Below are positions 1 to 64,000 of a stretch of DNA of 64,000 nucleotides, piece by piece; position 1 is the stretch's first letter, and each line of letters starts with the position of its first letter. The notes under the pieces were generated by a model. That model ran no database searches. It was not told the origin of the DNA and worked only from the letters and a program-made list of their open reading frames with translations. This DNA is from Gossypium raimondii (Eukaryota > Streptophyta > Magnoliopsida > Malvales > Malvaceae): assembly GCF_025698545.1 (NCBI RefSeq), contig NC_068569.1, forward strand, positions 1,364,001-1,428,000, read 5' to 3'. A program made the translations under genes and the position numbers.

Positions 1-289
1 TGTATTCAATTAAATTCAAGTATTATTTCACTATTTCAAATTATTTCATTTTCACTTCTCATTTTTACATTATTTCATATTATCAAAATCTATTTCATAA
101 AATTTATCCTTATCTGTTTCTTGAACCATAATTCTTACCCTTTCACATATGTCATATCATTCAGATTTAGTTTTATCAGTAACTTTATTTCATTTGCCCC
201 TATTAACTTGACTCGGACTTGGCGGATACACGGATTCCAACCAAACACACCAAGAATAGTAATCAAGAATGGCGAGTAATAAGATATGA

Positions 290-440
290 TATTCAACACA
301 CAAAATGCTGAATCATGTGATAAGATAAGAATAAGATTCGACACACAAAGTGCGAATCGATAATAACGATAAGATAAAGATTCGACACACAAAGTGCCGA
401 ATCGAATCGATAATATATGAGTCGGCACATAAGTGCCTAA
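290..440. repeat. Short degenerate tandem motif inside the LTR
   Basis: Four spaced copies of a motif close to TTCGACACACAAAGTGCCGA start near 292, 337, 379 and 421, with a spacing of roughly 42-45 bases. Each has ATTCG-type flanks, and the short AAGATAA spacer recurs between the first three. It is part of the LTR and not a gene. Confidence 0.6.
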
Positions 441-973
441 TCAGTAAGCCAGCAAATACCCCGTACTCTTCCATATCCTATGGCATGCCAACTATATCCG
501 ACTAGCCCGACTAGTTAATAGGGCATTTAATTCACTTTTCAGTATAATTTCCATCTTAGTTCAATATCAATTATAATTCCTTATTTCAATAAGTTTCACA
601 GTATTGCAGTAATTCATTACTTCAGGATTTTCACAGTTCAATGCAGTACACATAACAGTATTCAGTATTCCATGATTCAGTTCAGTATTAGTCTCACATG
701 TCAATTTCTACTTTCTCGATTTCAATTCCAATAAAATCCATATCACTCACCAATTTCAATATTCCAGTTCAATTCAATAATTCAATTCAAACCATTTCAA
801 TTTATATTCAATAATCGCATTTCAATTCAAATTCACTTTCCACTTTTTAATCTACCAATACATATTCCAGATATTCACATGTAATCATACTTCGATTCAA
901 TTTAAACCACTTTTCAGTCGATACTCAATTCACGTATTCACACTTATTCATACTTTAATTCACTTTCATTCAA

Positions 974-976
<3 letters not shown>

Positions 977-1005
<29 letters not shown>
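977..1005. repeat. (AT)n microsatellite
   Basis: An uninterrupted AT dinucleotide run of about 28 bases lies inside the LTR. Confidence 0.9.
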
Positions 1006-1008
<3 letters not shown>

Positions 1009-3166
1009 TTATTCATTTTCCAATCAAATTCAAATCACTAATTACTTTTCAGTTCATATACATTTCAAAGATTCACATATTTTATTTTTATTTTTTATTT
1101 CAAGAATAAATATATCTCATCATGCATCATATAATTCATGAAATTAACATTTAACCATTAAATTTCAGCCATATGAACTTACTATTTCATTATCTTTCCA
1201 CACTTGTTTCCTATGCGCATCACACAAGATATAAACATATCATTTAACCATAGTTGCAAGCTAGTGTATTTAAACATAACTCTTTTTTGAACTAACCACA
1301 TGATAAACCATTCATGACATTATTTCATGCCAAATCATATACCATACACACATACTATAAAACTTTATTTTCACACATGAGCTTAAGCCATGACCAATAA
1401 TGCACAAATATAAGCATCATTTCTATTTCATCGTTTATTAATTATAATCAAACACATGACCAATTATACACAAATCATTCATATATTTCCCAATTTTCCT
1501 CCTCCTCCTCTCCATTTCACATCCTTAATGTGTATAACACGCTTAAACAATATTAACTATAATTTTACTATTCACTCACATGTATGTTCAAAACTGTTTA
1601 TCTGAGTTAGGGTCACTAAATTATTTTTATCCGAAGCTACAGAGCTCCAAATTAAGATCCGTTAATTTTACCTGAAACTAGACTTACATATCTTCTTACT
1701 ATAAAAATTTCAAAATTTTTGGTTTATCAAAATAGTACAGTTTATTCTTTAAAGTTTCTCATGTTTCGCTGTCTGACAGTTCCGACCACTCTTCACTAAG
1801 AATGAATTATCTAATTGTACAGAATTTGGATGATGTTTCCGTTTGTTTCCTTTGAAAATAGACTCATTAAGGATTCTAAGCATATAAATTATAACTCATA
1901 ATTATTTTTATTAAAATTTTTATGATTTTCCAAAGTCAGAACAGGGGAACCCGAAATCATTCTTACATTGTCTCACAAAATTTATTATATCTCATAATTT
2001 ATAAATCCATTACTTGCACCGTTTCTTCTATGAGAAATTAGACTCAATAAGATTTAATTTCATATTTTATTGACGCTCTAATTAAATTCCTACAATTTTT
2101 GGTGATTTTTCAAAGTTAAACCACTGTTGCTGTCTAAAACTGTTTTAGTGCAAAATATTGATTTCCATTTTGCCCCAAATTTCACAGTTCATACAATTCA
2201 GTCCTTGCTCAATTAACCACTCAATTAAGATAATTTTTTTCAATTATTACTTTACCTAGACATTTTAAGTTATTTCACAACTATTGAAATTCATAATTTC
2301 CACATAAAATCCTAACTTCAAACTCTTTTACTATTAGGTCCCAAACACTCACTTTCTATTCAATTCTTTCAATAAAATCAGCATATGAACAATTTAAAAC
2401 TCTAATGCCATGCTAAATCATCATATACTTCCACCATGTATTCATAGCAACTTTCAACTTCTTACATGGAATCAAAACCAATGAATTTAACAAGTGGGTC
2501 TAGCTGTAAAAGTCACAAAAATACAAAAATTTCAAGAAATATTCAAGAATTGAACTTACTTGCAGTAAAAATATGAAGAAACAGCTTGAAGAAACCCTTC
2601 TATGGTGTTTTAGCTGATGAGAATGCAGAAAAAATGAAGAGAAATCTAGATAATTTCACTTTGGTCCTAACTTTATTAAGCAAATTTTGCAATATTCCAA
2701 TTTTGCCCTTAATCCTCCTTACTTTCTTGCTGATTTCATACCTCTACCGTCCAGCCCAAATAGAACTTGGGTCCATTTTCCTTTTAAGCCCTCTTCATTT
2801 TATCATCTAAGCTATTTAATCATTTTTTATAATTTTGCATTTGTTACAAATTAGTCATTTTTGTTCAATTAATTATCGAAACTTTAAAATTTCTTGACGA
2901 AACTTTAATACTAAATTTTTAACCCTCCATAAATATTTATAAAAATATTTATGGCTTGGTTTAAAATCTCCGAGGTCTCAATACCTCGTTTTTTTTATTC
3001 TAATTATTTTAATATTTATTTCTAGTGCACTATTCACTATTTCAAAATTTTTCCTAACTTCATATTTAACTTATATTCACTAAATTAATAATATTTTCTA
3101 CTCATTTGTCGAATTTAGTGATCTCGAATCACCGTTTCGACACCTTTGAAAATTCAGGTCATTACA

Positions 3167-3233
3167 CTTTTCCTCGTCGGATTTGTGGTCTCGAAACCAC
3201 TATTCTGACTAGACCCAAAATCAAGCTGTTACA
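3167..3233 (-). mobile_element. Terminal fragment of a second LTR interrupted by the first
   Basis: On the minus strand this begins TGTAACAGCTTGATTTTGG and continues through GTGGTTTCGAGACCACAAAT. It resembles the start of the LTR at 35157 (AACAGCCTATTTTC, then GTGATTTCCGGACCACAAAC). It is cut off after 67 bases exactly where the LTR ending at 3166 begins, so the first LTR appears to have inserted into this older one. The rest should lie left of the window. Confidence 0.6.
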
Positions 3234-5694
3234 ACAATCCTTTGAAAAGAAAATTTGAATAAAACGAATTGGAGGATGAAACTCATTGATTTCAAGGAAA
3301 TAGATGGTCACACTCAGTAAGTTAGAGTGTAACATTTTAAATCCGCGAAATTAAGTTTGTCTTTTGACTTTTAAAACCTGTACATTTTGAGAAGGATATC
3401 TGATTATTTGGGTTAAGTGAGAAAATCAAAACCCAGTAAGTTAGGGTTCGATTTCACAAAATTCCTAAATATCGAATATTGCCTTGATTTTTAGAAGAAT
3501 CCTCGTCTCGGGAAAACAACATGTCATACCCAATGCGTTAGGGCACAATATATCGAATCCCCGAGAATGAGATTTTTATCTATGTTTAAAATAAAGAGGA
3601 TATTCGGTTTCTTAGATCCCGAAAAAGATTGGAATCCAGTAAGTAAGGACACAATCTTTTCGAGTATCCCAAATTCCGAGTGTCGTGTTATTTTGAAAGT
3701 TTTTGAATAAATTGGTTTTGATACTGAAATGAGGTTAAGCGTAACTTTGAATGAATAAAAGCGCAATGAAGTAACAATGTTCGATGCGAGGTGAAAATTC
3801 GTAAACCACAATACATGTTAGCGATCACAAATAAATCAATAAATACCAATAGACAAATACCATACATAAAAATAATAATCTCACACCACACACCATTTAA
3901 ATAATAATATGAATGATTAAAGATGAATAGATTAAATAATACAAGGCAAATTAAAATGAAATAATCGTAAAACAAATTTCAAAATGGTAACCAAACGTTT
4001 TAAATAGGATTTAAAGTAAGATACGTAAAACAATTTGAATAAGAGGTAAAAGATTTTAAATAAATAGTACATGAAAACGAGTTAAAAGAAAACTAACATA
4101 AATCAATTTAAAGCAAGTGGTATGGAATAAATTTAAAATTTATGTATAAAGCAACTAAAAATAAAATCATATATAAATAACTTAAAATAAATCATTTGCA
4201 AAGTAGGTTAAAATCATATAATGAATTAAATATGATATATACAAAAGAGGAATTTTAAAATAAACCGATTTAAGGGTAATCAAATTTTGAAATAACATAT
4301 AAAAATTAAACTAAATAATATATATACATATATAAAAAACAAGTTAAACTAAATAATATATACATACATATATTAAAATAGGTGCTATATACAAAAAGTT
4401 TAAAATATGTAAATAAAGTAATAATAAAATAAAATAAAATCGTTTAAAATGTAAAATATATTAAAACAATTTAAATAAAGGTTAAAAGCGAATTGAAACA
4501 ACAGCAAAATATGGGGGTATAAATAATAAATAATGAAAAGAGGCCAGAGACTATGCTGCAACACGCGTATTACATGGGGGCCCGATTGGGAAATATCTCG
4601 CTTCCCCAAAACGCAGTGTTGCAGGCTGGGTTGAAATGAAACAAAAGCATAATACAGGGATAAATTGAAATGGAGGAAGGAGACCAATTCAAATACACCA
4701 GAAAAGGGATGGACTGGTCGCACAAATATCCCTCCCTACCCTAGAACATGCGGATCTAGCCGTATTTGGGTCGGGTCATCGGGTCGCAGCCTAAAACGGC
4801 ACCGTTTCAGAGCCATTGACACAGGCCCTAAATGGTGTCGTTTTTCACACTATAAATACCAACTTTAAAACCCTAAAATCAGCAACTATCAGCCTTAAAC
4901 AGACTTAAAGAAAACTAAGCATTAGCCCCCCAAACTAAAACCTAATCCCTCACATCCTCAACCACCTCAAGTTCAGAGACTCTCTACTATCAACTCCGAT
5001 TTGGAACGGAGCAAGCAGAGGTTCCGACGTCGCCGAGGTAAGCTTTTCCTTCCCTTTTTCTTTCTATTTTATATATACTCTTATATATATATGATTAATA
5101 ATAAAAAGAAAAAGAAAGAATACGCAACAGAAAAGGAACAGAATCAAAAGAGAGAAAAAAAAAACCTTTCTTTTCAATTTTTTGATTTTTCTTTGTATTG
5201 ATTTCGTGTTTGATACAATCTGTGTGGGTTTTTTTTTTGCTTTACATTGTAGTATTTGGCTTTATATAGCCAAATCGGAAAAAGAAATAAAATGAATATG
5301 AAAAATCCCCTCTATTTTCTCTGTCTTTTCTGTTTTTCTATTTCTTTTTTTTGCTGCTTCTGTTGCGTTGCTCGTTTGTTTGTCCTTTGCAGGTGTCGTA
5401 CGAAGGCTAGTTGGGACGTGTACGGAGGCTCGCGTGAGTGGCAGTGGCGCGCATGCGAGGCCAGAGGCTGATTGCGGCTTGATGGCTTGCTGGAGCGGCG
5501 GCTGAGGCGTGCGGCTAGGGTTCCAAGGCTTCTTCTTTTTTTTCTGCTGAAATTGTTTAGGTTGTGGGCCAATTAATTGGGCTTAGGGTTTTTTACTATT
5601 GGGTTGGAATTTTGTTATAATGGACTGTTTAATTTTGGGCTTTTATTTGGGTTTTTATTATTTATATTGGGTCGGGCAATATTGGGCCATTACA
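3234..5694 (+). mobile_element. LTR-like repetitive block with a promoter-like core
   Basis: No convincing gene is present. The left part has four degenerate copies of a motif like CCAGTAAGTTAGGGCACA-AT (near 3310, 3430, 3528 and 3636). There is a long A-rich middle (3850-4500). A promoter-like stretch contains CTATAAATACC at 4850-4860, followed by a C-rich leader and a donor-like CGAGGTAAGC near 5034. A more GC-rich stretch spans 5380-5530, and the block ends in GGGCCATTACA at 5694. The short reading frames here have no recognisable domain. LTR or retroelement origin is the best guess, but neither border nor a target duplication could be established. Confidence 0.4.
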
Positions 5695-7540
5695 GTCGCG
5701 ACTTTGGAGTTTTCTCGTCACAATGTAACTCTCCGTTTAGGGCTCATCGTCACCTTAAAGTAACGACGTTGCGACATGGACCTAGCTCTGTTTCTTGTCG
5801 CAATGTTAGAGGTTTCTCATTGGGACGTGACAATCTATTTCTTCTAAAATCAACTTGTTATAAGTTAAAATGAACTAGAAACACTTATAATATTTTGTCA
5901 TGATATTAAATTAATGGCCTTCCAAAGTATAAAATTCCAAACCTAACTTTAACCATTATACCTTCAAAATAACCAACCAAAAACACATACGAATACACAA
6001 TTTTTGACCTTCAATTTTGCAAATCAACCTTAGAAGTATATTCAAACATGCTTCCTAAGATTTGCATGTGATTACAACTTAAACAACCTAACCATTTGAA
6101 ACATTAAACCGAAATACTTAGGTACACGCCAAAAAACCAAAATGAACCACTTAAAACAAACATTGTTCGGTTGGAAACAATAGTCAAGATGCTAGCTTCA
6201 AGTCTCAAGGTTTCGAGAATCACTTGAACCTATACACGGAGAAAACAAACCGTACACTGAGCAATAGGCTTTGTGGTACTATCTGATTCAAGATAACATA
6301 AACATTTACAAGGATCGTGCATAACACCATTACACAATTTAGCCAAGTTATAATCTACCAATCTAACATCACATTTTAGATACAAAGGAGTAGATGAATA
6401 TAACAAATAACTAATGCATTCGTCAATATTTGCAAGGCAACTAATCTATACGTACCAATTGGCAATTACCATTTTTCATACGTTATTAGATAACACTAAC
6501 AAACATTTATCACACATCTTTACATGCTATTAACGTTTTGTTGGAAAATATGGACATCACATATATAATAAAGGTAATTACATGTTATTATTTACTATCA
6601 TGATAGGTTAGCCCAAATTAAAATTGATCTAATTTGGTTAGAATTTTATTGGGTTTTAATTATTAAATAAAGTATGGGTCAAATATGTATAGATACTCTA
6701 GTAATTGAGTTCTAATAAAATTCTAATTAATGATGGGCTAATTAGGAATTAGAACTAATATGCCAAGGTTATAAATATTAGGGTTATGGTCCCCAAATTA
6801 TACACAAGATATCTTTTCCAATATCCCATCATTAGGAAAGAGAAATAATATTCTTTGAATTTCTTGTGTGCTAATTTGGAAGATCAAATCCCCAATATCA
6901 AGAAAAGCTTCAAGGAATTCATGGATTTAGGTGCGCTTACGCATTTAGTTTTATTATTGATTTATTCTTGATGATTTGACATGATAGATCCTGGTTTATT
7001 CAATTTTATTTTAGATTTATTTTACAAATCTAACACATTTTACTATTCATGTTCCATGACATTCAAATTATTTATCTTGTTTTCATACCTTCCAAACTCG
7101 TTTTTGGAGTTTATTGACTTATTTATATTTATTTCAGTATCACATTCTATTGTCAATCTATTTCTTTTCATATTCAAGTTTTCCAATTCTGATCAGAATG
7201 TTACACCCGATGAAACCCTAGTAAAACAGACTCGGATACATGTGTAAACTACACCACACCAGATAGCTCATAAAGTTTAAACTACAACACACTAATGCAC
7301 TGAAGTGAAAAGCCTAAAGGCATCAAATGCATATTCAAATACTAATACATCCCTTCACCACACTACATTATACTTGGTGATCCGCAACAAATGCTAGATC
7401 CTGATATAACATGTAATGATCTTTGTACATACACATATCCTAAGACACACACATTTCATATTTCGTGTTGTGAGTGTACAATTACACTCGAGACACACAC
7501 ATTCCATCTTTTGTGCATCATACAGGGCGTGTTTTTAGCA
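5695..7540. other. Gene-free repeat-like spacer
   Basis: I see no gene. The style (GTCGCGAC-type runs at the left; CACTGAGCAATAGGC and TTACACCCGATGAAACCC further right) is that of degenerate retroelement LTR sequence. A stretch beginning TGTTGGAAAATATGG at 6539, with TATAAATATTAGGG near 6771, could be a copia-type LTR, but I could not find its other end or a target duplication. Confidence 0.4.
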
Positions 7541-7904
7541 TCCTGTTGCCACTTCAGCTGAAAACGCCTCTTGCACAAGGCGTTTTCTTCCCTCACATTT
7601 TCAACCCTAACTCGTGAAAAAAATTTAAAGCCTTAGCCCATGAAAAAAATTCAGAACCCGAGAATCCTAGGTTAATTTTCAAACATCCTATCCTGGGAAT
7701 CTCGAATGATCATGGGGTCCCACTAAATTTTTTTTTAAAATTCCCTCGGTTTCTTATATAGAAGGGGGTTTCGCTCCCTCTTACTAGATTAACTATCTAG
7801 CCCACCGTCCTCTACAAACTAAAAAAATTCTCTTCTATTTTTTTTGTTGAGTGTTGAAACTTTCTGAAAGAAAGATTTATTTGTGTTTATGTTTGAGGGA
7901 AATA

Positions 7905-8860
7905 TTCTCATAGTTTTAAGGTATTTTTGAATTCACAGTGATGCGGTGGAGCTCAGAGAGCCACACATTTCATCCGTTACATTGCAACTCGGGCTTGAAG
8001 TTCATGGTAGTTATACGGTCACGGGTTGAAGTGTAACTTGGGTCCCCAGTTGGCGATGGTTATGCGGTCATGGAGTCAAATTTAATGCCATTGGAAGAGG
8101 ATGTTTTATAAACTCCATACATAAGCTTGATACCATAATCATAGGGAAAAACAAATGGGCTTTTCTAGTACAATGAACTTATTCTTTTTTGTCTATCTCC
8201 ACCAAAGCAATGTCCTTAACCTTATTGTTTGAAACCTATGATAGAGTCGGAGGCAAAAGGACTTTCAAGGGGAGGAGTGACTATGAAACTGGAGAAAAGT
8301 TGAAACATGACTCAGGACGATAGCGATTGTTGTTATTAAAGAACTCATTAATGACTACAATCGCTGTCACTCCAACTTGAGTTTCATTTTTTTCTCCAGC
8401 ATCACAGTCACTCCCCTTCTAAAAATCCTCTTGTCCCCAACTCTGTCACAGGTTTCAGACAATAAGGTTAAGGATATTGTTTTGATGGAGATGGAGAAAA
8501 AGAACAAGTTCATTATACTGGAAAGTTCTTTTGTTTTTCCTTATGATCATGGTCTCAAACTTAAGTATGGGGTTTATAGAAACTTGAACCCATGACCATA
8601 TAACCACTCTCAACTAGGGGCATGAGTAATACTCCAACCCGTGATTGCATAAGCATTGTCAACTGAGAGTCTTAGTTATACTTCAACCCATGATTGTATA
8701 ACCACTGTGAATTGATAGCTTGAGTTGCAATGCGATAGACTTTTAAAGTGATGGTTTCATCCAAACACGATAGATGAAATGCGTGGGTCTCCGAACACTA
8801 TCGCATCATCGTGAACTCAAATATACCTTAAAACTATCATAACGTCTGAACGCGTTTTCA
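7905..8860. mobile_element. Foldback element: large imperfect inverted repeat
   Basis: The sequence left of about 8344 is the approximate reverse complement of the sequence to its right for some 430-500 bases. Matching landmarks include CTCATAGTTTTAAGG (left, 7907) with CCTTAAAACTATCAT (right, 8826), CTTAACCTTATTGT (8216) with ACAATAAGGTTAAGG (8459), and ATAGCGATTGT with ACAATCGCTGTCAC near the centre. The arms differ by scattered substitutions and small indels. The reading frame at 8377-8595 lies in one arm and looks non-genic. This architecture is typical of foldback or long-TIR Mutator-like non-autonomous elements. Borders are approximate and no target duplication was identified. Confidence 0.7.
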
Positions 8861-10658
8861 GCTTAGGTGACTAGAAAGCGTGGCTTCTGTTTCTCTCTCT
8901 AAAATCGATCTATTTCCCTAAAAATAAAATAAAAAACCTCAGACTCTAATTATTTTTTAAAATCGGCCTTTTCATCTAATTTACCCTTATTATGCATGTA
9001 TTACCGTGGATGGATGAAATAAAATGTAAAATCCGAAAAGCCCAACAGGTTGGCGACGTCGTGATTCTTTCGTCGCTAAAAATCGCTACTAGATTAAATG
9101 TATGCATGATGTTTTTTCTTTTCAAAAGAATATTGTGGGCCATATTCCAAAACTACATCCGTCTTAAGAGTATAAAATTCAACGACAACAGCTTTACAAA
9201 ATCCATTTTCCCCTTCTTTTCGTATTTATTTATTTGACTTGATCAGATTTTAGTGGTTGATCACAACCGCAAATGGTTAAAATGTGTTTACCGTACTTGT
9301 ATTTTTCTTTTCATAATTTAAAATTTAAGTCTAACTATTAATATTATTATTTCTTATTTGTTAAATTCGGGATAAGTACATAGCTACCAAGTGAGTAGTT
9401 CTTTTATTTCAAAATATCGTAACAATAAATTTAACTAAAAAAATTAACAGTGTTAATAATTAAACTTGAATTTTGAAATATAAAAATAAAGAGATTAAAT
9501 TCTAATTTTTGAAAAATATAGAGACTATAGAGATATTTTAACCATCACAAATAGATAGTATTTTAGGTGGGGAAAATATGATGATATCCATAGGCATGGG
9601 GTAATTCATAATTGTCCTTTTCCACTCATAATTTTAATTTCATTCCTCTCTTTTATTTGTTTTAAATGCTTATTTAAAATGAAAAAAAATACAGCAAAAG
9701 ATATCATGAATTTCAAATTTGACAAACTCAACTTGAAGATGGGGTGGAGGAGATGCATGCATTAGATTTTTATGGTGTAATTCGTTGCCTTGAAGTAAAG
9801 AAAAATATGCATTGAATGTAAGTTGTTGGTTGGCATATGGGATTGTATCTTGGTCCCATACCTAGTCGGGGGCTGAAATTAAAATCGAAAAAATAAAAAT
9901 AAATGTGACTGGAGATAAAATTGTGAGAATTTTATATTGTAATAAAAGGAGAAAGAAAAAAGCAAGGTTGAATAATTGAATCCTATCTCTTAAATTTTAC
10001 AACCTCAAATTTGTGCTTCACTTTGAATACGTGATGGAAAGAGAGTTTTGATTGCCTTGAACAACATCATTTTCATTGCAGTTTGGTAAATATGACAATT
10101 TGGCAAAGATAAGAAATTTGGAAAGTGAAGTCTTTTAAACAAGTCATTCAACTTGTGCAAGTGCCCCCATCCATCTTTATGCACTACTTCTTTTGTCATT
10201 CTCTATTCAACCATTTTATTTTTTTAAAATTATATAAATAGAAAAAAAGAAGAAGAAAGAATTATTGCATTAGCTGCACTTTCCAGTTTTCCAGTTCAAG
10301 TTCATCATGTTGTTTCAGAAGGAAAGCATGATTTTGATTTTGACAGCATAGCAAGTTGCTGGTACTTGGTAATCTGGCGTATCTCTAATACTTATATATG
10401 ATATCTCAGTGTCAGACCCAAACATGCAATGCCATTTGATTTTTTTTCCAAGTGGATCAATCATGGAGGTAGCTCATAGTTAATCCAAATTCCAACCAGG
10501 ATTTTATGTCTACATGGAGCAAGTGCAAACCCCAATTGCAATTTTTATATAGGATATAACTAATGAAATGTTAAATGCAATAATCTTTTTTGAAATAATA
10601 AATGAAATCATTCTTAAAAAATGTTTATAAATGACGAATAAGCAAACCCTTCTTTTAC

Positions 10659-10689
<31 letters not shown>

Positions 10690-11721
10690 TGAGGCAATAC
10701 CAGGGGATTAGACAAATTGGGTTTATTAAAATTCCTTGTCTTTAACGGGAGAAGACGTAAATATTGGGAATTGGGAGGAAACTAGGAAAAGGTATGCGTT
10801 TGGTTTGGTACCAGGAATTCAGCCCAAGTTTCAACATCCAATTTGCTTTATTTTTTTATTACACAAAGGAGAGGCTGAAGGTTAGTTGCCAAATGGGGAA
10901 GAATATCATATGCATGAATCAACAAGTTGTTAGAAGATTGGATTTTTAAGTTTAAAAGTTTCAAAATAAGTATTCTTTTTTTGTAATGTTTGTTGTAACT
11001 CTTAATTTGTCTTAATGTTTTTAAATAGAATATGTTTGCACATACTGCGTTGTGTAATAAGCCAAAAGCAATGGGTCAAGAAACAAGGATAGAGAAAGGA
11101 AAAGAAAAAAAAAAAAGGGAGCTTTCATGTGAATGAGATCATAAAGTTGATTATTTCTCTAAGATTCAATTAATCCTTGCTAGATCATTGTCTTTGTTTT
11201 TTTATCAAACATTCATTGAGCGAAGCTGTATCTCTGCATTGGTAAGATGGCTTAGCCGTCGTCGAGATTTGACGCATCGGCAGTCGGCACACAGACAGGA
11301 TGTTGTGCTGAAAGTATCGGTTAAATTTTAAAATTTAAAACGACACGTAAATTGAAAACGTAATGTTATTCATGTTTAAAGTAGTGTGATACCATTTCCC
11401 AGCTTTCGCAAGCCTCGAAAAAGAATGGCAATAGAACGAAATGAGAGCAGAAAGTTACTATACCAGTTTATCTAACATGGCATAATGAAAATGAAGAACA
11501 GGGAAGGAGAAAAGCATTGGAACAAAAGAGTGTAGACTGTGGATACTATGAAATTATACAAATTGAAATAGGAACTTCTGTTTTTGATCTCTTTTCCCTT
11601 TTTTTGCTTCATTTTCCCCATAGCTATATACAGCTTTCCCTAAATGGTCAAAATCACAAAGATGGACAGTTTTTACTAATTAAATGACTGAAATCGTTTT
11701 TTCCTTTTTTTGATATTAACT
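8861..11721. other. Intergenic spacer
   Basis: No supportable gene was found on either strand. It holds AT-rich sequence, a poly-A-rich tract near 11100 and an (AT)n run at about 10661-10684. The last few hundred bases before 11722 probably include the 3' UTR of the minus-strand gene to the right. Confidence 0.5.
10661..10684. repeat. (AT)n microsatellite
   Basis: An AT dinucleotide run in the intergenic spacer. Confidence 0.85.
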
Positions 11722-14006
11722 TCAAGCATACAATCCCTCTTCTTCCCATACTTCCACCAGAAAATCAACCATTTCCTGCAAATTAAGTCATTGTTAGAAG
11801 ACAGAAAAATTAGTGCAGGCCAAGAAAAGCTTTACATAAAAGCCGGTTACACGAAGCGTAGACTTACGGAAAGAAGAATTGGTCGTGGGAATGGATTCCT
11901 GGTCCCAAGTAAACTTTCATAAGATGCATTCGAACTGTAACAATGTAACATCAGGGAAATTAAGATAAGTAGGATTAATACAAACTACAAACACAGAATC
12001 TCAAGATGAAGAGTGACACACCTTAATCTGGGCTGTCGACTTTGTCGAGTATGGTTCCTGGGCCTATTACTTCCAATCCATTGGAGTCTGGCCTGATTCC
12101 AGACAATAAGACCTACAATGAACACAAATATAATTGTACGTTTTAATTTTGAGAATCTCAAAGTTGACAATAACATCATGAATCAAATTTCAATGATCTA
12201 TCCTTTACTCATATATTCTGTCGACTTAGAAATATATATATATTATATAATAAACAAAACTTGCCCTGATTTACAAAATCAGATGGGTTGACAATGCCAC
12301 TGCTGCTACTGCATTGGCTTAGAGTTGGGTTTGATGCACTAATTGATGACAAGCTCCTTTGAGATTGGAGGGCACTGTTTTCCAATTCATACGTGCTGCT
12401 GCTCCAAAAATCATCAGAAATGCTAGGCTTCCTCACTCTACGCCCTCGAATTCTCAATCCTTTTGTTGGCTCATCCACAGCAATAATCGGTGTGGGTTTA
12501 GTGCAGCATCCGAAACAACCACTGCTCTGTTGAAAACCAGGTTAAAACCAGACACAGATATATAAAACATCTAGCAAGCAGCAACTGCAGAACTGAGCCC
12601 GTAGCAAAAGGGTTTTACCATTTTAAACAAAAGTAAATTTGGTAGAAAGCTACATTTTCCCTTTGCTTTTTTCAACTTTCAGAAATAGGAAAATATCACT
12701 GAAATTCACTAGTTACACAGCCACACTGTATCAACTGTTAAGTCCTGCAGTAATTTGCCAACTATATCTCCGAGTGGAACGATATCATATAATTGAAAAG
12801 GCAATAAAAGAAAAACACTCTGCGTCTGTTAGATAGCTTGAGCAGCTAGGCTAGTATTTACAGGTCTGATTTGCACCAATGACATTAAGGAAGTCCTAAG
12901 ATTAGCTAATAAAAGGAAAGAAAAACATATTACCAAATTGAAAGCTAAAAAAGTCCCTAAAAAGTAGTATTATTGTTGGTTTCTCAGCTGCTACACTGGG
13001 AAGGAGGCATGACATTGTCAACAGATTATTCTGCAAATTTGCAACTATGTTCAGAGTATGTGCATATTCCACTTGGAGAAATCTTTTCCTTTCTAGTATA
13101 GACAAATAGATACCTTCTTCCCCAATTACAGATTAATTCCTTGACATACATAAGCACCTTAATCCGGCCATACACACAAATCTGAAAAGACCATGCATAT
13201 TTTATAGGAAGTTTCATTTGGTCAAAGAAATTATACCCTTTCAAGGATTCCTAGAATGACCAACTAGAAACAAATTTCTTGTGAGCTAGTATGAGATACA
13301 GTAACAATAACTCAACCTGTAGAGATTTTGTCCATTTTCGACATTTCCCTCCATGATATTACTAGTATTGCCATCTTCTCATGGTACTAAAGTTGCATTG
13401 AAACCAAGTTAAATCATATAAGCAAATTAAGTTTCACAAAACCCCCTTGTTCTCCACCTCCTATCACATGTTTATTAACTCAGGATTTTGTCCTATCCCA
13501 TCAAACAATTTACAGTTGCAACATATTGTGCATAAACAGCTATGCCATTGTATCTAATTCGTACTAACATGATGCTACTCACCCCCACCAAGAAAAGAAA
13601 AAAAATGTGGTTCCTTGTCTTTAAAGATTGGGACTTCCAGTTCCACTTCAACGTTTTTGTTTGGTGATTTATTGAAAAAAAAACTGCGTTTTGGTCCTAA
13701 TTCCTAACAAAGGCCTCCCTTTTAACTCATATTCTATTAAATTGGTACTCTTTAGCCCAACAATATAGTTGCAAATATTAATCTCGTTTTCTCAGCCTAT
13801 ACGTATTCTCAAATCCAAAGGCCAGCACTAAATCAGGTAAACTGTGACTTAAAACGCGCCTTAAGTATCGCAAGAAACTACAAAAATAAGTAAAAAGAAA
13901 TCCAAAAAGAAAATAAACCATGAAATCATTGAGGGAAAAAAAATTACCACATGCAATCAAGAAGGTCAGTTACCCAAGTAGTGATCATACGATGAACAGT
14001 GACCAT
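11722..14006 (-). CDS. Gag1-like clamp domain (DUF4050) protein, 5 exons
   Basis: A minus-strand gene with coding exons 13948-14006, 12265-12521, 12022-12112, 11868-11934 and 11722-11775 (59+257+91+67+54 = 528 nt, 175 aa). Conserved blocks of the plant DUF4050 family are present: the Cys-rich GCFGCCTKPTPIIAVDEPTK near the N terminus, a KPSISDDFW-STS segment, a Ser-rich QSQRSLSSIS linker, the FVNQGLIVWNQARLQWIG block, and a C-terminal YESLLGTRNPFPRPILLSEM that runs into VDFLVEVWEEEGLYA. Function is poorly known; in fungi the clamp domain is linked to TORC1 control. The first exon reads MVTVHRMITTWVTDLLDCM; in-frame ATGs at codons 1, 7 and 19 are all possible starts, and I chose the longest. 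Intron 2 (12113-12264) has a GC donor (AGG/GCAAGT), required by the frame. The residue I expect to be Trp before NA-YESLL is Ser here. The domain call is strong; the start is less certain. Confidence 0.85.
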
Positions 14007-17000
14007 TTCTTTTTCTTTTTCTTTTTTCCCGGGCGAAACTACCAAACAACACCGATCATCAGTGTACCTCACAGCCACCAAAAATACAACAATAACCCGA
14101 AAAAGAAAAAAGAAAACTGAAAACCCAGCTGAAACAGAAACTGAGGAATCTGGAAATAAATTATTGGGTACTTGATATTATCAATATCTGTTATCCTAAT
14201 ATTGGGGATAGTGGGTGAGAAAGATACTTTGATAGAAAGGAAAGGAAAAAAAAAGGGATAATGGCGGTTGTTGCTGCAATTTGATTGGGCAGTTTAAAAG
14301 AAGAAAATCATAATTAGTGAAAAGCTTGAGAAAGTATAATTTATGCTATGATTTCATTTTCCTGGGTTACGGGTGTGGGGTGGAGGAGCTGTTTTTTAAC
14401 TACTCTTATCTAATCAGAATAAGAGCTATTTGAAGGGGTGTGAAATGCACGCGCTTTAGGGTTTTTGATTAATGATGGATGTACCGTTTTTTGAAATATC
14501 GGATTAAATAATTTCGCCAAATCTAAATTATGAATAACTTCCATAAAACAAATATATAATTGGAAACGAAGTTAATTATTATTTTCTTATTTAAAAATTA
14601 TAAATAATTTGAAACGTTTTATTTCCTAAAAGAAGTTGTTATCAATATAAAAGCCCTAAAACATTGGGTAAATCATTTTAAAATGTTTAATATTGCCCCC
14701 AAAGTGGCGCCAATTATGTTATAAACATTTGAAAATTTTTTTCTTTTAAACTTTTTGCCCAAAAATTAATTCCTGTAAATTATCCAATTTCAACAAGCCT
14801 GACCCGCATCAGCCCGTCTTGTTTTTTTCTTCATTTAATTGTACACCTAATCCTAATTAGTTAGAAGAAATATGGATATTGTTACTGGGCTTATCATTAT
14901 GGGTCTATTTAGTTTATCTGGGTTATTGGTCTTTGTTTTACACATCTTATCTTAATAAAGCCCCATACCTTTCTGATACGAGAATTTGGGTTCAATCCCA
15001 AACTCCTCCCCGATTATAAAAAAAATTATAATAATAATAATAAAACAATACTTGATCTTTCTTATTCTCAAAATAAAAATCAAACTTATTAACAACAATC
15101 AAATAAAATAACCCAATGCAAAAGCAATCCATTCATTTAAATAAACTAATATATTGTAGGTTTTTTTAATTCAAGCATGAGTATACAATTATGATCATGG
15201 TTTGTGTTTTCTAATATATATATATATATATATATGTTCATTCAATGTTTATCTATGATTCATATGAATTATAATTAAATTGTTCTTATATCCATTTAAA
15301 ATGTGTTCATATGCATACAATGATGCAACGTTGCACCCACTTAAAAAGGAATGTCTGTTTGTTTAATCCGAAGTTGGCATAATCAACTCATAAATGTACT
15401 GCTTTAAAGTACAGATTCCAAATTTGATTTTGTTGGCAAACTAATTAATTAAATGAGTTTCACTTTTATCAACGGCTAAAATAATTATTTTTAAGTTACA
15501 ATTATAGGAAATAAATTATTATAAGCACTACATAAGGTGAAATTTATAATTACAAAAGTAGTGAAATTTAAATTCCAAATTATAAAGTTTTTAAAATCAA
15601 GGATGAAATTTAGTAAAAGTATCATAGAGATCTCTTTATCGGAAGTTAGATTGTATTTTACTTTTCTCTATTTAAGAAACGGTAAATTAGTTTATTTTGT
15701 TAAAATTCCATTCATTTGCATAGTTAAAAACAATGTAAGTAACAAAATAACCAAACAATCACGTGTAGCTCATGCTGCTGTACTAAACCAATTTTAAACC
15801 ATAAAAATAATTAAAATTTTTAAATGAATGACCAATTTACTCTTTGATCTAACCTACCGTAATTAATTTATTTATATTTTAAATAAAGAGACCAAAATTC
15901 AAACCGAATTGTGGATTAAATATGGTTAATCAAAATGGATGCAAACACTTGAGAAATGAATGGCAACATCAACTCTACGTCATTACCACTTAATCAAATA
16001 GCCTAAAACCCATTATATTAATCTTATATTTAGTAAATAATGGCGGTGATCCTTATCCTGCCTCGCCATTGTTATTATATAGGGCAAAGCCAAAGGCACA
16101 CTCATCAGCTTACCTCACCCACCTAAATTCCTCAAAGTAATTAGTTACTTTTAATTTAGCCCATTTCGTAAAGAACCCAAATGCCCCTTTTTCTTTTTTG
16201 TCTCTCAATAATATACAAACATAAAAAGTGGAAGGAGAATTAATGAGGTCATATGGGAAATGGGATTTTGATCAAATTATTGGGTAACTTTATCTTAATT
16301 AATATTATGTAAGTTGGTTGAGGAGCTTAACTTAAGCAAAAAGCATTGGCCCTTTATTTTTTCTGACTTAATGGGTAAGTGGGACCCTATTGGACCACTT
16401 TATTAAAAGAATGTAAAAAAGATCCCCCAAGGCATTGCCTCTTTTTTTATTTAAAATTACAAAAATTAAATAATAATAATAATAAAGGTTAACTAGTGAG
16501 GTAATTGAGGGGGCAAAGGGATCCGGGGAAGCATCTAAATCGGCATCTTTTATAGCATTGAGATTTGGTTATGTCATGTGCCTTTTTAGTGATGTGGTGA
16601 CCTTTGATTGAAGCATTTTTCTTTTTTGAATGGGGATGTGTCATATTCCACTGCCTTAGTGTGGCAACTCCTAATTCCCCAAATATTCAAACCTTAGACC
16701 TACCAAATTATATTTACATTTCCTTAATGTAGATGTCAAAATTTAATATTAATCTCAAATAGAATGGGTAAAATCTTTTGAACGGAATGCTATATTTTGA
16801 CTTGAAAGATGGACTTGACATCATAATGGTATGTGTAAATGAGATATTTAGCAAAACAATTATAGTGTAAATTAATTCTGATTATGCATGCTACACTAAG
16901 AAATATCACACATTAAACGGTAAAAAATAAAGGGAAAAGAGTTGGTAACTTTTTATCCACTTTAGTTTCTTTCAAGTTTGAGTCTTAGCCAACTTGTAAG

Positions 17001-17372
17001 CGTAAGGTGCTTAGAAGTCAGCTTTCAATTATCCATCTCCTATAAAGCTGAATTCAAATGTATCTTTTACCCCATCTTTTTTTCGACATTTTTTGGTCAC
17101 TTAATTAGCTCATAATCTGGGGGTCAGGATGAAAAATTTTCTAATTTCATTATTTTTAATTTTTATATTTTTAAAATTTAAAATTCTATCCACATAAAAA
17201 TGATATCTATAAATTTTGTTTATTTAATTTTTTTTTTCCGAAATATTATGCGACACCATTTTTATCACATGTATAATGATATGTTAGATTATTATTTTTA
17301 TACAATATTCACAAAAAAATTATACTTTAATTAATGAATTTAGCAATTAGTATTCAAGTCGCGAGTGAAATT
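14007..17372. other. Intergenic spacer and promoter side of the DUF4050 gene
   Basis: The first few hundred bases should hold the 5' UTR and promoter of the minus-strand gene ending at 14006. The rest has no gene I can support. An (AT)n run lies near 15212-15234. The stretch 16930-17370 is AT-rich and repeat-like. Confidence 0.5.
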
Positions 17373-17375
17373 TTA

Positions 17376-19797
17376 GGGTGTGTTTGTTTGCTGGAAAACA
17401 TTTTCCGGAAAATGTTTTCCTAATTTTACAGTGTTTGGGAGCCTGAAAACATTTTACACTTGGAAAATGTTTTCCAAAACACGGGTAAAATGGCCTCAAT
17501 TCAGGGAAAATGTCTTACCAATTTCAATTCCGTAAGACATTTTCCGGAAAATCCCTCCCTCCTTCCGACCTTCTCCTTCTTCAATCTATCTTCCCCTCAC
17601 GAATTTGCAGGATCTAAACGTCTCAAAGTTGGCCCATCGTCGATTTTGTAAGTATCCCCTTCTGTCTTCCCCTTCTGGTAGCTTGCAATTGGGAATTTTT
17701 ACAGTTCTTTTTGGTATCCCCTTCTATCTTCCAATATATGTCAACAAACAGTTGTTTGCAATTGGTTGAGACAACTTCAATTCCAACACCATGACTTCAA
17801 CTTCTTCATGTCTCGTCAGTTCCAAAATCCCTAATGTTAACCCTGGTCATAGTTTTTTTTTTTTTTACAAAGGAGGCCACAGTTTCTCGATGAAATTGCC
17901 ACTAATTCCATTCCAATTCACTGCTGTTAAGTGCCAATCATCCCTCGAATTTGCTCCATTTTACTTCAATTTCATCCATATTTATCGTACCAATCCATCC
18001 AAACATAAACTACTTGCCGTTCTTAAAGCCGCTGCCATGCTCCTTGAAAGCCATTGTGGTGCCTTCAATTTTTGTTTCCATCTCCTTTAAAAAATTTGAT
18101 GCTTTCCATATTGTGGTTGTCTTTAATTTAAAGCTGCTCTGTTTTTTATTAGTTCAAACCCCAATTTGTTGTTGCTTACTTGAATCGTGTTACAAGATGT
18201 TGCTTTGCTTCATTGCTAAGAGGTTAGTATCAATAAGGCTAGCTCCATATATTAATTATTTAGTCGAACGATGTTATGGTCAGTTTACATATATTAAAAC
18301 ATACATATATTAAAGAGTTATTCCGACTTTTGACATCTAGTCTTTTGCTGTATATTCTGAAACTATTTTGGTTATTTTTCAGTCGCCAAACGTGCGGGGT
18401 GGCTTCCTCAAGGTGATAGTTATCCCAAAGCTAGCCATGTTGGTTTTGACTTGTTCTTGGAGAAGATGGCAAGCGTTTTGAACCCGTAACAATCAAGTAG
18501 TTCATTTAGTTGATCTACTTGATGAAGCCAAGAACCAAGTAAAGCAAAGACTTATCGAGCATGGTATGATATTGAACCTTATCTCTGTTGTTACAAATGT
18601 TTTCAACTCTTTTCAACTACCTTATGTTTGTCGGTCTATTAGTGACGTATTTATTCTTGCAAGTCCTTACAGCTTGTTAAATTGTGTAGCCTTTGAACTT
18701 TTCAACCTCTTGTATCTGAAATTGTTACTTTGTGTGCGAATCGGTAAGGGTGAAGAATGGACCGAGGAGGAGATTGAGAGTATCATTGATGCAGATTGGT
18801 TATGGTCTTTGTAAAGTAAGCTACTTATTATTATATCAAGTTATTTATGTTAAATTAGTATTGCTATGATCTTCTCAGTAGTTCTTGTACTATTTTGTTT
18901 TCTTTTTAATATTCATTTTGTATATTCTAGATGTTTATGTTATGATCTTTTTATCTTGATTACTATAATTTAAAAATCCTTTTGGAATGTGTGTTTATTT
19001 TGCAGAAAGTAATTTGCAAGGAGCCTCAAGAGTCAAAGATTCCCCCATCTCTTCTTTTTAGTGATAAATTTTGATTTTCTTGATGCAGTCATGCCATTTA
19101 TACATTTCTGCGAAATTTTGAAGTTGTAATGAAGTTGTAAAATGGCTTGTGTTATTCAAGTTGTTGGTATTAAATTTTGGACTCTGAGTAATATTTGAAT
19201 CCGCTTTACTTTTGTTGATAGGATATTGAATCCTTTTTTTGAATCCATTTTGTTTTTGGGGATGACAGATTCTGATATACGAATTGATTAGCTACTTTAC
19301 TTTTTACAATTTTTTGACTTGCTAAATTCGGATATTTTGGCAGATTCAGATCTTTGGTCTGTTTGTTAATGCATATTCAGACCGAGTCACATAGATGTAG
19401 TTAGTTTTGCCTAAGTTTTTGAGGGACTTGGTTCTTATGTTCCCTTGCTCAATTTACAGATGAAGATGCATATGTTTTTCTGGTTAACTGGTTGGAAAGG
19501 TTTCCACAATACAAGCATAGAGATTTCTATATGTGGGTAATGGAAATTGAGTATTATTATAAATAAATCATTGCAATATATGTAAAAACAATTTCAAATA
19601 TAAAAAATTATTAATATATATTAATATAGGTAAAAACAACTTTTTCAAAAAGTATTTTTAGGAAATCTGCCAAACAGTAGAAAATATTTTACACAGATTC
19701 ATCAAAACACCAGAAAATATTTTCCAGTAAATCATTTTACTTTACAGAAAAGTAAAACATTTTCCATAAATTATTTTACTGGCAAACAAATGAACCC
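17376..19797 (+). mobile_element. Non-autonomous PIF/Harbinger-like element (2.4 kb) carrying host gene sequence
   Basis: The left end reads GGGTGTGTTTGTTTGCTGG and the right end, reverse-complemented, GGGTTCATTTGTTTGCCAG. Both are flanked directly by TTA (17373-17375 and 19798-19800), the 3-bp duplication of Harbinger/Tourist elements. Behind the tips both arms carry several ATTTTCC-type motifs (GGAAAACATTTTCCGG; AAAACATTTTCC). No transposase was recognised; the interior instead contains an arginyl-tRNA synthetase gene fragment with introns. That is the hallmark of Pack-type elements that capture genes at the DNA level. The terminal repeats and duplication are visible; the family name follows from them. 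Confidence 0.75.
18383..18818 (+). pseudogene. Captured fragment of an arginyl-tRNA synthetase gene
   Basis: After a TTTTTCAG acceptor the sequence at 18383-18563 reads AKRAGWLPQGDSYPKASHVG, then GF-LVLGEDGKRFEPVTIK-type sequence after a frame slip. A second slip leads to VVHLVDLLDEAKNQVKQRLIE and then a GTATGA donor. After a gap, 18746-18818 reads GKGEEWTEEEIES and then a frame-broken DA-GYG-VK. This is the catalytic-domain region of eukaryotic class I arginyl-tRNA synthetase (the AKRAGWLP ... SHVGFGLVLGEDGKRF ... LVDLLDEAK blocks). The frame is broken more than once, and the second acceptor is degraded. The retained intron shows capture from genomic DNA rather than from an mRNA. It cannot make a working synthetase. 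Confidence 0.8.
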
Positions 19798-19800
19798 TTA

Positions 19801-22341
19801 AATTTTAAAAAACATAAAAACTAAAAATTATATCAAATTAAAAAATAAAGATTAAATCATAGCTTATTAAATTCATAAACAATCATTTATCTTTTTAAAA
19901 AGTACATCAAAGGCATATCGTGAATCAGTCATCACTCTCGGAAAGAGGAAGAGAAATGCCTGCACACCAAGTTGTATATAATTTGTAATTTTAGAGAAAA
20001 CGAAAAAAAATAGAAATAGAAATAACAATAACAATAAATGTCCTTGATATGATATCTCTCTGTGTGGAGAAATGTGATTGGGTCGTTGCAAGAAAATGGT
20101 TTCACATGGCTTGTCCAATCAGCGCTCAAACATGTTGGGGACAAGACAAGATACTGCAGGGATAAATAATAAATAAATTAATGCTTGATTATTGGGTCAT
20201 CAAACATTGGAAAACCTACTCCAATTGTTTTTTCGAACCATGGCTGCCTAGGTTGCATGATAATTAGTACATATTACATGATTATTTAAGAAAAATATTC
20301 AATTGTTCAGAAAAAAAAAGGGGGAATTTGAAATAACTTAAAATTGGGGAGAAATTTGAGATTTGCACAAAGAGGCTCCCCACAAGTACGAATTCAAAAA
20401 AAAAAAAAAAGACAAGGTGGGGGTGATGAGAAGAAACGATTGTGTTCCAAACTCACAGCAACTTTTTTCCAACTATATTTTCAGTTGGCACATGCCTTCT
20501 TTTTTGAGGCTTTCCTTCCAAGTTTCTCTGATAATTCCCATAGTTTTAGATTTTTATTTTTTGGGGGCCAAACATAATTTTACATAAAGATATATAAAAA
20601 AATATATAATATTTAATGAATGTAAAATAGTATAAATCAAGTTTAAGAATAGTTGTATCAGCTTAAAGATTGAATGACTTAAAAGTCTGATTCAAATTAC
20701 ATTTTATTATTTATAAAAGACTTAAATTTGATCTTAATGTTAATTTGGCATATATATATATATATTTCTTCTTATTTGATACCTAAATTAGCTTTAATGT
20801 TTATTTTAATGTTTTCATAATTTATACTAAATTTTCTTTGTCCCAATAAAATACTTAAATTTATCTTTAATATTCAATTTGTCACCTTAATTTTGTGTGT
20901 CCCAACTAAGTAGTTATGATTTTCGTCAAAGTACACGTATCAAATATTCATTAGATTACATAATGTTATTTAGTCTAAGTACTAAATTAAACATTATAAC
21001 TATGCTAAAATTATAAATTAAAATGAAAAAACTCTTTATAAAATATTTGAAATATCCATTTTAATTAATAAAAAATGTAAATATTAATAATAAAAAATCT
21101 TATCTGGTTGAATCAAAATTTGAGGAATCTATACTGTTATCGTAAATCTAACCCGTCCATTCGTAAGTGTGAAAAGGTCCTTCCGTCATGGAATCAACTA
21201 AGAAAAAAAAAGAAGGTAGTTTAGTCAATACAAACATGAACACACATCATTTGTCATGCAAAAGTTGTTTAAGTACATGGCTGAAACTCTACGCTTAATA
21301 ATGTAAACAAAGACATAACATATACATACAACATCATCATGTGACCCTATGCTAAGTTTTGCCAGCTTGTGATAATTTCACTATTTTAATACTATATATT
21401 TTTAAAAATTTAAAAGAATTAAATTAAATTATTATTATTTTCAAGAAGTCAAAATGTAATATTATCATTATTAATTTAAAATTTTATAAATTACAAAAAT
21501 ATAAATAAAAATTTCCTATTTTAAAGAGGCCGAATACTCTCAAAGCACCTCAACAAACAGTTTCAATTTTTTTTTAAATTTTAGGAATTCTCACATGATG
21601 TTAAGATGTATTACAAATAATATTAAAAATTTAGGTGTTCATTTTACAATTTTTCTTTTGGATAAAATGTATTGTGAGCCATTAAAAATAACTCTGACAA
21701 AGATAAAATCGAAATATGTTTCCTAATAATAAAATCCCAAGTATAGAGTATGAAATTGAAAATTATGCCACTATTCAAGACGTGACGTAAGCTACAAAAT
21801 TCCAAAACATTCGGGTACATGAATATTTGTGTGTTGTGAGGTTAGTAAATTTGTTTAGTCCATCCATTTTTACCTTAACTATTCATCTGAATTCAGAGGA
21901 CAGATGTTAATTGTGATCAAGCTATATCCCTCGACTACGTTTAAAATTTAGATGACTTGTCCATGCGAATTAACTTCTTCTAATGGTAAAGGAAGACTTT
22001 AATTTAAATAAAATACTAACATATTATTAATTACTGAATTGAACCTTGACAGCTCTTTTTGAGTTAAAAAAAAGAAAACCCATTAGTCAACATAATTAAC
22101 ATCTCTGGCCCCAAAAAATTAAACATAATTAACATCCAAACATTTGATTGACTTACTGACCATCAGTTAAAAACTTCCTACAAACAACTAAGATGAAGAA
22201 GAAAAGCTTTGGTATTTACAAAATTACAAACTACAGACACAAACTGTAGTGAAAAAGAAAAACACAAATTTCAAATTTGATTGTACAATAATTAAAGACC
22301 AAAATCTGTATTCTTTTTTTTTTTTGGTACTTTAAAAAAAA
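19801..22341. other. Intergenic spacer
   Basis: No gene is supported. The spacer is AT-rich with an (AT)n run at about 20751-20765 and poly-A tracts. The rightmost 100-150 bases probably contain the 3' UTR of the minus-strand gene that follows. Confidence 0.45.
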
Positions 22342-22851
22342 TTAGCAGGAGTAAGCTAATCGTTGAACACCACGATCCCTGAGAATTCCAGTGTATAAAG
22401 CAACTCTATTAGCAGGCATTCCTCTATCTTTACCTCCACCAAATTTCTTGAATTTAGTCGATGAATTCAAAGCTGCTGAATTGTTGATTCTAACACGATT
22501 TTTCAGCTGTTTTCTGAATTCTTCTCCATCCTTTCTTGGATCAACCACATCTTCAGCAAAGTGCACTTTTTTCTTCTTTTTTTCCTCCCTCTTCTTCCCC
22601 TCTTTAAAAAAACAAAAAAATCAAAGAAAACAATTGTTAAAAGCAGTAAGGAACACGGACACCCCATTTTGAAACATATGCATGCAACTGTTACCAGAAG
22701 ATATGCAGGAACGGAGAGCTTGTTGAGAAGGCTGTGAGATTTGATCCAAAAGGTAAGATTTCTGAAGACGGAAAGCAAGGAGGATTACAGTACCAGAAAC
22801 TGCCATAGCTGTTGCTAAGACCACTCCTTGTGAACTCAATATTGAAGCCAT
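22342..22851 (-). CDS. Small single-pass membrane protein of unknown function, 2 exons
   Basis: Exons are 22695-22851 and 22342-22601 (157+260 = 417 nt, 138 aa), joined in frame across a GT-AG intron. The protein begins MASILSSQGVVLATAMAVSG and has one hydrophobic segment at about residues 8-28 (VVLATAMAVSGTVILLAF). A charged region follows: a Lys-rich stretch EGKKREEKKKKK at about 53-64, then VHFAEDVVDPRKDGEEFRKQ. It ends in a basic, Gly-rich tail (KKFGGGKDRGMPANRVALYTG) that finishes LAYSC. The N-terminal segment could be a signal anchor. I recognise this as a conserved uncharacterised plant family but know no function for it. A 12-base G run (C on the transcript strand) at 22886-22897 lies about 35 bases upstream of the ATG, probably in the 5' UTR. 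Confidence 0.8.
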
Positions 22852-25800
22852 AATGGGTGAAAAGGAATGATGGGGAAGAGAGACTGGGGGGGGGGGGCAG
22901 TTTTCTGGTGTTTACAGAGAGATAAATAGAATGATGATGGTTCATAAATCATAACATAAACTAGTGTGAATGATGAATAAAAAATATTGGATCAAATGGG
23001 GCAATAATTTATATATCTAGAAAGGAAGAGAAGACTTGATTGGTGGGTTTAATTTTTTTTCCTTTAAATATAAAAAAAAAAAACCTAAGAAATGTAATGA
23101 AAGGCTGAAAAAGCCAAAGGAATGGGTGATGAGTGGTGTTGTTGGCTTTTAGAGAAGGGATTGTGGGATTGGGATCTCTTAACTGCTGCTCGTGCACTAC
23201 ACGGCAAAGCCCGACGGCAATACCTTTGCTGCTGACGTCTATTCATATTTGATGGCCAATTCTTTTATTTTTCCAACACCAAAATTGGCAGCGCGTGATC
23301 TGCACCGTCCATTTTTAGTTTTTAATTTGTTTTTGGCCTTTCAGCTCATTGTAATTGACTAGTTTCCAGAGACTTTGGATAAGAATGTTAACGGCGCTTT
23401 CAATGCTTTAGTGTTTTTTTTTTTTTTTCAAAATTGCCTTTCTTGATTTTTTTCCATATTGCAAGAAAAATGAGACAATGTGTTGGCATTTTTTTTTTCT
23501 TGTGCAATGGGGAAAATTTTCTAATATATGTATATTTTTCAACAGAAAGTTAGAATCTCATGAGAAAGATCAGGCTAATTAAGGAAATGACCAAAAACAG
23601 GAGGCAAAAAAACAAGAGGATAGAGACTTGTAAGAAACCGACAATGATCTGTGTAATGTTAGAAGATCGACAAAACATATGTGCTATAACTTTTGTCTTG
23701 GAAACTCTAACAAACTCCACACAAAATTGTTTCACTAAAACTGGAGAGTGAATATCACGCACTGGAAAATAAAATGAAGGGAGCGTATGGAGAAGTTGAA
23801 CAGCTGAATAGTTTTATAAGTTAATTTAGGGTTGAAGAATGGTTGCATGGTGTCATCCATGATGTGTCAGACTGTGGCATGCCAAAATATTGGACAGTGG
23901 AGTTTTTAAGATGCTCAGCTTAGATCTCTGGTTGAAGATTGGAAAACGACTGTGTCACCAATGGGATAATTGCTTTGGTAATTGCCAGACATTAAAAATG
24001 AAAAAAAGCTGCTGTTTTAGGGCTTCATTGGCACATGCTTGTCTTCAATCATTAATGTCCGCTTGCGGTTCAGGTTTGCAGACAAATATGGCTGTTTCTA
24101 CTAATTTGTTTAACAAATTGAAGATAAACACGTCCTCATTTGTTAAATCTTTCTGATTAGACATGACCTTCAATCTCTCAGATAATCAATGAAGGGCCGT
24201 GTATCAACACTTACAAGCCCTAGTAATACTAATTACATATCTCCTTCATTAAATATAAACATTCAAATCTTAAGTTGTTAGGAATTAGCTGTAATACCAC
24301 GAAAGCAAGTTATTGTACTCCAGTTTTTTTCTTTAAAATAGATAATTCAATTCTTATATATTAAATTAAAGATTAAATTAATTTTTTGTTAAAAATTTAT
24401 CTATTTTACTTTTAAATTTTAAGCATAAGATACACGTGGCATGTCAAACATTACTATCTTATTATTCTATTAATTATGTCAATTTTTAACAGTAAAAAAA
24501 TAAAATTTTAATAGAAATAAATAACTTATATGAATTAATTGGCCTCTTTTTTTTAGTAGAGGGACAAAATATAGTCCAAGACTTAATATAGGAGCTTCTA
24601 TGGTATTTTTATCGAATTAGCTTATTAAAAATAAAAATCAATATTTAAGAATTAGATAGGAAGTCAAATAAATTAATTCAACTAATTTTAAAAATTAAAA
24701 TGGATAAATTAATACTTATTAAAAATATTCAAAAAGATTATAAAGCATTAAAAATTAGAAAAACAAACAAACATAATGATAAAATCAAAACTTTTTGGGT
24801 TTCTTTTTCAATTTACTTAGAGTCTTTATCAAGTTTTTAACAAATTGAAATGGTAATTATTTTGGATTTTATGTAGTCCAAATTTTGAGGATTAATTTTT
24901 AATTTAATCATTTGAATAGATTGATTTAATCTGAGTTAGACAACCAACAAAATAACGGATAAAGTAGCATAGTAAAAGTGGGTGAGATGTGAATTCTTAG
25001 AATAATTTTGATTTAGACAGATTTTTCTTTTTGCGTTTCTCTGGGCAAACGTAACAAGCTAAGCGATTGAAATCGGATAAGGGAAGTCCTTTCACAGCTT
25101 TCTATTCGACTCGGCATTGAAAGTATCCCTTGATTTACATCAAATCAAATCATTTAAGCCCAGGAAAAATTCGTTTTTTAAAATGGTAATCTCAACAAAT
25201 TTCCTCGCACACACCCACTTACATTTAAAGTCCAGAAAGATAGTTGTAGGGCAAAACTTTCTTAAACTTAATTTGTAGCCACACGTTAATAGCTTGATGT
25301 GGCAAATGTGAGTACACATTTCTATTATTTAAAGACTAATGAATAAGTATGTCAGAAAATCGTGGGCGGATATGACCTAAAGTAAGAAAAGATTGAAGAA
25401 GATAGGACTCTTTGTTTTTCCAAAGTAGTTAATATTTTTAGATTGAAATGGATGAAAATTGAAAAGGTCAAGATTTTACTAAAGCAAAACCAGTTTCAGT
25501 AGACTGATGGAGTCCACTTGGTGTAGTTTTCTGCAAATTGTTTGCTACAGATAACTACCCCATAAAGCCATAAACAAAGAAGTCCATTATGGCGAAACTT
25601 TGGTTTTACAAGTAAATATGCTGAAGCAGTAATAATAATATAATGAGAAAATGGAGCTTCCTGGAAGTTTCCAGTTATCATAGGACTTGGTAAGTCAACA
25701 GATTTGGAGTAATGGGTTGGCAGATTCTGATTTTTGGCATTTTGCCATTGGAAATTAAAACTTCAAATTATTGGTTTTTTGGATGGTATGATAGAAGATC

Positions 25801-26280
25801 ATCCAAGCGCATATTTTAAAATATATTGTACTTACTCTACACATGTAGAAGTTGAGATAAGTTTGGATGTTTACCAAACAAGAAGTTGTCCCTGCAAATA
25901 TTATTTTGGTCTTTGAAAATGGGGAAGCTAATAAAAAAGGAAAAGATTTAGCTTTTGGTTTGGAGAGAGTACCAAATTAGTAGTATTGCATGGATTTGTA
26001 ATTAAGGCCTTGCTAATCCAATCATATGACTATCTATAAGGATGTAAAATAGACCATCCAATCCAATGGATCCATAGGATATGGGGCTTAAACCTCAGGG
26101 AAATTCTTGGCCGGATGAGATCACCAGTTTAAGGGCTGCATCATTTGTTTTTTTGATCAATAACATTTTAATTCATTTTCCATAACAAGACAAGAGAGGA
26201 AGTTAGAGGGAATCACAGTAATATTGCAAACCGTGTCAAAGAGATACGTTTTTGTCTACAAAAGTGGATGAGGTATGAAT
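22852..26280. other. Intergenic spacer
   Basis: The left part is the promoter side of the small membrane protein gene. No further gene is supported; short open frames (for example 23560-23751 and 23890-24156) show no recognisable domain. The 24340-24640 stretch has the look of a small MITE (TACACGTGGCATGTC in the middle, AT-rich arms) but its ends are unclear. Confidence 0.45.
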
Positions 26281-28960
26281 TTACGAAGACATACGATAGT
26301 AAGAGGTGTCTGGAGTAAGATCCTGGGCTACTTGCAGAAGGTGCTCTATATTGATTTCAGGGTAGTGTTGTAATAGCTTTAAGTTAGCTGCAAAATCACC
26401 ACTCAATAGCCTGCTTTTCACACACAACAACATGGCACAGCATACACGTAGAAGCATTTCCTGCACAAGGAACAGTTTGCTATCAACAATTATGCCTTCA
26501 TTTAAATTTACAGAAAGTAGAAAGGACTATACTATTAGAGATAGAGAGACCTGGATGCCGAAAGGACTACTTATAAGAGAATCCCAGATTCTTAAGATAG
26601 ATTGGAGATTGAATTCTTGAGTAAGTAGTAAAGTTATCCACCGGAATCCGTAGTATTGAGGCTTAACCTGTTCATTAAAATACATGGTATAAAAAAGAGG
26701 AGTATGCAGAAGGCTAGTTTCATAGTTGATACAGTTTGATGATACCTTAGCAGAAATCAAAATGAATAAAAGGGTTTAATAAACACCTTATATACTTTGT
26801 TTAAAACTTGCCTTAGAAGTGAATTCAAGATGTCGCCATAGTTCCTCATCATTGGCTTTCAGTAAGTCTGACAAGCGAGAAAGAGTAGAAAGGATGCCCA
26901 CAGAACTATTATCTAATTGTTGACAGAAATGATCCACCGAGTCACTCAAGAGTAGGACAAAACATGAAAAGCTGTCTGCTTCTGCATTCGACTGCATAAT
27001 AATGGAATTAAATGAATATATAATACCAAACCAAGCTCTTACGTCTCAATGACTTGCTTACAACAACAGAATTTGTTGCCATAAATGACCAAGGATCATA
27101 TAACAAAATGGTTCACAAGGAAAAAGAGAATAAAACATGGTTCTTACTGCATTCTTCTCATCTGTATCAGTGCTAAATACATAGTATAATGGTGCCAAGA
27201 CCTCATTCATGCCTTGGACATAACGGATGGCGGGATTGAGTTTCGAAAATAGGAGAAGAACATTCCTCATTGATTCCTATAAACAAAAGCACATCCCAGC
27301 ATGGAGTGAGTATTCAAACCACAAGAGGTGCTAACATGGATGCTTGATCATCTATTTGCAATTTGGAGCGCTGATAGAACAGAGTGTGTTTGACTAGAAA
27401 ATACACCATGGAGGTAAGAAGAAAAAGCCATGTACCCTGTGTTTCCTGCCGAATGATGATTCTCCTGAGAAGAATTTCATTTCAGGATGTGTGCGTTGCA
27501 AATCACGGTCGATCTGTTCTGCGATTTCCGTATGCTGGAAACCAATGTATCCATTATAAACATTTGCAAAATTATAACATAAAAAAAGAATCCATCAATG
27601 GTTGATACCTATTGAACCGAGATTTACCTCAAAGTATTGATGCCAAACACTAGCCTTACCAAGGCTCAAAGGGTGATCTTCATGAGAAATTTCGTGCCGT
27701 ATAAGTGGTCCAGCAGTATCACTATGAGCATTATTATGCTCATTAGACTGAAATGCTTCTTCTTTCATCCTTGCAAGTTCTGACTAGATTCCATACTAAG
27801 ATTAGTGGAATAAAACTTCTAATATACTACCTACCTAAACGGCATTTCTATTAACATGTAAGGTATTCTCCAACTACATTAAACAAAATCTATTGACTAA
27901 GCAAATGCTGCATCATAAATAGTTTCTTACAGGAGTCAAAAGAAGCTCTTCTTTCAACTTAGCATATTTTTTCCGATTTTCACTCAGCTCTTTTTCCCAT
28001 AAGTCCCGAGATGGAGGTAAGTAACCCAGTATCAGCTGCAAGAATTTAACATTCAAAGACAAATAACAAGTTAGATTCTGGTATGAATATCAAAACTCTG
28101 GCGGCCTTCGGCTAGCCAATGTAGCCGAGCAGCATTAGGGTTTTTGGTAATCACATTGTTAGAGAAGGGGATGATTCAGGCCAACCAAACAACATTGCTT
28201 ATCTTCATAGTTCATTATTTTCCCAACTGTTTAAGTTTTAAATTATGTAGAATCTTTGTTACCCGACTCTTCATTTCTTTAAATTACTCCTGTTCGGCAC
28301 TACATCTATATCAAGGCTACATAATATTCAATAATCTAGCTAACGTGGGCAAAAAACTGATAATGCTTGCAACCAAATGAAGAAATTTATTAATTAGAAT
28401 GATTTTAAGAAAAATTACTTTCCAAACAGTTGCACGCAAATTTCCTCCTTCGGGAATCCCAGTGCTAGCAATTCTTTGGAGTTTTTCCAAATTTATCTCC
28501 TTCTGAGAAATCTGAATTGTACCACAATAATAATGAATGATCAACATTATGAAGAAAAGGATCTATAATTTAATGTTAAAAAGAAAATGAAATACAACAA
28601 ATCTCTGACCTCGTACTCAATATCAGACCTTTTCTCATCAGCTTCAATAGTTTTGATAACCGAAATGTGACTCGACCCGTCTTTTTCGTGCCTCGGTTGA
28701 CGCCCGTTATGTTCCAATTCTGCATCCGCTTTCATCTTCCTCTTCACCATCGGCTCCTCTTCTTGAACTTCATTATGATCATGATCATCATCAGTTTCAC
28801 TTTCACGATCGGACCTGAATCCGGTTGGTTGAAGAATCTCGAGCTCTTCACCCAACTCGCAAACCGAGCCGGATCCTCCGCTATCTTCATCCTTGTCTTC
28901 GAATCCGGCGACTAAACTGCCGAGTCGATCGGGAAGCTTGAGCTTTTTGCCTTTGAGCAT
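26281..28960 (-). CDS. TBC-domain Rab GTPase-activating protein (TBC1D13-like), 9 exons
   Basis: Coding exons are 28610-28960, 28419-28511, 27931-28035, 27628-27783, 27436-27534, 27148-27276, 26812-26991, 26551-26667 and 26281-26460 (1410 nt, 469 aa); every exon is a multiple of three. The N-terminal ~115 residues are acidic and probably disordered. The TBC domain follows, from about residue 120 (LEKLQRIASTGIPEG-LRATVWK) to the C terminus. Both catalytic fingers of Rab GAPs are visible: the Arg finger motif IDRDLQRT and the Gln finger YVQGMNEVLAPLYYVF. Further TBC blocks are AEADSFSCFV, CQQLDNSSVGI, DEELWRHLE and YYGFRWITLLLTQEF. It should accelerate GTP hydrolysis by a Rab in membrane traffic; the target Rab is unknown. 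Intron 7 (26668-26811) uses a GC donor (AAG/GCAAGT). All exon joins keep frame, so the gene looks intact. Confidence 0.93.
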
Positions 28961-29639
28961 GGTGATGTGGTAGTGGGTGATTTGGGACTGAGTCAGGCGA
29001 GAGTTGGGATGCGATTTGGTTCCATGGAAAGTCTTGTTTGAGAGATTGCAGAGTAGGTTTCATGACTCAGAACCGTTCCCTTGGCTCCATGAAGAAGACT
29101 GGTAGTTATAAACGGTTTGAATGTTAGGTGGGTCCATACCGTCTTTTGCACCAATACAAAGTTCTCACGTGTACTATGTTAACTAGCCCTGTGGCACAGT
29201 GGATGAACAAAAAACAAAGGGTCCATAAAAAATTAGATAATAAACAATTTTTTGGAAAAATAATTATTACTAAAACAATTTGAAAATTGCACAAATAAAA
29301 AACAATTATTATAAAATTAAAAACACCAACAAATAGTTAGAAAAAGTGAAAGTTGAACCAAAACTTATAAAAGACTTGTGGTTATATTTAAAAAAATACT
29401 AAAATGATTGAGTTAACTAAAATATTTAATTTTTATTACCAGAAAAATATTTAAATTTATATTTAATTTTGGCTACTTGTTTATTTTCGATTAACATATT
29501 ACACCAAATTGGACCAATAAAATTGTATAATATTTATTTTTTTTAAATATTTGAAAATGTTTTGGGATTGATAATGTATTTATAATGAATTAACTGACAT
29601 AACAAACTTTAATTTTTCCGACGAGTTGAAGGAAATAAT
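28961..29639. other. Promoter side of the TBC gene and spacer
   Basis: The first ~150 bases left of about 29100 are less AT-rich and probably hold the 5' UTR and core promoter of the minus-strand TBC gene. The rest is AT-rich with no gene seen. Confidence 0.45.
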
Positions 29640-30330
29640 AAAGAACCATTTGCTGCTTCGATTAAAATTGAAAATATAAAATCTTGTACAGTAAAATTCA
29701 ACTTTGCACAGCCGGAAAGAAAGGTACCCCTCAGCTGCATCTTTAGTTTTTATGGTCCTTGAAAACTTTATATCACATTAATGCACTCGTTACGTTTCAT
29801 TCTTAAATGACCTCTTTATGGAACAAACACCCTTTAACATCTCTTTCGCCATTGCTGCCAGAAAGGTCAAAATGCGCCATGAATGCAACAGTAAAGTTTA
29901 TGACACAAAAACTTGCATCCCCTTGAATCACACTGTACAACTCACGACAGCCTTAGTACCGAAGCAAATGCTTAGCTGTAGCTAGTCAATGGCTCGATGA
30001 CAAAAAATGATTTGGTAACCCAAAAGGCACCAACCGGGGAAGAAAATAAAGGACCACAGGCTGCACATGGGATAATTAAACAACTTACGATTTTATCTAC
30101 GGAGCTGTTTCAGTTCCTAGGCCTGAGGGGCTGGGCTGAAGTTGATGCCTTTGCTCTAATCTTTGACATTTCACCATCTACCTGTAATGGTGGTCCAATA
30201 TTATTTTCCTCATCATCAATATTGTAACTGGGAGGAAGGAGCCCAGTTTTCGTTGCTTCTCGCACACCTGTCTCATCACCATTAGTGTAATAATAAGCTG
30301 ATACTGCTTTCTAATGTAGCCGCTGGGTGT
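29640..30330 (-). pseudogene. Orphan last exon and 3' UTR-like sequence, gene not recognised
   Basis: On the minus strand an acceptor-like CATTAG at 30311 is followed by an open frame at 30110-30310 (201 nt, 66 aa plus TGA). It begins KAVSAYYYTNGDETG, continues with REATKTGLLPPSYNIDDEE and IGPPLQVDGEMSKIRAKA, and ends LRPRN. Codon use and the stable frame look like a real coding exon, and the sequence after the stop is a plausible 3' UTR. I find no upstream exons to the right of 30330, where the sequence becomes AT-rich. It may be a truncated gene copy, or the last exon of a gene whose other exons I failed to see. I do not recognise the family. Confidence 0.4.
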
Positions 30331-31878
30331 TTCATGTTACAATATGAAAGGAAAGACTAAAATCCTATACTTCATCTTCTTCATTTATTTTCTGTTCAGA
30401 TGTCAATTTGTATTAACTATTTCGTAATATCTTTATTTATACTTTTTTCTTTATATTAATTTAATGTGACAGAGTTAATTTAACATTAACTCGTGAATCC
30501 AATTACAAAACACTAAAATTTAGTGTGAAGTGAGGATTGATTTCTTTCTAGGCTACAATTTTTCTTGTGATGTTCCATATAAGATTATTGTTTTATTATA
30601 AAAATAATATTAAAATAGATGGTAAGTCAAATTTTCTTTTAATGGCCTTGTACTGGTGAAAAGGGAAGCTCAGGAAAAAAAAATTGATTGATAATCTCCG
30701 ACCTAATTAACTCTTTGTATTTGGGTGTTAGTGATTGAGATTCAGCCACGACATGCATTCGTTACAATCGTGAAAACTCATATACGTCAAAAGGTGACCA
30801 CATTAGACTTCTTCAACATAGGCCATTTAAGCTCCATTTCTTCTACTACAAAAAGATTATTGAAGTTTTAAAAGCTGTCACTAGGAGGAGGTAAGCATCT
30901 ACTCTGGGAGTTGGTTTAAGAGACTTCAGTTAGCTGCTTACATATATCTAATCTAAGCACTTCCACTTAAGATCAGTACCTCTGTTATCAATAGCTCTTT
31001 GAGCCGAAAATTTAGTTTTCTTAGCTTATATATATGTATGGTCTTAGCTATATGGATAAGCTGCTAATAATAGCATTAATTATAATATAGAGATCAGTTC
31101 AAATTCTATATAAAGAGTAAGACTCGCCAAATTCTAAGCAGATAACACAGAATTTGGTGAGAGCGTGGTGAGTAATCAGTTTCTGATCATCAAAAAGAGA
31201 TATTTATTACATCAAATCATCTCATATATAGATTTGCAAAAGAAAAAAAAATTGGGGGGCCGGGGGGAGGGTCCTTTTTTGAGTTTTGCACTAAGAATCC
31301 TTGTCCGAACAAATGAAAGCTGATCAGTCGGTATTTTTCCCAGCAATAGATGCCGACACACTGTGTATTGGTTCCTTTGGAACTCTTTGATTTCATGATC
31401 ATTGGGCCTACATTAATAGTTATGCCATGTGAAGTTCATAAACTCCCAAGATAGATTGCCCAAAGCATTAGTTTACTAGATATAATTACCTTTTCTTTAA
31501 TCATTATTCTGCATTAATATTTTTAATGGTTTTAAAAGAGTAATCATAGATTGAGTATTTGCCGATGAAAAAAAGGTTGTCCCGTCATTATTTTCTTTAA
31601 ACTACATATTGCATGGGAAAGCAAACGGAGTCGTTTGATAGGTTCTTTAAGGTTTTAAAACAAAGGTTTAGGTGACGATGCTAATTGCCAGCTACATGGT
31701 ACAAGCCTTTTACTTGGCCGACAATTCATCTTTTCAGTAAAAAAAAGCTTCTCCATATATACTATATATCCCTCATTCTCTCATCAGTTCTTATGTACTT
31801 GATTCATCTTCTTCTCTGAACCTCCTTTTTTTCCCGTACCTGTTTCAGATTCAAATACCTGCTTTCTGTCTCCAAATT
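30331..31878. other. Spacer and upstream region of the SHINE-type gene
   Basis: No gene is supported. The last part should be the promoter and 5' UTR of the AP2 gene. A TATA-rich stretch at 31754-31769 (CATATATACTATATAT) lies about 110-125 bases before the ATG, followed by a pyrimidine-rich leader. Confidence 0.5.
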
Positions 31879-32562
31879 ATGGTGCAATCAAAGAAGTTTA
31901 GAGGTGTCAGGCAACGACACTGGGGTTCCTGGGTATCTGAAATTCGCCATCCGTTACTGTAAGTAAGCTTCAAGCTTTTTCTCAGTGTATTCAACATCGA
32001 TTTTCTTGTATCTTTTATGGTATATATATTTTGTTGCAGAAAGAGAAGGGTATGGCTTGGCACATTCGAAACAGCTGAAGAAGCAGCCCGAGCTTATGAC
32101 CAAGCAGCGATCTTAATGAGTGGGAGGAATGCAAAAACCAACTTCCCCCTATCACAAACAGCAAATGGAGACCCGGAAGGCAATGAAAGTTCCCATTCAT
32201 CATCACCTCCAAACGAACTATCTGAACTTCTCCATGCGAAGCTTAGAAAATGCAGCAAGGCACCGTCTCCTTCCATGACTTGTCTAAGGCTTGACACCGA
32301 GAATTCCCACATCGGGGTGTGGCAAAAGCGAGCAGGGAAGACCTCGGATTCCAATTGGGTAATGACTGTCCAGTTCGGAAAAGGGAATGCTCAAGCTTCC
32401 GCCAAGGGTTCCAATACCCAGGGACCCTCGGCTAGTAGCGAAGTGAGAGGAGAGATGGATGAAGAGGAGAGAATTGCACTACAAATGATAGAAGAGCTGC
32501 TTCATAGGAACTGTTCTTCTTCATTTGGTGTGGCAGAAGAGGAGGGTAACTTGTTTGTTTAG
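31879..32562 (+). CDS. AP2/ERF transcription factor of the SHINE/WIN clade, 2 exons
   Basis: Exons are 31879-31958 and 32040-32562 (603 nt, 200 aa) with a GT-AG intron of 81 bases. The protein begins [20 protein letters not shown] and continues [20 protein letters not shown]; the AP2 DNA-binding domain spans about residues 6-64 and ends [10 protein letters not shown]. The [15 protein letters not shown] wording and an intron cutting the AP2 domain just before KRR are characteristic of the SHN/WIN group. The middle region ([25 protein letters not shown]) and the acidic C terminus ([16 protein letters not shown]) also fit. Length is close to the 186-199 aa of the Arabidopsis members. Known members activate wax, cutin and cell-wall genes in the epidermis. 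Which of the SHN paralogues it is cannot be decided here. Confidence 0.93.
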
Positions 32563-35090
32563 TCCTTAATTTTCTTAAATGAGTTAAGAAGTCCATGTGT
32601 TTATAGGATACAAAATATCATGCCATTCATGGGTGAATTTATACATAAAAGAATTTCAAGTATGTGATAGATTATAATTATAGGTTTACAGAATAGAGAA
32701 GGTGTCAGTTATGTTTACAAGAGACGGAAATAACATAATCATATGATTACACTATTTCTCATATGCTTACTCTCTCCACCATACTTTAATCTTTTTGTCT
32801 TTTTGAATCTTGACACTCCATCTATTCACACCTTTGCTTTTTGTTTTGTTTTTAAGATTTTATTGCTTTTTAGGGCAACAAAATGCTTAACTTTTTATTT
32901 TAATTATGTGTAGAAATTTGCGGTTTAAAAAAGCTTATGGATGTGTTCTAATTTTCATGATGTTTATTATGATCGTGGGATTTCTTTTCAAAGAAAATGA
33001 TGTTTGATTGACAAGCAAAAGCAAGGCAAGCTTCTTTAATTAGATTGTAATCGTCTCCCTTAATTAAAGCTTGGATGTCTTAATCTACTTATCCATCATT
33101 TACTAAGTTATATTTACTTTTCTATTTAAGAGAACAGTTTTAAATTTTGTATCAATTTTTTTATTAATTTGGTGCCACGATTTAATTGAACACCAATTTA
33201 ATTAAGAAATTATTAAAATTTTATATAATTTACATTATTATAAACATCAATAAAATTATTATAATTTTAAATATTAAGTTCTATTTCGCTTTTATATAAA
33301 ATTTTAATTTACATAATTTTGTCTCATTCACATTGTAATTATAATAAAGCATTATATACCTGCTGATACCCTGTTAGGCAATTTAATATTTTTTCATTCC
33401 TAACAATCGGTCTTACTTCTTCTTCTTCTTTTTGAAATTATCCTTATATAATATATATATGTGTGTGTGTAGGGATTAATCTAAAAGCCTAAAAATTATA
33501 TGATCTTATGTGAAGAAAGCTTCATACGAAGCTTATTAAAGCTATAATCTTGGTAGCAATACATGACAATATCATCACTTCACTTCAATGCCACAGTTTG
33601 AGGCACTTAAAATGCAGACGAGTTGGGTCGCTAACTCCTTCCAATATTCAAAATCTACAATAAAAAAATAATATTTTCAAAAAATAAAAAGTTTTCGATT
33701 AAATTCACAATGAGATAAGTGAAGGTAGTTGGGTTTGTTTTAAATGCTATGTTGTTTAATTGAATATGGAGAGAGATGGGGGGTATATGTTTAGGGCTTC
33801 ATTTTCAATGGTCCATCCCATAGGCCACATCCATCACCCAATTCCTGTACCTTTGATTTCACCCCGTATAAAAGTGATAAGTGCTGCCAACCCAAGTTAT
33901 ACACATATATATATATATTTATATATTTATTAAACTAGAATAATTCTTTTTAAATATTTTTTATAAATGAAACTAAAAATTTATTTAAAAAATTAAAATA
34001 TGAAACCGATGAATTATTTTTAAAAATTTTTACATTTTTATATTTTAAAAAATAAATTTAAAATTTTCAATCAATATCTTTTCTTTAATATTTTTTAAAA
34101 TAAAAATAATATTTATTTTCTAAAATCCAACACACATGGGCCGGATTGAAGCTCGATTCCAAAAAAATTCATACTCAAACTCATTTTTGGACTGACCTGT
34201 CTCATTCAAAAAACTCATTTTACTATTAAAATTTTTTAAAAATATATTTTTAATAAATATTTTACTATCAAAATAAAAATAAATTTATCTTAACTAATTC
34301 AAATTAAATTGAACCTTTTAAACCGGATGAACAGAACCGAGCAAATAAAATCATCCATTTGATCAAATTTTCTATTCCATTATATTTATTGATACATCAA
34401 AAAGAAAAATTGGCCACCGTCATTTCATTCGTCGGCTAAATAAAGAAGTTAGTAAATGAAGATGATATTTCAGCAAGTAAAGATTTGAAGGAATGAAAGT
34501 TAAATAAAAAAGATTGAAGGACAAAACAAATCACAACTTTTACATTGGAAAATTAGTTTTTTTTAATGCCATTGAACAACATTCAAAACTGATATTACAA
34601 AACTTATGAACTTGACTTTAATGCCATTTTTAGCAAATAAAAATACGAAATATACCATAAAATTTTCTTTTTCATACTCAAATCACATTTCCAATTCATT
34701 TAATTTATTTTCAAAACCCAAATTGTAAAAAAAATTATATTCAATTTTTTTCTTATATCGAAAAGGCCATGTCAAGGAACAAAATAGATAATAAAAATAG
34801 AGAACCAATAATTTTCCTTAATATTTTTATTTTTTATGTTTTTTAAAGAATGGGTATTTAATATTTTTATATAGAAGATATAGAGAAAATTTGGAGGTTT
34901 AAAATAATTTTCCTCATTTTCTCTCACTTTATTTATTTTTGAAAAATTCATTTACTTTTATTTTAATTTTTAGAATTTTCTAAAAGTTTTAGAAAAGAAT
35001 GATATTTTATCATTTTATATATTATAACTAGATCAAATTGACAGGAAGTATAAAATTGAAAATTAAAATTATTATTATACCAATTAAAAA
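32563..35090. other. Intergenic spacer
   Basis: The first few hundred bases are the likely 3' UTR and terminator side of the AP2 gene. The rest is very AT-rich with short AT/GT microsatellites (about 33448-33470 and 33903-33930). No gene was seen. Confidence 0.5.
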
Positions 35091-35156
35091 GTGTCACCTA
35101 ATAGTCGAGTGATCAAAAAAATAAATTTGTAAATTTTAGTGATCAAATTGTAACTT
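35091..35156 (+). repeat. Left part of a dispersed small repeat split by the outer solo LTR
   Basis: It reads GTCACCTAATAGTCGAGTGA and further on TAGTGATCAAATTGTAACTT. Joined to 40422 onwards it gives the continuous wording of the copy at about 62820-62910 (GTGATTAAATTGTAATTTTT, then AAGTTAAGTGACC). The pre-insertion site is therefore reconstructible. Confidence 0.65.
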
Positions 35157-36835
35157 TATAACAGCCTATTTTCAGTGAAATCGGAATAGTGATTTCCGGA
35201 CCACAAACCCGAGATAGGAAGAAAATTCATTTTAATATTATTTTATGATCTATGGTATGATAGGAATGTCGTATGAAAATTTCGTTAAGAAATTTTACCA
35301 ATTACATGTCTAATTTGTTAAAAAGAACTAAATTTAAAAAAAATTGCTAAACTTACTAATTATGATAATTAAGTGACTAAATAGCTTAACTAATAAATAT
35401 GGGAAGGCTTAAGGCATAAATATGTCTAAAGTAAAAGGATGAGGCGGCATAACATAGGAAAATAATAAAAATAAAACCAAATTAATGGCAAAATTGTAAA
35501 TAAGTTGAAATTAAACTAAAACAAATTGAAATTAAAGGATTCTAGACGTTTTCATCATCAATTTTGGTTCATAAACAGACTTAGAAGAGAGTTTAAGCTG
35601 GTTTTCATATTTTTGCTTCATGTGAGTTCAATTCTTACCCGTTTCTTATATTTTTTATGTTTTTCAGATTGTTACAATTAGGTCCAACTAAATCTTACCT
35701 TAGTTTTTATTTTATTGAAAATCTTACTTTTTTATTTTATTGAAAATTTTGGAAGTTACCATTGATGATTTTATATTATTTTAGTTATTAAATGATGAAT
35801 TTGAGATGTTGATGGGTATTTAAATGTATTTTGTTAAAGAATTTTGATGAAATCATGATTTAGGGACTAAATTGAAAAGATGATGAATTCATGAAAATTC
35901 TAAATCTTTATGAAATTCATGGGTTTCTATTGTGATATATGGAAATTGGCTAGGCTTGGAATAAGGATTAAATAGTATGAATTTCACTTTTCGAGCCTAG
36001 GGACGAAAACATAATTAATCAAAAGTATAGGGGCAAAATGTAATTTTACCAAAGATGTGTATTGGACTGAATTGAATATGAATTGTATTAAATTGATGTT
36101 AAATTCATTTATATAGATCCGAATGGATCAAATACGGAGTTAAATCAAGGAAAAGAAAAAGTATCAGATTAGTAGACAACAAATCAACGTATAATTGTCG
36201 AGGTAAGTTCGTGTAACTAAATTGTATATTTATATGATTTAAATTGAATGTTATGTATTTGAAATGTATAAGTGCCATGTATATGGAATTAATCACATAT
36301 TCGACGATGACCGACAAGTATTAAGTCCCGTTTGAATAAATGAAATTCGATGGATACAGGGCTCCCGAATTGGTTGTGGTCCTGCATGTGTTGCGGACAT
36401 ACCACAACTCGCAAGAGATTCCCATTATTAGCTCTCATGAGCATCTCGATATTAGCTCTATTGAGCAACCCGATACATGGCTCTCACGAGCTGTAATACC
36501 CCGAAAATTTCTACAGTAAGAAAGTAAGATAGTATCCTTGATATAGTAAAATAAGAAAATAAAGTAACAATAAGGGAAATTTTGAGTTATGTCAACACTT
36601 GGAAATATATTATCGTATATTAATTTAAGAAAGGACTAAATCATAAAAGTGAGAAAAGTTTTGTTGCTCAATAGTAAATACTCAAAATTTGAGGGGTTAA
36701 AATGTAAATATGAAAAATTTAAAGTACCAATAGTGTAAATATTTTAAGGGTGGAATGATCTAGAAATTAAGAAAAATGGATGAATTGAGACCAAATTGAA
36801 TAGGTGAAGAATAGGTGAAGAATTGACGGTAAAAA

Positions 36836-37076
36836 GGATCTAGGCCGGATGGGTGATCGTATCCTAATATAGCCCTCCCGAAGAATATGTGTAAAATAGA
36901 TTTAGCCTGGACGGGTAATCTAAATTAGGGTTTGAATTTAGCCTGAACTGGTAATTCAAATCTAAGCTCATTAGAGTAAATTGTCGTTGTAGGGAATTTA
37001 GCCTAAACTGGTAATCCCAATAATACTTTATGAGATTATATTACAGGGGATTTAGCCTGGACTGGTAATCCCGTTG
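36836..37076 (+). repeat. Degenerate tandem array with TTTAGCCTGGACTGGTAAT units
   Basis: Five copies of a unit like GATTTAGCCTGGACTGGTAA lie near 36839, 36900, 36939, 36998 and 37049, inside the inner LTR. Confidence 0.7.
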
Positions 37077-37349
37077 TAAGAATGAGGTTTGCGAGAGTGT
37101 GCTATCTGAAATGGAAATGTGCGTACATGAATATGAATAGACGGACCCAGAATTGTACGCTAAAAGTGTACCTCTGAAAATTCATCAAATTTCTGAGAAA
37201 TTCAACAGGATAAATATGGGAAATAATAAGGGTAATAGAAAACATGGAATTGAATTATTATTGGAAATATATTATCGAATTTAATACTCAATTTGGATTG
37301 AACGCGGAATTGAGTACAATCGTTCTGTGCCAAATGATGAATTGATGGA

Positions 37350-37483
37350 TAAGACCATAACTGGGTTATGGCACTATGAACGTAAGACCATAGTTGGACC
37401 ATGGCAGTTTTTACATGTAAGACCATAGCTGGGCTATGGCATTCTGATGATAAGACCATAACTTGGTTATGGCACTACGAATG
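37350..37483 (+). repeat. Four tandem hairpin-forming units of about 33 bp
   Basis: Units start at 37350, 37383, 37418 and 37451, each beginning TAAGACCATA. Each unit contains a stem-loop: CCATAAC-TGG-GTTATGG, CCATAGT-TGG-ACCATGG, CCATAGC-TGG-GCTATGG and CCATAAC-TTG-GTTATGG. Both sides of the stem change together between units. Confidence 0.8.
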
Positions 37484-38630
37484 TAAAGGATGAATGGACG
37501 GCAAATTACCCGAGTAAACTGAAGTTCAGCATTTGTTGCGAATTTTCGTGTTTACTATCTATTTAGCTCTCATGAGCTTCTGTTCAGCCTTTGGGCTTCT
37601 AAAAATGATGTACTCATATCCGTAAGTCGTTTTTCGAAAGGTAAAATATCGAAAGTTGTTTTGAATGATATATATATAAATATGAAGAAATGGTAAGAGA
37701 ATGATATGTATTATGATGTGTATTTAAATCAATATCTTGATATGTTGATATATGGAAATTATGTAAGTGGAGACAAGTAAATAACTCAAGTGTGACATGT
37801 CAAGAAAATAAGTTTATCAAACTTGAAATTATATGTAATATGTGCAAGTATGCTAACTAGTGTAGTTGTTTGATGCTTAGGCAAGTGCCAAGCTATTGGT
37901 TGAATTGGTAAGTATTTAAGTGAAAATATGTTAGTGCTCATGAAAAAGTGGTAAGGTTTAGATTAAGCAATTTCTTATGAAATGACTTATCATGTGATCA
38001 GTTCGAGAAAGGCTTTAGTTAAATGCACTAGCTTGTGACTATGGTTGAATGATATGTTTATGACTTGTGTGACATGCATATGGAATAAGAGTGGAAAGTA
38101 AAGAAATGCAAATGAAAATAAAGAAATTATGAAGAGTTAAAGTTATATAAAATCCTACTAAGCTTGGGATAATATGTTTAAGTGATACTGTGGATTTATT
38201 CACCTTGTGAGTTGATGAATATAGCTTCATGAGTATTGTGGTATCAATATTGGGTTATCCTTGATATGTATAGATTTCATATTTTAAATGAACTAATATG
38301 ATTAAAGACTATACGAGCTTACTAAGCATTCATTGCTTACGTATTTATTTTTATTTACCCTATAGATTATTGGAAGCTCGATTAGGTTGGAAGCTTGTCG
38401 GAGATATATCACACTATCCATTGGTTCTATCGATAATTTTGAATGATTTGATTATGGTTATAATGGCATGTATAAGTTAATTTGGCCAACATTGGCTCAT
38501 TAATATTTTAATTTTGATTGGTTTCAAATATGAATGCTAGATGAAATGAAATGTATGATAATAAAATTGTAAACTCCGGTAATGTTTCGTAACCCTGTTT
38601 TGGCGACGAATTCGGGTTAGGGGTGTTACA

Positions 38631-38925
38631 TGAGCTTCTCGTTAATAGCTATTCTGAGCATCCCGATTGGATGTGATCCTGCATGTGTTGTGGACACACA
38701 GTAGCTCTTATGAGTGTCTCGATATATGGATCTCTAGAGCTTCCCGATTAAAGGCTCTTTTATGAGCTTCCCGATTAATGGCTTTTTGGAGCTTCCCGAT
38801 TAATGGCTCTCTGGAGCTTTCCGATATTTGGCTCGCAAGAGCTTCTCGTTACATAGCTCACATGAGCTTCCTGTTATATGGCTCGAAAGAGCTTCCTGAT
38901 TATATGCTCGATTTGGCATACCTGT
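38631..38925 (+). repeat. Tandem array of GAGCTTCCCGAT units in the outer LTR
   Basis: About ten degenerate units of roughly 25-35 bp, each with a GAGCTTCCCGATTAATGGCT-like core, make up this stretch. The same array occurs left of the inner LTR at about 36425-36491, so the array was split by the insertion. Confidence 0.75.
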
Positions 38926-39814
38926 ATATGAATTGACGAATTACAGAATTGTATATTTTGTGTGTACCACCCGTGTATCCATCAATATTTAAATGGTTCA
39001 ATGGGCAAAGTTATAGTATGAGACAATCTGAGCTCGAGACGAATTATTATATAAATATATTCAAAATACATGGATATGATTTGTACATGTCATAGGGAAA
39101 AATTGATGTGAAAGTATATGTACATGGAAATATGATTATTGTTGAGTTCATACATGTTCCTTGATATTTATATGAAATACATGTCTAACATGATTGATGA
39201 GGATATGTGCTAGGGTTTTTGGTCAATTTGCTTGAGTATGCCTTAGATGTTTCCTTTTATGTGATTAAATGGTAAGTTAAATTTCATGTTATACGAACTT
39301 ACTAAGCTTTAAAGCTTACTTTGTTTTATTTTCCCTGTTTTATAGTACTCGGAAGCTCGTAAAGGTTGGAAGCTGGTCGGAAGCTGGTCGGAGCTACATC
39401 GCACTATCCATCGGCTCATTCGATATATATAAAATTTCAATTTTGGTTATAATGACATGTATAGGCTAAATAGCCAATGTTGGCTTTTAAATGTTATGTT
39501 ATAATTAGCCATTAGAATGACTTGTGTTGGACATATTTTGATGTAATTATATATGGCCTTATCATGCTTGATGTGAGATTGGTATGGTGGAAATATGAAT
39601 AACTCATAAGCATATTAATGGTTGCTTTGAATTGGTATAATAGATACAAATAGTCCTATATGTGTGATTGGGCAAATAGGCAAGTATAATTACTTGATTA
39701 TATGTGGAGTTATGTCATAATTAAGACTTAATTTGGTTTTGTTTGAATGACTTGTGTTGGCTTAATGTAGGTGGTAGACAACTTGGGTAAGAAATGTGGC
39801 ATTGGAAATGACCT

Positions 39815-40175
39815 ATTTTCGTCCACACGGGCGTGTGCCTCAGCCGTGTGTGACACACGGGCTAGCACAAGGGCGTGTGGTTCGACCGTGTATCCCCTGC
39901 ATCTTTAAAATTGCAAAACAGAATGCTCAAATATTTTCACATGGCCTAGCACACGGGCATGTGACTTGGTCATGTGACCTCTGCACCTATTTAATGCAAG
40001 TCAATATGCTCAGACGGCCTAGCACACGAGCGTGTGACCAAGTTAGAGAGCACTCTAATTTGGACACGGACTAGGACACAGCCTGTGCCCTTATTTCGGA
40101 TGCCCACACAGCCTGAAACACGGGCATGTCTCTTGACCATGTGAGACACACGGCCTAGCCACAGAGGCGTGTGTC
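39815..40175 (+). repeat. Cluster of CACACGGGCGTGTG-type palindromes
   Basis: Repeated short inverted repeats occur here, among them CACACGGGCGTGTG, CCGTGTGTGACACACGG, CACACGGGCATGTG and CACACGAGCGTGTG. They lie in the 3' part of the outer LTR and make it locally GC-rich. Confidence 0.75.
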
Positions 40176-40416
40176 CCTTGCACCTTGGAAAAATTTTGAT
40201 ATTTTGCAAAAAATTCTTTGAGTACTCGGTTTAGTCCCGACTTGTTTCTAATATATATTTTGGGCCTCGAGGGCTCATATAAGGGACGTTATGATTGATT
40301 ATGATTGGTTTCTGATATGAACGTGAAATTATATAAAATGTTTGTATTTAATCTATAAATTCTGGTAATACTCCGTCACCCTGTTCTGGCGACGGATATG
40401 GGTTAGGGGTGTTACA

Positions 40417-40495
40417 AACTTTTTTTAGTTAAGTGACAAAAACGAAAACTTACTCATAATCTAATGACTAATGGTGTAGTTCACCCTAAAACTTT
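40417..40495 (+). repeat. Right part of the dispersed repeat split by the outer LTR
   Basis: After the duplicated AACTT it reads AGTTAAGTGACAAAAACG and ends CTAATGGTGTAGTTCACCC. It matches about 62845-62910 (AGTTAAGTGACCAAAATAAG ... CTAATGGTGTAGTTTACTC). Confidence 0.65.
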
Positions 40496-40509
40496 CAATG
40501 TTTACTTTG

Positions 40510-40862
40510 CTTATTACTTTGGTCTTGATTATTTTTAATACTTTCACCTTCAACTTTCAAATCTTAGTCATTTTATTTTATGGATGAAAATTTTGACTCA
40601 TCATTTAAAATTTTAATAGCATTGTCGTGACAACTCATGTGTTATTATACATATATTTCATAAAAATGTAAAAATAACTTTTAAAATCATAAAAATATTC
40701 ACATCTGAAATAAAGTACACACATGGTGCCATACGGGCTACTACATCAATATTGTTAAAATTTTAACATTTCAATTAAATTTTATTAACAATAATTTGAT
40801 TAAATTTTGAAAATTGAGAACGAAAATGATTGAAAAAGATGTAAGACCAAAGTAACAAAATG
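40510..40862. mobile_element. MITE-like element with long inverted ends
   Basis: The left arm (TTATTACTTTGGTCTTGATT onward) matches the reverse complement of the right arm (TTGTTACTTTGGTCTTACAT onward) for about 100 bases or more with substitutions. It is about 350 bp with no coding capacity. The superfamily is not determined. Confidence 0.6.
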
Positions 40863-41786
40863 GAAGAAATAACATAAAAAAACTTAAAACACATATTTCC
40901 TTTCATTGAAAAAAGGGATAAATATAAAAAGTATACATAAAATTTAATTCAATGTATAAAATCGTAAATTTTGGTTTTATTTGATTTATTTTTCATAAAT
41001 GGATGTATTTATATTTTTAAAAGTGCACAAATAAATTAAATCAAAATTTCATTTATACATGAAGCACAATTAAAATTTTATTTGTATAATTGCATTGAAT
41101 AAATATTTTGTATTAAATTATACATTGAAAATGATTAAGAAATTTAATTATCCTTAATTAATATATAGGAACTTTGATTTTAAGAAACAATAATAGAAGC
41201 AATTTTTCCCGATATTATGAAAGTCTGGTTGATAAAGAAATTGATAATCAATCAAACTTAGAATAGAGAGAGAAAGTTCAAACGCTAAAACATGTTTATT
41301 CTCTCATTTAAAAGGTTGAAAAGGGTATAGATAATTTGAACACTTGTATAAAAAAAATAAAAAAGAAATATTACTAGGGACTGGACTTATAATTGTTGAA
41401 AAACACTAGTATTATTTCAACATTTGAAAAGGTAAGCAAATTTTTTTTTTCTTGTTTGAAACTTGAATTCAAATATTTCGGAGATTTTCAGTAAATAATA
41501 ATGACTACTTTGATATTAATGAAAAATAAAGATTGTGAAAAGGATGGGTCGGAAGTTTTCAAAGGTGGGAAGAGTTCTTGGAGTGGGTGATAAGCGCAAA
41601 GGAACGAATATGGAATATGCTGAGTTTATTAATTGTGAATATTAAAAATATATGTTAAAATTAAACAATATATATATGAAAAAAGGGGCAATGTCACATC
41701 ATACGTATTCAAACTTCAAAGACTCCAATAAATATCTTCTATATTCGGTCAAGCAAAATAAACCGGTGAAATGACGGGGTTGATGG
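40863..41786. other. Intergenic spacer
   Basis: AT-rich; no gene or clear repeat structure seen. Confidence 0.4.
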
Positions 41787-43600
41787 TTATTTTGCTAAAA
41801 AAAAACTCATTCTCAATATTATTTACTGGAATAGTTCAAAAAAATGTAAAATAGATGTGATGTCTTTTACTTCGTGTCAACAAAAACACACTAATGTGAG
41901 CACTTTTTTATCCATGCTCAAACTAAATTTTCAAAAGCGACCATTTTTTTAAAATATTATAAAAATAGATCAATTTTTGAAAATTATAAGAATAAGCCTT
42001 TATAAATACCTAAAGTGGCAGCACCATTTTTTTTATTTTTTGGTGACATCAATTGATGTGGAAATAAAACTTATAAAACAGATCTTTATATAGATCCAAA
42101 GTCTTATTTCTCTTATTTTTTTAAGTAATGTAGGATGTGAGATATGTGTATATATAGACTCATGAATAAGTTTGTAACTTGTTCCTAGACAATAAACCTT
42201 TCCTTTTAATTAACAATATAAAATTAAAGGTTACACAGTATTTTATATTTTATATTTTATTACTTATAACTAACAACATAACATTTGTTACATTATAAAT
42301 AAAATTTTAAACTCTATAAGTAAAAAATTATCAAATATAAAATGAGTATAGTAAAACATTAAAAATAAATATTTTAAAAATTACTAATAATTGAGTGATC
42401 ATTTTGTAAGTTTTATAATTCGATAGCCAAATAATCATAGTTAAATGACTACTAATGTAATTTAATCTAGATATAAAATATGAAAAATAATTATTATATT
42501 TTATGTGTACTATATATTTATATAAAAAACTTATTTAACATAATTATATACCATGTTTAAATAGATTATCTATCTAGTCAAAATACATCTGAAATAAATT
42601 TATCAACATTCATTAGGTGATGAAAATTAAATTAAAATTAGGATTAAAAATAGTAAAATATTAAAAATATATTTTAAAAGAGATATCAATATTTTAAAAC
42701 TACAAAAAATATAAGTACCAAATACTCACAATTTATTTATTAATCAAACATTTATAACATAAAATAAAATAAATAATAAAAAATTAAAAGTATAACTTCT
42801 AAATTGAAATAACAGAAAATTATTTTAAAAATTAGAGTTGCATGGATATTAACTTCAAACATTTAAAATTGAGTAGAAGATTATTGCATGTACAAGTTTT
42901 CATATGTGCAATTTGTTCTTTTTTTAATAGTCCTTTTGTATATGCTAACAATTCTAAAATGCAACAAGATTGAAGATCTCAAAAGATAGTTTTATAATTT
43001 GAGAAAATGTTAACAAAATATAAAAAAAATAGAACTTGTTTTGTAAAAAGATTATAAAATATGGTGTAACCTTTAATTTTATGTTGTTAGTTAAAAAAAA
43101 AAGGAAGGAATTAAACATTGTCTAGGAACAAGTTGCAAACCTATTCATGACTCTTTATATACACATATCTCATATCCCATATTGCTTAAGAAAACAAGGG
43201 AAATGAGACTTTGGGCCTATATAAAGATCTGTTTTGTAAGTTATGTTTCTATATTAATTGGTGGCACCTTAAAATAAAAAGGATGGTGTTGCCACTTTGG
43301 GTATTTATAAAGGCTTATGTCGTAAATTTTCAAAAAATTGGTTTGTATTTGTAATATTTAAAAAAAGACATCTTTTTAAAATTTAGTTTGAGCACGGGAT
43401 AAAGCATGCCCATGTCAGCACAGTTTTGCTGACATTGGGTAAAACGTGTCCTCGTCAGTGTGTTTTTCTGCGTTTTCCCTTGAAAACGTTTCCACATAAG
43501 CGCGTTTTGCATTTTTTGGACCATTCCAGTAAATAATGTTGTAAGTAGTCTATTTTTATAAATAATATTAAAAATGGGCCTTTTTTAGTAAAATATATGG
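41787..43600. mobile_element. Long-TIR foldback element, possibly Mutator-like
   Basis: The left arm (about 41787-42260) is the imperfect reverse complement of the right arm (about 43050-43600), with an AT-rich non-coding centre. Matching landmarks: GCCTTTATAAATACCTAAAG (left, 41997) with CTTTGGGTATTTATAAAGGC (right, 43296); ACAGATCTTTATATAG (42078) with its complement near 43225; AACTTGTTCCTAGACAAT with its complement near 43120. Flanks are GGTTGATGG (41778-41786) and AGTTGATGG (43601-43609), an 8-of-9 match consistent with the 9-bp duplication of Mutator-like elements. The two tips are offset by about four bases, so the exact ends are uncertain. No transposase was seen. Confidence 0.7.
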
Positions 43601-43609
43601 AGTTGATGG

Positions 43610-44108
43610 CAATTCAATAATATTATAAAATAAAAAATAGAAATTATAGAAAGTAACACACTCAAAATTCGTTACAAAGTTTGTGATTTGTTCCGTTATG
43701 AATGCTTTTATCCGTTTTTCGTATAATTCTATGTTTATTTTTGTTTTTACTAATATAATTTTATAATATAATTGTTCAAACTTTGTATTTATAATAATAA
43801 AATAATTAATAAATCGTTAATAAATTAACTTTACAAAAGTAATTAATATGTTATGCGTTGTTATACTTACGCTACATTCGAAATTGATCTTTTCGATTAA
43901 AAATTTATTCATTTGTATGGTTAAAATTAACGTAATAATCGTCAATTATACATAGCGTGCCATATTTACCTCACACTGATGTATATAGACCAGTTTTTAA
44001 CAGTAGAAATAAATGAAATTTATTTATGTTTTTGGTAGATGGGGCAAAATATAATTTAACTTTTAATAAAAAAGCTTATGATATTTTTATTGCTAAAAGC
44101 AAGGATGG
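43610..44108. other. Intergenic spacer
   Basis: AT-rich; no gene seen. Confidence 0.4.
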
Positions 44109-44116
44109 ATCTAGAG

Positions 44117-44786
44117 TAGAGGTGTATATGGGCTGGGCCGGGTTAGGTTCAACCAAAAATTTAGGCCCGTTTTCTGGGCCCAGACTCGACCCGGATAAAA
44201 TGTTAAAATCGGGGCCGACTCAGCTCGCCCATATTAATTTTTATATATAATTTTAAAATATATATAATACATCAAAAATATTAAAAACATCGAAATAAAT
44301 ATTTCCCAACAAATTGAAAATTAATTTTAAAAAATATGTATACTTAAAATAACATTAAGATAGATGCAACTTAACAAGCAAATGCCTCTAACAAATGTCT
44401 TTAAAATAATAACAAAATTAACAATAAAATAAGTTTTATACAATATCCAAATAATAACAACAAAATAGTAGCAACATAATAGTAAAATGGTAGCAAAATA
44501 GGGAGAAAACAATAAGAAAATAATATTAGTAGCAACATAATAGTAAAATGGTAGCAAAATAGTGAGAAAACAATAAGAAAATAATATTAAAAACAAAAAA
44601 ATTGTCCTTTAGTGAATTCAGGTCGGGCCCGAGCAAAAAATGTCTTACCCGAGGCCCGGCCTGTTTTTTAGATAGACTTTTTTTTGTCCAAACCCATTTT
44701 TCAGGCCTATATTTTTGCCCAAACCCTCCCACATTTCGAACGAGCCTTCGGGCAGGGCCGGGTGGCCCGACCCATGAACAAGTCTA
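44117..44786 (+). mobile_element. Non-autonomous hAT-like element, 670 bp
   Basis: The left tip TAGAGGTGTATATGGGC and the reverse-complemented right tip TAGACTTGTTCATGGGT form short inverted ends of the hAT type. Both are flanked by a perfect 8-bp duplication ATCTAGAG (44109-44116 and 44787-44794), the hAT-typical length. Sub-terminal regions are rich in GGCCCG/CGGGCC-type motifs and the centre is AT-rich with AATAGTAGCAACATAATAG repeats. No transposase is present. A second copy lies inverted at 57636-58291. Confidence 0.8.
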
Positions 44787-44794
44787 ATCTAGAG

Positions 44795-46800
44795 GTGCTG
44801 GTATGGGTCCAACTCCCCTAAAATGGAAAATTTTCTATTAGGCTCTTTATAATTTATAAAATTTTAAATTAATAATAATAAAATTACACTTTACCCCTAA
44901 AAACTTATAAAAATTTGATTTAATTATTCAAAATTATAAAAATAAAAACTATTAAAATAGCAAATTTACATTTTTACTATTTTGCTAAAAGTTATTTATT
45001 TTAAATGTACAAAAACTGAAAGGACTTAAGAGTGTATTTTAGCCATTAGAAAAAAGTGAGGGGACAGGACATCTTTTTTATTTAATCGTAAAACCAAAAA
45101 TATGTTGTTGTTTTTCTCTTTAATTGTTGAATTAGGTGAAAGGATATGGATATTCCAAATGCTTTGGAATTATACCAAGTGTCATAAATCAATGCGATTC
45201 CTGTTCCCCACTTCGGCTCGGCTTTGTGGCTGTGCTTTTGAAGCTCTTTTCTGGAAGTATTTTGGACGGCTTCTTTTCGCTAAAAAAGTATTTTTAAAAG
45301 AATAGATTAGATTTGTTGTATATATAACAAAAAGTAAATTGATATATTCAAATTTTTTTATAATAATTTTTTTATTTATCTAAATTTTGCTTGTTATATA
45401 TTTTAACCACATGTTATAGAATAATAATTGCTGTAAACTTACTATAAAATTTATATTGTAAATTTTCATTAAATAAAAAAATAAGAATCATATTCAAGAA
45501 AGAAAGAAAGTAGAATCAAATCAACAAAATTAAAAAACGTATAAACATTCATGCATCTTTTATTTTACATAATTCTGCATGATTAATTATAAAATTAATA
45601 AATCTAACAAGTTTAATTAATCAATGATTTATCAAATCAAAAGTAATTAACCATTGTTAACCGTTGAAGTAAAAAGAAGAAGACGATAATGATTGATTGA
45701 GGAAAAATGAGTGAAGGTTGGGGAATAGTTTCAATTTTAAAGATAGTCAAGGAATCAGGAAGGATGAGCGTGTAAATAGTCTGTATGGATTGTTTTCATG
45801 GCTCTTTTATAGTAGGGAACAAGCTTGGATGTGTGTATTGAGGTTATCGACGTGAATGTTTGATTTAATATATTTGGCAACGAAAGTGATGCTACGTCTT
45901 AGGATAAGACATTCTAAAGTGACAAGTAATAAATTACTTTGGGCCTATATGTGGCCCCCACATAGTCTTGGCGAATTTGTTCCTCTCTAAAGTTTACCGA
46001 ATTGATGTTCGTGAACTAACCCCAAGTTTGTAGTGTAGTTGGTTTTATTGAGAGACACATGTTTAGCTCTCTATAAATACACTTTGAGGTTCATGAAGCA
46101 CCGTGTAAGGTCGCGAGTAGGGCTACTGTATGGTTTAATAAATTTATGTTTGTTTAAGTTAAATGGTTAATTTAAGCTTGTTTTAGATTTTTTTTATATT
46201 TTTATTTCGTTAAAATTTTAAACATAGATAAATTAACATATTTTCTAACGCTTACATTATAATAAAAAATATTATTCTAGAATTAAATGACAAGAAGATA
46301 AAATATTTCAATATTAAAAATGGGTTGGGTTGGCATTAAATTTAAATTTATATTATTGTCCTAATAATATAGAGAAAAGTGATTGTATGGTAAATTGGAA
46401 TGGTCAAACATTGTGATTTCATTAAACAATGTAATTTCACTTTTGCTAGAAGCCTTTATTTAAATTTAAATTGAGACAACCATCGATGTAAAAATAGAAT
46501 GCTTAAATTTATTAATTTAGTTTTTTGACCACCAAACGGAATGGTTAAACTTATTTGATAAATCATTTAATTAGTAAAAAAATGAATTTAATCCTTATTA
46601 CTCGATTAATTAAATAAAACTCTGGGTGTGAATTATTTTTTATACAAATATTCTCAGTGTTAATTAAATAAAAAAAAACATCTATCCAAACTTATGTTCA
46701 AATTTCAAAACCTTAGTAAGTTGTGTGTCTCGTTTTCACCGTCACACAAATCCTAGCTGGTGTGAGTTCCAACTTCCAAGTGCCAACCTTAGGCTTGACG
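44795..46800. other. Intergenic spacer upstream of the SPX gene
   Basis: AT-rich; no gene supported. The open frame at 45102-45305 shows no recognisable domain. Confidence 0.45.
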
Positions 46801-46830
46801 CGGCTTCGGCTTGTAGCGGCAACTAAAAGC

Positions 46831-47012
46831 CACGTGTCAGTACTTGAGTCGTTTATAGAATTAAATAATCCGAAAGAATACTGAGAAAAGATTTAAACAA
46901 AAGTAAAAAAGTAACCTCTCTTCTCTTCCGAAAGGAATATATAAAACCCAAAATATTTATCAAATAGAAAAAGAAACCGACGGATATTCTCACCACTTCC
47001 CTCCGAATATTC
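46831..47012 (+). promoter_or_regulatory. SPX gene promoter: G-box, TATA box and two PHR1-binding (P1BS) motifs
   Basis: A CACGTG G-box core lies at 46831-46836 and a TATATAAA box at 46938-46945. Two sites matching the P1BS consensus GNATATNC follow: GGATATTC at 46982-46989 and GAATATTC at 47005-47012. They sit 119-149 bases before the ATG and about 40-70 bases after the TATA box, so they may be at or just past the transcription start. P1BS sites in SPX1-type promoters bind PHR1-type factors and give phosphate-starvation induction; that role here is inferred. Confidence 0.7.
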
Positions 47013-47130
47013 TTCATTTTCAGTTATATTTACCCTTCTTCTCCCTCCCCCACCCCCTTCCTCCCGTTATCAGTCTCACCCCCGTTCCGTTCTCTCATTT
47101 TTCTCACTTACCGAGCACAGAGTTTTTGCC

Positions 47131-49559
47131 ATGAAATTCGGGAAGAGCCTCAGTAGCCAGATCGAGGAGACGTTGCCTGAATGGCGGGACAAGTTCCTTT
47201 CATATAAGGAGCTTAAGAAGAAAGTTAAGCTCATTCAACGTAACTCCGGTGAGAGACCGAATAAACGGCTTAGGCTGGATCAAAATTCTGGAGACGTTGT
47301 CTATGCTGGAGATAATGTCGGCGACGGAGACGGTATGTCGAGAGAGGAGACCGATTTTCTTAATCTGTTGGAAGATGAACTCGAGAAATTCAACACGTTT
47401 TTCGTTGAGAAAGAGGAAGAATACATCATTAGATTGAAGGTAATTACAACTCTGATTTGATTTCCATCTGTTTGATTGATTTGTAAGAAATTTCTCTTCT
47501 TTTCTTTCTCCTTTCCCGGTTCACAAGTAGAGATGTAAGATTTATTAACAGAGCCAAGACAAAACGACGTTTTGTTTAAATAATAGCAGATTTTCTTTCT
47601 TTTCTTTTGAAATTCTTTTTCCTTTCCGTAACGAGTCCGTTAAACTGTGTAAAACTTTTCTTGCTTGTCAAACTTGCGTGATAATTTCTTCTACAACCAT
47701 TGCACATATATTAAAGAATTGTTGAAAGTCATTTTTCTTGTAATGTATATATACTTGAAACGTAATTTAATTATAATTATTTACTTGCTTGGAATTCGTT
47801 GGATTACTGGAATAGAATATTTGAGGGATTAAGATTAGAAAGAACACTGTAAAACTTATTTGATTTAGTGAAGATTTGGTTACTTCGATTGCGATGTAAA
47901 GATTCCAAAGTTCCAGACGCAATGCTTTTTAATTTTATTCGTTGTGTAAAGATTATGCTTATTTGATGAGTCATTTTGGTTGGAGATGCAGGACTTACAA
48001 GACAACGTGGCAAAAGCAAAGGATTCTGATGAAAAGATGATAAAGATAAGGAAGGATATAGTGGACTTCCATGGCGAGATGGTTTTATTAGAAAATTATA
48101 GCGCCCTTAATTACACAGGTACTTATGCTTTTCTTATTCCCTACCTCTCTATTTTGTTTAATCAAATAAATATTTGCCACTTGCCTTGTTTCAATGATTT
48201 ACATATTTGATAGAACACCATTTTAGCCGGCCGAATGAGTTGTTTAGGGAAATTATTATTACGTTTTATAGCAACTTGCAAGCTCCTGTTCTAGGGAAAA
48301 TGACTTTATTCCGTGATCAAAAAGGAAAAAAAACTATTTTATCCTCCATGCTTTTCCTTTTGACATCAATATATTCTGCCAGACTACTTATCCACATCCA
48401 TTCTTCAATTAAACATTAAATGTTCACCATTTCTTTAAATGGCCCCGTTTCAGTGTAGTGGGAGCATTTGCTACAGCATGTGCTGCCACTATTATAGATT
48501 TATGCCAGTCTAGTTCTGAATTTCATTTCTCCCAACGGTTATATGGGAAAAATCTTTGGTGATGGTTTGTAATTCGCAAACGGAGTTACAAGTATTAAAA
48601 TATGCCCACTTTGATCATTTCTGTTCTATTTGACACAATACTTAGAATTCCCCATTGTTTCTTTTCAACCCATAAATAGAAAAATAATGCGCTTCAGCGT
48701 ACTCAAACTCACATCCTCCTGCATTGTCAATAATGCCCATATCAATCGAGCTATGACTCAATCGACTACCCTAGTTAATATTTGAAATTTAGTTTTCTTA
48801 TTTATTCTATTTTTTAAATTTAAAAATGTAAGTTTAGTTGTTAATCATATTAAAAATCCTTTAATAAATTTACGTTCATTACTACAATTTTTTTGTTACA
48901 TGCTTACAAAGTGATTTTTTTTAAATATAGCGAATTTAATAGAAAATTTTAGCTGGATTAACAATTAGATTTGAATTTTGTTATATGAAAAGTATAGATA
49001 TTAAATTTATGAAAATAAAAATGGAGTCAATTTCAAAAGTATAGTATTATACAAGAACTTGAAGCATATTTTAACCATAAGTTTGTAATTTTGAAAAGGA
49101 ACAAGACTATAATCGAAATAAACTCTAGTTATTTATTGGCAACTTTTGAATTATTTCTTAATGTATCAAGGGATAAATCATTAACACATTATGCAATGAA
49201 CAGGATTGGTGAAAATACTCAAGAAGTACGACAAAAGAACCGGTGCATTGATCCGCTCGCCTTTCATTCAAAGGGTGTTGCAACAACCCTTCTACGCCAC
49301 GGACTTGCTTTACAAGCTGGTGAAAGAGTGCGAGGCGATGCTGGAACACGTCTTCCCCAAGAAAGAAAAACCGGATTCAGTTGAAGCAAAGAATGTGGAG
49401 AGCTTATACATGAAAAGCACAATATCAGCATTGCGGGCATTGAAGGAAATCCGTAGTGGAAGCTCAACTGTTAGCGTTTTCTCATTGCCTCCGCTGCAAA
49501 GTAACGGATTGGAGGAGACATGGAAAATGATTCCCGTTCTGGAACAAGCAGCCAAGTAG
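47131..49559 (+). CDS. SPX domain protein of the SPX1/SPX2 type, 3 exons
   Basis: Exons are 47131-47439, 47992-48118 and 49204-49559 (309+127+356 = 792 nt, 263 aa), all with GT-AG introns and continuous frame. The protein starts MKFGKSLSSQIEETLPEWRD and contains an entire SPX domain (about residues 1-165): SYKELKKKVKLI, the acidic middle EEEYIIRLKDLQDN, YSALNYTGLVKILKKYDKRT, and ALIRSPFIQRVLQQPFYATDLL. Lys residues of the KILKKYDKR block form the inositol pyrophosphate pocket in this family. The C-terminal tail (SLYMKSTISALRALKEIRSG, then VFSLPPLQSNG) is typical of stand-alone SPX1/2 proteins, which in high phosphate bind PHR transcription factors and block them. No EXS, MFS or RING domain follows, which excludes PHO1, PHT5 and NLA types. 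Two P1BS motifs upstream suggest feedback control. Confidence 0.95.
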
Positions 49560-50386
49560 TTGAATTTGTGGTTCAAAATTATAATCTTATATTTTTGGGT
49601 CTTTACTTTTTAACTTCTCTAAATTTTCACACGCTTTTATAATGCAAGTCTTAGATACAAGTACTAACAAATGTAAATCCTATATTAATTGAAGGCACGG
49701 TTTGGTATAATCATCAATTATTGTTGAGATGTTTATATACTAATTAGTCGCTTATTCTTACGAGAGGTATCAGGAACGTGTTATTTCTGTAACATTTTAA
49801 GTTCCAATTGGATGGAAAATACTAGGGGATTAACAACTCGGTTAAGATCGACAAAACAAGATGTGATCAAATATCTTGACGAGAAAATCTTGAGAAATCA
49901 AAAAATATTCGAATCGAAGTATTTGGATTATGATAAAATGTTGCTATTATTTTATATGGACAATGAATATTATTTTATCCACTGGTACAAGAGATTCACT
50001 AAATGTCACGTGTTTGTTTTTAATATAATTTTATTTTTTAATATCACATTATGGTGTTTTTAATTCCAATATTTTTATATAAAAAGTATTTTTAAATATT
50101 ATATAAAATTTATTAATTATTTTTATTTACTCGAAATTAATATTAAAATCGAAAATCAAATTGATTCAAAAATTTCTATTAAACCCAACTCATCCTTAAG
50201 AGAAACAAAAGGAAATCGATTCGATTTGAAGTTTCGAAGCTTTCTAAACAAATATAATAATGCAATTTTTTTGGGATTTTAAAGAGAAATCCTTAGCTAA
50301 AATTGAAACTCAGGCAACACATTTGAGATTTGTACAATCATACAAATCTTTTATAAATTAAAAATTGTCCAACAATTCATCTTCGG
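49560..50386. other. 3' flank of the SPX gene and spacer
   Basis: The first 150 bases or so are the likely 3' UTR. The open frame at 49812-50063 has no recognisable domain. No other feature was seen. Confidence 0.4.
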
Positions 50387-50770
50387 AGGGGTATTTGGCA
50401 GGGTGACCCTCTTTCGCCGTATCTATTTCTTCTTTGTGCTGAGGGGTTTAGTTTTCTGCTTTGGCAAGCAGAGGCACGGGGAACTGTGCATTGTTTTGCA
50501 GTGTGTGGGACTGTGGACCATCAGTTTCTCATCTTTCACTTGTCGACGACAGTTTCTTTTTTTTTAGGGACACTCAGGAGGAAAGTCGGGCGGTGCGTCA
50601 TATTCTTTAAACTTACGAGCAGGCTATCAATTATAAAAAAATCTGGAGTTATGTTTAGTACTAATACTTCGTTGGCGGATAAGCAGTGTGTTCATTTTAT
50701 GCTGGGGGTGGACTCCCTTCTTTTATATGGGTCGTATCTAGGTTTTCCGTCACTAATTGGTAAGAATAAA
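50387..50770 (+). pseudogene. LINE reverse-transcriptase fragment, frameshifted
   Basis: It reads RGIWQGDPLSPYLFLLCAEG and then FSFLLWQAEARGTVH. A frame slip follows near the catalytic site, where an FVDDS version of the FADD box can be read with a frame change around 50540-50557. After another slip come KKSGVMFSTNTS and YLGFPSLIGKNK. These blocks, in this order, are those of plant non-LTR (LINE, L1-like) reverse transcriptases. Only about 130 residues of the domain remain, with at least two frame breaks, so it is dead. It stops 63 bases before the tRNA-Glu gene. Confidence 0.8.
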
Positions 50771-50833
50771 AATATTGAGGCTAAACTTCATATTTGTGAA
50801 GCTAAAAGTCGACATGATAAACCCAAAATTTAT

Positions 50834-50905
50834 TCCGTTGCCGGGACTTGAACCCGGGTCTCTCGGGTGAGAGCCGAGTATCCTAACCACCTAGACTACA
50901 ACGGA
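50834..50905 (-). tRNA. tRNA-Glu (CTC)
   Basis: The minus-strand sequence of 72 nt begins TCCGTTGTAGTCTAGGTGG and ends GGGTTCAAGTCCCGGCAACGG-A. The acceptor stem TCCGTTG/CAACGGA pairs fully. The anticodon stem CTCGG/CCGAG closes the loop CTCTCAC, with anticodon CTC (Glu). The T arm CCCGG-GTTCAAG-(T)CCCGG is normal, and A and B boxes are both intact. No intron. Confidence 0.95.
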
Positions 50906-51842
50906 TTTGTAACTAGCGCTGCTTTGAATTTTATATATTTATTTTTTAACGAAAATGAATCTCTGCTCTTAGAAATTAGTATGTCAACCATTTATTACAG
51001 GTATTGCCCTGTTTATGTTTTGTCCAAAAATAAACATGCAAATGTAAGAACATCAACATCCATGTAATAAATAATTTTTACCGAATTTTAATAATTAATT
51101 TTTTCACAGCATTATTCATCGGAATCTGTAATGTTGCATTAGCCATTAATTCATTTTAAAATTTTATAATAATATATCACTAAATTCTACAATAAACTAT
51201 TAAAACCACTAATTAAACTAACCATGTCCATCCACACATATAAATCACTCATTATATAATACCAAATTATTATTTTATATAGAAAACGACAAATATGGCA
51301 TCTATAGCACAAAATGTACATTAATTTTCATTATTAGTCATTTTTCTTTTACTTGCTCACCGTTAAACAAAATAATGAATTGCGTACACAATGATACATA
51401 ATCCTCAATTCTAATAATAAACTTTATGAATCATATCAGTGTGAAGGTGAAGAAAAACATAAACAATTAAAAAAGATAGGAACATATACTTAATCCCTCA
51501 ATTTTCAACTTGAGCAAGAAAAACGCGTTGAGGAATAAAGGGTAAAAGCACCCAAGGATAAGAAAGGCCTCTTACGTTATCATTTGCCATTTCTTGTAGC
51601 ATAATTAATATGTACTTATATCCACGTATTATCGCATTAATCATTTCAATGCACTACTATTATAAACGGTCCTACACATTCCACTACAAAGATGGTGAAG
51701 AGTAGCCCATATTTGGACGAAAAGACAGGCCAATAATGCAATATAAGCAAAACCCATTATCCATATGTATATATAAATGCTGGTGCTCTGAACCTGGTTG
51801 GCTATTTATGATTTGGTTCTTTGTTTAGGAGCAGTTGTGAAA
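50906..51842. other. Spacer and promoter of the peroxidase gene
   Basis: No gene is present. A CCAAT element at 51730-51734 and a TATATAAA box at 51770-51777 lie 66-113 bases before the peroxidase ATG and are the likely core promoter. Confidence 0.55.
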
Positions 51843-53075
51843 ATGGGAGCTTTTTGGTTGGTTTTTATAGTAAACATAGTGATGGTTTCGTTAGTTCAGG
51901 GCCAGGGATCAGGTTTGCAGAATGGATTTTATTCATCTTCGTGTCCAAAGGCTGGAGCTGTTGTAAGGTCTACTGTTGAATCACACTTCAACAAAGATCC
52001 TACTATTGCTGCTGCCTTGCTTAGGCTCCATTTCCATGACTGCTTCGTTCAGGTTGCTCTGCTCTTCTCATTGAATTCTTGTATTGGAACTGATTAAATG
52101 GTGGATCACATGATTTTTTATGCAGGGTTGCGATGGCTCGGTGCTGATCTCCGGCTCTTCTGCCGAGAGAAGCGCGTTGCCGAACCTTGGATTACGAGGA
52201 TTCGAAGTCATTGATGATGCAAAAGCACTACTGGAATCTTTATGCCCTGGAGTCGTCTCGTGTGCTGATATATTAGCAGTGGCAGCTCGGGATGCCGTCG
52301 ACTTGGTAACATTCCTGCGCCCGCACACGTACACATATAGACATGACTTTAATTCAAAATACAGTGATCTCATTAATATGTTTCCATGTCAGAGTGATGG
52401 TCCAAGTTGGGCTGTTCCAACCGGAAGAAGGGATGGCAGGGTATCTTCGTCTTCTCAAACCTCAAGTTTACCGTCTCCACTCGAGTCCATTGCTGTTCAA
52501 AGGCAAAAATTTGCTGCAAAAGGCCTCAACGATCATGATCTTGTAACCTTAGTAGGTATACATATATATGTATATACATGTGTAAATAAATAATACACCA
52601 TCGCCTCTAAAATTCCAATGGTTCAATTACATGTTATGTTTACATGGCAGGGGCACATACCATAGGACAAACGGATTGCTTGTTCTTCCGGTACCGCCTA
52701 TACAACTTCACAACAACTGGAAGTGCTGATCCGACGATTAACCAATCTTTCTTAACACAACTACAATCTCTTTGTCCGAGAAACGGTGACGGCTCAAAAA
52801 AGGTTGGACTAGATATAGGTAGCGAGACGAAGTTTGATGTGAGCTTCTTCAAAAACGTCCGTGACGGCAAAGGAGTGTTGGAATCGGACCAGAGGCTTTG
52901 GGGAGATGATGGCACGCGTAGGGTAGTGGAAAACTATGCAGAGAACGTAAGAGGATTGTTGGGGTTAAGGTTTGATTATGAGTTCCGTAAAGCGATGATA
53001 AAGATGAGTAGCATTGAGGTGAAAACTGGTTCCGATGGAGAGATTAGGAAGACATGTTCAAAGATCAATAAGTGA
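51843..53075 (+). CDS. Class III secretory peroxidase, 4 exons
   Basis: Exons are 51843-52052, 52126-52305, 52393-52555 and 52651-53075 (978 nt, 325 aa), all GT-AG and in frame; the three introns fit the common plant peroxidase layout. A signal peptide is predicted at about 1-22 ([20 protein letters not shown]). Mature hallmarks follow in order: [15 protein letters not shown], the distal haem pocket [19 protein letters not shown] (distal His in HFHDC), [16 protein letters not shown], the proximal His motif [12 protein letters not shown], and a C-terminal half with [18 protein letters not shown]. The conserved cysteines and both haem histidines are present, so it should be active. It would oxidise phenolics with hydrogen peroxide in the wall or apoplast. 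I chose the ATG at 51843 because it starts directly before the signal peptide. The paralogue and physiological substrate cannot be assigned. Confidence 0.95.
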
Positions 53076-53136
53076 ATGTAGATAAATTGGTTAGCAGTAA
53101 CAGAACATAGTATTAGAATCTGAAACAAAAAGTAAC

Positions 53137-53218
53137 CGTCGCCTGAGAGATTCGAACTCTCGCGGGATGAACCCATGTACTTAGCAGGCACACGCCTTAA
53201 CCACTCGGCCAAAGCGAC
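53137..53218 (-). tRNA. tRNA-Ser (GCT)
   Basis: The minus-strand sequence of 82 nt begins GTCGCTTTGGCCGAGTGG and ends GAGAGTTCGAATCTCTCAGG-CGACG. The acceptor stem GTCGCTT/AGGCGAC pairs with one G-T. The anticodon is GCT in loop TGCTAAG. It has the long variable arm of class II tRNAs (GGG-TTCAT-CCC). A and B boxes are intact. It lies 61 bases past the peroxidase stop codon on the opposite strand. Confidence 0.95.
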
Positions 53219-53348
53219 TTGGATGTCAAATCTGTCACTCCAATTTAACTATTGGTAATGCAGGAAGTGGATTTGCCATGGAATGTTTCATGTTTGTTTA
53301 AGCTATTCGTAGTAGAAGTGTTTGTCTGTTCGCCTTACAGCAAAAAAA

Positions 53349-53422
53349 ACTTGGTTTAAGGTTGTCTTTAACTGAGACTTGGTTTACTTGGTTTAAGGTT
53401 GTCTTTAACTGAGACTTGGTTT
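53349..53422. repeat. 37-bp exact tandem duplication
   Basis: The 37-base unit beginning ACTTGGTTTAAGGTTGTC occurs at 53349-53385 and again at 53386-53422. A run of 12 C bases follows at about 53451-53462. Confidence 0.9.
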
Positions 53423-53462
53423 AGTTAGAATTGGATGTATAGATTATGTCCCCCCCCCCCCC

Positions 53463-54045
53463 GCCCTTTTTTTTTAAGAAAAAAATAACACTAAATTAAT
53501 TATATAGCGACATTTGAGCAAAAGAAACATCTATAGACTTATTCATATCAATAAAGGTGCGAGCCATCAAGGGAGGGACATCAAGGACTTGCAAGTTGTC
53601 TTTCTCAATCAAGGCTTGCTTAGCTAAGCAATCCGCAACTTGATTTTGTTCCCTCGGGATATACCGCAGAAACCGCTGATTTTCCTGAGATAAAATATTA
53701 GGAATTCGCCTAATCAAAGCGAAATTTGAAGCAGTGGAAGAGTTTCCAAGGATGGTTTTAATAACTTCCAAACTGTCAGATTGAATGATGACTGGATCAT
53801 AGCCACTTCGTTGAACAAGTTTGAGACCTTAAAAAAATGCCCCAGAGTTCCGCATCAAAGACCGAACATTTACCAAGGAACCGGTTATATCCAACAATTC
53901 AATTTCTATCATTATCGCGAACAACACCCCTAGCTGTAGCAAATCTAGAATCCAGTTGTACTGCCCCATTTGTGCTAAGATAGACTCGTTCCCCAGTGGC
54001 ATGTGCTTTGAAAGAGCGTTCAAAGCATCCGGTAAGAACTTTTAG
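53463..54045 (-). pseudogene. LINE-type RNase H (RVT_3) fragment, 5' truncated and frameshifted
   Basis: On the minus strand, pieces read VYLSTNGAVQLDSRFATARG and VVRDND, and after frame slips LVQRSGYDPVIIQSDSLEVI, then FLRYIPREQNQVADCLAKQA. This is the RNase H-like domain at the C terminus of plant LINE polyproteins: the (N)TDGA start, the QSD(S/C) Asp box and the VADCLAK box. It is interrupted by frameshifts between about 53830 and 53940, and the reverse transcriptase part is missing. The minus-strand 3' end runs into an A-rich stretch (T run at 53467-53475), a plausible poly(A) tail. Confidence 0.75.
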
Positions 54046-54739
54046 AGTTGAAGAGAAAAAATAAATCGCCCAAAAAATAACATTAATTTTAAGTTTTTGA
54101 ATTGGTATCATTATTCTTTTAATAACATTATTTGCATTTCAAAAAAAAAAAAACCACTTCAATCATTTGTTTTACTATTTATTATTTACTAGTAATTTCA
54201 TATACATTTTTTAATGAAAATGAAATGATAAACATCAATCTATTTATAACATTATAAAATTAAATATCAAATTATATTGAATTAAAATATAAAATTCTAA
54301 TTCTAAGCTTTAAAGTTGTACTTAAACCAAATAAGTTTCATACTTTTTATTTATTAATATTCAAAGAGATAGAAATTTTTTAATGGTTCGAGTGTAGTGA
54401 AAATCTGAACTTGAATGAAAAATTAGGTAATTTTTAAAAATATATAGATCTCATTGAGGGATGTCTAAGATTTGTATCTAAGATTAAGTCTAGGACAAAA
54501 TTTTTATCACTATATTAGGAAAAATATTTGGTACACTATCAAAGGAGTTTTTAAACTTTAAGGTCAGGGGTTGACAAGTGTCCTACAAAATACAATAAGT
54601 TACTAAAAATATATATTTAAAAAAACACATGTCAATTTTTAAGATTACTCATGAAATAAAAAAAGGGTACAGTGTCAATGTACCAAACACATGTAGATTT
54701 TGAGAATTGCTTGGTTGAAAAAATGAAAACGAAAGAAGA
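54046..54739. other. Intergenic spacer
   Basis: AT-rich; no gene or clear element ends seen. Confidence 0.4.
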
Positions 54740-55558
54740 TGTAATGACTTATTTAGCCCTCCAACTTTACAAAAAATTCAATTTAACTTTTATTTATTGT
54801 TTTACTATTTTTAGCTATTAAACTTGTTTTTTTATTAAATCACCCCAAAGAGATAAATATCAAAATTATACATGAACTATGGTTTAATGGGCAATTGTAT
54901 ACATGAACTTTGGTTTTGTACAATTTTATACATTAAATTTTGATTTGATCCAATTCTTGTGAATTGTTAACACAATTATTGATATAGCATCATTTTATGT
55001 TTATATATTGCATGCCTAAATAATTATATTTATCCAATATAAAAAAGTAAAAGTATTTATTTCTTTAAATGTATACGATTAAATCAAAATTAATGTTTCA
55101 AGTATACATTTGAACCACAATTAGAGTTTCATGTGTATAATTGCACTAAAATAAAGTTAATGTATACAATTACACATTAAATCGAGTTCATATATAATTT
55201 TGAGATTTCTCTCAAAATTAATGTTTTTAACTTTGTTGATATGGCATACACTTGGATTGCCACGTGGATGATACGTCGACATTTAGTTAATGTTTTAAAA
55301 TTTCAAAAATCATATAAATTTCACTTTTAAAATTAAAATTATTAAAAATATTTTTAAATTAACAAAATTAATTAAATGTTAACATGTTATCCACGTGTAT
55401 GTCACGTCAACAAAGTTAACAAATATTAATTTTTTTATCCATTTTGAGATGACTTGAAAAGAAAAATATGACATCAATGCTAAAAAACGAAAAATAAATG
55501 AAAAATTAAAATAATTTAATTTATAAATTTAGAGGTCAAAAGGTTATTATAGCATGAA
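54740..55558. mobile_element. MITE-like element with long inverted ends, interrupted by a second MITE
   Basis: The left outer arm (from AATGACTTATTTAGCCCTCC, through TTTTTAGCTATTAAAC, to AAATCACCCCAAA) matches the reverse complement of the right arm (CTTTTGACCTCTAAATTTAT, through TTTTTAGCATTGATG, to AAGTCATCTCAAAA). The match resumes right of the inner element with ACTTTGTTGATATGGCATAC against ACTTTGTTGACGTGACATAC. Borders are approximate. Confidence 0.6.
54850..55213. mobile_element. Inner MITE nested in the left arm of the outer one
   Basis: The left end GAGATAAATATCAAAATTAT matches the reverse-complemented right end GAGAGAAATCTCAAAATTAT and continues with ATGAACT and AATTGTATACATGAACTTT-like blocks for about 100 bases on each side. 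The element is about 364 bp with no coding capacity. Confidence 0.7.
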
Positions 55559-57635
55559 AAAATGCACCTCTAATGAAATTTTAAAATTTCTCATTTAAAT
55601 TCTTACCTCTTTTTAAGAGAGTGGGTGGGATTAACACACGTACTTGATTGTTTTCATTGATGACTTCATTAACGGGGATCATGAACTTGAACATAAATAA
55701 TTTTTGAATATGGAATTAATATATCAATTGAAAAGTTGTGTTAGATTTTAATTTGGTCATTTTCAGTTTTTATGTTTTAGAATTTGAAAAGTTTAGTCCT
55801 AATCAAATAATAATTATTACATCCATTAAATTATCCTATTTTTAAAATTTGATATGTCAAATATACTATCATATGTGTAATGTTATATCTGTTTGTTATT
55901 TTCACATATTGCTTACAAGAAATTAGTTAATAGATTTAACAATTCTCATTAATACTAAGACTAAAAGTTTGAAATTAAAAAATATAACCACTAAGAATGA
56001 TCCAGGTTGGTGAACGTGGATTAAGTCCCAAATAGATTTAATTGTTACCATTGGATCGAGACTAAAATTTTAAAATTAGAAAAATATAGAAATTAAAATT
56101 GATCAAATTAAAGGCATTATTTAATAAATTTAAAAATTAGATTTAATTGTTAACTTTTAATAATAAAAAGACATTATTTAATAGATTAGAATTTAACAAA
56201 TATTTTAATAGCATTAACAATTCTTAAAAATTCACATAAGCATTTCAATAAGAATAAAGTACTTAGGTGAACTAATGAGATACTAAATATGTGAAAAATA
56301 AAATATAAAGATCAAAATTGAAATTTAACCATTATTATGTAATCCTTTATTATCATATCAAAATCAATTAAATATAGATTTTGAATAAATATTAAATAAT
56401 GCTTTGTATTCGTATTTTATTACAATTTCATTATAAACTTTTAAAACTAATTTATTATTTAAATTGAGATTATTTGTATTGTGATAATAAAAACACAAAA
56501 AGACATTAGAGATGATTATTTTAGTGATTTTAATCCTTTTACCATGCTACAATTTGAGATTTATTTTCACTCTTTTCACTATGATTTATAAATCAATTCT
56601 CCTTTTCTCATATTTTAGAAAATCTTATAGACATTTTTAAACACTAATTCATCTCCTCTTAATTTTTTCATTTCTAATATTAACGCCAAAAATTGAACTT
56701 GCACAATCCTCTAATCTCACACTTTAACTGCTCATTCAATGTTTTTAAAAAACTAAAAGCAATTGTAATATTTAAAAAAAAATGTTAATGCTCTTATAAT
56801 AAAATTTATTAGTTAATTATACACAATAAGCTTTACGAACTTATTTATTGTCTTCTTTTGTATGTTTTTGAGCTATGTTTATACATTCTCATTGGTTTCT
56901 AACCGTTTGAAGTAGTTAGAAGAAAAATTGAGCCGTTGAAGAAATTAAATCGAGCGTTAAATCCAATTGTAACAGCCTATGTTATGCTACTCTGCTTAAA
57001 TAATATGACCATTAAAATCTTAAGCATCGGACCTTGAGGTTGTATTCTGATACCTCTAGGTTTGAGGTTTGATTCATCCTCATTTGGAGTTCAACACTCT
57101 TAAATATTCGAAGGACAAATTGACCCCTCAAATTTCGAATCTAATACATAGTTATATGTATCGGACCACAACCTAAGTTATGCCAAAATAAACTTTGAAT
57201 GATATTTAAGAACTTTTGACCTCGTAAAATTTCTTTAAGTGCTTAAATAATTTTGAAAATTATGTGAAGATAATTTATTAAGATTTAACATAAAATCTTA
57301 CAAAATTTAAGTAAAGAATTAATTTATTATATCACAACACTTGAAAATAAAAATAATATATTTTATTTTATTTTCATTTTTATAAAAGTTAAGCATAATA
57401 CTTTGAATATTTCTCTTTTAAAAATATGTTTTCAGCATTTATTTTTTTTTAAAAATGAACACAGCTAAGTATTAAATAAAATTATTATTAGAATACGGTT
57501 AACAAATTAATTATTAAAAGAAATATTTTTTTTGAATACTTTTATCAAACACCTTGAGTCAACCCAATACTTTCTTTTTATTTGTTTTTCATTTTGAGTT
57601 GTTTAGTTCACGTTAATCGGCTTCCCTCTATCTTT
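55559..57635. other. Intergenic spacer
   Basis: No gene supported. There are several AT-rich stretches with MITE-like wording (for example 55740-56340) and a GTAACAGCC start-like motif near 56970, but no paired ends could be set. Confidence 0.4.
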
Positions 57636-58291
57636 ATTCTGTTCATGGGTCAGGTCATTCGGCCCGACTCAAAGACTCGCCAAAAATATAAGAGGGTTTA
57701 AATGAAAATATAGGCTCGAAAAATAGACTTGGACAAAAAAATAAGGCCCGTTTAAAAAACAGGCTGGGTCTCGAGTAAGGCTTTTTTGCCCTGGCCCGGC
57801 CCGAATTCACTAAAGGACAAAAAAATTTGTTTTTTTAATATTATTTTCTCCCTATTTTGCTACCATTTTACTGATATGTTGCTATTATTTTGCTGTTATT
57901 ATTTGGATATTGTATAAAACTTATTTTATTGTTAATTTTGTTATTATTTTAAAGACATTTGTTAATTTTGTTATTATTTTAGAGCCATTTGCTTGTTAAG
58001 TTGCATCTATCTTAGTGTTATTTATATATACATATTTTTTAAAATTTATTTTTAATTTGTTGGGAAATATTTATTTTGATGTTTTTAGTATTTTTGATGT
58101 ATTATATATATTTTAAAATTATATAAAAATTAATATGGGCAGGCCGGGTCAGGCCCGAGTTTTAACATTTTTATTCATGTCAACTTGAGCAAAAATTTAA
58201 ACCCATTTTTCGAGTCGGGCCGGGTTCGAGCCTAGCAAACAGGCCTAAATTTTTAATTGAGCCCAGCCCGGCCCGGCCATGCACAGCTCTA
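57636..58291 (-). mobile_element. Second copy of the non-autonomous hAT-like element, inverted
   Basis: It is the reverse-complement homologue of 44117-44786 over its whole length, for example CATATTAATTTTTATATAA, ATTTCCCAACAAATT and TAGATGCAACTTAACAAGC in the other orientation. The right tip, reverse-complemented, is TAGAGCTGTGCATGGCCGGG. The left tip is degraded and the flanks do not give a clear 8-bp duplication, so this copy looks older. Confidence 0.7.
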
Positions 58292-58863
58292 GTCTAGACA
58301 ACCTAAAATTAGAAAAGAATGAATTAAAAGTACGTAAATTAATTTTCATTTGTCTGACCGGAATAAGTGTAGTGTCATAGACTCATAATAAAGATTACCA
58401 ACCTATATCCCCTACAATTCCTGATGTAGAATGAAATAAAATATTATAATTGATTAGTGGCTCTAGTTTTTCAAAAATTATTTATGATTTTTTTAATAAT
58501 AATCTCATTATAAGTTGTTATCATATATACTTTTTTTAATGTAATGTTTAGTAAGACCTATAGCCCCTCTCCAACTCTTAAATAGGAGGATAATGCATTT
58601 TAGGACACTCGTATTCACATTCTCCTACACTGACAACAATACAAATACTAATCGAATTAAAATTCAATCGAAATTTATTTATGAATTTTTAACTATGGAG
58701 ATTTTCAGCGGATAAATTTCCTTGCTAGCACATAATTGTTATCTTATCTTGTTATAAAAGTAATTTTAACCTTTATCTTTCTTAAATAATCTTATATTTT
58801 TTATAATATTATATATTTACAATTTTACCTCAAATTTCAATGATTTTTTTACTTTACTTAAAT
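58292..58863. other. Intergenic spacer
   Basis: AT-rich; no gene seen. Confidence 0.4.
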
Positions 58864-61734
58864 TGTAACACCCCTATACCCGATCCGATCTCCGAGTCAA
58901 GGCATCAGGATGTCACATTCGTCGTCGGAGCAACTACTGAAAATTTAAGATCAATTTATCATATTATTTAATTAATATAGATCATTAACTAATTTTAGTA
59001 ATAATTGAATTTACAATAGAACTAATTATGAGTTAAATGAGCTCATTAAAACATCAATAATTGATCAAATGCCAAATTGTAAAGTTCATAAAGATTTTTG
59101 AATTGTCGTCGCGACGTTGGGGTTTCCACGACGTGACATGGCGAACTTATCATCGTGACGTCGTCTCCATTTTCCTACAAGTTTCACGCTTTATTTTTAT
59201 TTATTTATTTTATATCATTACCTGAACCGTATTCAGATGTCATAACCGCCACTTCATTCTACATATCATCCACTTATATCTATTTATAATCTCAAGTTCT
59301 CATAAAAACATGATATTCAACCAAAGATAACAAAGTTTATAAAATTAACACAAATATTAAAGTTTTACAAATAAAACCATTGGAGGACTTGCACTTGCAA
59401 AATTAGTTTACCCACATTATGTATATTTCATATTTATTTCTAAATTATGCCAATCAATTTATTTCTTCATAATATTTTAACAAAGAATTCAATATCATAT
59501 CAATTAACAATTATTTACTTGTTATTTTATCAAAACATACTCACATGTATTAATCATCCCATCACCTACAACCATTTCAAACATTTCAAATTCATCTACT
59601 ATATATATATTCCTATATTTTTTCTCCTCCTCCTCTCCATTCCACATCCTTTATATATATATATTTGTTAGAATCTTTAGCTTTTAGTATATAACATACT
59701 TATATGTAACATTATCTATAATTCCACTTTTTACTTATGTGTTTATATCAAAGTTGTTCACTTGAGTCATAGTTACTAAATTATTTATATCTTGAGCTAC
59801 AAAATTGAAATTAAGATCTGCTTGATGTTTTTAAAACTAGACTCAAATATATTTTTTCCATAAAATTTCAGAATTTATAATTTAGCCAACAAGTATAGTA
59901 AATTTTTCAAATTTGTCCCTGTTTTGCTACTTGACAGCTTCGACATTTTTTTACTAAAAATTAATTATCTCCTAGTACGGGGTTTGGATGATGTTTCTGT
60001 CTGTTTCTCTTAAAAATAGACTCATTAAGAATTTAAACATATAAATTTAAACCCCTAACCATTTTTTTTTACAATTTTTAATGATTTTTCAAAGTCAGAA
60101 TAGGAGAACCCAAAATCAATCGACATTGTCTCACAAAATTTATATATCTCATAATATGAAATTCTTTTGCTTACACGTTTCTTCTATGTAAAACTATACT
60201 CAATAGTCTTTAATCTCATACTTTAATTAACCTCTAATTAAATTTCTACAATTTTGGTGAATTTTCAAAGTCAAATTACTTCTACTACCCAAAACTGTTT
60301 TAATGCAAAATGTTGATAACTAAGTTTTAACACCTTCCTTTCATTTCTCTATAATATTTCCCATCACTTCCTCTTATTTTCCTTCACTAACATATTAAGA
60401 ACATAAAACCTTATATAAGAAAACTCTAATTTAACATCATTTTCATGTTTTTCAATAATATCAAACTTAAAAATATAATGAAATCTTGATGTTGTTACCT
60501 TGTGTATTGGATTACAAATCGAGAGAAATAGAGGATACGGTATAAAAACGCAAAAGAACTTTCACGACGGAAGTTATCCTATAGATATTGCATTCATGCC
60601 TGTTCGAAATGCAAATCATAGTATTCATTGTTATGGGAATGGTAATGAAAAACATGAGATACTTTTTCTAGAAATATGGACAAATGGAATTTTAACTCCG
60701 AAAGAAGCACTTCATGAAGCCTCTCGCAATTTGATTGATTGATTTATTCCTTTTCTACATGCAGAAGAAGAAAACTTACATTTAGAAAACAATCAACACA
60801 ATGTTACTTTACCTTTTTTTCCTTTTCATGATAGATTAGTTAAACTAACAAAAAAGAAAAAAGAAATAGCATTGAAATCGATTTTTATGGACCAATCAGA
60901 ATTGCCTCCCAGGATCTATAATTGTCTCAAAAAGTCCAATATACATATATTATTGGACCTTTTGAATATTGATTTCAAACTTTAACTTGATTTTCTCTCT
61001 CCTCCAACTTCCATTTTCTTGAATCCAAGGTGATTTTCTTATTCTCCATAGTCTCCTTATCTCTTTTCTCTCTTGGTGATTATGAAAATTCCTTGAAATT
61101 CTAGATGAAAATGGTGGATTTTTTATAGAAGGACCAAATTGTAAAGACAATAAAGTTTTCTTCTTCTCTCCCCCTCACTCACGTAGGAAAGATAGGAGGA
61201 TGCTCTCTTTTTTTTTTTCTTCTTCTTCTTTCTCTCCTTTTATATTGGCTATTTATAATAAAATATTAGTAAAATATCTCATTAAAATTATTGCCTTCTA
61301 GAGTTCTCTCTCTTTCTAATTGACCATTTTGCCCTTTATGATCTTTTAAAATTTCATCATTGAATCATCATTTAATTTGGTAAAATTGCAATTTAGTCCA
61401 TTATACTTTCTTTTCTTTTCTTTTCTCTTTCTTTTTTTGCTTATTCAATTTGGTCCTTATTAATCCATTTTCCTTAATTTCTAGATCCTTCTACCTTTAA
61501 GGTATTTGCACTATTGGTCTTACACTTCAACTTTTCCATATGTATACTTATGCCATAAAAATTTTCACATATTTACAATTTAGTTCATTCCTTAATTTAA
61601 TACATTATTTCTTACTTTTGATTTAACTTTCTTTTGATATCTTGCAACTTTCGTTTCATTGATCTTATACCTTTTTTTTTCCTCTAAGATTTTATCTTAT
61701 ATTATTTACTACAAAGGGTATTGAGGATGTTACA
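58864..61734 (-). mobile_element. Solo LTR of a gypsy-like retrotransposon, 2.9 kb
   Basis: It begins TGTAACACCCCTATACCCG and ends GAGGATGTTACA. It is flanked on both sides by TAAAT (58859-58863 and 61735-61739), a perfect 5-bp target duplication. Orientation is set by comparison with the LTR at 1-3166, with which it shares about 700 bases, and by its terminal GGGGTGTTACA (reverse complement of the left end), as in the LTRs ending at 38630 and 40416. No internal region or polyprotein is present, so it is a solo LTR. A plastid DNA fragment interrupts it at about 60497-60968. Confidence 0.85.
60497..60968 (+). pseudogene. rpoA: Plastid DNA insert: fragment of rpoA (plastid RNA polymerase alpha subunit)
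   Basis: The translation reads [40 protein letters not shown] and [16 protein letters not shown], then [16 protein letters not shown]. There is one in-frame TGA at 60739-60741 where plastid rpoA has Leu, and the frame continues [20 protein letters not shown] to [20 protein letters not shown]. This is the middle to C-terminal part of chloroplast rpoA, about 155 codons. Surrounding sequence on both sides is nuclear LTR, so this is plastid DNA transferred to the nucleus, possibly by way of the mitochondrion. Apart from the single stop the frame is intact, so the transfer is not very old. It has no start codon and cannot be functional. Confidence 0.92.
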
Positions 61735-61739
61735 TAAAT

Positions 61740-62124
61740 CAATACATAATACTAATACTACTAATAATAAGTAGCGAATAAATTTTGCGTTATTTTTAGT
61801 ATAAATTCAAATTTTGCGATTATTTTATGGTGATTCATTTTGGTAGTAATTTTTAAAAAAATTATGATAATCATTATAAAATATTTTTTAAAACACAAAA
61901 TAAATATCGAAATGGCTTATTTGCTTGAAATTTTTACGGTAATCCATTTTGGTATTTAATTTTTTGGATTATTGTGGTAAAAGAACTATATTTTACAAAT
62001 ATTGAAGATATGTTATGTAATAAAAATTATTGGGATAAAAATGAAAAATAAATAAATGAGATTGTTTTGAAAAAATATGTGTAAAAATATTAGTAATTCT
62101 TCAAAAAATAACGTAATGGTACAA
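61740..62124. other. Intergenic spacer
   Basis: AT-rich; no gene seen. Confidence 0.4.
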
Positions 62125-62355
62125 AATTCACCCTCCACCATTTAGACTATATTTTTGCATCAAAAAATACTAGTGTTGCTCATCCCTCTCCCTCCACCCT
62201 TAAAAAATATTTTTTTATACTGGTGCTGCCCATCTCTCCCCCTCCACCCTTAAAAAAATTATTTAAAAAAACACATAATTTTGTAATGATGTTTCAATTA
62301 TTGTGTCAGAAAAAACCATGGTGTCGCCCATCTCTCTCCCTCCACCCCTTGGAAC
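62125..62355. repeat. Degenerate repeats with CTCTCCCTCCACCC motif
   Basis: Four occurrences of a pyrimidine-rich motif (CACCCTCCACC; CATCCCTCTCCCTCCACCC; CATCTCTCCCCCTCCACCC; CATCTCTCTCCCTCCACCCC) lie near 62130, 62179, 62231 and 62328. The last three are preceded by TG(T/C)(C/T)GCC-like bases and separated by A/T-rich spacers of unequal length. Confidence 0.6.
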
Positions 62356-62439
62356 TGTTTCAAACACCCTATTTTGGTAAATAATGGTACTGGCATACCA
62401 TTTCAATGTTTACTTTTTTAATTTGTATTATACAGGAAA

Positions 62440-62910
62440 AAAAAAGCCCAATTTGGTTACTAAACTATTCAAAAGTTTTTATTCAAGTCATTAAGTTGTT
62501 AAGATTTTTTTAAAAGTTTTGCCAGTAAGCTCTAACGAATGATTCGACGATCAATACGGTGGATCAATACCCATCGATGAGTAGAATAACATATCTTAGA
62601 TCCAAGTCGATCTGACGGTCAGTATTGGAAATTGAAGAAAAAAGTTTTTTGAATTTTGGTTCACAGATTCGTGACGTCCAAAATTATTTTAAAAAAAACT
62701 AAAATGTAGAAGAGAAGTGGAATGAAATCTTTCCATTGGTGCAGGGAATGGGAACATAAAAACCATGTAGCATTAATTTTAACAGTCTAGTGGCTTAAAT
62801 GAAAACTTATGAATAGTTCAGTGATTAAATTGTAATTTTTTTAAAGTTAAGTGACCAAAATAAGAATTTACCCATGACTTAGTGTCTAATGGTGTAGTTT
62901 ACTCTTAATA
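62440..62910 (+). repeat. Another copy of the dispersed repeat found split at 35091/40495
   Basis: The right half (about 62800-62910, CAGTGATTAAATTGTAATTT to CTAATGGTGTAGTTTACTC) matches the rejoined flanks of the outer solo LTR. The left half begins GGTTACTAAACTATTCAAAAG and may be the other end of the same unit. No coding capacity. Confidence 0.5.
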
Positions 62911-62992
62911 AAACATGATTAATAGATTTTTTATGTAAAATTTAAACATTTTATTAAAATAGTATCTTAACTATAAATTATAATTTTAGGGA

Positions 62993-63660
62993 TTAATATG
63001 CAAAATTACCACTATACTTTAAATGGAAATTAAAAATACCACTATACTTTACTTTGATTGATATTTGTCACTGTTCTTATGAACTAGAGAGGAATTTACC
63101 ATTAAACTTTAACTTTATATTGAATTTTGTGCCTTTACTTTTATTTGATTGAATTTTACTACTAACGTTAAATTTTTATTAATTATTTAATTTTAAATTA
63201 AAATATTTTAAATAAAAATTTAATAAAATATTATTTTCATATTTTACTTCAGTATTTAACAATAATAAGTTAACTAATATAATATAATATTAAAATTAAA
63301 TAAAATGATTATTTTATAAAATAAACTTATTTTTTATATTATATGTATTTTTATTTTTCAAGTTTTATTTCATTAAATAAAAATTATAATTTAGTTTACT
63401 AATTTTTAATATATATGTTAAATTATTTATAATTATTAAAATAAAATATTTAAAAGAATTTAATTAAAAAATCAAAGTTAATGGAAAATTTTAATAAAAT
63501 TTAAAGCTTAGTGATAAAATTCAATCACATAAGAGTTAAATGATAGATTTACTTATAATTTTAAAATATAATGGCAAATATCAATGAAAACAAATTATAA
63601 TGATAAATTTCAATATTCACCTATATAATATGATGACATATTTGAACTTTAACCCTAACT
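62993..63660. mobile_element. MITE-like element with long inverted ends
   Basis: The left arm (CACTATACTTTACTTTGATTG, then GATTGAATTTTACTACTAACG) matches the reverse-complemented right arm (CATTATAATTTGTTTTCATTG, then GATTGAATTTTATCACTAAGC) for about 170 bases. The centre is AT-rich. Borders are approximate. Confidence 0.55.
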
Positions 63661-64000
63661 TTTATAACTAATTTTACTAAAATTTGTAAGAATAAGTTGT
63701 TATTAAAAGTAATTTAGCAAATATTTTAAAATTTGTTAAAAGAAAATATTTGATGCACCGTCAAGTATAAAGTTAATGCTCTATCAATAAATAATAAGAT
63801 GACACATTGTCACTAATGTAAAATAAAAAAATATTGAAGGGTTTAAAATAAATATAAATAATTTTATAATTATTAAACATAAATAAACATAATAAAAGCA
63901 TCGAATTGAAACACTAAACTTAAAACCCAAAATTACAAACTTAAAAGAAAAATAAAATAATGACAATTAATATTTAATAAATTTATTTATATTTATATTT
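63661..64000. other. Intergenic spacer to the window end
   Basis: AT-rich; no gene or paired repeat seen. Confidence 0.4.

Follow-up and report, generated by a model that had tools for sequence, protein, structure and literature searches.

A Probable Pack-Type PIF/Harbinger Transposon of Gossypium raimondii with Cargo from About Five Host Loci

A 2422 bp stretch of Gossypium raimondii DNA is, with high confidence, a non-autonomous Pack-type transposon of the PIF/Harbinger superfamily, with cargo from about five host loci. It occupies positions 17376-19797 of the window, the 64,000-nucleotide segment that was analysed (C5:1364001-1428000, in an assembly of 750,779,957 bases and 281 contigs; the genes of the window are plant-type). 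Three features of Pack-TYPE elements were found: a six-frame Pfam scan of the element detected no transposase domain, its interior is derived from host genes, and the same tips enclose other interiors elsewhere in the genome. A sequence-only reading had proposed a 2.4 kb DNA element with TTA duplications and matching tips, and this description stands. It had also described the interior as part of an arginyl-tRNA synthetase (ArgRS) gene. Sequence from such a gene is indeed present, but it accounts for only 607 of the 2422 bp, and four other host-derived pieces had gone unnoticed. The interior is a mosaic, the parts of which are listed in Table 1.

Table 1. Parts of the element and its target-site duplications, in window coordinates
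Feature	Position	Strand	Remarks
Target-site duplication TTA, left	17373-17375	.	
Left terminal/subterminal module: tip GGGTGTGTTTGTTTGC and repeats of GGAAAATGTTTTCC	17376-17546	+	
DUF789 gene, 3' end fragment	17731-17884	+	91% to L056; putative donor C3:58592919
Wall-associated-kinase-like gene, 3' flank, antisense	17894-18308	+	96% to L022, L023
ArgRS fragment, exons and introns	18311-18917	+	93% to L020, L021
ArgRS exon a	18383-18563	+	at least two 1-nt deletions absent from L010
Retained ArgRS intron, 180 nt	18564-18743	+	acceptor AG lost
ArgRS exon b (next exon)	18744-18815	+	
Probable glycosyltransferase locus fragment	18902-19119	+	putative donor C11:1.29 or 1.32 Mb
Serine carboxypeptidase module	19191-19532	+	exon 19460-19532; 94-98% to four D copies
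Right terminal/subterminal module	19545-19797	-	81-91% identity in C-type, D-type and tip-only copies
Target-site duplication TTA, right	19798-19800	.	

Ends of the element and superfamily placement

The terminal inverted repeats are imperfect, the tips GGGTGTGTTTGTTTGCT and (as reverse complement) GGGTTCATTTGTTTGCC being identical at 13 of 17 positions. A scan of the window for GGG tips with equal TTA/TAA flanks, at least 13/17 identity and a spacing of 200-6000 bp returned the 17376/19797 pair and no other. The same scan found a pair in 4 of 100 dinucleotide-shuffled windows, and the pair within the window, taken alone, is suggestive and not decisive. In a local alignment the two 160-bp ends scored 38, a value reached by 1 of 2000 shuffle pairs. 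The doubt over the tip pair is removed by copies elsewhere in the genome with matching TTA/TAA duplications. Such a duplication flanks every one of the 12 other fetched copies in which both ends were read (L010, L011, L012, L013, L025, L026, L027, L028, L029, L038, L040 and L041). Outside this count are L014/L015, which is split, L039 (right end unread), L048, which lacks its left end, the three copies L042, L043 and L045, in which the pattern matched no right end, and L055 (one end). The left tip of L039, before which there is no TTA or TAA, counts against the rule.

The left module is 72-81% identical to the corresponding part of B-type and D-type copies and of the tip-only copy L029 (the types are described below). 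Its subterminal word GGAAAATGTTTTCC, allowing at most one mismatch, occurs four times in the window, always within the element (0.11 expected); as the word was chosen from the element itself, this count shows a repeat and not a family. The exact subterminal pattern was unmatched among viral contigs.

Placement among the PIF/Harbinger elements, to which the sequence-only reading had assigned the element, is supported by the tips together with the TTA duplication. Both tips agree with the PIF/Harbinger tip pattern (GGGCCCGTTTGTTT or GGTCCTGTTTGTTTG), and the 3-bp TTA/TAA duplication by which these elements are also recognised is present. Over the first 14 bases, both tips match ZmPIFa at 11 positions, the best agreement among the seven published tips tabulated in PMC6327408. 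This level is reached by 3 of the 9658 TTA/TAA-adjacent 14-mers in the window, the element's own two tips included. Other published tips fit less well; with AtPIF2, for example, the right tip does no better than 1227 of the 9658 sites. The pattern TWAGGGTNCGTTTGTTTG, a tip adjoining TTA/TAA, occurs 109 times in the whole assembly (750.8 Mb), compared with two occurrences for the reversed control.

Two other superfamilies were considered. MULEs and Pack-MULEs generate target duplications of about 9 bp, and the 9 bases on each side of the element and of L010 form no 9-bp direct repeat. The tips of CACTA and Pack-CACTA elements start with CACTA; those of this element start with GGG. Membership of either superfamily was rejected.

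Several other features were noted in the window. Host exons encode an AP2 domain just under the curated cut-off (31963-32559), an SPX domain (46945-47457) and a peroxidase (52114-53072), and tRNA-Glu(ctc) and tRNA-Ser(gct) genes lie on the minus strand at 50833-50905 and 53137-53218. A frame at 50357-50848 resembles, by eye, a non-LTR retrotransposon reverse transcriptase; it has no Pfam match at E 0.001.

Host-derived cargo

The ArgRS piece had been read from the letters as exons plus an intron with frameshifts, and genes that are 93% identical and have the same intron now bear this out. The closest are a tandem pair at C5:2.17 and 2.19 Mb, on the same contig as the element, and they supply the parental synthetase gene with the same intron that had been proposed as a check. 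A third ArgRS locus, at C8:61.83 Mb, is 78% identical. In tblastn searches a bacterial ArgRS query detected ArgRS exons in all three loci; in the window it matched three frame pieces at E 2e-5, compared with a best value of 1.6 in the reversed window. Alignment of gene and element runs through the same flanking intron, exon, intron and next exon. Because introns are retained, the captured sequence is genomic DNA and not a copy of an mRNA. A peptide joined by hand across the three frames matches PF00750 (E 3.3e-10) and solved ArgRS structures (best E 6.8e-6), the parental alignment being the stronger evidence; the single frame pieces on their own give weak family matches or none. NCBIfam returned no match for the joined piece, and otherwise two weak, unrelated matches.

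An ArgRS-like stretch between transposon-like ends could in principle be a host gene that has decayed in place, with the ends arising by chance, and the imperfection of the tips and the yield of such pairs in shuffled windows would fit that explanation. It is refuted, to the point where we give it practically no credence, by L010, a 2649-bp copy on another contig that has this mosaic and these ends and lies inside a TTA duplication of its own; in addition, the ArgRS genes sit elsewhere. A host gene extending beyond 17376 or 19797 had been named as the observation that would overturn the element, and six-frame comparisons of the flanks, covering 4.4 kb on the left and 4.2 kb on the right, gave no match to the ArgRS or carboxypeptidase families at E<=1.

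The captured ArgRS piece has decayed. Besides the deletions in exon a, the A of the intron acceptor AG has been removed by a 1-nt deletion in both A-type copies, the window element and L010. The decay followed capture, and part of it came after the split from the sister copy. A protein function of the piece is unlikely, given the frameshifts and the lost acceptor. Co-option at the RNA level, through a chimeric or antisense transcript regulating ArgRS or carboxypeptidase genes, might be suspected from the single orientation of the DUF789, ArgRS and carboxypeptidase pieces and from the retention of intron sequence. We consider it very improbable, as the frame is broken by 1-base deletions private to the window copy and the intron acceptor is lost. 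Most likely the element has no function beyond that of mobile cargo.

The remaining pieces come from other loci. The locus matching the DUF789 piece, L056, contains PF05623 at E 9.4e-18 in its best frame, and another frame reaches the end of the profile; within the element itself the match is weak (E 0.11 when the frames were scanned, 0.0023 for a trimmed piece). The putative donor of the kinase flank is a tandem pair at C3:1.83 and 1.84 Mb. In L022, kinase and galacturonan-binding GUB_WAK domains are encoded by an opposite-strand gene that adjoins the match. This stretch measures 636 bp in the C-type copy L040, where it runs into the last codons of the kinase, and 415 bp in the window element, where it lies wholly outside the kinase frame. 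A long open reading frame at 17770-18090 was considered as a gene and rejected; it has no Pfam match and spans DUF789-derived and kinase-flank DNA.

Beyond the A and B copies, the sequence at 18902-19119 is found with 94-95% identity at five places. Three of these are type E; the other two, L044 and L046 on C11, showed no tip when compared and appear to be the glycosyltransferase donor. A frame downstream in L044 gives glycosyltransferase matches that are all below curated cut-offs (best E 8.6e-5), and two further frames there gave no match; we tentatively take the L044 frames to be digalactosyldiacylglycerol synthase (DGD1-like). From its position between coding frames, the captured piece is probably intronic.

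The exon in the carboxypeptidase module matches PF00450 at E 1.3e-5 and wheat serine carboxypeptidase II at E 9.3e-7, and the D-type copy L025 contains further carboxypeptidase sequence (E 3.4e-14 and 4.4e-5). The best candidate for its donor is C4:33389729-33390340, which is 85% identical to the window element over 187 bp; the segment 19191-19363 was unmatched in the 901 bp read at that locus. Judged by sequence similarity, four of the pieces (DUF789, kinase flank, ArgRS and glycosyltransferase) have putative donors away from the element, and the carboxypeptidase piece has a candidate donor. In three cases the donor is a pair of loci separated by 13-29 kb (C5:2172804/2188518, C3:1825369/1838395 and C11:1289654/1318816).

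Sister copies, candidate mobilising family and formation of the mosaic

A DNA search of the genome with the element gave at least 61 matches, with 40 of 1898 candidates scored, and all copy counts are accordingly lower bounds. Other interiors between the same tips, which had been suggested as a check on capture, were found in types B, C and D and in a tip-only copy of 617 bp (L029). Type A comprises the window element and L010 (on C11), which differ at 70 of 2399 aligned sites; about 216 bp kept in L010 have been lost from the window copy. Type B comprises L011, L012, L013 and the split L014/L015, with whole copies of 2788-2795 bp, and its left part differs from that of the window element. Type C (L038, L039, L040 and L041; 3.02-3.07 kb in copies read at both ends) combines the left 933 bp of the window element with another right part. 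Type D (L025-L028, about 2.9 kb) has only the ends and the carboxypeptidase module in common with it. Type E (L042, L043 and L045) shares the glycosyltransferase module and a left tip that is 84-85% identical to that of B-type L011; the type E left tips start with GGC after TTA or TAA, and the tip pattern detected no right end in these three copies.

Some further observations concern individual copies and tips. The B-type copy L014/L015 (C1:44653715-44665465) is interrupted at element position 1702-1706 by about 9 kb, with a 5-bp overlap that would be consistent with the nested insertion of an LTR retrotransposon. At C2:42809914-42812999, C4:45303197-45306300, C5:29157169-29160268 and C8:3863784-3867504, two tips face each other at a distance of 3.1-3.7 kb, and these pairs are probably further Pack or short Harbinger copies. 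A weak DIOX_N match in L028 (568-669, E 0.0019, below the cut-off) lies beside, not inside, the D-type copy and perhaps belongs to a neighbouring gene.

A candidate for the mobilising family came from a 149-residue frame in C-type L039, which has no PIF-specific Pfam match and at least 150 matches in the genome. We tentatively take it, partly from its position, to be the end of a Harbinger ORF1. Scoring covered 150 of 283 candidates for ORF1 and 150 of 1326 for the transposase. An ORF1-like match was found 2.9-5.9 kb downstream on the same strand at 21 of 100 listed tip sites (of 109 in total; 0.07 expected), and two controls, upstream and on the opposite strand, gave none. Similarly, among the 150 listed DDE_Tnp_4 matches, 27 are followed at 1.2-1.6 kb by an ORF1-like match downstream (0.03 expected), again with none in the two corresponding controls. 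A listed DDE_Tnp_4 match 1-8 kb downstream of a tip on the same strand was found at none of the 100 tips, and one within 8 kb in other arrangements at two. At C11:16663896-16666239, a tip points towards both an ORF1-like match and a DDE_Tnp_4 match within 1.8 kb (all within 2.4 kb), an arrangement that the right end of a complete Harbinger element should show; at one other tip, a transposase match lies 3.2 kb away, outside the tip. The partner family is very probably PIF/Harbinger, on the evidence of separate associations of tip, ORF1 and transposase and not of one complete element.

The duplications and tips suggest that a PIF/Harbinger transposase from a related family elsewhere would cut the element and insert it at TTA/TAA. 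Host DNA from about five loci would have been copied between the ends, most likely stepwise, by template switching during repair of the gap left after excision; we infer this gap-repair route of capture. The finished mosaic is present at a second site on another contig, in L010, with its own target duplication.

Comparison of the sub-families indicates that modules were exchanged or replaced between elements, as the window element shares its left junctions with one sub-family and its right junctions with another. Positions 1-933 of the element, with a junction near 519, are common to it and type C, while the junction at 933/936 and the modules to the right of it are common to it and type B. 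Over positions 1-518, the window element is 90.9-95.3% identical to type C; over 651-933, its identity is 98.2-99.6% with four B copies and 95.8-97.2% with four C copies.

Two histories may account for this pattern. The window element may be a recombinant that has a C-type left part and a B-type right part joined within the kinase-flank piece, as the distribution of the junctions and the closer match to B over 651-933 would imply. Such an origin predicts a higher identity to C on the left than over 651-933, and the reverse was observed. Sites 763 and 930 are changes common to A and B, and no change is common to A and C alone; position 799, where the three types agree with one another and differ from both donor copies, fits one single capture. 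Alternatively, a C-like element gained ArgRS sequence to give type A, the left end of which was later replaced to give type B, and this stepwise history fits the data as well or better. Judged from these alignments, single sites do not appear to decide between the two histories, and we regard the recombinant origin as tentative and rather doubtful.

A broader possibility, for which the chances seem to us somewhat short of even, is a Harbinger Pack exchange network in which the cargo of types C (kinase flank), D (carboxypeptidase) and E (glycosyltransferase fragment) is recombined, with the window element as a C-left/B-right recombinant. If such a network exists, genes would be shuffled between transposons as well as passed from gene to transposon.

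Relation to known systems and significance

Pack elements offer one way for plant genes to be broken into pieces and recombined, with MULEs as the best-known examples. PMC8903248 (Gisby and Catoni 2022), which starts from MULEs as the best-known Pack cases, documents Pack-PIF elements for maize and rice. It finds TTA/TAA duplications at most PIF elements and, mainly in maize, Pack elements that combine the DNA of several loci. The present element resembles these Pack-PIFs in its PIF-type tips, its TTA/TAA duplication, its captured coding DNA and its lack of an autonomous transposase; it differs in coming from another plant, and here five source pieces and junctions between sub-families were traced for one element. 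In grapevine, PIF elements (Pifvine-3) contain exons and introns of host genes, some in multiple copies (PMC2528002). These transduplications are alike in placing host exons and introns inside PIF elements, but in Pifvine-3 the captured DNA lies beside ORF1 and a transposase, whereas the window element has no transposase domain. Gene capture by Harbinger-type elements is therefore better documented than the sequence-only reading had assumed.

More distant parallels exist. Turmoil-1 of C. elegans is a Harbinger element with two captured coding sequences; unlike the window element, it belongs to an animal and has a transposase, and its captured parts lie within 760-bp terminal repeats (PMC2572040). 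Pack-MULE and Pack-CACTA elements likewise have tips that enclose pieces of unrelated genes and depend on a related transposase for their movement (PMC8903248, PMC13317346), but they belong to other superfamilies with other tips and target duplications. A review describes hybrid elements that arose from neighbouring Pack-CACTA copies (PMC13317346). In a literature search on Harbinger gene capture in Gossypium, none of the titles listed concerned the family of this element, which is not proof of absence; in a search by titles with the tip word and PIF, PePIF1 was the sole transposon paper among those listed, and a further search listed none.

The phenomenon itself is already known, and what is added is a dissected family with its donors and shared junctions. 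For annotation, an ArgRS-like or carboxypeptidase-like match at this locus is a warning, as it represents transposon cargo and not a gene. The element provides a dissected PIF/Harbinger case, with donors, junctions and sister copies, in a plant beyond maize, rice and grapevine, and the order of its captures is directly testable in related genomes.
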